Source of the DNA: Halodesulfurarchaeum sp. HSR-GB
GTDB taxonomy: Archaea; Halobacteriota; Halobacteria; Halobacteriales; Halobacteriaceae
Assembly: GCF_031432215.1 (NCBI RefSeq)
Contig: NZ_JAVKGN010000001.1
Location: 744,001 to 808,000, forward strand
Length of the DNA stretch: 64,000 bases
Direction of reading: 5' to 3'
Made by a program: the position numbers and the translations under genes. Of the stretch, positions 1 through 64,000 are shown one piece after another; the stretch's first letter is position 1, and every line of letters begins with the position of its first letter. A model generated the notes under the pieces. It made no database searches. It was given only the letters and a program-made list of their open reading frames with translations, and had not been told where the DNA came from.

Positions 1-354
1 CCGCAGCCGGTTCGCGCCGATTCGGCCCAGCCGCTCCTGGGCGTGTTCGAGGTCCGCACGGAACTTTTGTGTCCGGGTCAGGACGGTGTCCCGAAGCTCC
101 TCGACGGTCGATCCCTCGAGGTCCTGGAGGACGAATCGCAGCGCGTTCGGGAGGCTCACCGCCGTCGGGCGTGTCTGATAGAGGGTCCGGGCGGCCGCCC
201 GGAGTTCGGCCTCGAAGGCCTCGGGGTCGGTGGCCTCGCTCGCCGCGGCCTGACTCCCCAGGGCCGCCGCGGCCGCCCCGGCGATGGTGGCCGCCCCACG
301 GATCTCCATGGTCTCGATGGCCTCGGCGGTCTCCTCGACCTCCTCGATGGGCAT
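1..354 (-). CDS. Ribose 1,5-bisphosphate isomerase (eIF2B-alpha-like), 3' end outside window
   Basis: The first 118 codons of a minus-strand gene are present; the rest lies before base 1. The N-terminus (MPIEEVEETAEAIETMEIRG, then an alanine-rich helix) matches the start of the archaeal eIF2B alpha/beta/delta-like family, in which the IRGA motif is conserved. In archaea this family includes ribose-1,5-bisphosphate isomerase, which converts R15P to ribulose 1,5-bisphosphate in nucleoside monophosphate breakdown. I chose the ATG at 352-354 because it is followed directly by the family N-terminus. This frame is absent from most ORF listings because it runs off the edge. An eIF2B-related sugar isomerase such as MtnA is less likely. 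The nearby deoC gene fits nucleoside sugar catabolism. Confidence 0.72.
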   Translation of the reverse strand, partial: MPIEEVEETAEAIETMEIRGAATIAGAAAAALGSQAAASEATDPEAFEAELRAAARTLYQTRPTAVSLPNALRFVLQDLEGSTVEELRDTVLTRTQKFRADLEHAQERLGRIGANRLR

Positions 355-437
355 AGGTCCCATTGACGGGCACGGGCCAAAAAATCGCCCCCGGATCGGA
401 CCGATAACTACAGCATCGCGTGTCAAGTATGTAAGGT

Positions 438-1028
438 ATGGACACTCGTCGCATCATCCTCGTCGCGGTTCTGCTCCTCGCCCTGCTGGCAGCTCTCTTC
501 GCGTTCGCGGACTTCCGGGTGCTGGAATCCGAGACGACAGCGGACTCCTCGGTCGGGACGAGCCAGCTCGGTGATGCGGCTGCGCCGGTCGAGCGCCCAG
601 TTCAACTCGTCGTCCTGGGCGAGAACCCACACGCCTCGATGCTGCGTGGTGACCTCGCTGCCGACCTCTCGACGCGGTTCCAGTCGATCGAGCAGGCTCC
701 AGAGCCGACCGTCGACTGGAACGGCTCGCTTCTGGTCGTCGAACTTCGCGAACGTTCGGTTCAGTACAACCCTGTTGCGCCCAGCGGTCGCGTGACCGCC
801 AGCTTTGCCTTCGTCGGGTCGGGGAACGTGACCCTCGCGACCGGCCTGGCGACCGAGGAGTCCGCACTGGTCGTCACGAACGCCGATTCGTACGTCGTTC
901 ACGGCGAGGTGACCGTGGTCGATCGAAGCCGCGGGCTCGTCACCCGGCCAGCCTACCGTGCGCACCTGCAGGCAGCCCTGGCCGAGGAACTCGCGACGGC
1001 CCTCGGTCGGGCTCGCGGGATGCCCTGA
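438..1028 (+). CDS. Membrane-anchored hypothetical protein, 196 aa
   Basis: I do not recognise the family. Residues 5-24 form one hydrophobic helix (IILVAVLLLALLAALFAFAD) preceded by arginines, so the protein is probably anchored by an N-terminal signal anchor with the remaining ~170 residues outside the cell. The outer part is acidic and beta-rich, lacks cysteines, and shows no catalytic motif. A TATA-like A/T stretch (gataactacag, then gtcaagtatgtaaggt) precedes the ATG. It lies between the divergent R15P isomerase gene and deoC and is followed by deoC after about 40 bases, so it may share regulation with neither. Similar single-span hypothetical proteins are common in haloarchaea; the function is unknown. 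Confidence 0.7.
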   Translation: MDTRRIILVAVLLLALLAALFAFADFRVLESETTADSSVGTSQLGDAAAPVERPVQLVVLGENPHASMLRGDLAADLSTRFQSIEQAPEPTVDWNGSLLVVELRERSVQYNPVAPSGRVTASFAFVGSGNVTLATGLATEESALVVTNADSYVVHGEVTVVDRSRGLVTRPAYRAHLQAALAEELATALGRARGMP

Positions 1029-1068
1029 GTGAGGGTCCTTTTTGCCTGTGCCACCCGTTCGGGCGGCC

Positions 1069-1707
1069 ATGAAGCAGGACGAACTCGCGGGGCACATCGA
1101 TCATACGGTTCTCGGCCCGGAGACGACCATGGCCGACGTGCGCCAGGTGATCGAGGAAGCCGAAGCGTGGGGCATGAACGTCTGTATTCCGCCGTGTTAC
1201 GTGGCCGAAGCCCGTGATCTGGCCGAAGCGGAGACGACCATCGCCACCGTGATCGGGTTCCCACACGGCCAGCACGACCCGGCGATCAAACGCGAGGAGG
1301 CAGTCCGGGCCGTCGAGGCGGGCGCTGACGAACTCGACGTGGTCCTCAACGTCGGTCGACTGCAAGCGGGCGAAACTGATGCCGTCAGGGATGAACTCGC
1401 CGCAATCGTCGAGGCCGTCTCCGTCCCAGTCAAGGTCATCGTCGAGGCGCCGCTGCTCTCCGAGGCGGAGAAACACGCCGCCGGCGAGGCCGCCGTGGCC
1501 GCCGGCGTGGACTTCCTGAAGACCGCGACCGGCTTTGGGGGCGGTGGGGCCACAGTCGAAGACGTCGAACTGCTGGCCGAATACCGACCAGTGAAGGCCA
1601 GCGGCGGCATCGGGAGCTACGAGGCGGCGATGGCGATGCTCGAGGCCGGGGCCGAGCGCATCGGGGCGAGTTCGGGAGTCGAGATTCTCTCGGGCGCGCC
1701 CGAGTAG
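1069..1707 (+). CDS. deoC: Deoxyribose-phosphate aldolase
   Basis: DeoC cleaves 2-deoxyribose 5-phosphate to acetaldehyde and glyceraldehyde 3-phosphate in deoxynucleoside catabolism in the cytosol. The 212-aa protein is a full-length TIM barrel. The Schiff-base lysine lies in [10 protein letters not shown], the second active-site lysine in VKASGGI, and the catalytic acid in the [10 protein letters not shown] segment. The longer reading from a TTG at 1042 is rejected because the family N-terminus begins at the ATG at 1069 ([15 protein letters not shown]). A T-rich box at about 1038-1044 sits 27 bases before this ATG, suggesting a leaderless transcript. Together with the divergent R15P isomerase it suggests local clustering of pentose-phosphate salvage. 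Confidence 0.95.
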
Positions 1708-1763
1708 CCGTCCAATCGGCCCCAAGCGCGACGCTTTTCCGGGTTCGGGACAACCCTGAGTCG

Positions 1764-3011
1764 ATGGCCCGGTACTACATCGAGACCTACGGGTGCACGG
1801 CCAACCGGGGCGAGAGCCGCCACATCGAGCGGCGGCTCCGTGACGGCGGGCACCGGCCGGTCGAGTCACCCGAGGCCGCCGATGTGGTGATCCTCAACAC
1901 CTGCACCGTGATCGAGACCACGGAGAACAACATGCTCCGCCGGGCCACCGAACTCGATTCTGGAACGGATCTCATCGTCACCGGCTGTATGGCGCTGGCC
2001 CAGGAGACGGCCTTCGAGGATGCCGGCGTGGACGCCCAGGTGCTTGGCTGGGACGAGGTGCCCCAGGCGGTCGGCAACGGGGAGTGTCCGACTGTCACCC
2101 CAGATACCGAACCGATTTTAGATGGTGTAATCGGTATTCTGCCCCTCGCACGTGGCTGTATGAGCGACTGCTCGTACTGCATCACCAAGGCCGCGACCGG
2201 GCGCATCGACTCGCCGCCGGTCGAGCGAAACCTCGACCGGGCCCGCGAACTGCTCGACGCGGGGGCCCAGGAGATCCGGATCACCGGCCAGGACACGGGC
2301 GTCTACGGCCTCGATCAGGGCGAGCGATGGCTCCCGGAGTTGCTCCGTGGACTGTGTGATCTCGACGGGGACTTCCGGGTCCGGATCGGGATGGCAAACC
2401 CCTGGGGGATCTACCCGGTCCGGGAGGAGATCGCCACGCTGCTCGCGGAGTGCCCGAAACTCTACAACTTCCTCCACCTGCCGGTCCAGTCGGGCTCGGA
2501 TTCCGTCCTCGACGCAATGCGTCGCCAGCACTCAGTCGCGGAGTTCCGCGAGATCGTCAACACCCTCGATCGGACCCTCGATGAGTGGACGCTGGCGACG
2601 GATTTCGTCGTCGGCTTCCCCACGGAGACCGAGGCCGACCACCAGGAGAGCGTGGATCTCCTGGAGGCTGTCGAACCCGAGACCATCAACGTCACCCGCT
2701 TCTCGAAGCGCCCGGGGACCGACGCGGCCGAGATAAAGGGACTCGGCGGCACGGTCAAGAAGGAGCGCTCGAAGGACCTCTCGGCACGCAAGGAGGCGAT
2801 CGTCGGGGCGGTCCACGAGGACCTGCTGGGCACCCGACGTGAGGTCATGGCCGTCGAACCGGGCACGGGGGACTCGATTCAGGCCTACGACGACGCCTAC
2901 CACCGGATCGTCGTCCCGGGCGAACTGGCCGGGGACCGCTCACTCGGCGAGCGATTCGAGGTTACGATCACGGATCACAACACCTTCTACGCCTTCGGCG
3001 AGCCGGTTTAG
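1764..3011 (+). CDS. tRNA t6A37 methylthiotransferase (MtaB/CDKAL1 type radical SAM)
   Basis: This enzyme adds a methylthio group to N6-threonylcarbamoyladenosine at position 37 of ANN-decoding tRNAs. The 415-aa protein has the three standard domains. The N-terminal MTTase domain has cysteines in YGCTAN, NTCTV and TGCMA, which bind the auxiliary cluster. The radical SAM core has CMSDCSYC (CX3CX2C) near residue 131. The C-terminal TRAM-like region ends near FYAFGEPV. A TATA-like CTTTTCC box is about 29 bases before the ATG. The gene converges on the CofE-like gene, and the two stop codons overlap by four bases. The e-MtaB subgroup is the usual archaeal form; I infer the substrate from family membership. 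Confidence 0.93.
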   Translation: MARYYIETYGCTANRGESRHIERRLRDGGHRPVESPEAADVVILNTCTVIETTENNMLRRATELDSGTDLIVTGCMALAQETAFEDAGVDAQVLGWDEVPQAVGNGECPTVTPDTEPILDGVIGILPLARGCMSDCSYCITKAATGRIDSPPVERNLDRARELLDAGAQEIRITGQDTGVYGLDQGERWLPELLRGLCDLDGDFRVRIGMANPWGIYPVREEIATLLAECPKLYNFLHLPVQSGSDSVLDAMRRQHSVAEFREIVNTLDRTLDEWTLATDFVVGFPTETEADHQESVDLLEAVEPETINVTRFSKRPGTDAAEIKGLGGTVKKERSKDLSARKEAIVGAVHEDLLGTRREVMAVEPGTGDSIQAYDDAYHRIVVPGELAGDRSLGERFEVTITDHNTFYAFGEPV

Positions 3012-3862
3012 AACCACTCCCTGGCCTTGATCCGGGCGGTTAGCTCCAGGCTCTTCTTGACTCCCGCTCGCAGTAGCCCGGCCGAGGACGCCCGCCCCTC
3101 CCCGGATTCGTAATCGAGCCCTCTGACGACGACCACCGGGGTTCGCTCGTCGCTCTGCCCGAACAGGAGTGCCGACCCCGCGGTGAGTTCGCTCGCGACT
3201 CGATCCATCCCGCCCGGCTTCGGCTGGCCGTGGAGGTCCGCGTGGCCGTAGTTCCGGTCGATGGCCTCGATTCCCGAGACCCCGATCGCCAGGTCCATCG
3301 ACCCCGGGCCGACGATCTCCGAGTCGGCCAGGATCACGGCCACTTCGGTGTCGGTCCGCTCGGCGATCGCCTCCCGAATTCGCCGGGCGCTCGCGTCCGG
3401 GTCTTTCGGGAGTCGGGCCATCGTCCCTGGCGGCGTGTTCGACCAGTCGATGCCGGCGTTCGAACAGAGCCGACCGTTTCGCTCGGTCAGGAGCGCGGCG
3501 GGCATCTTCTTCAGCGCGGCGTGACCCGATCCGTCATCGGCGGTGTGATCCATGAGGTGCTCCTCGGCGATCTCGCTCACCGGAACCGCACCCAGGACCG
3601 CACTTTCCTCGTAGATCAGGGCCACTTCGCGGGGGTCGAGGCCGGTGGCGGCCGCAACCCGGCGCGCCCGGTCGTCGACTGTGACCGAATCGGCCTCGAC
3701 GAGTCGCTCGTTTGCGATCGAGACGACCTTCGAGGTACAGACGACGACGTCGCCGTCTTCAAGCGGGAACTCCGTAGCCGTGGTTTCGAGGATCCGCTCG
3801 ATCAGATCGTCGCCGGGCTCGACGAGCCCAATGTCGAGTCCGTGAAACGTCAGTTCCGCCAT
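3008..3862 (-). CDS. CofE-like F420-0:gamma-glutamyl ligase family protein, divergent
   Basis: The CofE family adds glutamates to coenzyme F420-0 using GTP. Seen here, in order, are an N-terminal DVVVCTSKVVSIAN segment, an SNAGIDWSN motif (family form NAGIDxSN), an AIGVSGI motif, and VVVVRGLDYESGEG near the end, all characteristic of the fold. The region that normally reads as SDTFGRPWR and contributes to the active site is instead ADSEIVGPGSM. The length of 284 aa is longer than the usual ~250. It may be a paralogue with an altered substrate rather than the housekeeping CofE. The ATG at 3860-3862 gives the family N-terminus. It overlaps the end of the methylthiotransferase gene on the other strand. 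Confidence 0.8.
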   Translation of the reverse strand: MAELTFHGLDIGLVEPGDDLIERILETTATEFPLEDGDVVVCTSKVVSIANERLVEADSVTVDDRARRVAAATGLDPREVALIYEESAVLGAVPVSEIAEEHLMDHTADDGSGHAALKKMPAALLTERNGRLCSNAGIDWSNTPPGTMARLPKDPDASARRIREAIAERTDTEVAVILADSEIVGPGSMDLAIGVSGIEAIDRNYGHADLHGQPKPGGMDRVASELTAGSALLFGQSDERTPVVVVRGLDYESGEGRASSAGLLRAGVKKSLELTARIKAREWF

Positions 3863-3902
3863 ACGCTGTAGTCACGGGCCGATCACAATAGGTGTGTCCC
3901 GC

Positions 3903-4163
3903 TCACTCGCGCACGGCGCTCGCGATCGCCGCCAGTTCGGCCTTCCTGAACGACCGATCGAACGACTCCGCCCCCAGTTCGAGGGCCTTGGCGATCCGAT
4001 TCCGCATCTCCGCTTTCGGCGGGAGTCGGCCAGTGTCGACCGGCGCTCCGACGGCCGCACAGATGGCCGCGAGTGCCTCTTTGGTGAATCCCGTCGATTC
4101 GATCCGCTCGTGTCGGCCGACGGCGACCCGGATCTCGTTTCGCAGTTCGTGAACCGTGGGCAT
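3903..4163 (-). CDS. Small two-repeat hypothetical protein, 86 aa
   Basis: I do not recognise a named family. The protein consists of two related halves. ELRNEIRVAVGRHE..GFTKEALAAICAAVG (residues 6-39) is repeated as EMRNRIAKALELGAE..SFRKAELAAIASAV (residues 52-84). Each half looks like two helices separated by a short loop, so the fold is probably an internally duplicated helical bundle. There are no cysteines or membrane segments. It lies in a run of minus-strand genes between the CofE-like gene and a membrane protein, without tight overlaps. It is probably a conserved haloarchaeal small protein, because the codon usage resembles its neighbours. Confidence 0.65.
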   Translation of the reverse strand: MPTVHELRNEIRVAVGRHERIESTGFTKEALAAICAAVGAPVDTGRLPPKAEMRNRIAKALELGAESFDRSFRKAELAAIASAVRE

Positions 4164-4201
4164 ACGTCACCCAGACTCGCCGTGGGGAAGAGTGTTCCCG
4201 A

Positions 4202-4630
4202 CTAGCGGCCGAAAAATAGCGGGGCGACGAACAGCACGATCGGGACGAGCACCCAGATCCGGCCGGCGAGCACGTCGTACTGTGCGAGTGTGGTTCCCAC
4301 CGGCTCGCCAGCGAGAAAGCCAACGAGAAACTCGAAGCCGATCGTCAACAGGGTCCAGAGCCCGCCGATGAGCAACAACTCAGCCTGGGTGTGTGATATT
4401 TCTGTCCAGCCGAAGTACCAGGCCGCGACCAGACCAATTACGGCCACGAGCAGGAGCGTGCTGAGGACGTGGGCCGGATACGTACCCAGTCGCGGGACGA
4501 GGACGATTTCCCTGAATCCGCCGTTGAGTACCGCGAGTACGGCCATAACTGCCCAGACGGCGAGCGGCCAGTAGAGGGCCGCTGGCCGGATCGACTGGGT
4601 GCCGGTGCTGGTGAGTGCCAGTTCGCTCAT
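4202..4630 (-). CDS. Four-helix integral membrane protein, unknown
   Basis: The 142-aa product has four hydrophobic stretches, at roughly residues 18-36, 55-75, 82-102 and 118-139, with short loops between them. No signal peptide, metal motif or transporter signature is visible. I cannot assign a family. The start at 4630 (MSELALTSTG) follows an AT-rich stretch (gtcaatattcgcc) that could hold the promoter. It is separated by about 40 bases from the upstream small protein gene and by about 70 from the HIT gene, so it is probably transcribed alone. Confidence 0.65.
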   Translation of the reverse strand: MSELALTSTGTQSIRPAALYWPLAVWAVMAVLAVLNGGFREIVLVPRLGTYPAHVLSTLLLVAVIGLVAAWYFGWTEISHTQAELLLIGGLWTLLTIGFEFLVGFLAGEPVGTTLAQYDVLAGRIWVLVPIVLFVAPLFFGR

Positions 4631-4703
4631 CCGTCAATATTCGCCCGCAAGGGCAAAACCGTTATCGGCAGTTTTCGGGGCCGTAGAACCGCAAGATGGT
4701 CGT

Positions 4704-5243
4704 TCAGAGCTCGACGGCCTGGCCGGGTCCGGGGACTGTCGCGTCCGGAAGCGTCCCGAAAGCCTCGTGGACGCGTTCGTAGGTGTCATCGACGGCCTCG
4801 ACGATCATCTTCGTGTCCGCGATGACCGGCATGAAGTTGGTGTCCCCACGCCATCGGGGCACGACGTGGGCGTGGACGTGGTCGTTGATCGACCCGCCAG
4901 CGGCCCCATCCCCGAGGTTGTATCCCGTGTTGAACCCGCTGGGTGAGAGGGCCCGATCCAGCGCTTCGAGTGTCTGCTGGAGGAGGCGACTGTGTCCCAG
5001 CAGAGTGTCGTCGTCCAGAGCCCGGTACTCGCCGGTGTGCTCGTAGGGAACCACCATCGCGTGACCGGGGTTGTAGGGGTAGTTGTTCAGGATGACGAAG
5101 GCCTGGTCGTTGCGGGCGAGGATGCGGCTGTCCCGGTCGGTGTCTCGCTCGGGCAACACACAGAAGGGACAGCCCTCGATCTCGTCTTCGGCCGGGTTCC
5201 GCTCGACCCAGTCGATCCGCCAGGGCGAGAAGATAGTGTCCAT
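4704..5243 (-). CDS. HIT family nucleotide hydrolase/phosphorylase
   Basis: HIT proteins cleave or transfer nucleotidyl groups, for example on AMP-linked compounds or Ap4A. The 179-aa protein has the histidine triad HVHAHVV near residue 125, the nearby asparagine-glycine region GYNLGDGAAGGS, and an N-terminal CPFC pair (residues 25-28) that with downstream residues often binds zinc in the Ap4A hydrolase-like subgroup. The segment FVILNNYPYNPGHAMVVP is typical. ATG at 5241-5243 gives the usual short N-terminal extension (MDTIFSPWR). The exact substrate cannot be read from the sequence. It is cytosolic and located next to map on the same strand, 36 bases apart. Confidence 0.9.
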   Translation of the reverse strand: MDTIFSPWRIDWVERNPAEDEIEGCPFCVLPERDTDRDSRILARNDQAFVILNNYPYNPGHAMVVPYEHTGEYRALDDDTLLGHSRLLQQTLEALDRALSPSGFNTGYNLGDGAAGGSINDHVHAHVVPRWRGDTNFMPVIADTKMIVEAVDDTYERVHEAFGTLPDATVPGPGQAVEL

Positions 5244-5279
5244 ACCGGGGGATGGCCCGGGGCGGAGGTAACTGTTGGG

Positions 5280-6173
5280 TCAGTCTGTGGTGAGCTCGAC
5301 GCCGTCCTCGGTGACGATCATCGTGTGCTCGGCCTGGCTGATCTTCGTGCCGTCCGGGCCCTTCAGCACCGGATAGCTCTCCAGGACGTTCTGCTGGGTC
5401 AGCCGGTTCAGCGTCATGTCGGTCCGGGCCCCCTCGAACCACCGGGCCGCGAAGGGCAACCGGTCGTAGCGCTCGACGATCTCCCCGAGCAGCTCCCGGG
5501 CCCGGCGGTTTCGCACCGACCGCTCTTGTCGCAGCGAGTAGATCTCGGTCTTCTGGCCCTCCGAGACGGTCCCGCCGCCGTCGGTGGCGAAGGGCTCGAT
5601 CGCGATCACGTCCCCGACTTCGAGTTCGACGCCGGTGTCGACCCCCCGGTTGGGAATGGTCGGGTTCGTGTGGGCGTCGTACTCCGCGAGCCCGTGGCCG
5701 CTCAGGTTCACGACCGGGTTGTAGCCATACGCCTCGATGACGTCCTGGATCTCGGCCCCGATCTCGCCGGTGTGTACGCCCGGCCCGGCGACCTCGATCG
5801 CCGCGTCGAGTGCCTCCTCAGCCGCCTCGATTAGGTCCGTGTGATCGCCCAGATCCACGCTGATGGCCGCGTCGGCGATCCAGCCGTCGACGTGCACGCC
5901 CACGTCCAGACAGACCAGTTCGCCCTCGTGGAACTCGCTCTCGTCGTCCCGACCCGGGGAGGCGTGTGAGGCCTCCTCGTCGATGCTGATGTTCGCCGGG
6001 AAGGCCGGCTCGGCCCCGGCGGCCTCGATCTGTGCCTCGGCGAACTCGGCGACGTCCAGGTGGCTGGCACCGGGCTCGACTTTCTCGGCGGCAGCGTCGA
6101 GTGTCTCCCGGAGGATATCCCCGGCCTCCCGGTACTTCTCGAAGCGCTCGGCGGAGAGGTCCACGTCTTCCAT
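5280..6173 (-). CDS. map: Methionine aminopeptidase, type II
   Basis: Map removes the initiator methionine from nascent proteins. The 297-aa product is of archaeal type II length. The metal ligands can be followed. Two aspartates lie in LDVGVHVDG and IADAAIS, the histidine in SGHGLAEYDAH, a glutamate in AIEPFATDGGG, and the last glutamate in the AEHTMIV region. The insert typical of type II enzymes lies between the His and the last Glu, where arginine-rich RSVRNRRARELL occurs. The start ATG at 6171-6173 gives the family N-terminus (MEDVDLSAERFEKYREAG). The gene is bracketed by the HIT and asparaginase genes on the same strand. Confidence 0.96.
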   Translation of the reverse strand: MEDVDLSAERFEKYREAGDILRETLDAAAEKVEPGASHLDVAEFAEAQIEAAGAEPAFPANISIDEEASHASPGRDDESEFHEGELVCLDVGVHVDGWIADAAISVDLGDHTDLIEAAEEALDAAIEVAGPGVHTGEIGAEIQDVIEAYGYNPVVNLSGHGLAEYDAHTNPTIPNRGVDTGVELEVGDVIAIEPFATDGGGTVSEGQKTEIYSLRQERSVRNRRARELLGEIVERYDRLPFAARWFEGARTDMTLNRLTQQNVLESYPVLKGPDGTKISQAEHTMIVTEDGVELTTD

Positions 6174-6212
6174 GGCCCCGGATTCAGCCGACAGGGAGAA
6201 AGCGCTTGTGGG

Positions 6213-7064
6213 TCAGTCGGCTCGCCAGGCGGTCTGCATCGCGGCTGAATTGAACGCCCTCCCCCGGTCGCCCGAGGGGTCGAGCACGATCAGTCCGGCG
6301 GTCGAGCCCGTCAGCTCCTCGAACGCTGCGAGTGCGCGCTCGGCTGCGGTGGCCGGGTCGGCACCGGACTCGACCAGGTCGACGGCCAGCCGGGAGAGTG
6401 TGACCTGAGCGATGTCCTCGCCGGCCCCAGTGGCGCTCGCGGCGGCCCGTTCGCTCGCGTAGAAGCCGCTGCCGACCTGGGGGACATCACCAACTCGCCC
6501 CGCAAGCGCGAACCAGCGGCCGCCGGTCGAGGTCCCGACCGCGATGGCGTCGCCGTCGGTGGCAACTGCTCCAATCGTGTCGTGGCCGCCGAACTGCTCG
6601 CGAACCCAGTCCAGCTGGGCGCGCGGGCCGCCCTCGGGTGGCGAGGCGTCGGCCCAGCGTTCTCGCGAGCGCTCGGTCCAGAGGTCGGCCTCGGTCTCGA
6701 TCCCGAACTCGGCGGCCAGGGCGCTGGCCCGGTCCCCGGCGACCATGACGTGTGGTGTCTCCGCGAGAACGATTCGGGCGACGCTCGCGGCGTGCTGAAC
6801 GCCGGGCATGGCGGCCGCCGCGCCGATCTGCCCCTCGCCGGTCATCAGGCCGGCGTCGGTCCGGATCACTCCGTCGCTCTGGACGGCGCTTCCCACGCCG
6901 GCGTTGAAGCGGGGGTCGTCCTCCAGTCGCCGGAGCGTGGTTTCCACCGCGTCGAGCGGGCGTTCGGCCGTGACGCCAGTCTCGACGGCCGAATCGAGGG
7001 CTGCCTGGCGCGCCGCTGGTTCCGCCGGGGTGTGTCCCGCGCCCCCGTGTGCGAGGACTTTCAT
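6213..7064 (-). CDS. Isoaspartyl peptidase / plant-type L-asparaginase (Ntn hydrolase)
   Basis: This enzyme family self-cleaves to expose a catalytic threonine and then hydrolyses isoaspartyl dipeptides or asparagine. The nucleophile is the threonine in GGHDTIGAVATDGD near residue 160, and the substrate-binding GTSTGG follows it. The N-terminus MKVLAHGGAGHTP is standard (HGGAG motif). The 283-aa length matches a single precursor chain. It may repair or degrade isoaspartate-damaged peptides. Its start at 7064 is divergent from icd with 85 bases between; a CTTTTGG TATA-like box for icd lies in that gap. Confidence 0.93.
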   Translation of the reverse strand: MKVLAHGGAGHTPAEPAARQAALDSAVETGVTAERPLDAVETTLRRLEDDPRFNAGVGSAVQSDGVIRTDAGLMTGEGQIGAAAAMPGVQHAASVARIVLAETPHVMVAGDRASALAAEFGIETEADLWTERSRERWADASPPEGGPRAQLDWVREQFGGHDTIGAVATDGDAIAVGTSTGGRWFALAGRVGDVPQVGSGFYASERAAASATGAGEDIAQVTLSRLAVDLVESGADPATAAERALAAFEELTGSTAGLIVLDPSGDRGRAFNSAAMQTAWRAD

Positions 7065-7149
7065 ACCGTGTCCTCGGCCCCCGGCGGCGAAAATTGCGCG
7101 GTTCCGGGGAAGGGCAGTCCTTTTGGCCCGCCCCCCTCTCCGGTCGCCT

Positions 7150-8406
<1,257 letters not shown>

Positions 8407-8742
8407 TCAGGCCCAGTCGGGATCGGTCCGTGGCGGGCTGAACACGTCGATGCCCTCGACGACGGTGTCGCCTCGGTTTTCGACGCCGTGTGGTTCCACG
8501 CTCGCAAGACTGTAGGAGTCTCCCTCACTCACGACGATTTCCTCGCCCTCGATCAGGAAGGTTAGCTCCCCGGCCACGAGGTAGCCGACCTGTTCGTGGG
8601 GATGGCTGTGCTCCGGGACGGTCGCGCCCGGTTCGATCTGAAAGTGCTGGACGCTCATGCGCTCGCCAGCGGCAAGCAGTGTCAGCTGAACGCCATCGAC
8701 CGGTTCGGCGGTCTCGACTGTGTTGCGGGAGACGTGATCCAT
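8407..8742 (-). CDS. Cupin-domain protein, 111 aa
   Basis: A single small beta-barrel cupin. Motif 1 is visible as PEHSHPHEQVGYLVAGELTF (histidines and glutamate for a metal) near residues 41-60. Motif 2 is EPHGVENRGDT, which supplies the last histidine. Such stand-alone cupins bind a metal and act as sugar or small-molecule binding proteins, dioxygenases or regulators; the role is not deducible. The stop codon adjoins that of icd with no gap on the opposite strand. It lies downstream of the ABC importer operon, separated by 24 bases from its last gene's stop, but has its own start region at 8742 facing the same way, so cotranscription with it would be read-through. Confidence 0.85.
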   Translation of the reverse strand: MDHVSRNTVETAEPVDGVQLTLLAAGERMSVQHFQIEPGATVPEHSHPHEQVGYLVAGELTFLIEGEEIVVSEGDSYSLASVEPHGVENRGDTVVEGIDVFSPPRTDPDWA

Positions 8743-8766
8743 ACCGGCCCAACGTGGGTGGCTCCC

Positions 8767-9537
8767 TTAGTTACCGTCGATCAGTTCGAGGATCCGCTCG
8801 CGATAGTCGGCGAGCGCGGGGTCGGTTCGGTCCCGGGGGCGGGCCACGTCGACGGTGACGGTTTCACGAATGTGGCCCGGATCCGTCCCCATCACGACCA
8901 CCCGGTCGCCCAGGTAGACCGCCTCGCCGATGTCGTGGGTGACAAAGAGGACCGTCCGCCCCGTCCGACCCCAGACTGACAACAGGTCGTCCTGGAGATC
9001 CCGGCTGGTGTGGGCGTCGACACTCCCGAACGGTTCGTCCATCAACAGTACGGGCGGTTGCACGGCGAGGGCTCGGGCCAGCCCGACTCGCTGTTTCATC
9101 CCGCCGGAGAGTTCCGTCGGGTAGGCCCCGCCGGCGTCCCCGAGACCCACCGATTTCAGCTGTTCGGCCGCCCGCTGTCGTATCTCCGCCTCGGTGTGAT
9201 CTGTCTCCCGCAGGCCGAAGGCGACGTTCTCCCGGGCGGAGAGCCAGGGGAAGAGCCGGGGCTCCTGGAAGACGACGGGTCGCTCCGGGGCTGGCCCGGG
9301 GACGTCCGTGCCATCGACCTGAACGCGGCCCGCAGTCGGGGCCTCTAGCCCCGCAACCAGCCGGATCAGCGTGGTCTTGCCACAGCCGGAGGGCCCGACG
9401 ACCGTCAGTAACTCTCCCGGCTCGACTGTGAGTGACACGTCAGCCACTGCAGTCGTATAGCCGCCATCTGTAGTCTGGTAGGTCTTCTCGACGCGGTCGA
9501 AGCGGATCGTTCCGGGGCTGGGGTGATTTGCGGTCAT
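8767..9537 (-). CDS. ABC importer ATP-binding protein (NitT/TauT type)
   Basis: The 256-aa ATPase drives the importer encoded by the two genes upstream. It has Walker A GPSGCGKTT, a Q-loop in VVFQEPRLFPWLS, the ABC signature LSGGMKQRVGLARAL, Walker B VLLMDEPFGSVD and the switch histidine in FVTHD. The LFPWLS segment after the Q-loop is typical of the nitrate/sulfonate/taurine/thiamine-precursor subfamily. The longer frame upstream is not used; the ATG at 9535-9537 overlaps the permease stop codon (TCAT on the plus strand). It is the last gene of a three-gene operon whose promoter carries the B12-island 24-bp element. Confidence 0.93.
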   Translation of the reverse strand: MTANHPSPGTIRFDRVEKTYQTTDGGYTTAVADVSLTVEPGELLTVVGPSGCGKTTLIRLVAGLEAPTAGRVQVDGTDVPGPAPERPVVFQEPRLFPWLSARENVAFGLRETDHTEAEIRQRAAEQLKSVGLGDAGGAYPTELSGGMKQRVGLARALAVQPPVLLMDEPFGSVDAHTSRDLQDDLLSVWGRTGRTVLFVTHDIGEAVYLGDRVVVMGTDPGHIRETVTVDVARPRDRTDPALADYRERILELIDGN

Positions 9538-10346
9538 TGTCGCCACGCGAGTGCCCGCCCCTCCAGGCTTCGAACCGCCCAGTCCGAGAGGAGAAAGACC
9601 GCGCTGATGACCAGCATGTAGGCGATGCTCCGCGGCATGGCGAGGTTGTTGGCGCTCGTGATGATCTCGTAGCCGACTCCCGGCGCACCGAAGAGTTCGG
9701 CCGCGATCACCATCATCCAGCTCTGCCCCACGCTCGTCCGGAGCCCGGTGAAGAGGGCGGGGGTGGCATCGGGGAGGACGACCCGCTTGAGCAGCCGCCA
9801 GTCCGAGTCCACGCCCAGCGTCGTGGCGGCCTCCATCAGCTCCGTCGAGGCGTCTTCCACGCCGCTGTAGGCGTTGTAGAAGGCGATCCAGAACGCCCCG
9901 ATGAAGACGATAAAGGCCGCCCCCAGATGGCCGAAGCCGAACCACATGATGGCAAAGACGATCCAGGCCAGCGGCGGGATGGGCCGCAACACCCGGATGA
10001 CGGGGGCCGACGCGTCGTCGAAGACCTGATTCCAGCCGGCAGCCACGCCCACGCCGCTCCCGGCGAGCACGCCGAGAACGACCCCCGGGACGTAATGGAG
10101 CAGGCTCTGCCCGAGATAGACGAATGCGGCCCCACTGGCGAGTTCGGTCACGAGCGCCTGGCCGACCTCGACCGGCGTCGGGAGCAGGTAGGCCGGCTGG
10201 GGCTGGGCCACGAGCCACCAGAAGCCGAGGAAGAGGATGGTCCCACCGACGCCTCGGCGGAGCCGGGAACCGCCGAGCCACGCGTGGCTCCCTGACCACC
10301 CGGCGTCGATCCCCTCGGTCCGGTCGAGGTCGAAGTCGACTGCCAT
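9534..10346 (-). CDS. ABC importer permease (NitT/TauT type)
   Basis: The 270-aa product is an SsuC/TauC-like permease with about six membrane helices and the EAA-type loop AATTLGVDSDWRLLKRVVLPDATPALFTGLR that contacts the ATPase. A start at 10346 (MAVDFDLDRTEG) is preferred over an upstream in-frame start because the gene would otherwise overlap deep into the binding protein gene; the chosen start is one base after that stop codon. In the membrane it would form a dimer channel. The substrate is unknown. Cotranscription with a binding protein whose promoter has the B12-cluster element suggests a corrinoid-linked nutrient. Confidence 0.9.
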   Translation of the reverse strand: MAVDFDLDRTEGIDAGWSGSHAWLGGSRLRRGVGGTILFLGFWWLVAQPQPAYLLPTPVEVGQALVTELASGAAFVYLGQSLLHYVPGVVLGVLAGSGVGVAAGWNQVFDDASAPVIRVLRPIPPLAWIVFAIMWFGFGHLGAAFIVFIGAFWIAFYNAYSGVEDASTELMEAATTLGVDSDWRLLKRVVLPDATPALFTGLRTSVGQSWMMVIAAELFGAPGVGYEIITSANNLAMPRSIAYMLVISAVFLLSDWAVRSLEGRALAWRQ

Positions 10347-10347
10347 G

Positions 10348-11448
10348 TCAGTTCGAAACCGCGTCGTAGACCTCCAGATCGAAGGCTGTGGCAAAGCCAA
10401 CGTCGGAGTCGAGCAGTCCCTCCGAACGCATGTAGTCCGCGAAGACGCCGGTCCCGGCCTCGATCTCCCGCGGGTCGGAGACGTAGGTGGAGGCCGCGGA
10501 GTCGATGGCCTGGCGGGCGGTCGCCGTCGAGAGGGAGTCCCCGATCGCCGCGCTCGCGGCGGCCGCTGCCTCGGCTGGCTGGTCGTTGATCAACTCGGTC
10601 GCCTGGACGTGTGCCCTGGTGACGTCCCGGGCCAGGGCCGGCCGTTCCGCGAGGAGTTCATCGCGGACGACCATGATACCGCCCGGCAACTCGGGGAGGA
10701 AGGACTCGGGCTCGGCGAGGTACTCGACCGCGGCGTCTTCGGTTGCGAGTCGAGTCAGCGTCGGTTCGTCGAGTGCCGTCCCGGCGGCGTTCCCCGAGAG
10801 CAGCGAGCGTCGAATGGCCTTGATACCGGCCATGGTCTGGATATCGATGACATCCCGGGAGAGCCCGAGTTCCTCGAAGAGCCAGTAGGTCGTGACGAGG
10901 TTGCCCATGCCGCCCGCGGGGCCCGTGGTGAACTGGACGGGCTCGCCCCGTTCCTCGCTACGCTGTCGGAACGCGTCTGCCCCCTCGCTTTCAAACTGGT
11001 CCGCGAAGGTGGGTTCGCCGACGAGAACGAAGCCGTTCTTGTGATTCGCGGCGACACCGGTCGCCGGGACTCCCTTCTCGATCATCTTGAGGGTCTGGGT
11101 GACCCCGAAAAAGCCGACGTCGAGGTCGCCGTCGGCAAAAGCGGACACGATCGACGCGTCCGTCCCCGCGAAGTTCGTCGGCTCGACGGCTGCATCGAGT
11201 TCCGAGAGCGTGCCCGTCTCGCTCATCACGAGGTACTGCAGGGCCGCGAACTTCGGCTTGTACCCGATGGAGAGGGTTGGCTGTGTCTCCCTGCCGCCGG
11301 AACACCCGGCCAGGCCCGCCAGCGAACTCGTTACGAGGGCCGTGCCGGCCGTACGCAGAAACGTCCGCCGGTCGAGTCGAGTCGGTTCCCGGCCCTCGAC
11401 GGCTTCGGCCCGTCCCCCAGCCCCGCCTTTTCGGTCTGCTGGCTCCAT
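10348..11448 (-). CDS. ABC importer substrate-binding lipoprotein, Tat-exported (NMT1/NitT-TauT type)
   Basis: The 366-aa protein starts with a twin-arginine signal (DRRTFLRTAGTAL) followed by a lipobox LAGCSG, so it is exported folded and lipid-anchored, as usual in haloarchaea. The mature part resembles NMT1/THI5-like binding proteins: SIGYKPKFAALQYLVM at the start, FAGTDASIVSAFADGDLDVGFFG in the first lobe, and FTTGPAGGMGNLVTTYWLFEELGL in the hinge. Members bind nitrate, sulfonates, thiamine pyrimidine or riboflavin. The first gene of the operon, it is preceded at 34-57 bases by the 24-bp element shared with B12 genes. The ligand is not determined. Confidence 0.88.
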   Translation of the reverse strand: MEPADRKGGAGGRAEAVEGREPTRLDRRTFLRTAGTALVTSSLAGLAGCSGGRETQPTLSIGYKPKFAALQYLVMSETGTLSELDAAVEPTNFAGTDASIVSAFADGDLDVGFFGVTQTLKMIEKGVPATGVAANHKNGFVLVGEPTFADQFESEGADAFRQRSEERGEPVQFTTGPAGGMGNLVTTYWLFEELGLSRDVIDIQTMAGIKAIRRSLLSGNAAGTALDEPTLTRLATEDAAVEYLAEPESFLPELPGGIMVVRDELLAERPALARDVTRAHVQATELINDQPAEAAAAASAAIGDSLSTATARQAIDSAASTYVSDPREIEAGTGVFADYMRSEGLLDSDVGFATAFDLEVYDAVSN

Positions 11449-11481
11449 CCTTGCTCGTCGCTACCGGGAGGAGGGTGTAAA

Positions 11482-11505
11482 CAATTACGATTGAGATACA
11501 CCAAT
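11482..11505 (+). promoter_or_regulatory. B12-island 24-bp element, site A (ABC importer promoter)
   Basis: The site has CAAT (11482-11485), ATTG (11490-11493) and CAAT (11502-11505), giving CAA-N6-TTG-N8-CAA. CAAT-N4-ATTG and ATTG-N8-CAAT are overlapping inverted repeats. It begins 34 bases upstream of the importer start codon, just beyond a TATA-like TTGTTTACA (minus strand). The same arrangement occurs at 16685-16708, 24626-24649 and 27045-27068. Confidence 0.7.
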
Positions 11506-11523
11506 TTCAGTTGTTGTACACGA

Positions 11524-12282
11524 CTATCGCGGGGCGCGAACCGCCAGCACCGAGAGGTCGGAAAAGGGCGTGTCCTCGGGGCCGTCACCGCCGGCGTGTT
11601 CGGCCAGTTCCCCCAGCGTGAGTCTCGTCACCGACTCGCTCTCGTGGGTGAGTTCTTCCAGGACGAGCGTGTCGAGTTCGGGATCCGCGCCCGAATCGAG
11701 CAGGTCGGCGGCGATGTCCCCGGGCATCACGTCGTACGGTCTGGGCAGCACCAGCAGGTTGCGCTCGCCGACGACCGCCCGCAGGCGCTGAAGGCCTGGC
11801 TCGATGTCCCCGGACTTGTGCAGCGTGACGAATCGGGTGTCCTCCATGGGCGTCCGGGCCCGACTCGCCGCTACCTGAATCGCCGAGATGCCCGGGACGA
11901 CCTGGACCGATCGGTCGACCGCGTTTTCGACTTTCCCGAGGAACTGATACCCCGAGTGGTTCGGATCGCCCATGAGTACCGCCACTCCCTGGGCCCCTTC
12001 GGCGACTCGATCGCCGAAAGCTGCGAGGGCTTCGGCCTCGTCTTTGTATCCACAGGTCAGCAACTCCGCGTCGGTGAGTTCGGCGACCATCTCGACGACC
12101 GTTCCGAAGCCGACGACCACGTCCGCCTGGGCGATCGCGTCCCGGCCACGTTTCGTGAGGAAGTCGGTGTTCCCAGGCCCGATCCCGACCGCGATCACCG
12201 GGTTCTGTGCTGCTGTGTCCTCCGGCTCGGCGGCGGCCGCGTCGGCCGGGTCGGGCCCCGAATCGAGGTCGTACTCGCTCAT
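11524..12282 (-). CDS. cbiE: Cobalt-precorrin-7 C5-methyltransferase
   Basis: CbiE methylates C5 of the corrin ring; in bacteria it acts together with CbiT, which methylates C15 and decarboxylates. The 252-aa protein is a tetrapyrrole methylase: VIAVGIGPGNTDFLTKRGRDAI at residues 29-50, VLMGDPNHSGYQFLGK for SAM binding, and VVPGISAIQVAASR. An acidic N-terminal tail of about 28 residues is a haloarchaeal extension. It is the last gene of the cobN-cbiC-cbiE operon and overlaps cbiC by four bases. The partner cbiT lies in a separate operon at 24.0-24.6 kb that carries the same predicted operator. Confidence 0.92.
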   Translation of the reverse strand: MSEYDLDSGPDPADAAAAEPEDTAAQNPVIAVGIGPGNTDFLTKRGRDAIAQADVVVGFGTVVEMVAELTDAELLTCGYKDEAEALAAFGDRVAEGAQGVAVLMGDPNHSGYQFLGKVENAVDRSVQVVPGISAIQVAASRARTPMEDTRFVTLHKSGDIEPGLQRLRAVVGERNLLVLPRPYDVMPGDIAADLLDSGADPELDTLVLEELTHESESVTRLTLGELAEHAGGDGPEDTPFSDLSVLAVRAPR

Positions 12283-12944
12283 GCCTCGATCACCCCGTCC
12301 TCGATGTCCGTCGCGACGTGAATCAGCTCGTTCGTGAGCGCTGCAGCCAGGCCACTCCCGCCGCGTCGGCCCACGTTCGTGATCGTCGGGACCCCAGTTG
12401 CCTCGCCGACTTCCCGGAGCCGCGCCCGGCTCTCGGCGGCCTTGATGAAGCCGACCGGTGTCGCGACGACCGCTGCGGGTCGGGTTCCCGCTTCGATCCG
12501 TTCGGCGAGGGAAAGCGCCGCGGTCGGGGCGTTGCCGATCACCGCGATGGCGTCGTCATAGACCCCCTGTTCGTCGAGTGCGAGAACGCCGGCTTCGGTT
12601 CGAGTGATCCCCGTCTCCTCGGCGCGATCGTCCCCCTCGCCCAGTGCCGTGTACTTCTCGCAGTCGTGCCCCCGGTCGGTGATGCCGTGACGTGGCATGT
12701 TCACGTCGGTGACGATCGGTTCGCCCGACAGCACGGCGTCGGCCCCGCTCCGGATGGGGTCGTTGCCGAACCGCATGAGATACTGGAACTCGGGGTCGCC
12801 GGTCGCGTGGACGGCCTTGCGGCGGAACCGGTCCCGCAGCGTGTCCCCCGGAACGAGCTTCGAGACGATATCGAGGCTCGCTTCGGCGATCGCCTCCCCG
12901 TCTTCGGTCGTGGCCCCGAGGTCCGTTTCGTAGGAGTCCGTCAT
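12279..12944 (-). CDS. cbiC: Cobalt-precorrin-8 methylmutase
   Basis: CbiC moves the methyl group from C11 to C12 of (cobalt-)precorrin-8, giving cobyrinic acid. The 221-aa protein has the catalytic histidine in AVHATGDPEF near residue 45, the region VTDVNMPRHGI, and VGFIKAAESRARL and NVGRRGGSGLAAA, which surround the active site. Length and order match CbiC/CobH. It overlaps cobN upstream and cbiE downstream by ATGA junctions, so translation is probably coupled. Confidence 0.95.
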   Translation of the reverse strand: MTDSYETDLGATTEDGEAIAEASLDIVSKLVPGDTLRDRFRRKAVHATGDPEFQYLMRFGNDPIRSGADAVLSGEPIVTDVNMPRHGITDRGHDCEKYTALGEGDDRAEETGITRTEAGVLALDEQGVYDDAIAVIGNAPTAALSLAERIEAGTRPAAVVATPVGFIKAAESRARLREVGEATGVPTITNVGRRGGSGLAAALTNELIHVATDIEDGVIEA

Positions 12945-15900
12945 CGGGCCACCTCAGGGTCCGCTTCGAGTTCGCCATCGACCGACAACTGCAGGTCCCG
13001 AAGCCGGTCGATGGTCTCCTGGTCGGCCGCCCAGAGGTCCCGGTCGATGGCCTCCAGGAGCGTCTCGGTCACGTGTTCCAAGGCCCACGGGTTCTCGTCC
13101 ATGAACCACTCCTGTCGATCCTCGTCGAAGGCATACGCGTCTGCCACCTGCTCCCACAGCGTGTCGCTGACTGCGTCGGTGGTCGCCGCCCAGCCCAGCG
13201 TGATCTCGACGGTGGTCGCGAGGTCGCCCGCGCCCTTGTAGTCGTGTGCTTCCATACTGTCGATCCAGTCGGGGTTGAGTACTCTGGTGCGCATCGTCTG
13301 TCTGAGTTTCTCCTCGTTGGTGTAGATCTGCGGTCGGTCCGGGTCGCTCGCGTCCCCCACGTAGGAGGCCGGTTCGCTGCCGCTCCGGTCGGCCACGGCC
13401 CGCTTGAGCCCGCCGTGGAAGGCATACCAGTCAGAACTGTCGAACTCGTCCTGTTCGGCGGTGTCTTCGAGTTTTACTGTCGCTTCGATCCGTTCGAGTC
13501 GCTCCTCCAGGGCGTCGTGAGCCGCTTTCACCTCGCCGTCACCGTCCACGGCGTAGCCGCCCCAGTTCACGAACACATCGGCGAGGTCGCTCTCGTCCGC
13601 CCACTCGCCGGTGGTGATCGCCTTGTTCGTCCCGGACCCGTAGCCGCCGGGCCGGGTCGTGAAGACCCGCTTCAGGTCCAGATGGCCAGCCCCGCCTGCC
13701 GTTTCCTCTCCCGCTTCGAGTGCGTGCTTGCGCACGAAGTTCTTCGCCGGCGGCTCATCGAGGCTGGCGACCGTCTCGACGGCCTCCTGGACGAGTCCGG
13801 CCACGCTTGGGAACGCGTCCCTGAACAGGCCCGAAATTCGGGTCGTCACGTCGATCCGGGGACGGCCCAGGTCATCGAGGGGGACTGGCTCGACCGCCTC
13901 GACCCGGCCGGCGTCGGTCCAGACTGGCTCGACGCCGAGCAGGGCCAGGATCTGGGCGATCGTCTCGCCCCGGGTCCGAACCGTCGGGGTCCCCCAGGCG
14001 ACCACGCCGACCTCCTCGGGATATGCTCCCTCCTCGTCCAGATGGCGATCGAGGACGCCTTCGGCGACCGACTGGCCGACCTGCCAGGCCGCCTTCGAGG
14101 GCACGCGCCGCGGATCGAGGGTGTAGAAGTTCCGGCCCGTCGGCAGCAGGTCCGCGTTCCCCCGGGTCGGGGCCCCACTTCCACCCGGCGGGACGTACTG
14201 CCCGGCGAGCGCGGCGGCCGTGTTCGCAAGCTCGTCCTCGGCGGCCTCGATCCGGGGGACTAGCTCGTCCGCGATGTACCACAGGACAGCCTGGAGGTCA
14301 GCGACCGCCTCCGGATCACGTTTCTCGCCGAGCACCGGGAGGTCCGCCGAGAGTGCCTCGATTTCCCCCCTCGTGACTTCGAAGTCACGCTCGGCCAGCG
14401 CGCCCACGAGTTCGAGGCTCCGCGCAGAGACGGTCTCTGCGGCCTCGGCATAGAACGAGCCAAGCGCCGGATCGTAGGTCGCTGGCTCCTCGATCATTCG
14501 TTCGGCGTCGATTCCCATGGCTCCGGCCACCGATTCCCGCAAGCTCGGCGCGCCGGGGTTCGCAAAGCGTGTGAGCGCCACGAGATACGCCACGAGTCGC
14601 TCGCCCGCGGGTGGCTCCCCGAGCGTGTGCAATCCCATCCGGATCTGGCTCGTCTTCACGTCGGTCAGGTAGGCGTGCAGTTCACGGACCAGCCGGTCGG
14701 TTTCGACATTCTGCATGTCGTCGATGCCCAAATCCGGGCCTAGATCCTGTGCCTGGGCCTGCTCCCGGATGCGGGTCGCCAGACCGGTGAGGTCGGCGTC
14801 GTTCGCCCCGTCCCGGGATCGATCGCGGTACTCCCTGACCATCGTTTCGAGGTCGGCGAGGTCCTCGTGGACGCCGGCGGTGTCCATCGGTGGGGTCAGG
14901 TGGTCGACGATCGTGGCGTAGGACCGTCTGGTCGCCTGGGTGCCTTCGCCCGGGTTGTTGACGATGTACGGGTAGACGTTCGGCAGGCCGTCGAGCAGGC
15001 CGTCCGGGGCACTCGCCCCGTCGAGCCCCACGGTCTTGCCCGGGAGCCACTCCAGGCTCCCGTGGGTGCCCAGGTGCACCACCGCGTCCGCGTCGAACTG
15101 TTCTCGCAACCAGCCATAGGCGGCGACGTACTCGTGGGGCGGCTGCAGGGCGGAGTCGTGATACACCTTTTCGGGGTCGGCCTCGAAGCCTCGTGGGGGC
15201 TGGACGGTGACCACAACCGACCCCAGATCGACCCCCGGGATGTCGATCGGAGCCGTCGGTGGCGGGCCCCACTCCTCGCGAATGGCCGCTTCGAGCTCCG
15301 AATCCAGGTCGGTGAACCACTCCCGGTAGGTCGACGGCTCGACCCGAGCGAGCCCGCTCTCGGGCTGTTCGGGGTCGGTCCACCGGGCATCACGCGTGAG
15401 TTGCTCGACCAGTTGCTCGACGATCCGCTGGCCATCCGGGGGCCGATCAGTGATTCGATACCCGCGATCGGCCAACTGATCCAGGAGTCGATCCAGGCTC
15501 GCCGGCGTGTCGAGGCCGAAGGCGGTCCCGATCCCGTCGTCCGAGGGGGGATAGTTGTGGAGGACCACCGCAACTTGCTTGTCACTGGGGGGTTTGCGCC
15601 CGAGCCGAGCCCAGTTCGATACCAGCCTGGCCGCGTGCCCGACCCGGTCTTCGAGTGGTTGGTGGAGGAGGGGTGCGGTCCCGTCGGCCGCCCCGTCCCA
15701 CGTGCCAGCCGCCCGCTCCTTGCCGCTGATCGGGTGGGAGACGACCACGCCGTCGAGTTCGGGCAGAGCCACGGAGAGGGCCAGTTCGAAGGGTGGGAGG
15801 CCCGCGTCGTCGGCCCGATAGGCTGCCCGGGAGCGCATCGAGACCATCGCCTGCACCACGGGCACGTCCATCGCCGCGAGGAATCCGGTCGTGGGGTCGG

Positions 15901-16669
15901 CCGGTTCGCTCGCCGAACGCCCCCGTTCGTCCATCGTCAGTGAGTACATGAACGTCGTGAGGACCGCATCGACGACCGCACCCGATTCGTCACTGAACCA
16001 GTGCTCGGCGACCCAGCGGGCGTCTCGCTCCCCGGTCGGGTTCGTGAACACCGGGAAGGCGTTTACCCCCTCGGACTGGAGGGCCCTGACGAGGCTGTCC
16101 ACGTACCGGGTGTTCTCGAACGTCCAGTGGCTCTCGTAGAACCAGATGCCCACGGTGGGCCGATCCGGGTCGAAGGTTTCGCGGAGGTCCTCGACCGTCG
16201 CCCCCGGATGGTCCGGGTGGTACACCCCCGTCGAGGGCAGATCGACCGGTTCGTCGTGGGGCCAGTCGGCCGCGTCGAACTCGTCGGCGAGGTACCTGAT
16301 CAGGTTCTCCATGTTGAGCACCCCGCCGCGGTCGAGATACGCCCGGACGGTGGACTGAACCCCCGGCTCGACGGTCGAATCCGTGTCCCCCGTAGCGGTG
16401 CCCGATCGAGCGACGACGACTGGAACGCCGCGTTCGACCAGGCGTTCGCGGACGGATTCGAAGTCCGGCAGCCGGGATTCGGAGCCGTGCAGCCAGAAAA
16501 CCGCCACGTCACAACGAGCGAGCCGATCGACGAACTCCGAAACCGCCTCCGGACCGTCCAGGGCGGCCCCCGAGCGGACCAGGAGGTCGACCCCGGACAG
16601 CCGATCGGCGGCCGCCCTGATCGCGGTGACCGGCTGGTCGGTCGCCGTGTAGAGCCCGATGGAACACAT
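12941..16669 (-). CDS. cobN: Cobaltochelatase-type large subunit CobN
   Basis: CobN/ChlH proteins bind the tetrapyrrole and insert Co2+ (CobN) or Mg2+ (ChlH) with ATP supplied by AAA+ partners. The 1242-aa protein is of CobN length. Characteristic segments include VVVTVQPPRGFEADPEKVYHDSALQPPHEYVAAYG, in part VYHD and PPHEY, and HLGTHGSLEWLPGK near residue 535, followed by YPYIVNNPGEG. The region GNADLLPTGRNFYTLDPR is also typical. Since no chlorophyll genes are near and it is embedded in B12 genes, cobalt is the likely metal. Divergent from chlID with 32 bases between starts; the shared 24-bp element overlaps its promoter. Confidence 0.95.
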   Translation of the reverse strand: MCSIGLYTATDQPVTAIRAAADRLSGVDLLVRSGAALDGPEAVSEFVDRLARCDVAVFWLHGSESRLPDFESVRERLVERGVPVVVARSGTATGDTDSTVEPGVQSTVRAYLDRGGVLNMENLIRYLADEFDAADWPHDEPVDLPSTGVYHPDHPGATVEDLRETFDPDRPTVGIWFYESHWTFENTRYVDSLVRALQSEGVNAFPVFTNPTGERDARWVAEHWFSDESGAVVDAVLTTFMYSLTMDERGRSASEPADPTTGFLAAMDVPVVQAMVSMRSRAAYRADDAGLPPFELALSVALPELDGVVVSHPISGKERAAGTWDGAADGTAPLLHQPLEDRVGHAARLVSNWARLGRKPPSDKQVAVVLHNYPPSDDGIGTAFGLDTPASLDRLLDQLADRGYRITDRPPDGQRIVEQLVEQLTRDARWTDPEQPESGLARVEPSTYREWFTDLDSELEAAIREEWGPPPTAPIDIPGVDLGSVVVTVQPPRGFEADPEKVYHDSALQPPHEYVAAYGWLREQFDADAVVHLGTHGSLEWLPGKTVGLDGASAPDGLLDGLPNVYPYIVNNPGEGTQATRRSYATIVDHLTPPMDTAGVHEDLADLETMVREYRDRSRDGANDADLTGLATRIREQAQAQDLGPDLGIDDMQNVETDRLVRELHAYLTDVKTSQIRMGLHTLGEPPAGERLVAYLVALTRFANPGAPSLRESVAGAMGIDAERMIEEPATYDPALGSFYAEAAETVSARSLELVGALAERDFEVTRGEIEALSADLPVLGEKRDPEAVADLQAVLWYIADELVPRIEAAEDELANTAAALAGQYVPPGGSGAPTRGNADLLPTGRNFYTLDPRRVPSKAAWQVGQSVAEGVLDRHLDEEGAYPEEVGVVAWGTPTVRTRGETIAQILALLGVEPVWTDAGRVEAVEPVPLDDLGRPRIDVTTRISGLFRDAFPSVAGLVQEAVETVASLDEPPAKNFVRKHALEAGEETAGGAGHLDLKRVFTTRPGGYGSGTNKAITTGEWADESDLADVFVNWGGYAVDGDGEVKAAHDALEERLERIEATVKLEDTAEQDEFDSSDWYAFHGGLKRAVADRSGSEPASYVGDASDPDRPQIYTNEEKLRQTMRTRVLNPDWIDSMEAHDYKGAGDLATTVEITLGWAATTDAVSDTLWEQVADAYAFDEDRQEWFMDENPWALEHVTETLLEAIDRDLWAADQETIDRLRDLQLSVDGELEADPEVAR

Positions 16670-16671
16670 CC

Positions 16672-16680
16672 TTATTATAC
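16672..16680 (+). promoter_or_regulatory. TATA box of the chlI/chlD fusion gene
   Basis: TTATTATAC is centred about 27 bases before the ATG at 16702, the distance expected for a leaderless archaeal transcript. This supports 16702 as the true start, since no in-frame start lies upstream. Confidence 0.55.
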
Positions 16681-16684
16681 TCGG

Positions 16685-16708
16685 GTTGGTCTACTACAAG
16701 TATGGTTG
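16685..16708 (-). promoter_or_regulatory. B12-island 24-bp element, site D (cobN/chlID divergent promoter)
   Basis: Read on the minus strand it has CAAC, then CTTG after four bases, then CAAC after eight, the same spacing as the other three sites. It shares the nine bases TTGTAGTAG with site C at 24635-24643. It covers the chlID start codon (16702) and lies 16-39 bases upstream of the cobN start, where binding could block both promoters. Confidence 0.65.
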
Positions 16709-18906
16709 GGTTTCAGTCCGACGTCCCGTTTCCGGCGATCGTGGGGCAGGATCGCCTCAAGCGGGCGCTGCTCGCGGTCGCGGCGAACGACGCCATCGAC
16801 GGCCTGTTGATTCAGGGCGAGAAAGGGACGGCGAAGTCGACGGCGGTCCGGGGGCTCGTGGACCTGCTCCCGACCCAGCGTGCGGTCGCGGACTGTCCCT
16901 ACGGCTGTCCGCCCGATGATCCCGCTCGCCAGTGTGACTCGTGTCGAACGCGAAGCGATCCGCCGGTCGAGACCCGGCCCGTCCCGCTGGTCACGGTGCC
17001 ACTGGGGGCCACCCGCGAGCGCGTCGTCGGTTCGCTCTCCCTCTCGGACGCGCTCGACGGTGAGTCGACCTTCGAGCCGGGCCTGCTCGCCCAGGCGAAT
17101 CGGGGCTTTCTCTACGTGGACGAGGTGAACCTGCTCGACGATCATCTGGTGGACGTGCTGCTCGATGCCGCCGCCAGCGGCGTCAACCGGGTCGAGCGGG
17201 ACGGCGTGAGCGAGACCCACCCGGCGGATTTCACGCTGATCGGGACCATGAATCCCGAGGAGGGGGACCTCCGGCCACAGCTCCGGGATCGCTTCGCGCT
17301 CCAGGTCGAGGTGACCGGAAGCGAGGATCTCGATGAGCGGGTGGCGATCGTCGAATCCGCGCTGGAACGCGACCCCACGAGCGATCCGGCTGAGGCACAC
17401 CAGCAGGAGATAACGCGGCTCCGCGAGACGCTTCTCGACGCTCGGGCGGCACTCGAAACGGTCGCGCTCCCGACGGAACTCGCCGGAACCATCGCCGAGG
17501 TCTGTGTCGACGCCGGCGTGGACGGCCATCGTGGCGACATCGCCGCGGCCAGGGCGGCACGAACATTTGCGGCGCTGGACGGCCGCGAGACTGTTCGGGA
17601 GGCCGACGTGGAGGCCGCGCTTCGCTACGCGCTCCCCCATCGTCTCCAGAGCCGCCCGTTCGAGGAGCACACACCCCTGGAGGACGTGCTTGCGGATCAC
17701 TTCGGCGACGACGATCCCGAACCGCCGGAGCCAGACCACCAGGGCGAGGAGTCGGCTGGGGATGAGGCCGAACCCGGGGGCGGGTCCGGAGACGGTGACC
17801 AGCGTCAGGGCCGAGGCGAGGGGGATGTCGATTCGACCGCCAGCGGACGTGGCGACTCGAACGCTACAGGAAGCGGCGATTCGAACCCCGAGGGAAGTGG
17901 TGATACGAACCGTTCTCGACAGCCCAATTCCCCGCCCGCCCGATCGGAAAGCGGTGGGACGGGCGGCCGCGAGACCGAAGCCGAACCCGGCGACGGGCAG
18001 GAAGCGGGCCGTGACGGCGATGACAGGGATACCGAGGAACAAGCTGGCGACGAGGGCGATTCGGACGCGGAGGCGTCGGCGGACGAACAGACGGCCCGGC
18101 CGCCACCCGGCACCGCTTCCCCGTCACCTGGGTCGGGTGCCGCCCCCGACCTCCAGATCGACCCCTCCGCCCAGTCGGGGTCCGACCCGGCCGGATCGGG
18201 ACGGGCCGAAACTGATCCGGCCGTCGACGCCGACGGCCCGCGGATCCGAACCGCGCCCGCCGAATCGGCCGCGGACGTGGACGTGGCGGCGTCGGTGCGG
18301 GAGGGAGCCAAGCGTGGCAGTGAGTCCCTCGAGCGGCGGGACCTCCGTCAGTCGGTCCGTGCGGGATCGGCGACGGCCCTCGTGGTGTTCGCGGTCGACG
18401 CCAGCGCTTCGATGCGGCCCGCGATGCGGGCGGCCAAGGGGACGGTGCTCGAACTGCTCAAGGAGAGCTACGAGGAGCGGGACGAGGTCGCCTTCGTGGC
18501 CTTTGCCGGCGACGACGCGGAGGTCCTCCTGCCCCCGACCGACAGCGTCTCGCTTGCCGCGCGACATCTCAAGGACCTGCCGGCCGGCGACCGCACCCCG
18601 CTGCCGGCCGGCCTGGAGACCGCAAGCGAGCTGATCGAGCGGGCCGACCCGGCCGTGAGCGTCGCCGTCGTGGTGACCGACGGCCGCCCCAACGTCGCCG
18701 CGGGCAGTCCCACGGCGGCGACTCGCGAAGCAGCCACTGCCCTCGGCGAGACGGCCGGGGAGGTGCTGGTGGTCGACGCCAGTCAGCCGGGGGACCGGGC
18801 CGCCCTGATCGACGATCTGGTGACCGCCGCCGGGGCCCGAGCGATCCCACTCGAAGAACTCTCCGAGGCATCGGTTCAGGCTGTCAGGAAATCCGCGAAC
18901 GACTAG
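16702..18906 (+). CDS. chlID: AAA+/VWA chelatase subunit, ChlI-ChlD fusion
   Basis: The 734-aa protein joins an AAA+ ATPase and a VWA domain, the equivalents of CobS/CobT or ChlI/ChlD that power CobN. The ATPase region (about 1-340) has Walker A GEKGTAKST (residues 39-47), a four-cysteine segment CPYGC..CDSC that may bind metal, Walker B FLYVDEVNLLDD, and the sensor region IGTMNPEEG. A long acidic Asp/Glu/Gly/Ser linker spans roughly 340-530. The VWA domain (about 555-734) has MIDAS residues DASAS and VVTDGRPN. Start 16702 is the only in-frame ATG before the PAIVGQD motif. It is transcribed alone and converges on cbiX. Confidence 0.93.
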   Translation: MVGFQSDVPFPAIVGQDRLKRALLAVAANDAIDGLLIQGEKGTAKSTAVRGLVDLLPTQRAVADCPYGCPPDDPARQCDSCRTRSDPPVETRPVPLVTVPLGATRERVVGSLSLSDALDGESTFEPGLLAQANRGFLYVDEVNLLDDHLVDVLLDAAASGVNRVERDGVSETHPADFTLIGTMNPEEGDLRPQLRDRFALQVEVTGSEDLDERVAIVESALERDPTSDPAEAHQQEITRLRETLLDARAALETVALPTELAGTIAEVCVDAGVDGHRGDIAAARAARTFAALDGRETVREADVEAALRYALPHRLQSRPFEEHTPLEDVLADHFGDDDPEPPEPDHQGEESAGDEAEPGGGSGDGDQRQGRGEGDVDSTASGRGDSNATGSGDSNPEGSGDTNRSRQPNSPPARSESGGTGGRETEAEPGDGQEAGRDGDDRDTEEQAGDEGDSDAEASADEQTARPPPGTASPSPGSGAAPDLQIDPSAQSGSDPAGSGRAETDPAVDADGPRIRTAPAESAADVDVAASVREGAKRGSESLERRDLRQSVRAGSATALVVFAVDASASMRPAMRAAKGTVLELLKESYEERDEVAFVAFAGDDAEVLLPPTDSVSLAARHLKDLPAGDRTPLPAGLETASELIERADPAVSVAVVVTDGRPNVAAGSPTAATREAATALGETAGEVLVVDASQPGDRAALIDDLVTAAGARAIPLEELSEASVQAVRKSAND

Positions 18907-18916
18907 TCAGTCCGGA

Positions 18917-20038
18917 CTACTCGTGGCCGCAGTTGCCGTGGCCGTCACAGTCCCCGTGGTCGTGTTCATGGCCATGGTCGTGGTCGTGTCCGTGGTCATG
19001 ACCCTCTCCTTCTCCCTGCCCGTGGTCATCCCCGTGGCTGTGGCCATGTCCGTGGTCATGACCCCCTCCTTCTCCGTGACTGTGGTCGTCTCCGTCACCG
19101 TGACTGTGATCGTGGCCGTCGCCATGGCCATCCCCGTGGTCGTGGCTGTGTTCGTGGTCGTCGCTCACGTGGGCCAGGGTATGCTCCAGCGAGTGGACAA
19201 AGGCCTTCTCGCCGCCGACTTCGTCCTCGTAGTCTTCGAGTGTGACCTTGTAGATGCACTGATCACAGGACATCGAGACCGTGCCCTGGCGGGCCTCCAT
19301 GACCCGGTGTTCCAGCGCCCGGATGAGCCGCTCGTCGACGCCTAAGACGTCGGTGTGTGCAGTTTCGATCTCCGGGTGTGCCGTGTCGTACTCCGCGACG
19401 GTATCCGCGATCCGCTGGTTGAGAACTCCATCGCCGAGCATGTAGGGCATGACGATCACCGCGTCCGGTTCGTGGCGACTCACCTCGGTCAGGGTCTGAT
19501 CGAGGCGCGGTTCGGTGATGCCGATGAAGGTCGGCTCGACTCGTGTGTAGGGCCGTCCCTCCTGGACGAGTCGGGCGAGACGGTAGGCCTCGGCGTTGGC
19601 GTCGGGATCACTCGACCCGCGGGCGACAAAGACCACGGCGACGTCGTCGGTCTCCGGGTCGGCGTCCATCGTCGCGGCGGTCTCGCTGATGCGGTCGGCG
19701 ACGATCTCGATCATCTCCGGGCGTGCCCCCAGGTTCGAACCGTAGTCGAACTCGACCTCGGGGTAGGCCTGGCGGGCGTGCTGGACGAAAAGCGGGATGT
19801 CGTTTTTCACGTGCCCCGCCGCGAACAGGGAGAGCGGGACGACCGTGACCGACTCCGCCTCCGGGGCCAGCGTCTCGATCCCCTCGTCGATGAGCGGCTC
19901 TGTCAACTCGATGTAGGCGGGCATGACCCGCTCGCCCAGGCGGTCCTCCAGGGCCGCCGCGACTTCCTTGACCTGTTCGTTCGATTCCTCGCGTCGAGAG
20001 CCGTGTCCGGCGAGTAACACCGGTGTGTTCGTTGTCAT
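18917..20038 (-). CDS. cbiX: Sirohydrochlorin cobaltochelatase CbiX with His-rich tail
   Basis: CbiX inserts Co2+ into sirohydrochlorin, the first dedicated step of the early-cobalt (anaerobic) route. The 373-aa protein has two related halves. The first has LAGHGSRREESN and FAAGHVKND with the catalytic histidines. The second (VVFVARGSSDPDANAEAY) has lost the first histidine. After residue 250 comes a CDQC pair (about 256-259), then an extremely His/Asp/Gly-rich tail with about 27 histidines in the last 84 residues and two further cysteines. The tail probably binds or stores cobalt or nickel. It is the last gene of the cbiT operon; 11 bases separate it from cbiH1. Confidence 0.94.
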   Translation of the reverse strand: MTTNTPVLLAGHGSRREESNEQVKEVAAALEDRLGERVMPAYIELTEPLIDEGIETLAPEAESVTVVPLSLFAAGHVKNDIPLFVQHARQAYPEVEFDYGSNLGARPEMIEIVADRISETAATMDADPETDDVAVVFVARGSSDPDANAEAYRLARLVQEGRPYTRVEPTFIGITEPRLDQTLTEVSRHEPDAVIVMPYMLGDGVLNQRIADTVAEYDTAHPEIETAHTDVLGVDERLIRALEHRVMEARQGTVSMSCDQCIYKVTLEDYEDEVGGEKAFVHSLEHTLAHVSDDHEHSHDHGDGHGDGHDHSHGDGDDHSHGEGGGHDHGHGHSHGDDHGQGEGEGHDHGHDHDHGHEHDHGDCDGHGNCGHE

Positions 20039-20049
20039 GATGGATCCTC

Positions 20050-20883
20050 TCAGTAGTCGTACTTTCGCTCGTAGCCGCGGGGCGTGATCATGCGATCGCC
20101 CCAGATGCGTGTCTCCTCGGTGCCGACGACGATGGTCGCGGTCATATCCAGGACCGCGGCGTCGCCCATCTCGGGCAGTTCGCCGAGGGTGAGCAGGCGT
20201 GTCTGCTCGTCCGCCCGCCCGGCACCGTGGACGATGCCCACCGGCGTGTCGGGTGCCCTGTGTTCCAGCAGGATCTCACAGGCCTGCTGGAAGATCGCCG
20301 CGCGGTTCGGGCTCCAGGGGTTGTAGATGGCGATGGCAAAGTCCTCGGGGGCGACTGCCCGGAGCCGCGATTCGATCTCCTCGCGGGTGGTGAGATGGTC
20401 CGAGAGGCTGATCGTCACCGCGTCGTTCACGAGCGGGGCGCCCAGGCGGGCGGCACTCGACTGGGCCGCCGGCACTCCTGGTACGACCTCGAAGTCCACA
20501 GCTGCGGGCGCTACATCCCGCGATTCGAGGACTTCGAGGACGAGGCCGCCGAGCGCGTAGACGTTCGGGTCGCCGCTCCCGACGAGCGCGACCGACGCGC
20601 CGTCGAGCGCCCGGTCGACCGCCGATTCGGTTCGCTCGACCTCGCTGCCCATGCCGGTCGCGTAGACCGACTCGGCGGCGTCGACCAGGGATTTCGGGAG
20701 CAGGTCGATGTAGGTCTCGTAGCCAACGATGTGGTCGACGGCCTTGAGGGCTTCCTGGGCCCGAACTGTCATCCCCTCGGGATGGCCCGGGCCGATGCCG
20801 ACGGCTACCAGGCGGCCGACGTCCGCTGTCGTTCGATTCGTCTCGTCTGGTCCCGTCTCGGGGTCGCTGGGTCTCTCTGTCAT
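20050..20883 (-). CDS. cbiH: Precorrin-3B C17-methyltransferase family protein (copy 1)
   Basis: CbiH methylates C17 and drives ring contraction of cobalt-precorrin-3. The 277-aa protein is a tetrapyrrole methylase with VAVGIGPGHPEGMT (residues 31-44), HIVGYETYIDLL, VALVGSGDPNVYALGG and VVPGVPAAQSSAARLGAPL, then AIAIYNPWSPNR, all close to the CbiH/CobJ pattern. The acidic 25-residue N-terminal tail is haloarchaeal. It is the better match to classical CbiH of the two copies. It overlaps copy 2 by four bases and is followed by cbiX. Confidence 0.9.
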   Translation of the reverse strand: MTERPSDPETGPDETNRTTADVGRLVAVGIGPGHPEGMTVRAQEALKAVDHIVGYETYIDLLPKSLVDAAESVYATGMGSEVERTESAVDRALDGASVALVGSGDPNVYALGGLVLEVLESRDVAPAAVDFEVVPGVPAAQSSAARLGAPLVNDAVTISLSDHLTTREEIESRLRAVAPEDFAIAIYNPWSPNRAAIFQQACEILLEHRAPDTPVGIVHGAGRADEQTRLLTLGELPEMGDAAVLDMTATIVVGTEETRIWGDRMITPRGYERKYDY

Positions 20884-21713
20884 TGGTGAAATGGTGTCGT
20901 ATCGCCCCGTGGCGTGACGAAAAACGGCCGGCCGTCGCCGGCCGGTTCGAGCACGCGAGAGGCTTCGGTCCCGATCACGACGAGCGTGCCCGGGGTCTGT
21001 ACGTTGAGTTCGGACGCGGCGTCGGCCAGTCGCGAGATCGTGACGGTCTCGCCGGCCGGATTGCGGCCACGGTCCCCCCGGCCGACGTCTTCGAGAATCG
21101 CGACCGGCACCGATCCGGCGCGGTGCTCGTTGACGATCGAGAGCGCCTCGGGGAGCGAGCGCCAGCCGTTGTAGAGCACGAGCACGAAACCGGCCCTGGT
21201 CGCCGCAGCGAGCTTCTCGTCGATTTCGGCCTGCTCGCGGCGCTGACTCGAGAGTGAAATCGTACAGCAGTCATTCGAGAGCGGCGCGCCCAGCAGGGCC
21301 GCCCCGCCCAGCGCGGCGGTCACCCCGGGGACGATTTCGATCGGGATCTCGCCATCGGCCTCGGTCTCGGCCAGCGCCACGAGCAGGTCGGATTTCCCGT
21401 ACACGTTCGGGTCGCCCCCTGAGACGTGGACGACTGTCTCGCCCGCCCGAACCCGGTCGAAGGTCTCTCGGGCCTGGCGCTCTTTTGCCTCCCGACGCGA
21501 CTCGATCACCGCCGAATCGTCGAGTAGCCCCGCTTCGTCCAGGAACTCCTGATACAGCGAAGCCGCATAGACCGTATCAGCTGCCTGGATCGCCTCGCGG
21601 GCCGCCTGTGTCAGGTGATCGGGGCGGCCAGGACCGATTCCGACGACGAGTAGCTTGCCGTCCGCCCCGTCCTTCGGGCGGGTGACGTGGGCAGCCGTTG
21701 GCCACTCGGTCAT
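20880..21713 (-). CDS. Tetrapyrrole methylase, CbiH/CobJ paralogue (copy 2)
   Basis: The 277-aa protein has the same domain order as the adjacent CbiH: VVGIGPGRPDHLTQAAREAI, VVHVSGGDPNVYGK, VPGVTAALGGAALLGAPLSND and VLVLYNGWRSLPEALS. It diverges clearly from copy 1, with TVYAASLYQEFL in place of HIVGYETYIDLL. The reaction is uncertain. Options are C17 methylation or replacement of a missing methyltransferase such as CbiD (C1), which is not in this window. It overlaps cbiG and copy 1 by ATGA junctions. The start ATG at 21711-21713 gives a short polar tail before the methylase core. Confidence 0.82.
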   Translation of the reverse strand: MTEWPTAAHVTRPKDGADGKLLVVGIGPGRPDHLTQAAREAIQAADTVYAASLYQEFLDEAGLLDDSAVIESRREAKERQARETFDRVRAGETVVHVSGGDPNVYGKSDLLVALAETEADGEIPIEIVPGVTAALGGAALLGAPLSNDCCTISLSSQRREQAEIDEKLAAATRAGFVLVLYNGWRSLPEALSIVNEHRAGSVPVAILEDVGRGDRGRNPAGETVTISRLADAASELNVQTPGTLVVIGTEASRVLEPAGDGRPFFVTPRGDTTPFHQ

Positions 21714-22627
21714 CGGCCGATCGCCACCGTGACCCGGTCCTCGAACCGCCGCTTTTCGGCCACTAATTCGTGATCGCGACCGCCGGCGAGCGCGCTGGAC
21801 TCGGCAATACCGGGCCAGCCGGTCAGTTCCCGGGCCTTCGATGGACTGGGCCCCTCGAAGCGCTCCAGGGTTTCCTGCCCGAAGGTCACCAGCCCGAGGT
21901 CCAGATCCGCGGCTGCCTCGCGCAACCCCGGCTCTTCGGCCTTCAGGTCGCCGGTCGCGACAAAGGCCACCTCCGAGAATTCGCGATCGACGGCTTCGAG
22001 CGCCCCACGCCAGGCCTGCTTGCAGGTTTCGGCGTCGGTTCCGGCGCGACAGCCGGTTCCCAGGACCAGGTCGGCGTCGCCCGACTCCCGGAGAACGGTC
22101 ACGTCCTCGTCCACCAGGACCGCCCGCGGCCCTTCGAGGCGCTCGACCGGCCCCAGCGCTTCGCGGAGCACGGCGAGGTTCGTCGCGACCGTGGAGTCCG
22201 GGGTCTCGATGGTCGCATCGAGTGCCTCGGCCCGCCCTTCAACGGCCTGTTTTCCGGCGGCCTCCGTCGCCGTGGTTACGGCCGGCACGGCCTCGACGGC
22301 GGTGAGTTCCGCTGCAAGCCGATTGGCGCCGTGATGGCCGCCAACGAGGGGTAGCGCCCAGGTACAATCCGCGTCGATTGCCACGATGGCCGGGTCGGTC
22401 CACTTGTCCTCCAGGAGCGGGGCGATCTTCCGGACGACGATGCCACTGGCCATCACGGCCACGATGGCATCCCGGTCCCAGGCGGCCTCGAACACGCCTT
22501 CAGCATACTCCACGTGCTCGACGGTCCGGCCCGGCGCTTCCAGGGCTGTGGCGATTTCGGCGGCCGCCTCCGTGTCCCGCTCGAAGGCGATCACCGCGAC
22601 CGAATCGACCTCGCTCTCCCCGGTCAC
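21710..22627 (-). CDS. cbiG: Cobalt-precorrin-5A hydrolase
   Basis: CbiG opens the delta-lactone of cobalt-precorrin-5A and releases acetaldehyde, a step specific to the anaerobic route. The 305-aa protein has VMASGIVVRKIAPLLEDKW, the family motif PLVGGHHGANRLA, and a C-terminal CobE-like domain with LVLGTGCRAGTDAETCKQA. This gene is strong evidence for an oxygen-independent pathway even though CobN is also encoded. It overlaps cbiF and cbiH2 by four bases each. Confidence 0.94.
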   Translation of the reverse strand: MTGESEVDSVAVIAFERDTEAAAEIATALEAPGRTVEHVEYAEGVFEAAWDRDAIVAVMASGIVVRKIAPLLEDKWTDPAIVAIDADCTWALPLVGGHHGANRLAAELTAVEAVPAVTTATEAAGKQAVEGRAEALDATIETPDSTVATNLAVLREALGPVERLEGPRAVLVDEDVTVLRESGDADLVLGTGCRAGTDAETCKQAWRGALEAVDREFSEVAFVATGDLKAEEPGLREAAADLDLGLVTFGQETLERFEGPSPSKARELTGWPGIAESSALAGGRDHELVAEKRRFEDRVTVAIGR

Positions 22628-23409
22628 GGACCATCACCTTCGTCGCTCGCCCAGCCGCCGTAGAGATGCGACCGGTCGTACCCGCCGCCGGTGACCGCCT
22701 CGCCGATCAGCACGAGCGCGCTCGCCTGGTAGCCGGCCGCTTCGACCTGGGCCCAGATGTCCGAGATCGTCCCCTTGATCACGTCCTCGTCGGGCCAGGA
22801 GGCGTGATAGACCACGGCGACCGGCGTCTCGGGATCCTCGCCGGCTTCGAGCAGCCGATCCATCATCCCCTCGATGGCATGTGTGCCCAGGTAGACTGCC
22901 GTCGTCACATCGCCCATCCCGACGAAGTCGGTCACGTGATCCTGCTCGGCGTTGAGGGTCTTTCCGCGCGGGCGCGTGATCGCCACGTGGTTGGCGATCC
23001 CCGAAAGGGTAAGCTGGGTGCCAAGCGTGGCGCTCGCGGCGAAGGCCGCGGTCACGCCCGGAATCACGTAGGCCGGAATCGACCGCTCGGCCAGCGTGTC
23101 GATCTGTTCGAGGGCGGCCCCGAAGATCGAGGGGTCCCCGCTGTGCAACCGGACGACCGCCTCGCCGTCCTCGTAAGCAGTGGCCATGGTCTCGACCAGC
23201 GTTTCGAGGTCTTTGCCGGCGCTGTCGACCCATCGAGCGTCCGGGGCGTAGGCTTCTAGTACGTCGCTGTTGACGAGCGACCCGGCATGCACCACCAGGT
23301 CGGCGCCTTCGAGGGCCTCGCGGCCGGCGACCGTGATGAGTTCGGGGTTGCCCGGCCCGGCCCCGACGAAGGGGATCGCTTCGCCCTGCTGCCAGGGAAC
23401 GCCGGTCAT
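22624..23409 (-). CDS. cbiF: Cobalt-precorrin-4 C11-methyltransferase
   Basis: CbiF methylates C11. The 261-aa protein shows PFVGAGPGNPELITVAGREAL, the CbiF-specific VVHAGSLVNSDVL, VRLHSGDPSIFGA and VIPGVTAAFAASATL. The open frame extends upstream to 23586, but the ATG at 23407-23409 is right because it overlaps the cbiL stop by four bases and gives the family N-terminus within a few residues. It is in the middle of the cbiT-L-F-G-H-H-X operon. Confidence 0.95.
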   Translation of the reverse strand: MTGVPWQQGEAIPFVGAGPGNPELITVAGREALEGADLVVHAGSLVNSDVLEAYAPDARWVDSAGKDLETLVETMATAYEDGEAVVRLHSGDPSIFGAALEQIDTLAERSIPAYVIPGVTAAFAASATLGTQLTLSGIANHVAITRPRGKTLNAEQDHVTDFVGMGDVTTAVYLGTHAIEGMMDRLLEAGEDPETPVAVVYHASWPDEDVIKGTISDIWAQVEAAGYQASALVLIGEAVTGGGYDRSHLYGGWASDEGDGP

Positions 23410-24047
23410 GCTGATCGCCCCCGTGTGGCGAACGCGACGGTGAAGTAGTCGTCGTCGAGATTCGTGGGGTCCGTGGTCACTGTGGCGTCGTTCATGAAGA
23501 GTCGTCGACCGTAGGTCACGTCGTAGCCGGCCGCGGTCAGTTGCTGGTGTGTCGTTGTCACGTCGGTCACCTTCAGCAGGAGACACTGGTCGGGGCCGTC
23601 CGTGGGAACGCCGGCCCGGGCCTCCCGTACGTCGATCGCGCCGCCGTCGATCGTCACGTCCATCGCCGCGGTGAAGGCCGAAAGGACACTCACGCCCGGG
23701 ACGGTCTCGACGTCGACCGCCGGATAGTCCGCCATCGCCTGCTCCAGATGCGAGAACGTGGAGTAGATCTTCGGGTCGCCGATGGTCACGAAGGCGACTG
23801 TCTCCGTCTCGGCGGCGGGGGCGACGGCCTCGGCGGCGTCCTCCCAGGCGGCCCGCAGTGCGCTCTTGTCACGGGTCATCGGGAAGGAAAGTTGCTCGAT
23901 TCGGGCGTCCGGAACGAACTCGCCGGCGATTTGCTCGGCCAGATCACCCGGTGCGTACACCCGCTCGGCTCGCTCCATGATCTCTTTCCCGCGGACTGTC
24001 ACCAACTTCGGGTCGCCGGGACCCAGCCCAACGCCGTAGAGGGTCAT
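23406..24047 (-). CDS. cbiL: Cobalt-factor II C20-methyltransferase
   Basis: CbiL adds the C20 methyl group to cobalt-factor II. The 213-aa protein begins MTLYGVGLGPGDPKLVTVRG, a signature of CbiL/CobI, and has VAFVTIGDPKIYSTFSHL and VPGVSVLSAFTAAM. The much longer upstream open frame is ignored: the ATG at 24045-24047 overlaps the cbiT stop. Second gene of its operon. Confidence 0.95.
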   Translation of the reverse strand: MTLYGVGLGPGDPKLVTVRGKEIMERAERVYAPGDLAEQIAGEFVPDARIEQLSFPMTRDKSALRAAWEDAAEAVAPAAETETVAFVTIGDPKIYSTFSHLEQAMADYPAVDVETVPGVSVLSAFTAAMDVTIDGGAIDVREARAGVPTDGPDQCLLLKVTDVTTTHQQLTAAGYDVTYGRRLFMNDATVTTDPTNLDDDYFTVAFATRGRSA

Positions 24048-24595
24048 GCCCCACCCCCCGGGGTGCCGGCGATCATGTACACTGGTCGCTGGGGTTCGAT
24101 CGCCGTCTCGCCGGCCAGGTCCTGTCCCGTTCCGATCGCGATCCGCCGGATTTCGGGCTCGAAATCCCGCGCCCGGAACTCGCCGATGGCTCGAACGGCC
24201 GTCTCCAGTCGGGCCGCGTTCAGGACGACTGTCCGCGGGCCGACTTGCTCGACCCAGTCGAGCACGCCATCGAGGTTCCGCGTGCCACCGACGAAGACGG
24301 CGTCGGCGGCGTCCGGCAGCCCCTCGGGCGCAACAGCCTGTGTCACGGACACCGTCCCTTCGACGGTCGAGGCCTCCCGGTTCGTTCGGATTGCCGCCAC
24401 CCGGTCCGGATCCCGCTCGATCGCGGTGACCCGACCGGCGACCTGGGCGGCTTCGAGCGTTACAGCCCCGGTCCCGGCACCCACGTCGACGACGTGGTCG
24501 TCCGGTTCCAGGTCGAGTTTCCACAGGACCAGGGCCCTGACTGCCGGTTTGGTGGGGCCCGGCGCGGTCGATTCGGGGAGCGAGATCCGTCCCAT
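24044..24595 (-). CDS. cbiT: Cobalt-precorrin-7 C15-methyltransferase (decarboxylating)
   Basis: CbiT methylates C15 and removes the C12 acetate carboxyl. The 183-aa Rossmann methyltransferase has VVDVGAGTGAVTLEAAQ for SAM binding and AVFVGGTRNLDGVLDW. I chose the ATG at 24593-24595 (MGRISLPESTAPGPTKPAVR) instead of a TTG at 24607. A TTTTAG TATA-like box (24620-24625, minus strand) sits about 28 bases upstream of this ATG, which suits a leaderless transcript. First gene of the seven-gene operon, it is preceded by site C of the 24-bp element. The partner CbiE is encoded in the cobN operon. Confidence 0.93.
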   Translation of the reverse strand: MGRISLPESTAPGPTKPAVRALVLWKLDLEPDDHVVDVGAGTGAVTLEAAQVAGRVTAIERDPDRVAAIRTNREASTVEGTVSVTQAVAPEGLPDAADAVFVGGTRNLDGVLDWVEQVGPRTVVLNAARLETAVRAIGEFRARDFEPEIRRIAIGTGQDLAGETAIEPQRPVYMIAGTPGGGA

Positions 24596-24625
24596 CGTCG
24601 TGACCAAACGGACGCCCGACTAAAA

Positions 24626-24649
24626 CAATATCGTTTGTAGTAGGACAAA
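24626..24649 (+). promoter_or_regulatory. B12-island 24-bp element, site C (cbiT operon promoter)
   Basis: CAAT (24626-24629), TTTG (24634-24637) and CAAA (24646-24649) recur at the standard spacings of four and eight. TTTG-N8-CAAA is a perfect dyad of four bases per arm. The site starts 31 bases upstream of the chosen cbiT start and abuts its TATA-like box. Confidence 0.7.
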
Positions 24650-24659
24650 CTCACCTTCC

Positions 24660-25364
24660 TTAGAGGGCCCAGGTCCGGAGGCCGAACTGGACGGCCGTCT
24701 CCCGGTCGATGTCCTGGCCCTCGTACGTGATTTCTCCGTCCGCGAGGACGGCGATCCGGTCCGCGACGGTCGTGGCGAAGCCGACGTGGTGTGTCGAGAG
24801 GAGGACGGTGACGCCCTCGGCGACCAGGTCCTCGATCAGGGCCACGAACTGGGCGGCTCCGTCCCCGTCGAGCCCGGCCGTCGGCTCGTCCATGACGACG
24901 TAATCCGGGTCCATCGCCAGGACGCCGGCCAGGGCGATTCGCTTTTGTTCGCCGTTGCTCATCGTGTGTGGATGCCGGTCACCGGCGTCGGGTAGTCCCA
25001 CCCGGGCGAGCAGGCTGTCCACGTCCACCGCGTCGGCGACCCCGATGTTTCGCGGGCCGAAGGTCACGTCCTGGCGAACTGTGGGCGCGATGAGTTGATC
25101 CGCGGGATTCTGGAAGACAAAGCCCACCCGGGATCGTACCTCCCGCAACGTCGCCTCGTCGTCTTGGATCTGGGTTCCGTCCACCAGCACCCGTCCCGCG
25201 TCGGGCCGCAGGAGCCCGTTGAAGTGCTTGAGGAGGGTGGACTTGCCGGCCCCGTTCGGGCCGAGCAAGGCGGTCACCACGCCGGTCTCGGCCGTGAAGT
25301 CGACGCCCGTCAGCACCGGCGACCCGTGGTAGGCAAAGGCGACGCCCTCGGTGCGGAGGGTCAA
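24660..25364 (-). CDS. cbiO: Cobalt ECF importer ATPase
   Basis: CbiO powers the cobalt importer CbiMNQO. The 234-aa ATPase has Walker A GPNGAGKST, Q-loop VFQNPADQLIAPTV, and Walker B YVVMDEPTAGLDGD. Its ABC signature is MSNGEQKRIALAGV, where the usual LSGGQ reads MSNGE. The QNPADQ motif after the Q-loop is typical of ECF/CbiO ATPases that bind the T component. It is the last of four overlapping genes transcribed toward lower coordinates; its end lies close to site C of the 24-bp element. Confidence 0.94.
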   Translation of the reverse strand: MTLRTEGVAFAYHGSPVLTGVDFTAETGVVTALLGPNGAGKSTLLKHFNGLLRPDAGRVLVDGTQIQDDEATLREVRSRVGFVFQNPADQLIAPTVRQDVTFGPRNIGVADAVDVDSLLARVGLPDAGDRHPHTMSNGEQKRIALAGVLAMDPDYVVMDEPTAGLDGDGAAQFVALIEDLVAEGVTVLLSTHHVGFATTVADRIAVLADGEITYEGQDIDRETAVQFGLRTWAL

Positions 25365-26086
25365 AGCAGGTGCACCCCCACGAGTAGCCCGAGCACGCCG
25401 AGCGCGTAGCCATAGCCCTCACTCTCCACGTGGGCCTGGGCCGGCGGTTCGCCGTCGTAGCATCGGGCCCGGAGCGATTCGTCGAGGGCCTCGACGCGAC
25501 CGATCGTGCGGACGAAAAGCGCGCTTGCCAGCAGTTTCATCGTCCGGAGCGTGGCCCGCCGATTCCCGAACCCGGCCCGTGCGGTCGCGGCGGTGTGCAT
25601 CCGCTGGGCCTCTGCCATAACCGTCGCGATGGCCCGGTAGACATAGAGGAACAACTCGACGAGCACGTTCGGAAGTCCTGCCTGCCGGAGGGTCAGCACG
25701 ACCGTCGAGACGGGCGTCGAGGCGATCAAATAGGCCAGAATCGAGAGGGTGGCAAGTGACCGAACGGTGGTGTCAAGCGCCGTTTGCAGTCCGGTGTCGG
25801 TCACTGTGAGCGGCCCCAGTCCGTAAAGCACCGCGCCGGGGGCCGTGACCAGCACGACCGCGAGCCCGGGAGCGAGGAAGAACACGGGCACCCCGAGCCA
25901 GCGCAGGGGTCGGACACCCACCGCATCGATCGTGAGGCCGAGAAAACAGAGCCCGGCGACTGCCTGGCCCAGTCGGGTCGGGGCGGCGAGGGTCAACACG
26001 AGGGCAAAAAGGACGACATACACCTGCAGCGGCCCCCTGATCGCGGGGGTTGCCGATTGCTGGACGCCCTCGAGTGTCGTGTGCAT
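25361..26086 (-). CDS. cbiQ: Cobalt ECF importer transmembrane protein
   Basis: CbiQ is the T component that links CbiM to CbiO. The 241-aa protein has about five or six hydrophobic helices and a cytoplasmic coupling region with AATARAGFGNRRAT and ESLRARCYDGE, close to the conserved Ala-Arg-Gly motifs of this family. The frame is open further upstream, but ATG 26084-26086 starts one base after the cbiN stop and gives the family N-terminus (MHTTLEGVQQ). It ends in a four-base overlap with cbiO. Confidence 0.92.
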   Translation of the reverse strand: MHTTLEGVQQSATPAIRGPLQVYVVLFALVLTLAAPTRLGQAVAGLCFLGLTIDAVGVRPLRWLGVPVFFLAPGLAVVLVTAPGAVLYGLGPLTVTDTGLQTALDTTVRSLATLSILAYLIASTPVSTVVLTLRQAGLPNVLVELFLYVYRAIATVMAEAQRMHTAATARAGFGNRRATLRTMKLLASALFVRTIGRVEALDESLRARCYDGEPPAQAHVESEGYGYALGVLGLLVGVHLL

Positions 26087-26087
26087 C

Positions 26088-26351
26088 TCAGTTGTCCGGG
26101 CAGCCACGAAGCAGGTAGCCGATGATTCCGCCCCCGATCGCTGCCTGGAGGCTGAACAGTACGGATTCGATCTCGCCGGATGGCGGCGTCCAGATCGACT
26201 CGAACCACGGCTCGTAGGCGGGTTCCTGGTCGGCGACCAGTGCCATTCCGGCCCCGTCCGCCCCGCCCCAGGCACCGATTCCGGGTGCCAGGACCGGAAT
26301 CAGGAGGAGGCCGATCACGGCGAGCCCCGCGAGCAGTGAGAGTCGGTTCAC
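26088..26351 (-). CDS. cbiN: Cobalt ECF importer accessory protein
   Basis: CbiN helps CbiM load cobalt. The 87-aa protein has the expected two membrane helices (residues about 6-28 and 64-82) with an external loop between them (GADGAGMALVADQEPAYEPWFE). Location between cbiM and cbiQ, with overlap of four bases with cbiM, fixes the identity better than sequence alone. Confidence 0.88.
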   Translation of the reverse strand: MNRLSLLAGLAVIGLLLIPVLAPGIGAWGGADGAGMALVADQEPAYEPWFESIWTPPSGEIESVLFSLQAAIGGGIIGYLLRGCPDN

Positions 26352-27010
26352 GTCGACACCCCCAGTTTCGACGTCACAGCGGGTTTGACCGCCAGAAGCT
26401 GTTTGATCATCGCGGCGGCGATCACCCCCTCCACGATCCCGATCGGTAGCTGTGTCACCGCGAAGACCGCGGCGAAGTTCCCCGCAGCCGCGAGGACCCC
26501 GGCGATTCCGCCCGCAGCCGGGAACGCCGCTCCGAGTTGCACTGACGTGACGATGTAGGTCGCCCAGTTGGCCAGCACCGTCGCCACGAAGGTCCCGGTG
26601 ACGATGCCCGTCCGGTCACGGACGGCACGGTAGCCCAGCCAGCCGATCGCGGGACCGATGATCCCCATCGAGGCGACGTTCGCCCCGAGCGTGGTGATCC
26701 CGCCGTGAGCGAGCAGCAGTGCCTGATAGACCAGGACGATGGTCGAGAGCACGGCGGTCACGGCCGGGCCGAAGAGCACGATGGCGATGCCCGTCCCGGT
26801 GGGATGGGAGGTGCTCCCGGTGACCGAGGGGAACTTCATCGCCGAGAGCACGAACATGAAGGCGCCGGCGAGGGCCAGCATCGCCATTCGCTCCGGCGAT
26901 TTCCGCACGTAGGTCGCGACCCGATAGGTCCCGTAGGCGACGAACGGCGCGGCGAACAGTGTCCAGGCCGCGGCCCAGATCGGTGGCAGAAACCCCTCTG
27001 CAATGTGCAT
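26348..27010 (-). CDS. cbiM: Cobalt ECF importer substrate-binding membrane protein
   Basis: CbiM binds Co2+ through its free N-terminus and His2; here the start is MHIAEGFLPPIWA, the exact functional N-terminus of the family. The 220-aa protein has about six membrane helices and the segment SSTIVL..ALLLAHGGITTLGANVASMGIIGP containing the conserved histidine and asparagine. The region KFPSVTGSTSHPTGTG supplies another metal ligand. First gene of cbiMNQO; a minus-strand TATA-like TTTTAATTGA lies about 28 bases upstream, just next to site B of the 24-bp element. Confidence 0.95.
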   Translation of the reverse strand: MHIAEGFLPPIWAAAWTLFAAPFVAYGTYRVATYVRKSPERMAMLALAGAFMFVLSAMKFPSVTGSTSHPTGTGIAIVLFGPAVTAVLSTIVLVYQALLLAHGGITTLGANVASMGIIGPAIGWLGYRAVRDRTGIVTGTFVATVLANWATYIVTSVQLGAAFPAAGGIAGVLAAAGNFAAVFAVTQLPIGIVEGVIAAAMIKQLLAVKPAVTSKLGVST

Positions 27011-27044
27011 GCTGTGGGAATAGCTTCTGGGGGGTCAATTAAAA

Positions 27045-27068
27045 CAATTCGGATTGCGATAAACAAAA
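27045..27068 (+). promoter_or_regulatory. B12-island 24-bp element, site B (cbiM/cobA divergent promoter)
   Basis: CAAT (27045-27048) and ATTG (27053-27056) match sites A and C. The third half-site is weaker: AAAA at the standard spacing, or CAAA if shifted by one base. The site begins 35 bases upstream of the cbiM start and ends just before the cobA TATA box, so one regulator could control both directions. Confidence 0.65.
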
Positions 27069-27071
27069 TTA

Positions 27072-27080
27072 GATTTAATA
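27072..27080 (+). promoter_or_regulatory. TATA box for cobA
   Basis: GATTTAATA is centred about 30 bases before the ATG at 27107. The distance fits a leaderless transcript and supports the longer cobA start. Confidence 0.5.
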
Positions 27081-27106
27081 CGCCGGAGCCAAGAGCCTCG
27101 GGTAAC

Positions 27107-28123
27107 ATGGGGAATTCACGGGAGTCGGCGGGCAATCCTGGGCGGGCCCGGACAGAGACGAACCAATCGCCGGGCCGATCGGGTGCGGGGCCAACTGCCC
27201 CGCTCGGCAGCGTGACCGCGGAGACGCCGACGCCACCGGTTGGACGGGCGATGACGCGGTTGAACGGCGAATTCGACGACCGACAGGCGGCCGCCGAGCA
27301 GTCCGCCGTCGAGATGGCCTGTGGCACCGATTCGCCAGCCGAACTCTGGGTCAGGGAGGGCGGATCGGTCGCGCTGGTTGGCGCTGGACCGGGTGATCCC
27401 GGGCTGTTGACCGTCCGGGCCTGGCAACTCCTCCAGAGTGCGGATGTCGTCCTCTACGATTCGCTGACGAGCGCGGCGATCGTCGACTCCCTGGAGGGGA
27501 CCGAGTGCATCGACGTGGGCAAGCGCACCCAGCCCCGGACGACCCAGGACCAGATCCACGATCTCATGCTGGATCGCGCTCGCCAGGGCGAGTCCGTGGT
27601 TCGGCTGAAGGGCGGGGACCCGGTCGTCTTCGGGCGTGGCGGCGAGGAGGCGGAGTTCCTCGCGGCCCGGGACGTGCCGTTCCGGGTCGTGCCCGGCGTG
27701 ACGAGTGTCGTCGCAGCTCCGGAACTGGCTGGTATCCCGGTCACCCACCGGGAGATTTCCTCCAGTTTCACCGTCATCACCGGACACGAGGCCGCGGAGA
27801 AGAGCGAGGATCACGTCGACTGGGACGCGCTGGCCGAACGCGTCGAGGGCGGCGAGACCCTCATCGTCCTGATGGGTGTCAAACGCCTCCCGGATTACGT
27901 CGGCCGCCTCCGGGACCGGGGCGTTCCGGCCGATGTCCCCACCGCCATGATCGAGAAGGTGACCTGGGACGAACAGCAGACCCTCACCGCCACGCTTGGA
28001 ACCGTCGTCGACCGGGCTGCGGCGGCGGACATCGAACCCCCCGCGACGACGGTCATCGGCGAGGTCGTCTCGATGCGGGATCGGGTCCCCGACATCGACT
28101 GGGCGTCCGGTCGGCCACGATGA
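27107..28123 (+). CDS. cobA: Uroporphyrinogen-III C-methyltransferase
   Basis: SUMT makes precorrin-2 by methylating uroporphyrinogen III at C2 and C7. The core from about residue 85 has ALVGAGPGDPGLLTVRAW, VVLYDSL, RLKGGDPVVFGRGGEE and VVPGVTSVVAAPELAGIPVTHR. From the ATG at 27107 the product is 338 aa with a poorly conserved 80-residue, Pro/Gly/Ser-rich N-terminal region. An ATG at 27251 would shorten this to about 30 residues. I prefer 27107 because of TATA spacing, but the start is open. First of three overlapping genes (cobA, precorrin-2 dehydrogenase, cbiA). Confidence 0.9.
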   Translation: MGNSRESAGNPGRARTETNQSPGRSGAGPTAPLGSVTAETPTPPVGRAMTRLNGEFDDRQAAAEQSAVEMACGTDSPAELWVREGGSVALVGAGPGDPGLLTVRAWQLLQSADVVLYDSLTSAAIVDSLEGTECIDVGKRTQPRTTQDQIHDLMLDRARQGESVVRLKGGDPVVFGRGGEEAEFLAARDVPFRVVPGVTSVVAAPELAGIPVTHREISSSFTVITGHEAAEKSEDHVDWDALAERVEGGETLIVLMGVKRLPDYVGRLRDRGVPADVPTAMIEKVTWDEQQTLTATLGTVVDRAAAADIEPPATTVIGEVVSMRDRVPDIDWASGRPR

Positions 28124-28725
28124 TCCCGCTCTTTCACGATTTCGCGGACCGGCGAGTCGTCATCTTCGGCGGTGGCGCGGTCGCCGCGAGGAAGGCCGCG
28201 CTGTTTGCCACGGAAGCCGAGGTCGTCGTCCCCTCGCTTGCCTTCCACGAGCGCTTCTCGGAGATCGACTGTCGGCTCCACCGGACACAGATCGACGGGG
28301 ACCTGGCGGCCTGGTACGCCACCGACGCGTTTCTCGTGATCCCCGCGACCGACGACCCCGAGCTGAACGACCGGATCGCCGCCCGGGCGGCCGAACAGGG
28401 TGCGCTCGTGAACCGGGTGGACGAGACCGGCCGGACCATCACGCCGAGTGTGATTTCGGGCGATAACCTCACGGTCGGCATCGCCACCGGCGGGGGGAGT
28501 CCGGCCGTGAGCAAGTACCTCAGGCAGCAACTGGAAGCCGAGATCGAGGCCCTCGATCCGATGGTCGAACTCCAGTCAGAACTGCGCGAGCGGGCCGGGG
28601 ATCTCCCGTCGGCTGCCCGTCGGGAATTCCTCTGGGATGTTCTCGAAGACGACCGGATCCACGAGACACTCGAAGCCGGGAAGTTCGAGCAGGCCAGAAC
28701 GCTGGCCATGGAGCATCACCCATGA
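28120..28725 (+). CDS. Precorrin-2 dehydrogenase (siroheme synthase N-domain)
   Basis: It oxidises precorrin-2 to sirohydrochlorin using NAD, giving the substrate of CbiX and of siroheme synthesis. The 201-aa protein has the NAD fold signature VVIFGGGAVAARKAALF, then VIPATDDPELNDRIAARA and TITPSVISGDNLTVGIATGGGSPAVSKYLR. It corresponds to Met8p or the N-terminal half of CysG without the methylase part, which the adjacent cobA supplies. It overlaps cobA and cbiA by four bases each. Whether it also chelates metal is unknown; CbiX is present for that. Confidence 0.93.
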   Translation: MIPLFHDFADRRVVIFGGGAVAARKAALFATEAEVVVPSLAFHERFSEIDCRLHRTQIDGDLAAWYATDAFLVIPATDDPELNDRIAARAAEQGALVNRVDETGRTITPSVISGDNLTVGIATGGGSPAVSKYLRQQLEAEIEALDPMVELQSELRERAGDLPSAARREFLWDVLEDDRIHETLEAGKFEQARTLAMEHHP

Positions 28726-30029
28726 AGGGCGTCGTCCTGGGCGGCACGGCTTCCGGCGTGGGCAAGACCGTCGCCTCGCTGGTCGTCATGACGGCCCTCG
28801 AGGAGGCCGGAGTCGACGTTCAGCCCGCGAAGGCGGGCCCGGACTTCATCGACCCCAGCCATCACGCCGCGATCGCGGGCCGCCCCTCACGCACGCTCGA
28901 TGTCTGGATGGCGGGACCGGATGGCGTCCGCCGGAACTACGCCCGTGGGAGTGGTGACATGGCGGTCGTCGAAGGGGTCATGGGCCTTTATGACGGTGAC
29001 GCCTCCAGCACGGCGATGGTCGCCGAGGCCCTCTCGCTGCCGGTCGTACTGATCGTCGATGCCAAAGCCGGGATGGAGAGCGTGGCGGCGACCGCGCTTG
29101 GCTTCCAGCAGTACGCCGCCCAGGCCGGGACCGACATCGAGGTGGCCGGGATCATCGCTCAGCGGGCCCACGGCGGCCGCCACGAGGACGGGATCCGGGC
29201 TGCGCTCCCCGACAACCTGACCTATTTCGGTCGCATCCCGCCCCGCGAGGACCTGGACATCCCGGATCGGCACCTCGGACTCTTCATGGGCGAGGAGGCC
29301 ACCCTGCCACGCGAAGGACTCGCTGCGGCCGCCGAGCACATCCGGACCGACCGATTGCTCGATGCGGCTCGTGAGCCCCCGACCGCTCCAGCGGTGCCCG
29401 ATCCACCCGAGACTGATTCCTGTATCGCACTGGCGCGCGATCAGGCCTTTTCGTTTCTCTATGCCGCCACCCGCGAGCGCCTCGAAGCCGCTGGAACCGT
29501 CCGCACCTTCTCGCCCGTGGCTGGGGATCCCGTCCCCGAGTGTGAGGGCATCTACCTCCCTGGCGGCTATCCGGAGCGGTTCGCCGCCGAACTCGAAGCG
29601 AGCGACACCCTCGATGCGATCCGGGAGCGGGCTGTGGCCGGCACGCCCGTCTTCGGTGAGTGTGGCGGGCTGATGGCCCTCTCGGAGACGCTTGAAACCA
29701 CCGCGGGCGACAGCTACCGGATGGCTGGAGTCCTGCCCGCCGAGATTCGGATGACCGAGCGCTACCAGGCGCTGGATCACGTCGAACTGGTGGCCGATCG
29801 GGACACCCTCACCGCAAATCGGGGTGAACACCGCCGGGGCCACGAGTTTCACTACTCCACGACGACCCTCGACTCGGATGCGACGCTTGCCTTCTCGATG
29901 TCACGCGGCGAGGGCATCAGCGATGGGCGGGACGGGTTGACCGAGTACGCCACGCTCGGCACCTACACCCATGTCCATCCGGAGAGCGGGGCCTTCGATA
30001 CCTTCCTCGACCGGGTCGATGAGGTTTAA
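28722..30029 (+). CDS. cbiA: Cobyrinate a,c-diamide synthase
   Basis: CbiA amidates carboxylates a and c of cobyrinate with glutamine and ATP. The 435-aa protein has an N-terminal P-loop GTASGVGKT, GPDFIDPSHH, and the class I glutamine amidotransferase half with YLPGGYPERFA and the nucleophile cysteine in FGECGGLMALSE. The C-terminal histidine is in the YTHVHPES region. The last gene of the cobA operon; the next gene starts 25 bases on and is unrelated. Confidence 0.95.
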   Translation: MKGVVLGGTASGVGKTVASLVVMTALEEAGVDVQPAKAGPDFIDPSHHAAIAGRPSRTLDVWMAGPDGVRRNYARGSGDMAVVEGVMGLYDGDASSTAMVAEALSLPVVLIVDAKAGMESVAATALGFQQYAAQAGTDIEVAGIIAQRAHGGRHEDGIRAALPDNLTYFGRIPPREDLDIPDRHLGLFMGEEATLPREGLAAAAEHIRTDRLLDAAREPPTAPAVPDPPETDSCIALARDQAFSFLYAATRERLEAAGTVRTFSPVAGDPVPECEGIYLPGGYPERFAAELEASDTLDAIRERAVAGTPVFGECGGLMALSETLETTAGDSYRMAGVLPAEIRMTERYQALDHVELVADRDTLTANRGEHRRGHEFHYSTTTLDSDATLAFSMSRGEGISDGRDGLTEYATLGTYTHVHPESGAFDTFLDRVDEV

Positions 30030-30054
30030 CAGGGCGGACCGACCACTGTGACCT

Positions 30055-30570
30055 ATGTACGCCGTGGTGGGTTGCTCGAACTGTCAGGCACTCTGGATCG
30101 TCGCGGACCGGCCCGAGACGACCACGTGCCCGCGCTGTGGGGCCCGCCACCAGTTCGACCGGCTCAAGAAGTTCACCACGACCGAGGACCGCGAGGCGGC
30201 CCGGGAGGTTCGCTCGGCGATGCTCGCGAGCGCCCAGGACCGGGCGGAAGCCTACGAGAAACTGGACTCCGTGAGCGAGATGGCCGCGGCGATCGAATCT
30301 GCGGGGGTCGACGACCGCGAGTACCTCGAGGGGCAGGGCCTGGACCCGGATCGGGTCGCCGCGGCCGCCACCGAAGACGACACCGGCTCGATGAGTCGTC
30401 GTGACCGCGTGCTGGCGGCCCTGGACGCCCTCGATGAACCGACCGAGGCAGCGATCGTGGAGTACGCGAGCGAGCACGGGGTGCCGCCAGATGCCGTCCG
30501 CGAGATCCTGGAGAAACTCGCCCGCCAGGGGCTGGTGGTCCGGGGTGCCGCTGGCTTTCGCCGACTCTGA
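30055..30570 (+). CDS. DUF5817-type protein: zinc ribbon plus winged helix
   Basis: The 171-aa protein begins with a four-cysteine zinc ribbon (GCSNC at residues 7-10 and TCPRC near residues 24-28). It is followed by a charged helical middle section and a C-terminal winged-helix-like domain (LAALDALDEPTEAAIVEYASEHGVPPDAVREILEKLARQGLVV). This architecture is conserved in haloarchaea (DUF5817) and suggests nucleic-acid binding; the role is not established. It directly follows cbiA, but it has no link to B12. Confidence 0.8.
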   Translation: MYAVVGCSNCQALWIVADRPETTTCPRCGARHQFDRLKKFTTTEDREAAREVRSAMLASAQDRAEAYEKLDSVSEMAAAIESAGVDDREYLEGQGLDPDRVAAAATEDDTGSMSRRDRVLAALDALDEPTEAAIVEYASEHGVPPDAVREILEKLARQGLVVRGAAGFRRL

Positions 30571-30615
30571 GTCCGGAAACCCAACCGTTTTGCTCGCCGG
30601 CCCGTCCGTTGGGAT

Positions 30616-31986
30616 ATGGCTGCACCCGCCGACGCGATCTTCGTCGATGGCGAGGTCCACACGCTCGCACACCCGGACCGGACCGCCGAGGCGTTCGCCG
30701 TCCGTGACGGGACCGTGGTCCGTGTCGCGGACACCTACGAGGTCGAGTTCCTGGAGGGGATCGAGACCACCCGAATCGATCTCGACGGCCGGCCGGTGAT
30801 CCCGGGCTTCGTGGACGCGAACGCCCACCTGCTGGGAATCGGGCTTCGCCGCCGTCGCGCCGATCTCTCCGGTGTGGATCCGGAGACGGCACGTTCCCGA
30901 CTCCGAGCCGACGCGGACCGGGACCGGGAGTGGATCGTCGGTGTCGGCTCGCCGAACGCCTCGCTCGATCGGACCGATCTCGACGCCGTGAGCGAGACCC
31001 GGCCCGTCGTCGTGATCAGCAGGGACCGAAAGACGATGACGCTCAACTCGGCCGCGCTCGCAGCAATCGGCCACGAGCCAGTGGAGAGCGGTGTCGTCGA
31101 GTGGCCCGATTCGCAGCCGGTCTGGGGAGCGCTCGCTCCGGACCGTGACCGGACCCGGGACCTGATCGAGGCGGGGATCGAACACGCCCACCGACACGGC
31201 GTCACCGCGGTCCAGGATGACGTGTTGACCGCCACGACGGCCCGCGCCTATCAGGACCTCGATCGGATGGGGGCGCTGTCGCTGCGGGTGCAGGTGGACC
31301 GCCGGCCGCCAGTCGGGAACGCCGGTGACCCCATTGCGGCGGCGAGAACCCTCGGAATCCCATCCGGCGCGGGGAACGATCGCTTGCGGATGGGGGCGAT
31401 CCGGGTCGACGTCGACCAGCAGCCGGCCGACGAATCGACGCTCCCGTCGCTCGCGGCGCTCAACGAGGCGGCAGCGGCCGCGGGGCTCACCGTCCGGCCC
31501 CTGGCAACCGACGAGCAGGCCCTCGATGACGTGCTCTCGGAATTCGAAGACGGCCTCGTGATCGACCGCGCCGACCGGGTGCGTGACGATCAGATACGGG
31601 CGCTCGCAGAGCGATTGGCGACAGTCGTCGCCAGCCCGGGCAGGCCCGACAGCGCCGATTCACAGCGTGGTGGTCGCTACGGTCGGCTGCATGCGGCCGG
31701 CGTGTCACTCGCGCTCGGGAGCGACGGGTTCTCGATGGCCCCGTTTCGGGCGATCGAGCGCCTGCGGTCCGCGCCCGGCCCGGAACAGCGACTTGCCGTG
31801 ACGGAGGCGCTGCGGGCGGGGACGCGCGGTGGGCCCCTCGCCCGCGGCGGGTCTCCGGGGACGATCGAGGTCGGGGCCCCCGCGGACGTAATCGTGCTCT
31901 CTGATTCCCCCTGGGAACGGCCGGCTTCGGACGTGTCGGTGGACCTGACGGTCGTCGACGGCGAGCTCGTGTACGAGAGACCCTAA
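30616..31986 (+). CDS. Amidohydrolase (YtcJ-like), apparently lacking metal ligands
   Basis: The 456-aa protein has the overall layout of amidohydrolase_3/YtcJ enzymes: an N-terminal beta-sandwich (FVDGEVHTLAHPDRTAEAFAVRDGTVV), PGFVDANAH, LNSAALAAIG, GVTAVQD, LALGSD and a C-terminal GSPGTIEVGAPADVIVLSDSP. The usual HxH of the first strand is NxH here (DANAH). The later histidines in DGH, HAIGD and EHA contexts are replaced by DRK, LATDE and DRA. It may be a catalytically dead paralogue or use different chemistry. A CCGTTTTGC box precedes the start by about 27 bases. Its stop overlaps gpmI on the other strand. Confidence 0.78.
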   Translation: MAAPADAIFVDGEVHTLAHPDRTAEAFAVRDGTVVRVADTYEVEFLEGIETTRIDLDGRPVIPGFVDANAHLLGIGLRRRRADLSGVDPETARSRLRADADRDREWIVGVGSPNASLDRTDLDAVSETRPVVVISRDRKTMTLNSAALAAIGHEPVESGVVEWPDSQPVWGALAPDRDRTRDLIEAGIEHAHRHGVTAVQDDVLTATTARAYQDLDRMGALSLRVQVDRRPPVGNAGDPIAAARTLGIPSGAGNDRLRMGAIRVDVDQQPADESTLPSLAALNEAAAAAGLTVRPLATDEQALDDVLSEFEDGLVIDRADRVRDDQIRALAERLATVVASPGRPDSADSQRGGRYGRLHAAGVSLALGSDGFSMAPFRAIERLRSAPGPEQRLAVTEALRAGTRGGPLARGGSPGTIEVGAPADVIVLSDSPWERPASDVSVDLTVVDGELVYERP

Positions 31987-33494
31987 TTCCTGAGCAGGGA
32001 GCGGCCCGTCATCCCCTCGGGGCGGTCGAGTCCGAGAATCGAGAGGATCGTCGGCGTGAGGTCCGCGAGGGTGCCACCCTCGCGAATGCGGCCGTCGCCG
32101 TCCGTGGGATCGATCGAGATGAACGGCACTGGATTGAACGTGTGGGCCGTGTGTGGCGTCTCCGGTGTGCCCATGTCCTCGGCGTTGCCGTGGTCGGCAG
32201 TCACGAGCAGGTGGCCGCCCGCGTCTCGGATGGCCGTGCCCAGTCGATCGAGTTCGGCATCAACGGTCTCGACGGCCTCGATCGTCGCCTCGTAGTCGCC
32301 CGTGTGCCCGACCATGTCGGGGTTCGCGTAGTTGAGGACGAGCACGTCCGGGTCCTGCTCGTCGATGATCCGGACCGCGGCGTCGGTGACCCCGGCCGCA
32401 CTCATCTCCGGCTTTTGATCGTAGGTCGGCACGTCCGGGCTGGCGACGATCTCCCGGATTTCGCCCTCGAACTCGATCTCGCGGCCGCCGTTGAGGAAGT
32501 AGGTGACGTGGGGGTACTTCTCGGACTCGGCGATCCGGAGCTGTGTCAACCCGGCCCGTTCGAGGACCGCGCCAAGGGTGATTTCGGGCTCGTTTGGTTC
32601 GACGAGGACGGGCAGATCGAAGCGACGATCGTACTCGGTCATCGTCGCGAGCGCAATTTCTGGTGGCTCCGTGGACTGGGGCCAGGCGGGATCGATGTCC
32701 GCGAGCATCCGTGTCAGCTGGCGTGCCCGATCGGCCCGGAAGTTGCAGAAGACCACGCCGTCACCGGATTCGAGTGCCGGCCCGCCCGTGATCAGTGTCG
32801 GTTCGATGAACTCGTCGGTGTCCCCCCGGTCGTAGGACTGCTCGACGGCGGCCCGAGCCGACTTGGCCTCATGTGTCGCCTCGCGGTTCACGATCGCGTC
32901 GTAGGCCCGTTTGGTTCGCTCCCAGTTCCCGTCCCGGTCCATCGCGTAGTAGCGGCCGGAGACGGTTGCGATCGAGCCAGTTCCGACCCGCTCGATTTCG
33001 GATTCGAGTTCGGTGATGAACGCCTCGCCGGCGGTCGGGCTCGTGTCCCGACCGTCCATGAAGGCGTGGATCACCACCTCCAGGCCCTCCTCGGCGGCAC
33101 ACTCGATGAGCGCGTGTAAGTGGGCCTGATCGGCGTGGACGCCGCCGTCACTGACCAGTCCCATGAGGTGCAGCCGTCCGTCCTGCTGTCTGGTGTCGTC
33201 GAAGACGGTCTGGAGTGCCTCGTTCTCGCAGAAGGTGTCGGCCTCGATCTGCCGATCGATGCGGAGGGCCGGCTGGTCCAGCGGTCGCCCGGCCCCGATG
33301 GTGAGATGGCCCACCTCGCTGTTTCCCATGCGTCCCTCCGGCAGGCCCACGGTTGGCCCGTCGGTGCGGAGGGTGCCGGTGACGCCCGTCTTCCAGTAGC
33401 GATCGAACGTCGGGGTGCTGGCGGCCTCGATCGCGTTCAATCGGTCGTGGTCGCCGAGTCCCCAGCCGTCGAGGATGACGAGCGCCACCTCCAT
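31983..33494 (-). CDS. gpmI: 2,3-bisphosphoglycerate-independent phosphoglycerate mutase
   Basis: It interconverts 3- and 2-phosphoglycerate in glycolysis/gluconeogenesis using two Mn ions. The 503-aa protein has ILDGWGLGD, the nucleophile serine in RMGNSEVGHLTIGAGR, HAFMDGRDTSP, FCNFRADRARQLTR, and TADHGNAEDM with metal ligands near the C-terminus. Length fits the bacterial/haloarchaeal iPGM rather than the ~400-aa ApgM type. The ATG at 33492-33494 starts four residues before VILDGWG. It ends by overlapping the amidohydrolase stop. Confidence 0.97.
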   Translation of the reverse strand: MEVALVILDGWGLGDHDRLNAIEAASTPTFDRYWKTGVTGTLRTDGPTVGLPEGRMGNSEVGHLTIGAGRPLDQPALRIDRQIEADTFCENEALQTVFDDTRQQDGRLHLMGLVSDGGVHADQAHLHALIECAAEEGLEVVIHAFMDGRDTSPTAGEAFITELESEIERVGTGSIATVSGRYYAMDRDGNWERTKRAYDAIVNREATHEAKSARAAVEQSYDRGDTDEFIEPTLITGGPALESGDGVVFCNFRADRARQLTRMLADIDPAWPQSTEPPEIALATMTEYDRRFDLPVLVEPNEPEITLGAVLERAGLTQLRIAESEKYPHVTYFLNGGREIEFEGEIREIVASPDVPTYDQKPEMSAAGVTDAAVRIIDEQDPDVLVLNYANPDMVGHTGDYEATIEAVETVDAELDRLGTAIRDAGGHLLVTADHGNAEDMGTPETPHTAHTFNPVPFISIDPTDGDGRIREGGTLADLTPTILSILGLDRPEGMTGRSLLRN

Positions 33495-33610
33495 GCGGAT
33501 GGCTGGGGGTGGCGGACGTATCTAGGTGTCGTTCGCGGCCCGACCCCGGGCCAGCCCCTGGCTGTGTCCAGTCCTCGAGGAGCAGGGGCAGAACGCGAAA
33601 CATCCAAATC

Positions 33611-33647
33611 CCACCGGCTAATACCAAAAAATACCAAGAGCTGGTGG
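33611..33647. promoter_or_regulatory. Dyad with internal direct repeats upstream of phaR (probable autoregulatory operator)
   Basis: CCACCGGCT (33611-33619) and AGCTGGTGG (33639-33647) are inverted repeats with one mismatch, and the 19-base spacer contains two copies of ATACCAA (33621-33627, 33631-33637) exactly one helical turn apart. A TATA-like CCATTTAGT lies downstream at 33664-33672. Since PhaR of haloarchaea is known to repress its own phaRP promoter, this is a candidate binding site. Confidence 0.5.
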
Positions 33648-33714
33648 AAAAAGGGGCAGAAAACCATTTAGTGGGAACACTTATGTGCCCCCGGACGAAT
33701 GATCAGGTGTCGCA

Positions 33715-34017
33715 ATGACAGACGACGACTCCAACCCCGCCATGTTTCCCTCGGCCTTTGCGAAGGCGATGGGACAGGCGGGCTCCGACGCGACGGAAAC
33801 CTCAGCACAGATGACCGAAGCCATGCTCGATGCGGCTCCCACGCCCGAGACCTTCCCGCTGGAGGCGGTCCAGGGGACGGCGACGTTCAAGACCCGGATC
33901 CAGAGCGGCGGCCGGATCAGCATTCCCGACGCCGAACGCGAGGTCCTCGACCTCGGCGAGGGTGACATCGTCCAGGCAGTGATCGTGCCGCTCAAGCGCA
34001 ACCAGGACAATGACTGA
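33715..34017 (+). CDS. phaR: AbrB-type regulator of PHA granules, PhaR-like
   Basis: The 100-aa protein has an N-terminal segment rich in Met/Ala that may contact granules or PhaP and a C-terminal AbrB/SpoVT-type swapped-hairpin DNA-binding domain (FKTRIQSGGRISIPDAEREVLDLGEGDIVQAVIVPL). In Haloferax mediterranei a PhaR of this architecture represses phaRP. A Shine-Dalgarno-like AGGTG (33705-33709) precedes the ATG by five bases. It overlaps phaP by eight bases. The assignment rests on architecture plus gene order. Confidence 0.75.
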   Translation: MTDDDSNPAMFPSAFAKAMGQAGSDATETSAQMTEAMLDAAPTPETFPLEAVQGTATFKTRIQSGGRISIPDAEREVLDLGEGDIVQAVIVPLKRNQDND

Positions 34018-34654
34018 GGACACCGATTCCACCGACGACTCGCCCTTCGGGGCGATGTTCGAGATGCAACGCGACGTGATCGAGCAGGGACAACAGTTCG
34101 CCGAGGAGTCGGCGAGTGCCCCGGCGGCGTTCGCCGCGGCCATGCGTTCGGCTGCAGTCGAGGGCACGGACGTCCACCGGCGGACCCTGGAGGTCGGCCA
34201 GCGAGCGATCGAGGACATCCTCGACGCCATCGAGGCAACCACGCCGACCGACGAGGCGGCCCTCGAAGACCTCCGTCAGGCCGTCGAGGGTGGCTTCGAC
34301 GACCTGCTCGCGGCCCAGGACGACGTGGTCGAGTCCGCCGATGAAGCGGCCGAAGCGGGTATCGAGGAGTACGAGGCGGCGGTCGACGGGGCGCTCAGCA
34401 GTCTCGATGCCCAGCTGGACCTCATCCTCGATGCGAACGACGACTTCGAGGCCCGGACGCTGGACGCGCTGGAAGTGGTCGTCGACCAGTACGAGTCCCT
34501 CCAGGCCGAGATCGAGGGCCAGTCCGGGGAGCTCTCCGAAGACATGCACGCGCAGCTCGATACGTTCGAGGACCGGCTGGCGACCCAGATCGAACAGTAC
34601 CGCTCGACGCTTGCGGACCTCGAATCGCGGTTCGACACGCTCCAGTCGGAGTGA
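34010..34654 (+). CDS. phaP: PHA granule phasin, PhaP-like
   Basis: The 214-aa acidic protein is almost entirely helical, with coiled-coil heptads from about residue 70 to the end (ALEDLRQAVEGGFDDLLAAQDD onward, given here in part) and no cysteine or membrane span. This matches the haloarchaeal phasin PhaP that coats polyhydroxyalkanoate granules. It overlaps the end of phaR by eight bases. The expected downstream partners phaE and phaC are not present; a lower-GC region starts right after the stop codon. An unrelated coiled-coil protein is a possible alternative. Confidence 0.72.
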   Translation: MTEDTDSTDDSPFGAMFEMQRDVIEQGQQFAEESASAPAAFAAAMRSAAVEGTDVHRRTLEVGQRAIEDILDAIEATTPTDEAALEDLRQAVEGGFDDLLAAQDDVVESADEAAEAGIEEYEAAVDGALSSLDAQLDLILDANDDFEARTLDALEVVVDQYESLQAEIEGQSGELSEDMHAQLDTFEDRLATQIEQYRSTLADLESRFDTLQSE

Positions 34655-34810
34655 CTACCCAGCCGAACGCCGTCCCGATATGTTTTGTCTCCGGTTTTTG
34701 AGACGGCGCGGACGCTGGCGCGAGAACGCGGGTCAGTGCGGATTCGGGGAATTCTTGGATCCTGTTCGGTTTGTATAGTGGGCTAGTCGAGTTGCCTCAT
34801 AGTTCGGCCA
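34655..34810. other. Gene-free junction after phaP
   Basis: No ORF is supported here. A T-rich stretch after a GC stem (CCGGTTTTTGAG, 34691-34702) may end phaRP transcription. The 14 bases GGTCAGTGCGGATT (34731-34744) differ by one base from the 3' part of the tRNA-Ile gene at 41207-41220 (minus-strand gene), so this could be a decayed attachment site at the left edge of the accessory stretch. The similarity is short. Confidence 0.3.
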
Positions 34811-35074
34811 TTACGCTTTGCTCATTTCCGCGGTTTCCGAATACGTGGACGTTGAGATTGTGTAGAGGCTTTGCCGCGCGTCCGGAACGTAGAGGTTTTT
34901 CTCGACGATATCCCCATCGATGAGTCGGCTGAGTGCGTCTCTGACTGTCCGCTGAGACAGCCGGGTTTCGTTCACGATTTGCTTTTGGGTTAACGCAGAG
35001 TTGTATTCGAGGACCTTTAAAACGAGTTTGGCACTCGGCGGAAAGTTCTGTATCTGGTTGTCGACATCTACCAT
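34811..35074 (-). CDS. Winged-helix DNA-binding protein, 87 aa
   Basis: A small MarR/ArsR-like wHTH protein: LVLKVLEYNSALTQKQIVNETRLSQRTVRDALSRLIDGDIV spans most of the domain (helices 2-3 in TQKQIVNETRLSQRTV), followed by a wing (YVPDARQSLYTIS). Short C-terminal tail. It is probably a local transcription regulator; the target is unknown. Base composition is lower in GC than the flanking housekeeping genes, as for the next several genes. It is transcribed in the same direction as the HTH_10 gene 77 bases upstream. Confidence 0.75.
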   Translation of the reverse strand: MVDVDNQIQNFPPSAKLVLKVLEYNSALTQKQIVNETRLSQRTVRDALSRLIDGDIVEKNLYVPDARQSLYTISTSTYSETAEMSKA

Positions 35075-35151
35075 TTGAATACAGTCACCGTGATTCAGCT
35101 GTTGCTTTTCTTTCCCTGCCTGTAACAGTTTGACTTGGCTACCAAAGGGAT

Positions 35152-35826
35152 TTATTCGTCCGACTCCGCCGCCTGCTGGAGTTCCTCGATCATTACGGAG
35201 TGGGCGAGGAGCGTGGACGTTCCCCGGCGGAGACGCTCCGTGACAGCCTGATCCGAGATGCCAAGCCTGTTGCCCAGTTCCTTGGTGGAAATTTGGCGGG
35301 GTATGTCGAAGTACCCTTCCCTGAAAGCCAACATGAGTGCCTCCCGTTGTGGGACCGACAGTCCATACCAGGGTCCCGTGTCTGGTTTCGTCGGGTTGTA
35401 GATCCGGATCACCTCCATCTCGATATCCGCGCTCAAACAGTAGTCTTGAAAATCAGAAAGGGCATCGTGACTCGGGAACCGAAGTTCGAACCGCCAGTTG
35501 TGCCCCGTCCCTGTCGCTTCGAGCAGCTGTGCACCCCCCTCTCGAATCCCCTTGATTACAAGGTCCCGTGACGCTCGCCACTCGAGGGCATAGAGCGTTC
35601 GGTCATCGTGAACTTCCTGAACCTCGAAACTCTCGACGGATGGGTGGTTTTTGACCGCGGCCTCGAACCCGTCCCGATGGGGCTCGTAAATCCAAATATA
35701 TGGAATGATGGATTCGCCCAGCGGAACCATCGATTCCACTTCCACTACGACACCATCCTCCACACGCAGAATCCGACCCAGTTCGAAAGACTCTGGAGAA
35801 AAGTCAATGTCTGCAATTACTGACAT
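35152..35826 (-). CDS. Bacterio-opsin activator-type HTH regulator (HTH_10)
   Basis: The 224-aa protein has an N-terminal sensor-like domain typical of haloarchaeal HTH_10 proteins (MSVIADIDFSPESFELGRIL). It ends with a C-terminal HTH_10 domain, LSVPQREALMLAFREGYFDIP, then ISTKELGNRLGISDQAVTERLRRG, which binds DNA. The ATG at 35824-35826 is chosen over an upstream in-frame start because it gives the family N-terminus. The promoter contains palindromes (35852-35865 and 35897-35906) that may be self-binding sites. It could regulate the nearby histidine kinase region; this is an inference from position only. Confidence 0.88.
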   Translation of the reverse strand: MSVIADIDFSPESFELGRILRVEDGVVVEVESMVPLGESIIPYIWIYEPHRDGFEAAVKNHPSVESFEVQEVHDDRTLYALEWRASRDLVIKGIREGGAQLLEATGTGHNWRFELRFPSHDALSDFQDYCLSADIEMEVIRIYNPTKPDTGPWYGLSVPQREALMLAFREGYFDIPRQISTKELGNRLGISDQAVTERLRRGTSTLLAHSVMIEELQQAAESDE

Positions 35827-35851
35827 CTGTTTCAAAGTATACTCTCCATAC

Positions 35852-35865
35852 AGGTATAGATACCT
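35852..35865. promoter_or_regulatory. Palindrome in the HTH_10 promoter
   Basis: AGGTATAGATACCT has perfect six-base arms around AG and lies 26-39 bases upstream of the HTH_10 start, at the TATA position. A related palindrome TGGTATACCA occurs at 35897-35906, so GGTAT/ATACC half-sites appear twice. Confidence 0.45.
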
Positions 35866-36055
35866 CACTATGACTGGCTACAGAAGTGGTAGAGCTTGGT
35901 ATACCAGGCTTTCCAGCAGCCTTTACCCGCTGGAATTGGTAACAGAAGATACGGACAGGTAACACAACCGGATCCGTCACCCAAATCAGCACGAGATTCG
36001 GTGGCCACTGGCAAGTGACTGTGACTAGCAGACCGGTGCCCTCTCCAATACTATC

Positions 36056-36247
36056 ATGGACGAAAATTCGACGAGTCATGACGGCATCTCCACGGCCGAG
36101 GAGCTCGAAGAATCGTTGGTTCAACTGCTTCGATCAGCCTACGAGAACGGCGTGAGCATCGAAACAAGCTATGAGATTCGGAACGGACAAGCGGTGCCAG
36201 ACTGGGAAGTCCTGATCCACAAACTCGCCAAAAAGGGGCCTGACTAA
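36056..36247 (+). CDS. Small acidic protein, 63 aa, unknown
   Basis: The product has one predicted helix (AEELEESLVQLLRSAYENGVSIE) followed by a short beta-like region and a tryptophan-containing C-terminus (AVPDWEVLIHKLAK). Short haloarchaeal proteins of this shape are common and uncharacterised; I give no function. It is divergent from the HTH_10 gene and lies about 110 bases before the histidine kinase in the same direction. Its low GC fits the accessory stretch. Confidence 0.6.
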   Translation: MDENSTSHDGISTAEELEESLVQLLRSAYENGVSIETSYEIRNGQAVPDWEVLIHKLAKKGPD

Positions 36248-36353
36248 ATCAATTCGCTTACACTTTTTAGTAGCACAACCGCCAACAATGGTGGCTTATA
36301 GTCCCTGATTTACCAACCCGTTCTGACTTGACCATCCATGCGTAAAATCGTGT

Positions 36354-38954
36354 ATGACTGGTTTCCCTTCCGATCAAGCAAAAGCGGATCGTAGCGACGA
36401 GTCGGTAAGGGCCATCGAATCGATTGTACAAGAATTGAATGACGTCTTCCGACAAAACACCCCTTTCGAGGAAAAAGCCAGACAGGCTCTCGAACTGGGT
36501 AGAGACTTTCTGTCAGTAGATAACGGCCATCTCACTCGGATTGACGAAGAAACCGATCACTGGGAAACGCTCGTCAGTACCGATTCACCTGAAGGATCGT
36601 TTCCTCCAGGCCTCGAACTTGATCTTGGCAGCACTTACTGCCGCCGAATAGTCGGGCCCCAATCCCAATTAAGTCTCAGTGATGCCCCAAACCAGGGCTG
36701 GGAAGATGACCCGGCATTCGAAACCCACGGCATCCATTGCTATCTCGGCACTCCAATCGTCCTCGATGGGGAGACATATGGCACCGTTTGTTTCGTTTCT
36801 GTAGAGTCCCGGAGCAAACCATTTGGGAACGGGGAGAAACTAGTCGCCGAACTCATCTCGCACATGCTCGGACGGGAACTCGAAACCGAGCAACACGAGT
36901 CCCAATTGATGAAACAGACGAATCTCAGTCTCGTCCTCAATCGAGTGCTCAGACACAATTTGCGGAACGAGTTGGCCATCATACGTGGCTACACGCAAAT
37001 GATGTCGGAGTCCTTGACGGATTCCCAGTATGGACAGCGGGCACTGCAGAGTATTGACAAACTCATCCGCTTGAGCCAAAAGGCCAGGGAACTCGACGAG
37101 ATCGTTGCAAGCGACGCGGAACGCGATCAGTCGGACATTCGGGGTATCATTGGCGATGTTATTGCGAGTTTTCGCACGGAATTTCCTTCGGCATCGATTT
37201 CTATCGACACCGATGAGGACGTTTTGGTGGCTGTTTTCCCGAGTTTCAAACGGGCAATGCGGGAACTGATCGAGAATGCCGTCAAACACAGCGGCGAGCA
37301 CGCTACTATCGAAATATCTATCGAATCGGTTCCGAACGCCATCGAGGTTCGGATTGCCGACGATGGCCCGGGCCTCGGCAGTCAAGAAATCGAGGTACTT
37401 CGCTCCGGGTCGGAAACACCACTGATGCATGGGAGTGGTCTGGGACTGTGGCTCGCTCACTGGATCGTATCTAGCCACGATGGATCGGTCGATGCAACAG
37501 TCACTGATGCGGGAACGACGCTGACGGTGACGGTTCCTCGGATGCCGGTGGGTGAGAGCGAACAGCCAATACGGGACCTCGTTCGGGCCCGGGACCAGTA
37601 TAAAGCCGCCTTCGAAGAGGCTGGAGATGCTATAACAATTGCCGACGACCAGGCCCGCATACTCGATGTAAACAAGGAAGCGGCCAGGCTCTATGGCCTG
37701 GATAGAAAGCAGTTGATGGGTCGGTCGATGAAAGATTTCCTGCCGGACGATTTCGATTTCGAAGCCGAATGGGGCGAGATCCAGGCGGCCAAAATGAAAC
37801 GCGATGAGATGCAGATCGCCAGTGCGGACGGGGGAGTAAATCCAGTCGAATATACCGCAAAAACCGATTTCGTCCCCGGACAACATCTCATCGCGAGCCG
37901 GGATGTAACCGACCGGAAAGAGCACGAACGGGAGGTTTCCGCATTGAAGGAGCGGTATCAAGCGTTGCTCGAAGAGATCCCGGCCCCGGTCATCGTCACG
38001 GATATCGAGAGCGACGAAATTATCGAAACCAACTCGGCTTTCGATACGTTACTTGGTACATCCAAGGATCAACTCCTTGGTGAACGACTAGAAGTCTTGT
38101 TCCCTGAAGGCGATGGTGACCGATATCGGGCGGTGTTTGGCCCTCCCTACGGAGATGCAGAAACGATCACTCGACTCCCGAATGGCTCGCCACCGACACT
38201 AATAACGGCCGACGGGAAGGCCATCCCCGTGGAGGTACGCATCGGGACCGTTGAACTCGCAAAACGAGAAGTCATGGTGGGCTTGTTCCGAACTGTATCC
38301 GACCTGAATGCCGGGAAGGACTCACTTCAGGACCGGAACGAACAACTGGAGTTATTTGCAAGCGTGGTCTCCCACGACCTTCGTAACCCGTTGAATGTAG
38401 CGAGTGGACGCTTGGAGTTGGCTATGGATGACTGTGATAGCAAGCACCTCGAGACGATTGAAGACGCCCACAGGCGAATGGAACGGTTGATCGCTGATCT
38501 CCTCGTTCTGGCCCGCCAGGGTGAGACTGTCGCTGATCCCGAACCGGTTGCCCTTGCCGACCTGGTGAATGGTTGTTGGAGGAACGTGGATACTGAAGCG
38601 GCCACTCTTGTCGCGGACGTGGATCGCACGATTCGAGCGGATGCCAGCCGGGTGAAACAGATATTCGAGAACCTGTTCAGAAACGCTGTGGAACAGGGAA
38701 GCGGTGAGGTGACGGTGACAGCCGGCGGGTTAGGAGGGGGATTTTACGTAGAAGATGACGGTCCAGGAATCCCAAAATCCGAGCGGGAAGTTGTATTCGA
38801 GGCAGGCTATTCAACTAGGGAGGGGGGATCTGGGTTTGGCCTGAACATCGTCAAGGAGATCGTTGAGGCACACGATTGGGAGATACAGGTCACTGAAGGA
38901 TCTACGGGCGGTGCGAGGTTCGAGATAACCGGCATCGAGTTCGCTGTCGAATAG
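36354..38954 (+). CDS. Hybrid-length sensor histidine kinase with two kinase cores
   Basis: The 866-aa soluble protein contains, in order, a GAF-like domain (about 24-178), then a first kinase core with H-box RHNLRNEL (His near 201). The first ATPase has N-box RELIENAVKHSGEH, G1 IADDGPGLG and G2 GSGLGLWLAHWI. Next come two PAS domains (about 410-525 and 535-650). A second complete core follows with H-box VSHDLRNPL (His near 674), N-box FENLFRNAVEQG, G1 VEDDGPGIP and G2 GGSGFGLNIVKEI. No membrane helices are visible. Two complete HisKA-HATPase modules in one chain are unusual and may come from fusion of two kinases. No response regulator is adjacent. Confidence 0.9.
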   Translation: MTGFPSDQAKADRSDESVRAIESIVQELNDVFRQNTPFEEKARQALELGRDFLSVDNGHLTRIDEETDHWETLVSTDSPEGSFPPGLELDLGSTYCRRIVGPQSQLSLSDAPNQGWEDDPAFETHGIHCYLGTPIVLDGETYGTVCFVSVESRSKPFGNGEKLVAELISHMLGRELETEQHESQLMKQTNLSLVLNRVLRHNLRNELAIIRGYTQMMSESLTDSQYGQRALQSIDKLIRLSQKARELDEIVASDAERDQSDIRGIIGDVIASFRTEFPSASISIDTDEDVLVAVFPSFKRAMRELIENAVKHSGEHATIEISIESVPNAIEVRIADDGPGLGSQEIEVLRSGSETPLMHGSGLGLWLAHWIVSSHDGSVDATVTDAGTTLTVTVPRMPVGESEQPIRDLVRARDQYKAAFEEAGDAITIADDQARILDVNKEAARLYGLDRKQLMGRSMKDFLPDDFDFEAEWGEIQAAKMKRDEMQIASADGGVNPVEYTAKTDFVPGQHLIASRDVTDRKEHEREVSALKERYQALLEEIPAPVIVTDIESDEIIETNSAFDTLLGTSKDQLLGERLEVLFPEGDGDRYRAVFGPPYGDAETITRLPNGSPPTLITADGKAIPVEVRIGTVELAKREVMVGLFRTVSDLNAGKDSLQDRNEQLELFASVVSHDLRNPLNVASGRLELAMDDCDSKHLETIEDAHRRMERLIADLLVLARQGETVADPEPVALADLVNGCWRNVDTEAATLVADVDRTIRADASRVKQIFENLFRNAVEQGSGEVTVTAGGLGGGFYVEDDGPGIPKSEREVVFEAGYSTREGGSGFGLNIVKEIVEAHDWEIQVTEGSTGGARFEITGIEFAVE

Positions 38955-39145
38955 ACGGTCCGTGTTCAGATAGCAAACGGTGGAAAAGCGGTCGGTCGGC
39001 GCCCTTCAGCCGGGACTGAATGAGCCCGCAAACGACTCGAATCCCGACAAGACCGTTTAATCCGACTGAATTGGGCGGAAATCGGCTATGCGATCTTCCC
39101 GGTTCATACGGCTGGATACGCTACGGAATTTACGAACCTACCGTC

Positions 39146-40186
39146 ATGATACCAGTAAAATTCGGAACAGTAGCTGCCCTCGTGGTTTCGGTCCTCGTGA
39201 TTGCCTCCGGCGCGACCGCCGCCATGGCGACACAGGGCTCGGGGCCACTCGGGGCCATGGACAACGGCGAACCGGGACCCGCGGACGAGATTGAAACAGA
39301 TGGTGCAATCAACATCACCGTCGACGGAACCGTCACACCCGGTGAGACAGTCACTCTCACCGCCAGCCTGGACGGCGAACCGGTCCGGTTCGCCGCCGTG
39401 AGTGTCAACGGCGAGGACACGTACGAGACCGACGAGAACGGTTCTGTCGCCGTCACGGTCCCGGACGATGATGAATTCGAGGTCGAGGTCGAAGCCGAAC
39501 GGGACGGCGAACTCGAAATCCCACTCGCGGATGACGACACGGAAGCGGACGAAGACGATGAGGACATGGACGAGAGTGACGAGGACGAGTCACTCGACCT
39601 CGGCGTGGATGGGAACGTCAGCGCGGGCGAGAACGTCACCATCACCGCCACTCACGCGGAATACCCGGTCGCTGGCGCAGCCGTGTCCGTCAACGGCGAG
39701 CACGTCGGTGCGACCGATTCCACCGGGACCATCACGGTGACCGTCCCCGATGCGGACGAGTTCGAAGTCGAAGTCGAATACGAGGCGGCGGGTGAGCTCG
39801 AAATCCCACTCGAATCGGCCGAGGAAGACGATGACACGGACGCGGAGGGGCAGATCGACCTGGTCGTCGAAGGCACGCTCGAACCGGGTGCGAACCTGTC
39901 CGTCACCGCGCTGGACGCCGACGGTAACGCTATCAGCAACGCCACGGTGTCCGTCAACGACGAACCCGTCGGTGAAACCGGCGAAAACGGGACGCTGACC
40001 GTGACCGTTCCTGCCGATGACGAACTCGAAATCGAAGTCACCCACGAGGATCGGGACGGGGAGCTATCCGTCGACTTCGAGGACGCGGCGGACGAACACG
40101 ATCACGACGACGAAGATGACGAGTACGAGGAGGACGGTGACGAAGAAGCGGACGATGACGACGATGCTGCGGGCTCCGAGGACTAA
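39146..40186 (+). CDS. Secreted acidic protein with three Ig-like repeats
   Basis: The 346-aa protein has a Sec-type signal (hydrophobic residues 8-27, ending SGATAAMA) and then three repeats of about 73 residues (55-127, 150-222, 237-311). Each follows the pattern V-[DE]-G-x-[VL]-x-[PA]-G, then VSVN[GD]E, G-[ST]-[LIV]-T-V-T-V-P and ExEVE. Acidic linkers of Asp/Glu separate them and an acidic His-containing tail (312-346) ends the protein. No membrane anchor or sorting motif is seen at the C-terminus. The repeats resemble carboxypeptidase-regulatory/Ig-like folds. It is probably a surface or extracellular protein, perhaps Ca2+ binding. I use ATG 39146, since the upstream frame lacks signal features. 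Confidence 0.8.
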   Translation: MIPVKFGTVAALVVSVLVIASGATAAMATQGSGPLGAMDNGEPGPADEIETDGAINITVDGTVTPGETVTLTASLDGEPVRFAAVSVNGEDTYETDENGSVAVTVPDDDEFEVEVEAERDGELEIPLADDDTEADEDDEDMDESDEDESLDLGVDGNVSAGENVTITATHAEYPVAGAAVSVNGEHVGATDSTGTITVTVPDADEFEVEVEYEAAGELEIPLESAEEDDDTDAEGQIDLVVEGTLEPGANLSVTALDADGNAISNATVSVNDEPVGETGENGTLTVTVPADDELEIEVTHEDRDGELSVDFEDAADEHDHDDEDDEYEEDGDEEADDDDDAAGSED

Positions 40187-40346
40187 GGAAGTCGGTCCCA
40201 CGCCGTCCCAGCCTGGTTTGAAGACCGTCTATGCTCGCTTTCCCGGTTGGTTTTGGCAATGGGGAATACTGTGGGAGGGATCTTCAACATGTCTGTAGAA
40301 CCATCAATTTTGGAATTCCCGTCCGGATTCAACCGAAGCTACTTAC

Positions 40347-40364
40347 GTGATACGCATGTATCAC
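40347..40364. promoter_or_regulatory. Perfect inverted repeat at the antitoxin promoter
   Basis: GTGATAC-GCAT-GTATCAC has seven-base perfect arms and ends five bases before the antitoxin ATG. This is the position of a self-repression operator for a ribbon-helix-helix antitoxin. Confidence 0.65.
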
Positions 40365-40369
40365 ACTAC

Positions 40370-40648
40370 ATGAGCACCGACAGTGACGCCGCTGGCGACG
40401 GAAAGATGGAGAAGATCAACGTCAGGGTGCCACAGTCGCTGTTGACACAAATCGACGAGGTCTGGGAGGAACGCGGCTACGCGAACAAGTCCGAATTTAT
40501 CCGTGAGGCCCTTCGAAGTGCCGTCAATCCCCCGACGCAACTATCGACCGAAGCGCTGGAGCACCTCGCCGAGAGCCGAAAACAACGCGAGCAGGGCGAG
40601 ACCGTTTCGCAGGACGATGTGAAGGACCGTCTGGGCATCGATGACTGA
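40370..40648 (+). CDS. Ribbon-helix-helix antitoxin
   Basis: The 92-aa protein has a CopG/MetJ-like ribbon-helix-helix domain (KINVRVPQSLLTQIDEVWEERGYANKSEFIREALRSAV, residues about 14-50) and a C-terminal region rich in charged residues (EHLAESRKQREQGE) that would wrap the toxin. The frame is open to 40247, but ATG 40370 follows the operator and is the sensible start. It overlaps the toxin gene by eight bases, the usual type II arrangement. Confidence 0.87.
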   Translation: MSTDSDAAGDGKMEKINVRVPQSLLTQIDEVWEERGYANKSEFIREALRSAVNPPTQLSTEALEHLAESRKQREQGETVSQDDVKDRLGIDD

Positions 40649-40904
40649 GGTCGAGTGGACGCCGAAAGCCCTTGATTTACTGGCGGGGCTCGAAAAAGAT
40701 GCGCAGGAGCGACTGGTCAAGAAACTCGACGAGGCGAAAGATTGGACCTCCCATCGCCTCGAGAAACTCACTGGGTATCCGTACCATAAACTCCGAGCGG
40801 GCGACTATCGGGCGATTGTCACGTGGGATCAGGCTGACGACGTCCTCGTTGTCGAGGCGGTCGGCCATCGACGGAATATCTACGACCGTCACCTCCCTCC
40901 CTGA
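40641..40904 (+). CDS. RelE/ParE-family toxin
   Basis: The 87-aa protein has the RelE/ParE fold signature: an N-terminal VEWTPKALDLLAGLEKDAQERLVKKLDEA helical hairpin followed by strands LRAGDYRAIVTWDQADDVLVVEAVGHRRNIYDRH. The core Arg in YRAIV and the final GHRRNIYD match the RelE family. It probably cleaves mRNA or poisons gyrase, depending on the subgroup, and is neutralised by the upstream RHH protein. After the stop codon begins a 300-base gene-free stretch. Confidence 0.88.
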   Translation: MTEVEWTPKALDLLAGLEKDAQERLVKKLDEAKDWTSHRLEKLTGYPYHKLRAGDYRAIVTWDQADDVLVVEAVGHRRNIYDRHLPP

Positions 40905-41011
40905 CGTTCGCGTATGGCTGACATCGCGGATGTCTCGTGGATAACTGTGGCCGTGTGAGATAGCGGGTCCAAATTTTGCAGCCACGTCTCGCCACACAGC
41001 ACGCTGGCCGG

Positions 41012-41058
41012 TTTCCGGTTTGAGTCGTTTAGAAGTGGGCCAGTGCGGATTTGAACCG
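41012..41058. repeat. Left copy of direct repeat matching the tRNA-Ile 3' end
   Basis: These 47 bases are identical to 41181-41227 (offset 169). The last 23 bases equal the final 23 bases of the tRNA-Ile gene, including its T-loop region; the other 24 equal the sequence just downstream of it. Similarity extends with mismatches to about 40994. It looks like a former attachment-site duplication. Confidence 0.8.
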
Positions 41059-41134
41059 GAGGAAGACAGTCCTGCTCGCCTCACTGCGTTCGGCTGCGCG
41101 GGCTGTGCCTTCCAGGGCTCAAATCCGCGTGGCC
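41038..41134. repeat. Large imperfect hairpin including the tRNA-like sequence
   Basis: GGCCA..GCGGATTTGAACC (from 41038) pairs with GGCTCAAATCCGC..TGGCC (to 41134). Further in, GGAAGACAG pairs imperfectly with CTGTGCCTTCC. Arms of roughly 30 bases flank a GC-rich loop. It is not a tRNA: no cloverleaf with an anticodon arm can be drawn. Confidence 0.5.
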
Positions 41135-41180
41135 ATTCCCAACCGCGACCACACGCGGAGCGACACAGCAAGCTGGTCGC

Positions 41181-41227
41181 TTTCCGGTTTGAGTCGTTTA
41201 GAAGTGGGCCAGTGCGGATTTGAACCG
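41181..41227. repeat. Right copy of direct repeat, overlapping the tRNA-Ile 3' end
   Basis: Identical over 47 bases to 41012-41058. Bases 41205-41227 are the functional 3' end of the tRNA-Ile gene on the minus strand, so integration at this site would preserve the tRNA. Confidence 0.8.
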
Positions 41228-41278
41228 CAAGCCTCCACCTTATCAGAGTGGCGCTCTACCTAATTGAGCTACTGGCCC
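41205..41278 (-). tRNA. tRNA-Ile (anticodon GAT)
   Basis: On the minus strand the acceptor arm GGGCCAG pairs with CTGGCCC with discriminator A, the D-arm is AGCTC..GAGC, and the anticodon stem CCACT/GGTGG (with a G-T pair) encloses the loop CTGATAA with anticodon GAT. The T-arm is GCGGTTCAAATCCGC. The 74-base gene has no intron and CCA is not encoded. The 3' end is duplicated at 41012-41058. Confidence 0.93.
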
Positions 41279-41342
41279 TGACAACCCCGACTTGCCCGCT
41301 GGGAAGTAAAAGGGTTTCCTTTCGCCGGCCGGCGACGGGATC

Positions 41343-41888
41343 TCAGCGCTCCTCGGAGACGTCGTAGTCGTCCGGCCCCAGGTCGATCGTGTCACCCGAC
41401 GATCCGCCGTCGTTTGGGCTTGAACCAGTCGTCCAGGGGCCGGCCCCGTCCCCATCCGACCCGTCGGAGCCGGGGAAGCCGGCCGTGTAGACCCGGCCCG
41501 TCGCGAAGCCGCCCGTTCGGCTGTCGATCATCGGCGTGATGACATAGCGCTTGAGCACGATCCGGATGGGCACTCGCGAGAGCGGGAGCGCGAGGAGAAA
41601 GCCCACCGCGTCGGTAACCAGCCCCGGCGTGAGCAGGAAGGCCCCCGCAGCGATGAGCAACCCGCCATCGACGACCTGGTTGGTCGGCAACTCGCCCTCG
41701 GCCAACGAGCGCTGCATCCGACGGAGGGTGTGACGCCCCTCGGCTCTGACGAAGAGCATCCCTAAGAGGGCCGTGAGGACGACCAGCGCGACGGTCGGGG
41801 CCCAGCCGATCGTCCCGGCGACCACCACCAGGAGGGCGATGTCCGCGAGGGGGATCAGGAGCAGGCCAGCCAGGAGCAACCGCAACAT
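41343..41888 (-). CDS. fxsA: FxsA-family membrane protein
   Basis: The 181-aa protein has the FxsA pattern: an N-terminal helix pair (LLLAGLLLIPLADIALLVVVAGTIGW and TVALVVLTALLGMLFVRAEG), then the conserved ADGG-like turn (VVDGGLLIAAGAFLLTPGLVTDAVGFLL) and a basic motif RIVLKRYV. The C-terminal 50 residues are a Gly/Ser/Asp-rich cytoplasmic tail. In E. coli FxsA affects exclusion of phage T7; in archaea its function is unknown. It is transcribed toward the tRNA and is separated from mptA by 47 bases. Confidence 0.88.
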   Translation of the reverse strand: MLRLLLAGLLLIPLADIALLVVVAGTIGWAPTVALVVLTALLGMLFVRAEGRHTLRRMQRSLAEGELPTNQVVDGGLLIAAGAFLLTPGLVTDAVGFLLALPLSRVPIRIVLKRYVITPMIDSRTGGFATGRVYTAGFPGSDGSDGDGAGPWTTGSSPNDGGSSGDTIDLGPDDYDVSEER

Positions 41889-41935
41889 GACTCCGGATAG
41901 CGGCTTAAGAAGTATAACCCTTCGGCCCGGGCTGA

Positions 41936-42868
41936 CTACTCGCCGTTGACTTCCGCTCGCAACTCGTCCATCGTCGCGATCCGCTCGGCGTGGGCGTTGT
42001 GCTGATGAATCGACTCCTCGTTCTCCTGTTTCATCGTGATGACCGCCTGATCGTCGATCCCGTTACACTCCTCGACGACCTGCTCGGCCATCGAGCGGAC
42101 ACAGTCCTCGACGAACCGGGCGTTGGCGTGGGCGGCGTAGGTCATGTGGTCCTCGTCCGGGCGCTTTGCCATGTTGTAGATGCGGGCGCTCATGGCGTCC
42201 CGGGCGATCTCGACGAGATCGCGGAAGTCCACGTCCGGCTTGCCGGGGGACTCGACGGTGAGGGTCGCATGCCCCCGCTGGGAGTGCCCGGCCTGGGGCA
42301 CGCGACTGAGGAACTCCGTGACTTCTTCCTCTCCCACACCGAGGTCTTCGAGTTCGTCGCGGGCGCGCTCCTCGATCATGCCCTGTGAGCAGGGGCAGAC
42401 GGTCATCCCATCGACGCGGGCCCCGATCTCCTCGCGGGTTTCGGCGTCCTCGCTCGCGGTGGCACTGGCGATGAAGTCCACGCGGCTCTGGGTGGTTCGC
42501 CCGCTGGCGGGGGTCTCGTCGCGAATCATGTACTCTGCCTCCATCTGGACCATCGCCTTGGTGGTGTACTCGTGTTTCTGGAGGAGCCGCTCGGCGACTT
42601 CGCCACACATCTCTTCGACCTGGTAGACCGGTTCGCTGACCGCATCCTCCAGGGTCTCGTCGATGACCTCGAGGTTGCGGGACATGTCCAGTCCCTTGCG
42701 CTTGCGCGGCAGGTCCACGTACACCTCGAACTCCGCCATGAGAACGAGTGGCCGACCGCTGCCACGGTTGATCTCGACGAGCTTCTCGACGCCGGTGACC
42801 CCGACCCGCTCCAGTCCGACGGTGACGTCCGGCTCGGTTGCCTGCACGTCCGGGAGATCGTGACTCAT
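41936..42868 (-). CDS. mptA: GTP cyclohydrolase MptA (type IV)
   Basis: MptA makes 7,8-dihydroneopterin 2',3'-cyclic phosphate from GTP, the first step of archaeal pterin (folate or methanopterin-like) synthesis, using Fe(II). The 310-aa protein belongs to the FolE2/MptA family: [40 protein letters not shown] with metal-binding cysteine, [14 protein letters not shown] with histidines, and [26 protein letters not shown]. The ATG at 42866-42868 is preferred over an upstream in-frame start, as the family begins with MSHDLPDVQ. It lies 50 bases downstream of nadK. Confidence 0.94.
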
Positions 42869-42918
42869 ACATCCCCCGGTTGGGGAGTCCCCACGTTTAC
42901 CCTTTCCATTGCGGCCGA

Positions 42919-43740
42919 TCACTCCAGCTTTCCGAGCGCCTCGAAGAACGCACTCCCCGGGCCCGCGACTTTCGCGGGCGCTGCCGCCGAAATTGCGACT
43001 GTGGTCGGCGGGCGAATCGTCCGGTGCTCGGATCCGTCACTGGAGACGACGGACTCCTCGGCCCCCGTGATCTCGATCTCGATGTCCGCGCCCTCGGGCA
43101 CTACGAGTGGTGGCATCGCACTGGCCCCGGACATAGTGGTCACGACAAAGGCGTCCATCCGGGGATGGACCAGCGGGCCCCCTTCACTCAGATTGTACGC
43201 GGTGCTTCCCGTCGGAGTGGCGACGAGAACGCCGTCACAGTGGGTCTCCTCGTAGTGAGACTCGTCGATGTGGACACTGGCCTCGATCCCGTCAGCGTGG
43301 CCCCGCCGTCGCCCTTGGACGAGGACCTCGTTGAGCGCGGGGGAAAGCGTCCAGTCCTCGCCTTCGAGCCGAACCCGGGGCACCTCCCGGTGGCGGATCG
43401 TGCCCGTCTCGCGATACTGGGCGACCTCCGTCTCGACGGCCTCGATGGCGTTTTCGGGGGCGACCGTGTTGAGAAAGCCGACTTCGCCCAGGTTGACGCC
43501 CAGGATCGGCGTTGAGCCGGCCCCACGGGCCGCATAGAGGAAGGTGCCGTCGCCCCCGATCGAGACCACGAGGTCACAGCGGTCCATGGCGTCGAGCGAG
43601 CAGGGCTCCCGGTCGAGTTTCTCGGCGGTGGCCTGGTCGGTCCGGACGGTGATCCCCTGTGTCTCCAGCCGCTCGATGACCGCCTCGGCCAGGTCGACGG
43701 CCCGTTCGTTTGCCCGTTGTGCGACGACGCCCACGATCAT
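42919..43740 (-). CDS. nadK: NAD kinase
   Basis: NadK phosphorylates NAD to NADP. The 273-aa protein has the GGDGT motif near residue 60 ([16 protein letters not shown]), the catalytic NE (ALNEVLVQ), and [19 protein letters not shown]. The upstream frame is open to 44115, but the ATG at 43738-43740 starts the family N-terminus [11 protein letters not shown]. It is divergent from the KaiC-like gene with 83 bases between start codons. Confidence 0.95.
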
Positions 43741-43823
43741 ACGGGGGCTGGGTGCCGGGCGTACAAAAAACGCTCTCCACGGGAAAGCTACTTGGGTCGA
43801 CCCGACGAACCCCAGGCAACTGG

Positions 43824-44936
43824 ATGGCCGAGGACACCGAGGAGGACTGGTTCGAACGGGCCCTCGCCGAGGAGCCCGAACCAGATGAGTCTGCGGGGGC
43901 TGATGAGACCGAGGAGCCCGAACCAGATGAGTCTGCGGGGGCTGATGAGACCGAGGAGCCCGAACCAGATGAGTCTGATACGGTCGAGTCAGAAGAGTCC
44001 GAACCCACGGAACCGGCGGGATCCGGAGCGCCGGATACGTCCGGGACAAATGAGTCCACGGAGCCATCTGCCGAGTCAGGCTCCGAAACCAGCGATTCGG
44101 CGGACGAGACACCAACCGAGGATACCTTCGGGGACGAGGCGGACGTGATCGACATCGACGTCTCCGAGACGGAGTCCTTTGGTTTCGACCTCGAGGAGGG
44201 GGCGGAGGACGGCCTCGACGAGGAGGAATACCACACGGACATCCCCCGCATCGGCGTGGGCATCGAGGGCCTGGACGCGATGATCCAGGAGGGCGTCCCC
44301 GAGCGCTCGCTCATGGCCGTCATCGGCGGGGCCGGCACCGGGAAGACCACCTTCGCGCTCCAGTTCCTCCAGGAGGCACTTCGAAACGACGGCAAGGCCG
44401 TGTTCATCACGCTGGAGGAAAACCGGGAACGGATCCTCCGCAGCGCCAGTCAGAAGGGCTGGGACTTCGAGGCGGCCGTCGAGGACGGGTCGCTTGCTGT
44501 TCTGGATCTGGACCCAGTCGATATGGCAAACAGCCTGACGAGCATCCGTAGCGAGCTCCCCCGGCTGGTCGGGGACTTCGAGGCCGACCGCCTGGTCCTG
44601 GATTCGGTCTCGCTTCTGGAGATGATGTACGACGACCAGGCGACCCGGCGCACGGAGATCTATGACTTCGCGAACGCGCTGAAGCGGGCCGGGGTCACCA
44701 CCCTCGTGACCAGCGAAGCGTCGGAGGATACGGCCTATGCCTCTCGATTCGGCATCATCGAGTATCTCACCGACGCGGTGTTCGTCCTGCAGTACGTCCG
44801 TCCGGAGGAATTCCAGGAGACTCGACTCGCCGTCGAGATCCAGAAGATCCGAGACGCGAATCACTCTCGGGAGAGCAAGCCCTACGAGCTTACGAGCGGC
44901 GGGATCGAGGTCTACCGGGACGCGACGATCTTCTGA
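43824..44936 (+). CDS. KaiC-like RecA-fold ATPase with acidic repeat N-terminus
   Basis: The 370-aa protein has one KaiC domain (about residues 140-370): [37 protein letters not shown] with Walker [10 protein letters not shown], and Walker [13 protein letters not shown]. Catalytic glutamates LEEN follow the Walker A strand. The first 135 residues are extremely acidic and contain an [14 protein letters not shown] repeat encoded by a perfect 42-base tandem repeat. Single-domain KaiC proteins are widespread in archaea, often regulatory. The start ATG 43824 is selected because the repeat-rich tail begins there. It is followed by a palindrome and the convergent radical SAM gene. Confidence 0.87.
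43869..43977 (+). repeat. 42-base tandem repeat inside the KaiC-like gene
   Basis: Two perfect 42-base copies (43869-43910, 43911-43952) are followed by a third, partial copy of about 25 bases. The reading frame stays open, giving repeated [14 protein letters not shown] units. The perfect identity suggests recent slippage. Confidence 0.9.
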
Positions 44937-44959
44937 GCTACAGAGAGCACAGGAGAGGG

Positions 44960-44979
44960 CCCACGACTTTAGTCGTGGG
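44960..44979. terminator. Perfect 9-base hairpin between convergent genes
   Basis: CCCACGACT-TT-AGTCGTGGG lies between the stops of the KaiC-like gene (44936) and the radical SAM gene (44986). It could end transcription from both sides, though archaeal termination normally needs only U-tracts. Similar palindromes occur at the ends of IS200/IS605-type elements, so it could also be a mobile-element relic. Confidence 0.45.
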
Positions 44980-44985
44980 AGGGGG

Positions 44986-45978
44986 TCAAAGCGGGGTCTT
45001 CTCGACGACCTGCTCGTCCCAGGTGGGATACTGCTCGATGATCGTGCCGCCCTCGATATCGCCCTCCTCGACCATCTCCTCTAAGAGCCACCAGGCGATC
45101 TCCACCTGCCCGTCGAGGACTTCGTAGTACTCCGGCGGAACGCCAAGTTCGTCCAGTCGGGCCGGCTCGGCTTCGGTCACGCCGTAGACGAGCGTGCCGT
45201 CGTCGGTGATCTCCTCGAACGGGCGGCTGACGTTCGGAGCCGTTCGCCGGAGGCGATTGCGATGCTGGGCGGCGTCTTTGAACGTGCTCGTACAGAAGTA
45301 CACCTTCGGGTGCGAGACGAGTTCGGCCAGGTCCTCCTCGCTTGCGCCCTCGACGGCGCTCATGTGGTCCGTGCGCCGGTCGTAGCCCTGTTCGTGCATC
45401 CGACGGTAGTTCCCCTGGCTCATCTCGAACTCGTTGACGTTCACGAAGTCGACCGCTCCCTCCTCGATGAACTCCAGGAACTCGGTCTCGGCCTCGATGC
45501 CCGGGATCTCGAAGGCCGGCGTGAGCCCCTCCTCGCGGGCGATGTAGAGGATCTCTTCCCAGAAGGTGCCATGGATGTTTCCCCAGAGGGCCACCGGCGG
45601 GTGGAACCGGATCTCGTCCAGGCCCGCCTCGGCGAGGGCCCGCATTATCTCCCGGTCGCCCGTGATGCCCGTATAGAGGTGGATGTGGTGGTCCGCCCCG
45701 AACTCGTCTTTCAGAAGCGAGATGTAGTGGGTCGTCCGCTCCATCGACTCCAGGGGTTCCCCGCCCGTGATCGAACTGCCCATGGCGTCCATCTTCCGTG
45801 CGGCTTCCAGGACGTCCTCGTCCGACTCGACGGGGCGCTCGTTCGCGAAGACCTGGTCGACGTTCTTGCGGTTCTCCCCGAGCGGGCAGTAAAAGCAGTC
45901 CCGGTGGTCACAGTAGCCGTGGACGAAAAGCACTAGCTTCCCACCGAGCGCACACTGCTCGCAACCCCGGGATATCAT
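44986..45978 (-). CDS. Radical SAM protein (COG2108-like), atypical cluster spacing
   Basis: The 330-aa protein begins with an extra CEQC pair (residues 6-9) and then GYCDHRDCFYCPLG, where the cysteines are spaced CX4CX2C instead of CX3CX2C. The SAM-binding SSITGGEPL follows, then LYTGITGDREIMRALAEAGLDEIRFHPP as in radical SAM barrels. The C-terminus contains VYFCTSTFKD. The upstream frame is ignored because the family N-terminus (MISRGCEQCALGGKLVLFVHG) begins at 45978. COG2108 proteins are uncharacterised; the substrate is unknown. Next to DUF373 on the other strand. Confidence 0.85.
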   Translation of the reverse strand: MISRGCEQCALGGKLVLFVHGYCDHRDCFYCPLGENRKNVDQVFANERPVESDEDVLEAARKMDAMGSSITGGEPLESMERTTHYISLLKDEFGADHHIHLYTGITGDREIMRALAEAGLDEIRFHPPVALWGNIHGTFWEEILYIAREEGLTPAFEIPGIEAETEFLEFIEEGAVDFVNVNEFEMSQGNYRRMHEQGYDRRTDHMSAVEGASEEDLAELVSHPKVYFCTSTFKDAAQHRNRLRRTAPNVSRPFEEITDDGTLVYGVTEAEPARLDELGVPPEYYEVLDGQVEIAWWLLEEMVEEGDIEGGTIIEQYPTWDEQVVEKTPL

Positions 45979-46069
45979 CGGCTGGATTTGGCCGTCGCGG
46001 TTCAAAAGCGGCCCGGTCGGGCGAGCCGGGCCGAAGACTCTTACCCCACCCCACCCGTATTTCCGCCCG

Positions 46070-47155
46070 ATGCTGCTGGTCCTGTGTGTGGACCTGGACG
46101 ACGACCTCGGTCGGAAGACCGGGATCCCGACGCCGGTCGTGGGTCGGAACGCGATCGAGCACGCCGCGGTGTCCCTGGCCGAGGCCGACCCCGAGGACAG
46201 CGACGTCAACGTGCTCTTCGAGGGGGTACACCTCCACGACAAGCTGGCCGGGGGCGACGAGCCGGTCGAAGTGGCCGCGGTGACGGGCGAGGAGCGCGGC
46301 GAAGTGGCCGCGAACCGGGCGGTGGGCCGCGAACTCGACGAGGTGCTCGCGACACTCCAGGCGGATGAGGCGGTCCGGGTGATCGTCGTGACCGACGGCG
46401 CCCAGGACGAGAGTGTGATTCCGGTCATCCGCTCGCGGGTGCAGATCGATTCCGTCCGGCGGGTCGTCGTCCGGCAGGCACAGGACCTCGAATCGATGTA
46501 CTACACGATCAAACAGGTCCTCGACGACCCGGAGACCCGCGGGACGATCCTCGTCCCGCTCGGCGTTTTACTCTTGATCTATCCGCTCGCGGTCCTGGCG
46601 GATATGGTCGGGCTCCCCGGCTCGGTCCTGGGGGTTGGATCGGGCGCGCTGGGCCTGTATGCCCTCGTTCGCGGGCTCGGTCTCGAAGACGCCATCGACG
46701 ACTGGGTCTCCCGCGCCCGCGAGAGCCTCTACACCGGCCGGGTGACGCTCATCACGTACATCGTGGCCGCAGCGCTGCTCGTCATCGGCGGGGTCGAGGG
46801 CATTGCCACCCTCGATTCGGTCCGGGTCGAGGCGGCCGTGGACGTGGGGACGATGCTCGCGGCGCTGTTCTACGGGGCGATCCGGTGGGTCGCGGCCGCG
46901 GCGCTCACGACCAGCTTCGGCCAGATAACTGATGAGTTCATCGCGGGGCGCTTTCGCTTTCGCTATCTCAACGCGCCGGTCTACATCCTCGCCATCGGGG
47001 CCATCCTCCACACGATGAGCGCCTTCTTCCTCGGTCGGGTCGCGCTGGCCACCCTGGCGGCAGTCCTCACGGTCGGCACGCTCCTGAGCGTGTTGAGTAC
47101 CCTTGCGATGGCCGTCGTCGAATCGGTCCGGGCGCGAAACGCGGCGGAGGCCTAG
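46070..47155 (+). CDS. DUF373 family membrane protein
   Basis: The 361-aa protein has a soluble N-terminal half (about 1-145) beginning MLLVLCVDLDDDLGRKTG, characteristic of DUF373, and about six membrane helices in the C-terminal half (first at 156-178). The family is nearly restricted to archaea and has no known function. The protein ends overlapping the prenyl synthase stop codon on the other strand by four bases. A TTACCCCACCCC box and AT-rich bases precede the ATG. Confidence 0.9.
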   Translation: MLLVLCVDLDDDLGRKTGIPTPVVGRNAIEHAAVSLAEADPEDSDVNVLFEGVHLHDKLAGGDEPVEVAAVTGEERGEVAANRAVGRELDEVLATLQADEAVRVIVVTDGAQDESVIPVIRSRVQIDSVRRVVVRQAQDLESMYYTIKQVLDDPETRGTILVPLGVLLLIYPLAVLADMVGLPGSVLGVGSGALGLYALVRGLGLEDAIDDWVSRARESLYTGRVTLITYIVAAALLVIGGVEGIATLDSVRVEAAVDVGTMLAALFYGAIRWVAAAALTTSFGQITDEFIAGRFRFRYLNAPVYILAIGAILHTMSAFFLGRVALATLAAVLTVGTLLSVLSTLAMAVVESVRARNAAEA

Positions 47156-48030
47156 CGGTCCCGATCGACCACGAACGTCGCGAGGTCTTCCAGATACTGG
47201 CGGGCCTCGCTGTCCTCGACTGCGACCCGGTCGAGTGCAGCGAGGGCGGCTTCTGACTCCATGCGGGCCCGCTCGGTCAGCGTCTCCGGGTCCTCGCCGG
47301 TCACTCTGACGATCGACGGACGGTCCATGGTGTCGTCCTGTCCGGTCGGCTTCCCCAGGTCCTCGGCGTCGGCCACCGAATCCAGCACGTCGTCCCGGAT
47401 CTGGAAGGCGATCCCCACCCGCTCGGCGTACTCGCCGAGGGCGTCGATCGTGGCCGCGTCGGCGTCGGCCGCGATCGCGCCGAGTTCCGCGGCCGTCCGG
47501 AAGAGTGCGCCCGTCTTTCGCCGGGCCAGTTCCATGTACTCGGATTCCGAACTCGGTTGGTCGACCAGTTCGACGGCCTCGCCCTCGCCGAGTTCCACCA
47601 GTGCCCGGGAGACCGACTCCAGGGCCCGGGAGTCCGCCGAAAAGAGTGCGAAGGCCTCCCCGAGCAGGCCGTCGCTCGCAACGATGGCCGGGCCGTGTCC
47701 GTAGGCCGCCCAGGCACTCTCGCTCCCGCGGCGAAGGGCGGACTGGTCGATGATGTCATCGACCACCAGCGACGCGTTGTGCACGAGTTCCACGCCCACC
47801 GCGAAATCGAGGGCCGTCTGGCCGTTCGGCCCCAGGGTTTCCGAATCGCTCGACCAGACCGACCCGCCGGCGGCTTCGCAGGCGAGCAGGGTTAGCGTCG
47901 GTCGCACCCGTTTCCCGCCCGCGAGCACCACGTGTGCGAGTTCGTCCTCGAGTTCAGTCGGTTCGACCGCCGCGACGACCTCGCGAAGCCGCTCCTCGAT
48001 GACGTCCCGGCGCGCCTCGACGTACTCCAT
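47152..48030 (-). CDS. Short-chain polyprenyl diphosphate synthase (likely GGPP/FPP synthase)
   Basis: It condenses isopentenyl diphosphate units into farnesyl or geranylgeranyl diphosphate for archaeal lipids and carotenoids. The 292-aa protein has the first Asp-rich motif VVDDIIDQS, GGKRVRP near the N-terminus, and the second Asp-rich motif QIRDDVLDSV. The residues before the first motif (VHNASLVVDD) lack bulky aromatic stoppers at -5, which usually favours C20 rather than C15; this is a weak inference. The next gene pair is etfBA. Confidence 0.92.
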   Translation of the reverse strand: MEYVEARRDVIEERLREVVAAVEPTELEDELAHVVLAGGKRVRPTLTLLACEAAGGSVWSSDSETLGPNGQTALDFAVGVELVHNASLVVDDIIDQSALRRGSESAWAAYGHGPAIVASDGLLGEAFALFSADSRALESVSRALVELGEGEAVELVDQPSSESEYMELARRKTGALFRTAAELGAIAADADAATIDALGEYAERVGIAFQIRDDVLDSVADAEDLGKPTGQDDTMDRPSIVRVTGEDPETLTERARMESEAALAALDRVAVEDSEARQYLEDLATFVVDRDR

Positions 48031-48083
48031 CTACCGAAGGGTTGGGGCTCTGGCTTTAATACCTGCCGGGAGCCCCACGCCGT

Positions 48084-49040
48084 TCACCGGAGCTGTTCGG
48101 TGAGTTCCGGGATCACGTCGAAGAGATCGCCCACGATCGCCTGGTCCGCGATGTCGAAGATCGGCGCGTGGGGATCGGTGTTGACGGCGATGATCGTGTC
48201 CGCGCCCTTGATCCCCGCCACGTGCTGGACGGCCCCCGAGATCCCGACGGCGAGATACACATCGGGGGAGACGGTCTTGCCGGACTGGCCGACCTGCCGG
48301 CTGGTGTCGAACCAGCCGTTGTCCACGAGCGGTCGGGACGCGGCGATGGTGGCATCCGTTACCGCCGCGAGGTCCTCGATCACCGAGAGGTTCTCCGCCT
48401 CGCCGATACCCCGCCCCACGCCGATCAAAAAGTCCGCGGCGGTCACGTCCACGTCGCCGGTTCCGGCCTCCTCGAAGCCCTCGACCCGCGAGCCGACCGC
48501 CGACTCGTCGAGTTCGAACTCGAAGTCCTCGACCGGAACCGAACCGACTCCCGTGGCCCGCGCCCACTCGCCGGGCCGCAGGGTCACCACACACGGGCGC
48601 TCGGTGATGGTAACCGTGGCATCGATCTTGGACTCATAGAGGCTGCGGGTAGTCTGGAGCCCCTCATCACTGACTTCCATGTCGATCACGTCGGTCACGA
48701 GGGGCAAATCCAGATCGACGGCGACCGCCGGCACGTAATCGAGGGCGTTGACGGTGTGGGGCGTGAGCACCACGGCGGGTTCGAGTGCCTCGTACAGCGC
48801 CCCAACTGCCTGGACGTAGACGTCGTGATTGAACTCGGCGCCGTCAGCGATCGTGTGGATCACGTCGACGCCGTCCCGGTCGAGCCGATCCGCGATCGCC
48901 TCGGCGTTCCCGCCGATGACGGCCACGTGGAGCTCCCCGTCCAGGTCGTCGGCCAGGTCCGCGCCGGCCCCGAGGAGTTCGAGACTAACGTCCCGGATCT
49001 CCCCGCGCCGGTGTTCGACGACCGCCAGTACGTCGCTCAT
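48084..49040 (-). CDS. etfA: Electron transfer flavoprotein alpha subunit
   Basis: EtfA with EtfB carries electrons from flavin dehydrogenases such as acyl-CoA dehydrogenases to the quinone pool. The 318-aa protein has the C-terminal FAD domain with RPLVDNGWFDTSRQVGQSGKTVSPDVYLAVGISGAVQH (arginine-serine-glycine region) and KGADTIIAVNTDPHAPIFDIADQAIVGD. It overlaps etfB by four bases. No dehydrogenase or ETF:quinone oxidoreductase gene is next to it, so the partner is elsewhere. Confidence 0.95.
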   Translation of the reverse strand: MSDVLAVVEHRRGEIRDVSLELLGAGADLADDLDGELHVAVIGGNAEAIADRLDRDGVDVIHTIADGAEFNHDVYVQAVGALYEALEPAVVLTPHTVNALDYVPAVAVDLDLPLVTDVIDMEVSDEGLQTTRSLYESKIDATVTITERPCVVTLRPGEWARATGVGSVPVEDFEFELDESAVGSRVEGFEEAGTGDVDVTAADFLIGVGRGIGEAENLSVIEDLAAVTDATIAASRPLVDNGWFDTSRQVGQSGKTVSPDVYLAVGISGAVQHVAGIKGADTIIAVNTDPHAPIFDIADQAIVGDLFDVIPELTEQLR

Positions 49041-49831
49041 TCCTGGACCACCCCCGCTTCGAGGAGGCGATCTGCGATCGCCGTCGCCTGTTCGGGTGGG
49101 TCCCCCTCCACGTACTCGGTGTCCCCGCGACTCGGCGGCTCTGTGAGTTCACCTCGTTCGAGGCGGGGTTCGAGCCGGTCGGCCCAGACGCCCAGCTCAG
49201 CGGGGCTCTGTACGTCGATCTCTTGGGCCTGGGCCTCCTGGAGTCCTCTGAGGCTGGCATACCGGGGATCGTTGATCCCGGTCTGGATGGTTAGCACCGC
49301 CGGCAGCGAGAGGGTCGTGATCTCCTCGATACCACCTTCGAGCTCCCGTCTGACCCGGACCGAGTCGGCCTCACGATCGAGCGTGAAGTCGTTGACAACC
49401 GCGCCCCACTGCCACCCGAGGGTGCGGGCCAGCGAGACACCGGTCGACCCGTAACCGTCGTCAGCCGCCTGGACGCCCGAGAGAACGAGGGTCGGTGCTT
49501 CGGCCTCGACGACGGGGGCCATGAGGGCCGCGCGGGTCGAGACGTCCTCCAGGGGGTCACCCCGCAGGTCATCATCCCAGATCCGGATCGCCCGATCGGC
49601 CCCCTTCGCGAGGGCCATCCGGATGGTGTCCGCCGAGCGCTCCGGCCCGATGGTCACGGTGACGACCTCTTCGGCGATCCCCTCCTCGCGCAGTGAGACG
49701 GCCGCCTCCAGGGCGTACTCGTCCCACTCGTTGAGGTCATACTCCAGGTAGCGGTCGGCGACCGCCCCGTCCTCGATCTCGAAGTTGTCCGCGACGGCTG
49801 CCACCTCGGCGAAGGTGACCAGAATCTTCAT
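49037..49831 (-). CDS. etfB: Electron transfer flavoprotein beta subunit
   Basis: The 264-aa protein has the family pattern MKILVTFAEVAAV, LNEWDEYALEAAVSLRE, AKGADRAIRIWDDDL and VLSGVQAADDGYGSTGVSLARTLGW. The start ATG at 49829-49831 is preferred over a GTG one codon earlier. It is the first gene of etfBA, 46 bases from the next gene upstream. Confidence 0.95.
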   Translation of the reverse strand: MKILVTFAEVAAVADNFEIEDGAVADRYLEYDLNEWDEYALEAAVSLREEGIAEEVVTVTIGPERSADTIRMALAKGADRAIRIWDDDLRGDPLEDVSTRAALMAPVVEAEAPTLVLSGVQAADDGYGSTGVSLARTLGWQWGAVVNDFTLDREADSVRVRRELEGGIEEITTLSLPAVLTIQTGINDPRYASLRGLQEAQAQEIDVQSPAELGVWADRLEPRLERGELTEPPSRGDTEYVEGDPPEQATAIADRLLEAGVVQE

Positions 49832-49877
49832 CACCTGGGACTTCTCCGCCCCTGCCGTAAATCCTTCTGAAACTGCG

Positions 49878-50906
49878 CTACTCTTCGGATTCCTCGGGCA
49901 GGGAGATCAGGTTCTCCCGCCCGATTCGGAGTTTTTCGATCCGCCCCGCTTCGGCCATCGCGGAGAGCAACTGGGAGACCTTGGCGTTCGACCACCGGGT
50001 CTCCTCGACGATTCGGGCCTGTTTCATCCGGCCGTCGTTCGCTTCGAGCAGCCGCTCGATTCGTTCCTCGTCGCTCAACAGGTCGGTGTCGACGGCCGCC
50101 GTGTCGGACGCGTCGGGCTGCTCGCCCGCCCCAGCAGTTGGCGGTTCGTCGGTCGGCGGGGTCGGCTCCTCGGATTCCTCCGGCGCCGCGGTCCCGATCC
50201 CCAGCCCGTTGAGATAGCCGTTTCGCCACCCCAGGAGGAGCAGGCCGCCGCCGACCACGGCTGCCGTCAGGCCCAGGGCCACCATCGGATCGAGGCCGAT
50301 GCCGGGGACCGTGACCGTCTCGAAGACGACCCCCGGCTCGCCCGTCTCGAACTGCTGGGGCCCGTTCCAGCACAGCGCGCCGTCCACGATGTCCGTGGAG
50401 GGGGTGGCCGTCTGGACCCGATAGCCGGAGGGCGGCTCGATAGTGAGGGTCTGGTCGGCCGCGAGGTCACCGAACCAGCCCCCGGCGAAGGCCGACTCGA
50501 CTGACACCTGCTTTTCGGTGACCACGGCGAAGTTCGTCCAGGTGAACGCGAGGGTGAGCGTCCCGGTGACGTTCTCGGACTCGGTCACCGAACTCGACCG
50601 ATCGACGGCCGTGATCTGCATGTCCCGATCCGTCTGTGCGGCCACCTGGTCGGCCGCGCTCCGGAAGGTATCCACGCTCGGGCCCGGCCCGGTGCCCGCC
50701 TCGAACTCGGACCGGAGCTGGTCGAAGGCCGCCCGGTCGGCGTCGGATTCGAGGGTGTAGCTCGTCGAGACCGTCCAGACGGCGTCACCCGTCTCCTGGA
50801 TCTCGACGGCGAAGGTCGTCTCCTGGTGGGTGGGAGTCGCCGCGGCTGGGGCGGCCACACCGAGCAGGAGGGCGAGGAGGACACCGACCAGGAGGGCCCG
50901 TCGCAT
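49878..50906 (-). CDS. Membrane-anchored HTH regulator (DUF7345-like)
   Basis: The 342-aa protein has a signal sequence (MRRALLVGVLLALLLGVAAPAAA), an external beta-rich domain (about 30-205), one membrane helix (about 212-232, MVALGLTAAVVGGGLLLLGW), a Pro/Glu/Thr-rich linker and a C-terminal winged helix (IERLLEANDGRMKQARIVEETRWSNAKVSQLLSAMAEAGRIEKL). The layout fits a one-component regulator that senses outside signals and binds DNA inside. It is divergent from a secreted protein gene. The start at 50906 gives the signal peptide directly. Confidence 0.85.
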   Translation of the reverse strand: MRRALLVGVLLALLLGVAAPAAATPTHQETTFAVEIQETGDAVWTVSTSYTLESDADRAAFDQLRSEFEAGTGPGPSVDTFRSAADQVAAQTDRDMQITAVDRSSSVTESENVTGTLTLAFTWTNFAVVTEKQVSVESAFAGGWFGDLAADQTLTIEPPSGYRVQTATPSTDIVDGALCWNGPQQFETGEPGVVFETVTVPGIGLDPMVALGLTAAVVGGGLLLLGWRNGYLNGLGIGTAAPEESEEPTPPTDEPPTAGAGEQPDASDTAAVDTDLLSDEERIERLLEANDGRMKQARIVEETRWSNAKVSQLLSAMAEAGRIEKLRIGRENLISLPEESEE

Positions 50907-51028
50907 CGTCTGGTTCTGGCCCGGGGACGGGCAAAGAACTTTCCATTGGTACGACGGCGATCGAAGTCGATCAACTCGCCGTCTGGCGCTCCGCATTGTT
51001 TTTGACGGCCGATGCCAAAGTGGGGCGT

Positions 51029-52198
51029 ATGAATCGCCCGCTCATCGCGATCCTCGCGGGGCTCTTGCTCGTGACGAGCGTGCTTTCGGTCCCCGGCGTG
51101 GCCGCCCAGGCCACCACGAACGAGCGATTGGCCCCGGTCGAGGGTGCGGCTTCGAACACCACTCGCATGCTGCACCTCGATACGGTCGATCAGCGCGGGT
51201 TCGGCACGGCCTCGACATCCGTGACAGCCGCGGTGGGGAGCGAGGCGGGCGCGGGGGCGGCGACCCTTACCCAGTACGCGGTGGCCCAGGAGTTCGAGGA
51301 CTCGCCGTCGGCGGGTGAACGGGCCCTCGACGAGGCGATCGCGGTCTCGGCGGATCGAATCGTGGCCCTCGAAACCCGGGAGCAACGTGCTCGTGACCGC
51401 TTCCGGGCGGGCGAGATCGGTGTGGGGCAGTATCTCGCGGTACTTGGATCGGTGAACCGCGAGGCCCACGCCATCGAGTCCTCTCTCGATCACTTCGAGA
51501 CGCGAACCCAGAACGAGAGCCTGCAGGACCGCGTCCGCGCCCTCCAGACCGACACTGCTCGATCCGTCGGGCCGATCTCTGATGCGGTGGGGAGTGCAGT
51601 TGCCGGCGGGCCCGAGACCGACCGGATCTACGTCGCCGCCGCGGACCACGGGGTCGTCCTCGGCGGGCTCCGGGGTGGGGAGTACGTCCGGGAGGCCACC
51701 CGGACCGATGCCCGGGACGGGACCGTCGGCACGATCGACCTGGGGGCCGCCCAGGATCGGATCGGCGAACTCTACCCCTGGGCCTGGACGAACAAAGGCG
51801 ACGTCAGCATCAACACCGTCGGTGCTGATGTCTTCCGATTCCAGCTCTCACACGACCACGGGCGGCTGAACAGCCTGCTCGACACCTCCTCGGGGAACGT
51901 CTATCGCGAGGTCCAGCAGAAGTCCCTCGCAAACCTACCCGTCGCGCCCGGTCCGTCGACGACTGCCGGGAACCTGACACTCCAGGTTTCGGCTCCCGAT
52001 CCCGGATCGCCGTTGCGGGTCCAGGTGACAAACGAGTCCGGGAGCCAGGTGCCGGCGTCGGTGTCGATAAACGACACCTACGTGGGCCAGACTGGCCCCG
52101 AATCGAGTGTCTGGACGCTTGCCCCGCCCGAGAACTTTACAGTGACCGCCGAGGCCGACGACCGGGAGCTCGAACTCGACGTGAACTCCCGAGCGTAG
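51029..52198 (+). CDS. Secreted haloarchaeal protein of unknown function (DUF7096-like)
   Basis: The 389-aa protein starts with a signal sequence (residues 1-26, ending VPGVAAQA) and has a helical middle region (ADRIVALETREQRARDRFRAGEIGVGQYLAVLGSVNREAHAIE in part) and a C-terminal beta domain with PEGA-like motifs (VSINDTYVGQTG). No C-terminal anchor is seen. The start ATG 51029 follows TTTTTGACGG at the TATA position. Its neighbours are a divergent membrane HTH regulator and a downstream pilin-like protein, a combination suggesting an envelope function. Confidence 0.8.
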   Translation: MNRPLIAILAGLLLVTSVLSVPGVAAQATTNERLAPVEGAASNTTRMLHLDTVDQRGFGTASTSVTAAVGSEAGAGAATLTQYAVAQEFEDSPSAGERALDEAIAVSADRIVALETREQRARDRFRAGEIGVGQYLAVLGSVNREAHAIESSLDHFETRTQNESLQDRVRALQTDTARSVGPISDAVGSAVAGGPETDRIYVAAADHGVVLGGLRGGEYVREATRTDARDGTVGTIDLGAAQDRIGELYPWAWTNKGDVSINTVGADVFRFQLSHDHGRLNSLLDTSSGNVYREVQQKSLANLPVAPGPSTTAGNLTLQVSAPDPGSPLRVQVTNESGSQVPASVSINDTYVGQTGPESSVWTLAPPENFTVTAEADDRELELDVNSRA

Positions 52199-52230
52199 GT
52201 TTAAGTCGGGGGACCGGGCCAAGCCGGCCC

Positions 52231-52749
52231 ATGACTCGCGCCGTCTCCCCGATCCTCGGGACGCTTCTGTTGACTGCGATTACCGTCTTGCTCGTCGCCG
52301 TCCTCGTCAGTACGCTCGGTGCGGCCTCGCTCGGTGGCGTCGTGGCTGGCCCGGATGCCGGCGACGCTACGAACTTCGTCCGGCTCTCCGCGACCGCGAC
52401 CGCAGACGGTGAGATCACCCTCACGCACGAGGGCGGTGACTCGGTCGATCTGTCCCACGCCTCGGTTCACATCACTGTGGACGGAACGCCACTCGCGGAA
52501 CAGCCGCCGGTCCCCTTCTTCTCGACGGCGGGCTTCGAGCCGGGGCCGACGGGGCCGTTTAACTCCGCCGCGGATTCGACCTGGTCGGTCGGCGAGCAGG
52601 CCTCGCTTACCATCTCCGGGTCGAACGAGCCGTCGCTCGCAGTTGGTGACACCGTGCGGGTCGAACTCGTTCGGGACGGGCGGCCCCTCGGAAGTGTCAG
52701 CAGTTCAGTTCTCGGGGACGACGCCGACGGAGACGATGGCGAGGTTTGA
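52231..52749 (+). CDS. Type IV pilin-like protein
   Basis: The 172-aa protein has the archaeal type IV pilin N-terminus MTRAVSPILGTLLLTAITVLL, where PibD would cut just before or near AVSP, with a hydrophobic helix of about 21 residues after it. The remaining ~140 residues are a beta-rich outer domain (SATATADGEITLTHEGGDSVDLSHASVHITVDGT in part). It may form pili or serve as a minor pilin. Its 3' end overlaps the convergent methyltransferase gene by 45 bases. Confidence 0.85.
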   Translation: MTRAVSPILGTLLLTAITVLLVAVLVSTLGAASLGGVVAGPDAGDATNFVRLSATATADGEITLTHEGGDSVDLSHASVHITVDGTPLAEQPPVPFFSTAGFEPGPTGPFNSAADSTWSVGEQASLTISGSNEPSLAVGDTVRVELVRDGRPLGSVSSSVLGDDADGDDGEV

Positions 52750-53328
52750 CTTGTACTTCGAGCCGACGACCTCGTGGCGGGTGTCTTCGAACCCGGCGGC
52801 CTGGAACATCTCCTCGGCCTCGGCCTCGTCGTAGAAGAGCATGATCGCGTCGACGATCCGCCGTCCGATCCAGGAGTCCGGGTAGTACGGGCCGACGACC
52901 ACGACTCGCCCGCCCGGCTTGACGACCCGGCGCATCTCGGCCAGCCCCTGGACGGGGTTGGGCCAGTACTCGATCGACCCGGAGGACCAGGCGTGATCGA
53001 AGGTGTTCGACCGCACGGGGAGGTTCTCGGCGTCGCCCATGGTGAACCCGAGCAGCTCGCGCTCGTCCAGCCGTTCCCGGGCCTTTGCCATCTGGTGGGG
53101 GCTCTGGTCGACGCCCAGGATGTGGTCTGTCGTCTGCTTGAGCCCCTCGGTGCCGAAACCGGTGCCACAGCCCACGTCGATGACCCGGTCTGTCGGTTCC
53201 AGGTCGAGCAGGGAAAGCGCCTCCGCACGCATCGGTTCGGTAAAGACGAACGCGTTGACCCGGTCGTACACCTTCGAGAGGTACTTGTAGAAGTACCGCG
53301 CTCGGGTCTTGTCCTCCAGGACGCCCAT
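52705..53328 (-). CDS. SAM-dependent methyltransferase, quinone-biosynthesis type
   Basis: The 207-aa class I methyltransferase has motif I VIDVGCGTGFGT, LGVDQSPHQMAKAR and motif IV SSGSIEYWPN, followed by VVKPGGRVVVVGPYYPDSWIGRR. The closest family by pattern is the MPBQ/MSBQ or demethylmenaquinone-type C-methyltransferase group, so it may methylate a respiratory quinone (menaquinone head group). The exact substrate is not certain. The start at 53328 precedes the ATPase operon, which is divergent. Confidence 0.82.
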   Translation of the reverse strand: MGVLEDKTRARYFYKYLSKVYDRVNAFVFTEPMRAEALSLLDLEPTDRVIDVGCGTGFGTEGLKQTTDHILGVDQSPHQMAKARERLDERELLGFTMGDAENLPVRSNTFDHAWSSGSIEYWPNPVQGLAEMRRVVKPGGRVVVVGPYYPDSWIGRRIVDAIMLFYDEAEAEEMFQAAGFEDTRHEVVGSKYKSNLAIVSVGVVPEN

Positions 53329-53456
53329 TGTGCCCCGATAGGATGGTGGTTCCCTTTAGCGCTTGCTTTCCGGACAGCCGGCCCCGGGCTCGTTGCTGCT
53401 GTCGTGGTTCCGCAACTCCCAAATACGCGGTCTTAGTACCACTCCCTAGATATCAG

Positions 53457-53789
53457 ATGCCGAGGCCAGAGGTTCTCGAATCGATCAAGGCGGCTGAATC
53501 GGACGCCGAGGAACGCGTCGCCGCCGCCCGGGAGGAGGCCGAGGAGATCCTCGCCCAAGCCAGGCGCGACGCCGAGGAGATCGTCTCCGAGGCGGAATCC
53601 GAGGCCCGGGCGCACCGGGAGGAGGAACTCGAAGCGGCTCGTGAGGCAGTCGAAGCCGAGCGCGAGGAGATCCTCGAAGCCGGCGCCGAGGAGCGCGAAC
53701 AACTGAAAGCGGACGCCGAGGCCCACGTCGAGGACGCCGTGGACCTCGCACTCGAACGGTTCACGGAGGCGGTGCATGCTCAGACCTGA
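53457..53789 (+). CDS. atpH: A-type ATPase subunit H
   Basis: The 110-aa coiled-coil protein forms a peripheral stalk with subunit E. It is almost all helix, rich in Ala/Glu/Arg (EEAEEILAQARRDAEEIVSEAESE in part). ATG 53457 is chosen; a TATA-like CTTAGTA lies about 27 bases upstream. First gene of the ATPase operon; it overlaps atpI by 14 bases. Confidence 0.92.
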   Translation: MPRPEVLESIKAAESDAEERVAAAREEAEEILAQARRDAEEIVSEAESEARAHREEELEAAREAVEAEREEILEAGAEEREQLKADAEAHVEDAVDLALERFTEAVHAQT

Positions 53790-55968
53790 GCGAATGAGCA
53801 AAGTCTCGGTGGCGGGCTCGACCCAGGTCATCGAGCCGGTCATCGAAGCCATCCACGACCTCGAACTCGTCCACCTCTCGGAGTACGAAGGCCAGATCGA
53901 GGGCTTCGAGACGGGAGCCCCGCTCTCGGGGGCCGAGTCCGCGGCTGATCAACTGGTCACCGTTCGGTCCCTGCAGTCCATGCTCGACATCGAGGAAGCG
54001 GCCGTGGACCAGCAGCGGATCCTCGATCGGGAGACCGTTCCCGACCGCCTGGAGTCGATCCGGGAGACGGTGACGGACCTGGACGATCGCCGCTCGGAGA
54101 TCCGCTCGGAGCTTACCCGGGTCCGGGACGAGATGGACTCGATCGACCCCTTCGTCGACCTGGGGATCGACTTCGATCTCCTCCGGGGCTACGAGAACCT
54201 CTCGGTGATGGCCGGCACGGGTGACCGCGAGGCCGTCGAAGACACGCTCGCGGACGCCGAGGAGATCGAGGCCTTCGAGGTCTTTACCGGGACGGACGTG
54301 CTCGCGATCTTCGCCTATCCCAGCGAGCCGTCCCTGGAGGACGCCCTGGTCGGGGTAGAGTTCACGGAGTACGAGATCCCGCAGGGCGAGGGCGAACCAG
54401 AGGCCTACCTCGAGCAGCTCGAAGCACGCAAAGCGGACCTCGAAGCCGAACTCGAATCGGTCGAGGCGGACATCGACGCGGCCCGCGAGGAACACGCCGA
54501 GTTCCTCCTGGCCGTCGAGGAGGCCCTGAGCATCGACGTGCAGAAGCGGGAAGCCCCGCTCCGTTTCGCGACGACCGAGCACGCCTTCGTGGCCGAGGGC
54601 TGGCTCCCGGCCGAGGAGTTCGAGACCTTCGAGACGGCGGTCAGCGAGGCGGCCTCGGGACGGGTCGCGGTCGACCAGATGGAGGTCGCCGACCACGCCG
54701 AGTACGTGCCCACACACGACGACCACGGGGCTGACGGCGAGGAACCCACTGCAGAGAGCCCGGCCGAGGACGTGGCTGCGGACGGTGGCAACGTCGAACT
54801 CGAATCCGGGGACTCCCCGCCGGTGGTCCTCGACAACCCGGCCTTTGCCAAGCCCTTCGAACTGCTCGTCAAGGCGATCAACCGACCGACCTACTGGGAA
54901 CTCGACCCGACGATCCCGATCCTGCTCACCTTCCCGATCATGTTCGGCTTCATGATCGGCGACCTGGGTTATGGCGCGCTCTATGCCGGTATCGGGTACC
55001 TGATCGTCTCGCGGGTCGACAGCGACGGACTCCGGAGCCTGGGCGGCATCGCCGTCTGGGCCGGGGTCTTCACGATGCTCTTTGGCGTCCTCTACGGCGA
55101 GATATTCGGGCTCCACGGGCTCGGTGACGTGGTCTGGGGCGGCCACCCGCCGCTCCACAAGGGACTCCAGCCGAACTTCCTGGCCTACGCACAGGCCTGG
55201 CTGTTCCTGAGTCTCTTCGTCGGGCTCTTCCACCTGACAGCGGGCTATGTCTTCGGGTTCGTCAACCTGCTGGGCCACGGGCTCAAGGACGCCTTCCTGG
55301 AGAAAGGCTCCTGGGTCGTCCTGATGGGTGGCATGTGGCTGTGGATCTTCAGCACCCACGCCGCCGGCGCGAAGCCCGACCTGCTCTTTACGGTCTTCAA
55401 CCGGGCCGGGGCGACGATCCCGTCGGGCACCACGCTCGCCGCCGATCAGGTGGCCTTCGGCCTCGGGTTCGGCGGGTTCCCCGCGACGGTTGGGCTGGTC
55501 GGCCTGGCGCTGGCCGGCATTGGGCTGACACTCCTGATCCTCGGCGAGGGCGGCATTGGGGCCCTTGAAAGCCTCAACGTGCTGGTGAACGTCCTCTCCT
55601 ACACCCGGATCGCCGCCGTCCTGCTTGCAAAGGCCGGGATGGCCTTCGTGGTGAACCTGCTCTTCTTCGGGGCCTACCAGGACCCCGAGGGCCTGTTCCA
55701 CTTCCTGGTGATCGGCGGGCACGCCCACGCGCCCGAGGGGGCGACAGTCCTCTTCGAGGGCCTGGTCAATATGGGCCCGCTCGGCTGGCTGGGTGGGCTC
55801 CTCGTGCTGCTCGTCGGACACCTCCTGGTGCTCGCGCTGGGCATCACGAGCGCCGGTCTCCAGGCCGTCCGCCTGGAGTATGTTGAGTTCTTTGGGAAGT
55901 TTTATGAAGGCGGTGGGGCGAACTACAACCCGTTCGGATACACCCGCCGGTATACGACTACGGACTGA
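53776..55968 (+). CDS. atpI: A-type ATPase subunit I (a)
   Basis: Subunit I is the membrane proton/sodium channel partner of the c-ring. The 730-aa protein has a large N-terminal cytoplasmic domain (about 1-360) with coiled coil and an acidic insert near 300-345, then about eight membrane helices. YTRIAAVLLAKAG carries the essential arginine, and LGYGALYAG and FGVLYGEIFGLHG are conserved. The first ATG gives MLRPERMSKVS; a second ATG at 53794 (MSKVSVAGS), after the atpH stop, is an alternative. Confidence 0.95.
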   Translation: MLRPERMSKVSVAGSTQVIEPVIEAIHDLELVHLSEYEGQIEGFETGAPLSGAESAADQLVTVRSLQSMLDIEEAAVDQQRILDRETVPDRLESIRETVTDLDDRRSEIRSELTRVRDEMDSIDPFVDLGIDFDLLRGYENLSVMAGTGDREAVEDTLADAEEIEAFEVFTGTDVLAIFAYPSEPSLEDALVGVEFTEYEIPQGEGEPEAYLEQLEARKADLEAELESVEADIDAAREEHAEFLLAVEEALSIDVQKREAPLRFATTEHAFVAEGWLPAEEFETFETAVSEAASGRVAVDQMEVADHAEYVPTHDDHGADGEEPTAESPAEDVAADGGNVELESGDSPPVVLDNPAFAKPFELLVKAINRPTYWELDPTIPILLTFPIMFGFMIGDLGYGALYAGIGYLIVSRVDSDGLRSLGGIAVWAGVFTMLFGVLYGEIFGLHGLGDVVWGGHPPLHKGLQPNFLAYAQAWLFLSLFVGLFHLTAGYVFGFVNLLGHGLKDAFLEKGSWVVLMGGMWLWIFSTHAAGAKPDLLFTVFNRAGATIPSGTTLAADQVAFGLGFGGFPATVGLVGLALAGIGLTLLILGEGGIGALESLNVLVNVLSYTRIAAVLLAKAGMAFVVNLLFFGAYQDPEGLFHFLVIGGHAHAPEGATVLFEGLVNMGPLGWLGGLLVLLVGHLLVLALGITSAGLQAVRLEYVEFFGKFYEGGGANYNPFGYTRRYTTTD

Positions 55969-55975
55969 GTAACCC

Positions 55976-56218
55976 ATGCTAGAAGCACTCACAAACGTCG
56001 CCGGTCTACTCGCACAGGAACTGATCTCCCCGACGGCTGCCGCCGCGCTGGCAGTCGGGTTCGCAACAATCGGTGCCGGGATCGCCGAGCGCAGCATCGG
56101 GGCCGCCGCGATGGGGGCCATCGCCGAGGACGAGGACCTCTTCGGGCAGGGCCTGATTCTGACGGTCATTCCCGAGACGCTGGTGATTCTGGCCCTCGTC
56201 ACGATCTTCGTGGTCTAA
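55976..56218 (+). CDS. atpK: A-type ATPase subunit K (c-ring proteolipid)
   Basis: The 80-aa proteolipid is a single hairpin of two membrane helices. The ion-binding glutamate is in VIPETLVILAL. The sequence GAGIAERSIGAAAMGAIAEDEDLFGQG forms the polar loop and adjacent helices. It has one hairpin, not the doubled V-type form, which usually supports ATP synthesis. It lies seven bases after atpI and nine before atpE. Confidence 0.95.
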   Translation: MLEALTNVAGLLAQELISPTAAAALAVGFATIGAGIAERSIGAAAMGAIAEDEDLFGQGLILTVIPETLVILALVTIFVV

Positions 56219-56227
56219 GGCCAACCA

Positions 56228-56803
56228 ATGAGTCTTGATACGGTCGTCGCGGACATCCGAGAGGAAGCCGAGGATCAGGCCGAACAGATCCTCGCTGATG
56301 CCGAGGCGGAGGCCGAGTCCATCCGGGCCGAGGCCGAGACCGAGGCGGCGGAGATCCACGAGACGGCCGAAGCCGAAACCGAGAACGAGATCGCTCGCCT
56401 TCGCGAGCAACGTCTCTCGAGCGCGAAACTCGAGGCCAAACAGCAGCGACTCGAAGCCAGACGGGACGTGCTGGGGACGGTTCGCGATCGGGTCGAAGCG
56501 GCGATCGAGGACCTGCCCGAGGCGGACCGTCGCGAACTCACCGAGGCGTTGTTGGCCGACGCCGTCTCGGAGTTCGACGAGGCTGCCGTCTACTGCCGGC
56601 CCGAGGACGAATCGCTCGTCGAGGACCTCCTCGAGGACTACGACGGGTTCGAACTCGCCGGCGAGACTGACTGTCTCGGCGGCGTGGTACTCGAAGGCAG
56701 CGACGGGCGGATCCGGGTCGACAACACCTTCGACTCGACCCTGGAGACCGTCTGGGACGAGCACCTGAAAGAGTTGAGTGACGTGCTCTTCGAGGAGCAA
56801 TGA
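56228..56803 (+). CDS. atpE: A-type ATPase subunit E
   Basis: The 191-aa peripheral stalk protein has an Ala/Glu-rich N-terminal helix (about 1-80, EDQAEQILADAEAEAESIRAEAE in part) that pairs with subunit H and a C-terminal globular domain with GGVVLEGSDGRIRVDNTFDSTLE, typical of the family. It overlaps atpC by four bases. Confidence 0.94.
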   Translation: MSLDTVVADIREEAEDQAEQILADAEAEAESIRAEAETEAAEIHETAEAETENEIARLREQRLSSAKLEAKQQRLEARRDVLGTVRDRVEAAIEDLPEADRRELTEALLADAVSEFDEAAVYCRPEDESLVEDLLEDYDGFELAGETDCLGGVVLEGSDGRIRVDNTFDSTLETVWDEHLKELSDVLFEEQ

Positions 56804-57846
56804 CGAACCGCTCGGCCAACTACGAGTACGTCGTCGCCCGCGTTCGGCACCGACGTGCGTCGCTTTTTGCCGAGGAGGACTACCGGAAATTGCTCGGGAT
56901 GGGACTGGGCGGCATCGCTCGTTTCATGGAGGAGTCCCCGTACAAAGCCGAGATCAACGACCTCGGGGCTCGGTACAGCGGCGTCCAGTTGATCGAGTAC
57001 GCCCTGAACCGGAACCTCGCCCGGCAGTTCGACGACCTGCTCCGGTTCTCGGAGGGGGAACTGTACGAACTGGTGGCCCGGTACCTGCGGAAGTTCGACG
57101 CCTGGAACCTGAAGACGGTGCTCCGGGGACGCTTTTCGGACGCCGAGGACGAGGAGATCGAGGAGAACTTCATCGACGCCGGCGAATTCGAACCGGAGTT
57201 TCTGGACCGCCTGATCGCGGCCCCCGACATCGAGGCTATCGTCGAGATCATCGAGGAGACGACCTTCGGGGACGCGGTCGTCGAGGCCTATCCCGATTAC
57301 GAGGAGACCGGGCTGCTCACTCCCCTGGAAAACGCGATCGACCGGGCGTACTACGAGGGCCTGCTGGAGGGCCCGATCCCGGATGAGGGACCGATGGCAC
57401 TCTACGCCGAGTTCCTCAAGACCGAGATCGACTTCCGGAACGTGCGAAACGTCCTCCGAATCGTCCGCTCCGGCGCGGAGATCGACCCTCGCGAGTACTT
57501 CATCGAGGGCGGCCGACTCTTCGACAGCGAGGAGATCGCACAGCTGGCGACCGACCAGGACCAGTTGATCGCTCACCTCCGGGAGAGCCGATACAGCAAG
57601 CATCTCGGGCCGGCGATCGACTCCCTGGATGCCGAGGCCAATCTCACCCAGTTCGAACGGGCACTCGACGAGGCGCTGCTCTCCTTTGCGGATCGCCTCT
57701 CGCATGTCTACCCGCTTTCGGTCTGTCCGGTCCTGGCCTACATCCTCGCCAAGGAGCGTGAAGTGGACAACATCCGGGCTATCGCCCACGGCAAGGAGAC
57801 CGGACTCGACCGGTCGACGATCGAGAACGAACTGGTGATGCTATGA
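56800..57846 (+). CDS. atpC: A-type ATPase subunit C
   Basis: Subunit C (d-like) connects the rotor to the c-ring. The 348-aa protein is mainly helical and has the family start [17 protein letters not shown] followed by [11 protein letters not shown] and [21 protein letters not shown] in the later repeats. The final residues [19 protein letters not shown] are conserved. It overlaps atpE and atpF. Confidence 0.94.
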
Positions 57847-58178
57847 GCCAGGAAATCGCCGTCATTGGGGCCCCCGAGTTCACGACCGGCTTCCGGCTGG
57901 CCGGGGTCCGCATCTTCGAGAACGTCAGGGACGGGGAGAAAGACGATCGCCTCGACGACGCCGTCGAAGCGGTTTACGATCGGGAGGACGTCGGCATCAT
58001 CATCATGCACGCCGAGGATCTCGATCACCTCTCCGCGAACACCCGGCAGATCGTCTCCGAGAGTATCGAACCGACCTTCGTCACGCTCGGAGGCGGGGCG
58101 GCGGGCGCGACGGGCCTGCGCGAACAGATCAAACGGGCAATCGGTATCGACCTGATGGACGAGGAGGATTCCCAATGA
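57843..58178 (+). CDS. atpF: A-type ATPase subunit F
   Basis: The 111-aa regulatory rotor subunit has the family pattern [20 protein letters not shown] and [14 protein letters not shown], with the C-terminal part after it reaching into the AB ring. It overlaps atpA by four bases. Confidence 0.94.
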
Positions 58179-59920
58179 GTGAAACAACGACAGCACACGG
58201 TCAAATCAACAGCGTGAGCGGTCCAGTCGTGACCGCCACGGGCCTCGACGCCCAGATGAACGACGTCGTGTACGTCGGCGATGAAGGGCTGATGGGTGAG
58301 GTCATCGAGATCGAAGGCGACGTGACGACGATCCAGGTTTACGAGGAGACCTCCGGGGTTCGACCGGGCGAACCGGTCGAGTCGACGGGGGAACCGCTCA
58401 CGGTCGATCTGGGGCCGGGACTGCTCGACTCGATCTACGACGGCGTCCAGCGACCCCTGGAGATCCTCGAAGCGGAGATGGGCGCGTTCCTCGACCGCGG
58501 GGTCGACGCCCCGGGGATCGACCTCGAAACGGAGTGGGACTTCGAACCCACAGTCGAGGAAGGCGACGAGGTCGAGCCCGGTGACGTGGTCGGGATCGTC
58601 GAGGAGACCGTCTCCATCGACCACCGGATCATGGTACCGCCCGATTCGGAGGGCGGCGAGGTCACCGAGATCGAAGCCGGCGCCTACACCGTCGAGGAAC
58701 CCGTCGTCACGCTTTCATCGGGCGAGGAGATCACGATGCATCAGGAGTGGCCGGTTCGGACCGCCCGCCCGTCAGCCGAGAAGCAGACACCGACCGAACC
58801 CCTGGTTTCACGACAGCGCATCTTTGATGGACTCTTTCCACTAGCGAAAGGCGGGACGGCCGCGATTCCGGGGCCGTTCGGGTCCGGCAAAACGGTCAGT
58901 CAGCACCAGCTCGCGAAGTGGGCCGACGCCGACATCGTCGTTTACGTCGGCTGTGGCGAGCGTGGGAACGAGATGACCGAGGTCATCGAGGACTTCCCCG
59001 AACTGGAGGACCCGATCTCGGGCAACCCGCTTATGGCCCGCACCACGCTGATCGCGAACACCTCCAACATGCCGGTCGCGGCCCGCGAATCCTCGGTCTA
59101 CACGGGGATCACGATGGCCGAGTACTTCCGGGACATGGGCTACAACGTCGCGCTGATGGCCGACTCCACCTCCCGGTGGGCCGAGGCCATGCGCGAGATC
59201 TCCTCCCGGCTGGAGGAGATGCCGGGCGAGGAGGGCTATCCCGCCTACCTCGGTTCGCGGCTGGCCCAGTTCTACGAACGGGCCGGCTACTTCGAGAACA
59301 TCAACGGGACCGAGGGCTCGATCTCGGTCATCGGGGCGGTCTCTCCGCCCGGCGGTGACTTCTCCGAGCCGGTCACCCAGAACACCCTCCGCATCGTGAA
59401 CGTGTTCTGGGCGCTGGATGCCGACCTGGCCGAGCGCCGGCACTTCCCGGCGATCAACTGGAACGAGTCCTATTCGCTGTATCGGGATCAGCTCGACCCC
59501 TGGTACGAAGAGAACGTGGCCCGGGACTTCCCGGAGCTTCGCCAGTGGGCGATCGACACGCTGGACGAGGAGACCGAACTCCAGGAGATCGTGCAGCTCG
59601 TGGGCAAGGACGCCCTGCCGGAGGACCAGCAACTCACCCTGGAGATCGCCCGGTACATCCGGGAGGCCTGGCTCCAGCAGAACGCGTTCCACGACGTGGA
59701 CACCTCCTGTACGCCGGAGAAGACCTACCGAATGCTCCAGGCGATCAACACCTTCGACGAGGCCGCCTTCGACGCTCTGGATGCAGGCGTGCCCGTCGAG
59801 GAGATCACGGACATCGAGTCGCTGCCTCGACTCAACCGGATGAACACGTCCGCGGACTGGGAGCCGTTCATCGAGGAGGTCGAGGAGGAAATCACCACTC
59901 AGCTCGAGGAGCTGTACTGA
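58175..59920 (+). CDS. atpA: A-type ATPase catalytic subunit A
   Basis: The 581-aa catalytic subunit has Walker [10 protein letters not shown] near residue 233, the catalytic [10 protein letters not shown], and the non-homologous region about 110-200. [16 protein letters not shown] and [21 protein letters not shown] are conserved. No intein is present; the frame is continuous. Its stop codon overlaps the atpB start by one base (TGATG). Confidence 0.97.
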
Positions 59921-61320
59921 TGAAGGAATATCGTACTATCACGGACGTGAGCGGCCCGCTGGTGTTCGTCGAGACCGACGAGCCGATCGGCTACGACGAG
60001 ATCGTCGAGATCGAGACGCCGGACGGGGAGGTAAAGCGGGGACAGGTACTGGAGACATCCGGCGAGGTCGTCGCCATCCAGGTCATGGAGGGCACCGAGG
60101 GGATCGGCCGGGACGCGTCGGTCCGCTTCCTGGGTGAGACGCTCAAGATGCCCGTAACCGAGGGGCTTCTCGGTCGTGTGCTGGACGGTTCGGGGCGGCC
60201 GATCGACGGCGGGCCGGAGATCGTCCCGGACAAGCGCCAGGACATCGTCGGCGCGGCGATGAACCCCTACGCCCGGGAGTACCCACGCGAGTTCATCCAG
60301 ACCGGGATCTCCGCGCTGGACGGCATGAACACGCTCGTTCGCGGCCAGAAGCTGCCGCTTTTCTCCGGTTCCGGGCTCCCGCACAACGATCTCGCCCTGC
60401 AGATCGCTCGCCAGGCGACGGTGCCAGAAGAGGAGGAGAGCGAGGGCGAATCGGAGTTCGCGGTCGTCTTCGGCGCGATGGGGATCACCCGCGAGGAGGC
60501 AAACGAGTTCATCAACGACTTCGAGCGCACGGGCGCCCTTGAGCGCTCGACGCTCTTTTTGAACCTCGCGGACGACCCCGCGGTCGAGCGGACGATCACG
60601 CCACGGCTGGCCCTGACCACCGCGGAGTACCTGGCCTTCGAGAAGGGCTATCACATTCTGGTCATCCTCACGGACATGACCAACTACTGTGAGGCCCTGC
60701 GGGAGATCGGCGCGGCCCGGGAGGAGGTCCCGGGTCGACGTGGCTACCCCGGGTACATGTACACCGACCTGGCCCAGCTCTACGAGCGGGCCGGCCGTAT
60801 CGAGGGCCGGGAGGGGTCGATCACCCAGATCCCGATCCTCACGATGCCGGGCGACGACGACACCCATCCGATCCCGGACCTCACGGGGTACATCACCGAG
60901 GGACAGATCTACGTCGATCGCTCGCTCAACTCACAGGGGATCGAGCCACCGGTCGACGTGCTCCCGAGTCTCTCCCGGCTGATGGACGAGGGGATCGGCG
61001 AGGGACTCACCCGCAAGGACCACGGCGACCTCTCCGATCAGCTGTATGCAGCCTACGCGGAGGGCGAGGACCTTCGCGACCTGGTGAACATCGTCGGTCG
61101 CGAGGCCCTCTCCGATCGGGACAACACCTATCTGGACTTCGCGGACCGCTTCGAGGACGAGTTCGTCGATCAGGGATTCGACACCGACCGCTCCATCGAG
61201 GAGACCCTGGACATCGGCTGGGAGCTGGTGTCGATGTTCCCGAAGGCCGAACTCAACCGGATCGACGAGGAGTTCATCGAGGAGTACTACCGCGAGGACG
61301 TCGGCGAAGTCGAGGCCTAG
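59920..61320 (+). CDS. atpB: A-type ATPase subunit B
   Basis: The 466-aa non-catalytic subunit lacks the complete Walker A ([19 protein letters not shown]) as expected and has [11 protein letters not shown]-like [55 protein letters not shown] (in part) and [30 protein letters not shown] 59920 is adjacent to the atpA stop. It is followed by a core methionine synthase gene instead of atpD. Confidence 0.97.
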
Positions 61321-61365
61321 TCCACGCGAACCTTTTTGTGCCGGTCCTCGCGTAGCCATGGGCAG

Positions 61366-62421
61366 ATGACACGCGAGCAGTTCCGACCGCCACATCACGA
61401 CCACGATCACTTTCTCCTGAAGACCGTCGTCGGCAGCTTTCCCCAGCCCGACTGGCTGGACTACGTTCGGTCCGGCGCCGGGGCCGGGGACCTGGAGCCG
61501 GCCGACCGCGAAGAGGCCGAGGACGACGCGACCCGGGCCGCGATCCTCGACCAGCAGAACGCGGGCCTGGATGCGATCACGGACGGGGAGATGCGACGGG
61601 AGGGGATGGTCGATTACTTCACGAACGTGATCACGGGCTACGACGCCCCGGACGGCGAGGGGGACGACGCCGACTGGAACGCGAGCATGCCCCGGGTCAC
61701 CGAGGAGGTCTCGACGGCCGAACCCTGGCTCGTCGAGGACTTCGAGTTCGCGGACCGGGTTGCCACCCGGCCGGTGAAGGTCACGATGACCGGCCCGTTC
61801 ACCCTGGCAACCTTCGCGAGCCCGGAGGTCTATGACTCGATCGAGGACCTGGCGCTTGACTTTGCGGACCTGATTGCAGTAGAGGTCAGACGGCTGGCCG
61901 AGGCCGGCGCGGACTGGATCCAGCTCGACGAACCCGGGCTGGGAATGTCCCCGCACGGCGAACTGGCCCAGGAGTGTCTCTCGCGGGTCGCCGCGGAAGT
62001 CCCCGAGGACGTCCGCTTTGGCACCCACGTCTGCTCGGGCAACTATGCGAACCTGGCCGACGAGATGGCCGAGTTTCCCGTCGACGAACTCGATCTGGAG
62101 TTTGCCAGTCCCGACGCCGACGATCCCGCCGAGGTCTTCGAGGGCCGGGACTTCGAGATGGACATCGGTTTCGGCGTGATCGACACCCAGTCCCGCGAGG
62201 CCGAATCCGTCGCGGAGATCGAGGCGCGGATCGAGGAAGGGCTCCAGTACCTTTCGCCCGAGCAATTGACCGTCTCCCCGGACTGTGGGCTAAAGCCCCT
62301 CGAACGTGAACCGGCGACGACGAAGCTCGAACACATGGTCACCGCCGCCGCGAACGTCGAGGCCGCACTCGATGCCGGTGACATCGAGGCCGCTGGGACG
62401 GACCGGTCCGAAAACGGTTAA
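61366..62421 (+). CDS. metE: Core methionine synthase (MetE C-terminal domain type)
   Basis: The 351-aa protein corresponds to the C-terminal catalytic half of cobalamin-independent methionine synthase. Zinc ligands are visible as the His and Cys in [10 protein letters not shown] and the Cys in SPDCGLK; QLDEPGL supplies the substrate-binding Asp/Glu. Archaeal short MetE proteins lack the N-terminal folate domain and some use methylcobalamin as methyl donor. The ATG at 61366 is in frame; another ATG at 61358 is not. It sits between atpB and atpD, 45 bases after atpB and 23 before atpD. Confidence 0.9.
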
Positions 62422-62444
62422 CCCTTCGCGCAAGGAGCACACGT

Positions 62445-63113
62445 ATGGCCACAGACGTCACTCCCACACGGAAGAACTTGATGCGGATCGAGGACCGCAT
62501 CGACCTCTCCGAGCGGGGCCACGACACGCTCGAACAGAAGCGTGACGGCCTCATCATGGAGTTCATGGACATCCTCGACCAGGCCCAGGACGTGCGGGCG
62601 GACATGGAGACCGAGTACCAGGACGCCCAGGGGAAAATCGACATGGCCCGGGCGATGGAGGGCGACGTCGCGGTCCGCGGGGCCGCGGCGGCGATCCGGG
62701 AACACCCCGAGATCACGGTGGAGTCGAAGAACATCATGGGCGTGGTCGTCCCACAGATCGAGTCCACGAAGGTCCGCAAGGACCTGAACGAGCGGGGCTA
62801 CGGCCTGCTGGGCACGAGCGGCCGGATCGACGAGACCGCCGAGGCCTTCGAGGACCTCCTGGAGCAGGTCGTCCTGGCCGCGGAGGTCGAGACCGCGATG
62901 AAGAAGATGCTCACGGAAATCGAGACCACCAAGCGTCGGGTCAACGCCCTGGAGTTCACTCTGCTCCCGGACCTCTACGAGTCCAAAGATTACATCGAGT
63001 CGAAACTCGAGGAGCAGGAACGCGAGGAGATCTTCCGGATGAAGAAGATCAAGGCGAACAAGGAGGCCGCCGAGAAGGAAGCAGAGGAGGCGGCGGCCGA
63101 AGCCGAGTCCTGA
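62445..63113 (+). CDS. atpD: A-type ATPase subunit D
   Basis: The 222-aa protein is the central rotor shaft. It begins [36 protein letters not shown], in part TPTRKNL and LEQKRDGL, which are family hallmarks, and [13 protein letters not shown] near the C-terminal coil. The last 30 residues are Lys/Glu/Ala-rich. It is separated from the other ATPase genes by metE and is the operon's last ATPase gene. Confidence 0.95.
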
Positions 63114-63150
63114 ACAACGGGGTTTTCCCGGGCGGCGGTCTCCCTTCGAT

Positions 63151-63540
63151 ATGTCCTGTCCGAACTGTGGCGGCCCGACGGTCGCGTACCCCATCCCGGA
63201 TCGCGCCCGTACACACTGTCCCGACGACCGCGCCGGGGCCGAGATCTGTGCCGACTGTTTGACGGTCTCCCCACTGGCGGAGCCGCCGACCGACCCACCC
63301 GATTTCGACGCGGTCCTCACCGATTTCCCCGCCGGGGAGGCCGGCGCGATCGCGGCGTCGCTGTTGGGACTGCTCGATTCCCTCGCGCTCTACCGCGGCG
63401 AGATCGAAGCACTCGCCAGGCTGGCCGAACAGGCAGGTGTCGACGTGTTCCTGTTGCTCGATCGGCTCGACGCGAGCGGCCGGATCCAGCCCCACTTCGA
63501 CATCGACCGACGACGCCACCAGCTCGATCAACTGCTATAG
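63151..63540 (+). CDS. DUF6276-like zinc-ribbon protein
   Basis: The 129-aa protein has three cysteine pairs (CPNC at residues 3-6, CPDD near 23, CADC near 34-37) suggesting a zinc ribbon, and a hydrophobic helical C-terminal half (ALLGLLDSLALYRGEIEALARLAEQAGVDVFLLLDRL in part). This pattern matches a haloarchaeal family of unknown function. It may bind metal or nucleic acid. It follows atpD by 37 bases on the same strand. Confidence 0.75.
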   Translation: MSCPNCGGPTVAYPIPDRARTHCPDDRAGAEICADCLTVSPLAEPPTDPPDFDAVLTDFPAGEAGAIAASLLGLLDSLALYRGEIEALARLAEQAGVDVFLLLDRLDASGRIQPHFDIDRRRHQLDQLL

Positions 63541-63620
63541 GTGGGGCATCCGAAGCTGTCGAAAGCGGTCCCGTGGACCGCTCCCAGTCGAATTATATAA
63601 CTGGCCGCTGAACTGCTAGC

Positions 63621-64000
63621 ATGGCCGAGCCGAGTCCGGAAATCGTCGTGCTTCACGTCGACGACGATCCGAATTTCGGCTCACTGCTTCGCGAGGCGCT
63701 GGAAGCCGCGGACGATCGGTTCAGGATCGAAACCGCTGTCGACGGGGCTGAAGCTCTCGCTATGCTCGAGGACGCGCAGTTCGATTGTGTCGTGAGCGAC
63801 TACAAACTGTCAGGGATGGACGGGCTCGAACTCCTGGCGGCCGTCCGCGAGTTGGATCCGGATCTCCCATTCCTTCTCTTTACGGGGAAAGGTTCGGAAG
63901 TCGTCGCCAGCGAAGCGATCCGGGCCGGCGTCACCGACTACCTGAAAAAACGGCCCGGCGAGAAGCGGTTCTCGCTTTTGGCCAATCGCATCCGAAACGC
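63621..64000 (+). CDS. Response regulator receiver protein, C-terminus outside window
   Basis: The gene runs off the end, so it has no stop codon here. The visible 126 residues form a CheY-like receiver domain: HVDDDPNFGSLLREAL with the acidic pocket, phosphorylatable aspartate in CVVSDYKLSGMDGLELL, the Thr in LLFTGKG, and the lysine in YLKKRPGE. Haloarchaeal proteins starting this way often continue with PAS domains and a histidine kinase or HTH output, so this is probably the receiver half of a larger protein. Confidence 0.9.
   Translation, partial: MAEPSPEIVVLHVDDDPNFGSLLREALEAADDRFRIETAVDGAEALAMLEDAQFDCVVSDYKLSGMDGLELLAAVRELDPDLPFLLFTGKGSEVVASEAIRAGVTDYLKKRPGEKRFSLLANRIRN

Follow-up and report, generated by a model that had tools for sequence, protein, structure and literature searches.

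Two histidine kinase cores of different lineages in one receiver-free haloarchaeal protein, and the PAS domains that may have joined them

In two-component systems a kinase ordinarily has a single sensor core that works with receivers. A gene of the haloarchaeon Halodesulfurarchaeum sp. HSR-GB that encodes two kinase cores in one chain raises the questions of how such a protein arose and how its cores might work together. The gene lies in a 64,000-nucleotide stretch of the genome (contig NZ_JAVKGN010000001.1, positions 744,001 to 808,000), the whole of which is called the window here. An initial annotation, made from the sequence, had described a histidine kinase with two complete catalytic cores and no receiver between them, had considered the arrangement rare, and had taken it to suggest a fusion of two genes with cross-phosphorylation or dual output.

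Domain architecture and catalytic motifs

Pfam searches on slices of the protein recovered, in a single frame, the order GAF, HK1, PAS, PAS, HK2 (Table 1), in agreement with the two cores around H201 and H674 that were first annotated. Core 2 has the traits of a HisKA/HATPase_c kinase: a HisKA domain (residues 665-723, 55.6 bits) with its phosphoacceptor histidine H674 in the motif SHDLRNPL, an HATPase_c domain scoring 74.8 bits, and the N (N777), G1 (from 800), F (VFE at 814) and G2 (from 825) boxes. Core 1 has an HATPase_c domain above the Pfam cut-off (62.4 bits), a phosphoacceptor histidine, H201, in the motif LRHNLRNEL of a helical hairpin predicted with modest confidence, and the boxes N (N308), G1 (from 336) and G2 (from 360); two kinase traits are missing from it, since its HisKA match (residues 197-247) scores below the Pfam cut-off (23.7 vs 26.9 bits) and no F box was recognised by eye. 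Residues were placed by eye within each motif, and the completeness claimed for both cores holds for H, N, G1 and G2, the boxes that the initial annotation had named.

Table 1. Coordinates of the tandem kinase gene, its domains and associated features (positions of the window unless a locus is named)
Feature	Coordinates	Strand	Evidence
Tandem histidine kinase gene, 866 aa	36354..38954	+	ATG start, single frame without internal stop
GAF domain, residues 39-175	36468..36878	+	Pfam PF01590, 36.3 bits
Kinase core 1 (HK1), helical domain and HATPase_c 298-396	36942..37541	+	H201 at 36954-36956
PAS1, residues ~415-522	37596..37919	+	Pfam on slices
PAS2, residues ~533-637	37950..38264	+	Pfam on slices
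Kinase core 2 (HK2), HisKA and HATPase_c 763-859	38346..38930	+	H674 at 38373-38375
Divergent BAT and HTH_10 regulator, 238 aa	35152..35868	-	domain matches; ~50% homologues elsewhere
RsbR-RsbS-RsbT-RsbX module directly upstream of tandem kinase	L002:73-7279; L001:1948-8638; L065:4233-10582		

The AlphaFold2 model of residues 1-530 (21 alignment rows, mean pLDDT 79) places a hairpin of two helices (159-220 and 224-252) ahead of an ATPase fold and then a PAS fold, with pLDDT around H201 mostly only 44-68. Foldseek aligned the HK1 model with solved histidine kinase cores, including ZraS (9jfj, TMt 0.78), CpxA, HK853 and 6lgq. The full-length model was weaker (mean pLDDT 71), and its HK2 helices were poor (35-46) where the alignment is shallow; at the sequence level, core 2 does match solved kinases (3a0r, E 2.9e-18).

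Response_reg had no match anywhere in the window protein at E<=1, which bears out the annotated absence of a receiver between the cores, where the linker consists of the two PAS domains, and sets the protein apart from hybrid histidine kinases. The protein is acidic (D+E 18% vs K+R 10%), and its hydropathy maximum of 0.86 over 19 residues suggests no membrane span.

Identity between the two cores is only about 28%, while each shares 50-65% with members of a separate kinase family; an internal duplication was rejected on these grounds. HK1 and HK2 are different kinase lineages. The motif HN(L/I/V)RN occurs in 38/38 rows of the haloarchaeal HK1 family and HD(L/I)RN in 45/46 rows of the HK2 family, one row having no match to the motif expression; searches with DNA patterns gave lower bounds, Leu and Arg having other codons, and the HNLRN of the window itself escaped the HN pattern. 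A 21-row family alignment that includes single-kinase members shows no variation at the H, N, G1 and G2 residues of HK1, and all ten tandem or tandem-derived rows have retained these boxes in HK1 with minor changes. In HK2, H, N and G1 are present in every row and G2 in all rows except two, a plasmid paralogue in which the second G2 Gly is replaced by Arg (L002) and a protein whose G2 is lost to the contig end (L076). An acidic residue after the phosphoacceptor histidine supports catalysis and phosphatase action. HK1 has Asn there and lacks a visible F box, either of which may modify its activity; it may serve chiefly as a kinase, with HK2, which has Asp, perhaps being bifunctional.

Distribution and genomic neighbourhood

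A GAF-HK1-PAS profile was searched against 392 genomes of the window's order, with three candidates scored per genome, such that multi-copy genomes are undercounted. Matches at E<=1e-70 were found in 70 genomes, and at E<=1e-150 there were 38 matches in 35 genomes. Six of the 38 strong matches are tandem proteins (the window's and those of G212, G021, G339, G351 and G230), the second core of the G230 protein being of a different type (28% to HK2); for 27 the frame is too short to accommodate a second kinase, and five are long and carry only PAS domains after HK1 (L066, L072, L073, L069 and L071). Two of these five (L069:5671-9087 and L071:8044-11460) are kinase-first proteins in which roughly six PAS domains come after GAF-HK1 and the C terminus has no output domain. 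Across 294 genomes of the phylum, the profile matched at E<=1e-70 in eight, every one from the window's order.

Weaker matches added two tandem paralogues on plasmids of the window's own genome (L001 and L002), a REC-GAF-HK1-PAS-HK protein truncated at a contig end (L076, G015), a tandem copy on a Halanaeroarchaeum HSR-CO plasmid that is split by two in-frame stops (L065), and a tandem copy frameshifted in core 1 in an incomplete assembly (L142, G019). The two stops in L065 (9959-9970) lie three codons apart and sever HK2, the rest of which is open, a recent split or decay. No receiver was found in the tandem relatives L067, L068, L074, L075 and L001, and the receiver of L076 is N-terminal. 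G339, from another family of the order, encodes an 855-aa protein (L074) with the same GAF-HK1-PAS-PAS-HK2 order. With this homologue and the open frame in the window, the frameshift or assembly error between the halves that might have undone the annotation did not appear, and an assembly artefact is judged unlikely.

A census of HATPase_c in five genomes, with E cut-offs that differed between genomes and same-frame pairs picked by eye, gave 34, 22, 34, 37 and 54 matches (181 in total), among which were four same-frame pairs, three in the window's genome and one in G021. None was seen in G027, G095 or G151. The window's genome is unusually rich in tandem kinases, and its congener G027 lacks them. 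These counts, together with the six tandems among 38 strong family matches, uphold the annotated rarity. A scan of genome contigs gave one distant locus only.

The gene of the divergent BAT/HTH_10 regulator starts 485 bases from the start of the kinase gene. The tandem kinases of G021 and G339 each have as a neighbour a homologue of this regulator (about 50% identity) that is the best BAT match of its genome (a second homologue scores nearly equal in G339); in G212 and G230 the best homologue is on a different contig. Linkage was found at 3/8 tandem loci with flanks vs 0/12 non-tandem loci (Fisher p=0.049), and we regard it as suggestive only. The regulator itself lacks a receiver, and no receiver gene stands beside the window kinase. 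Between G021's BAT gene and its tandem kinase lies a GAF-like fragment (L068:6589-6948), perhaps the remnant of another GAF-HK1 gene. GC content is 54-59% over positions 34001-40000, which hold the BAT-kinase pair, vs 64-70% in most of the window; this is in keeping with acquisition of the kinase gene from elsewhere. An acidic protein that has a hydrophobic stretch in its N-terminal part and carries three Fn3_arc-like repeats is encoded just downstream of the kinase (39020-40186). The end of the window (63648-64000) holds the start of a REC-bearing HK2-type kinase, to which the plasmid HK2s are most closely related and whose 898-aa frame continues beyond the window.

Separate histories of the two halves

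The trees of the two cores place the window protein differently. Its HK1 (38 rows) clusters with L001, L002 and L065 (support 94/96), and its HK2 (46 rows) clusters with L003, a single-kinase REC-PAS-HK2 protein of the C2 plasmid (97/85, starred). The plasmid HK2s cluster with L004, another REC-bearing kinase (98/93), such that the closest relatives of the tandem HK2s in the window's genome are the REC-bearing HK2 proteins L003 and L004. AU tests rejected a grouping of the nine tandem HK2 rows (p=0.0009); a grouping of the window HK2 with the three stressosome-linked HK2s was not rejected (p=0.131), nor was a single clade of the seven tandem HK1s (p=0.21). A single fusion inherited by all members is accordingly rejected for HK2, and a single ancestral join with later replacement of HK2 is a possible history because of the latter two values. 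Synonymous divergence points to exchange as well: between L001 and L002 dS is 0.63 in HK1 and 1.96 in HK2, and between L002 and L065 it is 1.23 in HK1 and 0.60 in HK2, opposite contrasts which argue that the C-terminal kinase was exchanged.

The PAS domains are the likely place of exchange. The DNA of PAS1 (37596-37892; ORF bases 1243-1539) is 82.8% identical to that of the PAS ahead of HK2 in L001, the stretch holding HK1 and PAS1 (ORF bases 562-1575) matches the HK1-PAS part of L001 at 66% identity, and L001 and L068 have PAS1-like domains both after HK1 and immediately ahead of HK2. Since the PAS1 match bridges the HK1 and HK2 sides, PAS-to-PAS recombination is the likely route by which the kinases were joined and swapped, and haloarchaea seem to have reshuffled the tandem arrangement repeatedly by swaps of kinase modules. 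Unfused HK2-type kinases also adjoin single HK1-family genes, divergently in G063 and on the same strand in G300 and G340; the HK2-type neighbours in G063 and G300 are HisKA_7TM membrane kinases. The two-gene fusion first proposed is supported by the distinct lineages of the cores, their occurrence as separate proteins, the neighbouring genes in these three genomes and in G022, and the conflicting trees.

The plasmid relatives have a distinctive setting. L001, L002 and L065 lie directly after stressosome-like modules made up of RsbR (PAS-STAS), RsbS (STAS), RsbT (HATPase_c_2) and RsbX (SpoIIE) genes with overlapping ends. RsbT relatives were found in 10/392 genomes of the order, in 11 modules that all keep the R-S-T-X order, and a kinase gene directly follows eight of them: a tandem kinase in three (the split L065 included), a single HK1-like kinase in G353 and G075, a single HK2-like kinase in G168 and G366, and separate HK1-type and HK2-type genes in G022. 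No kinase gene was found after the modules of G320, G236 and G296 within 13-kb stretches. The single kinases are distant relatives, scoring 114-147 bits vs >300 for true members on the core models. That an HK1-HK2 pair, fused or unfused, stands behind the module argues that both work on one signal path. Six module-associated kinases share the N-terminal coil motif T..G...L..E(L/M), which is absent from the window protein and from seven other module-free family members checked. The window held no match to an R-S-T-X module, and its kinase has a GAF domain in place of the stressosome-associated input; the two marks of a stressosome-linked kinase, a place behind the module and the coil motif, are found in L001, L002 and L065 and in neither case in the window gene. 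In the modules of G353, G168, G366, G075, G320, G236, G296 and G022 (L118-L125), RsbX is extended at its N terminus by an additional RsbT-like domain, which sets them apart from the plasmid modules in the window's genome.

Modes of action and comparison with known systems

We favour, at a probability of roughly 0.45, a soluble two-input sensor kinase in which GAF-HK1-PAS has been joined to PAS-HK2 via their PAS domains and which converges on shared receivers. The protein would form one homodimer with two dimerising helical modules, the GAF domain would gate HK1 and the PAS pair HK2, and each core would phosphorylate its own histidine. Both cores would then feed a small shared pool of receivers, in which the two signals could be summed or gated. 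The divergent BAT/HTH_10 regulator may be involved at the target genes; since it has no receiver, it would be reached indirectly. The window's genome has 34 HATPase_c matches, not all of them kinases, vs eight receiver domains, four of which lie in long frames (756-1032 aa). Dual output, as the initial annotation suggested, is plausible, and separate outputs for each core appear less likely than convergence because the genome has only eight receiver domains.

HK1 might instead regulate HK2 rather than serve as a second phosphodonor, the GAF signal changing the conformation or dimer state of HK1 and being relayed to HK2 by way of the helix and PAS pair that connect the cores, such that HK1 takes the place of the N-terminal receiver of REC-PAS-HK2 kinases. 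GAF-HK1 does sit where L003 and L004, the proteins of this genome most closely related to the tandem HK2s, carry their receivers; the Asn after the histidine and the lack of a visible F box point the same way, as does a Foldseek match of the HK1 model to the regulatory kinase RetS, alongside matches to many active kinases. The H, N, G1 and G2 residues, invariant over 21 rows, fit catalysis better than a purely structural role, and we consider this reading unlikely. A broader proposal, that haloarchaea repeatedly build kinase-on-kinase sensors, is doubtful to about the same degree: a GAF- or PAS-gated kinase would occupy the receiver's slot before PAS-HK2 and control it directly in one chain without phosphotransfer to a receiver, with PAS domains as exchange joints and, on some replicons, a place behind a stressosome-like module.

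It is improbable that the fusion is a recent mosaic in which a single kinase is functionally needed and one core is being lost. The HK2 cut from the L065 frame by its two stops and the HK1 frameshift in G019 suggest that one core is dispensable or that copies are decaying, and the substituted G2 Gly in the L002 HK2, the patchiness of the family and the location in a low-GC insert fit as well. Weighing on the other side, members with HK1 and HK2 in frame otherwise retain the full motifs of both cores, and dN/dS (NG86) in the plasmid relatives with measurable dS is low, 0.16-0.26 for HK1 and 0.12-0.29 for HK2; in comparisons with the window protein, dS is mostly saturated or >1.8.

A split phosphorelay, in which HK1 would act on a separate receiver in trans that passes phosphate to HK2 or regulates it, is likewise improbable. 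Its model is TodS, arranged as PAS-HK1-REC-PAS-HK2, for which PMC4861429 describes a requirement for both histidines and the central aspartate; the window's genome has separate receivers, yet none lies in or beside the gene or was found in the tandem relatives listed above, apart from the N-terminal receiver of L076. Cross-phosphorylation, in which the ATPase domain of one core would act on the histidine of the other, is favoured only by proximity in one chain and is very improbable between cores of different lineages that are so dissimilar, ATPase domains usually matching their own helical domain.

A tandem kinase that lacks a receiver, has had its second core exchanged and keeps both catalytic sets offers a clean system in which to ask if one core can control another in cis. 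The locus also presents PAS domains as joints for kinase swapping and links haloarchaeal two-component signalling to stressosome-like modules. No paper on that link, nor on receiver-free tandem histidine kinases in haloarchaea, was found in the open-access literature.

RSTX modules are mentioned in "some archaeal species" in PMC9237108, which also treats kinases placed behind RsbRSTX (Vibrio VvD1). Two paralogues in the window's genome are likewise placed, whereas the window gene differs in lacking both the module and the N-terminal coil motif. Within the literature on tandem and double histidine kinases the nearest relevant studied case is TodS of Pseudomonas putida, which resembles the window protein in being soluble and carrying two sensor-kinase supradomains per chain and differs (PMC4861429) in having a receiver between its kinases and an internal phosphorelay. 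Single haloarchaeal GAF-HK1-(PAS)n kinases (L078, L079, L066 and L069) share the GAF-HK1-PAS half, with HK1 51-58% identical, but end after two to six PAS domains without the second kinase. The archaeal REC-(PAS)n kinases, named REC-HisK by Galperin et al. 2018 (PMC5847659), have the layout of the closest HK2 relatives in the window's genome, and where they carry an N-terminal receiver, the window protein carries a GAF domain and a whole second kinase instead.
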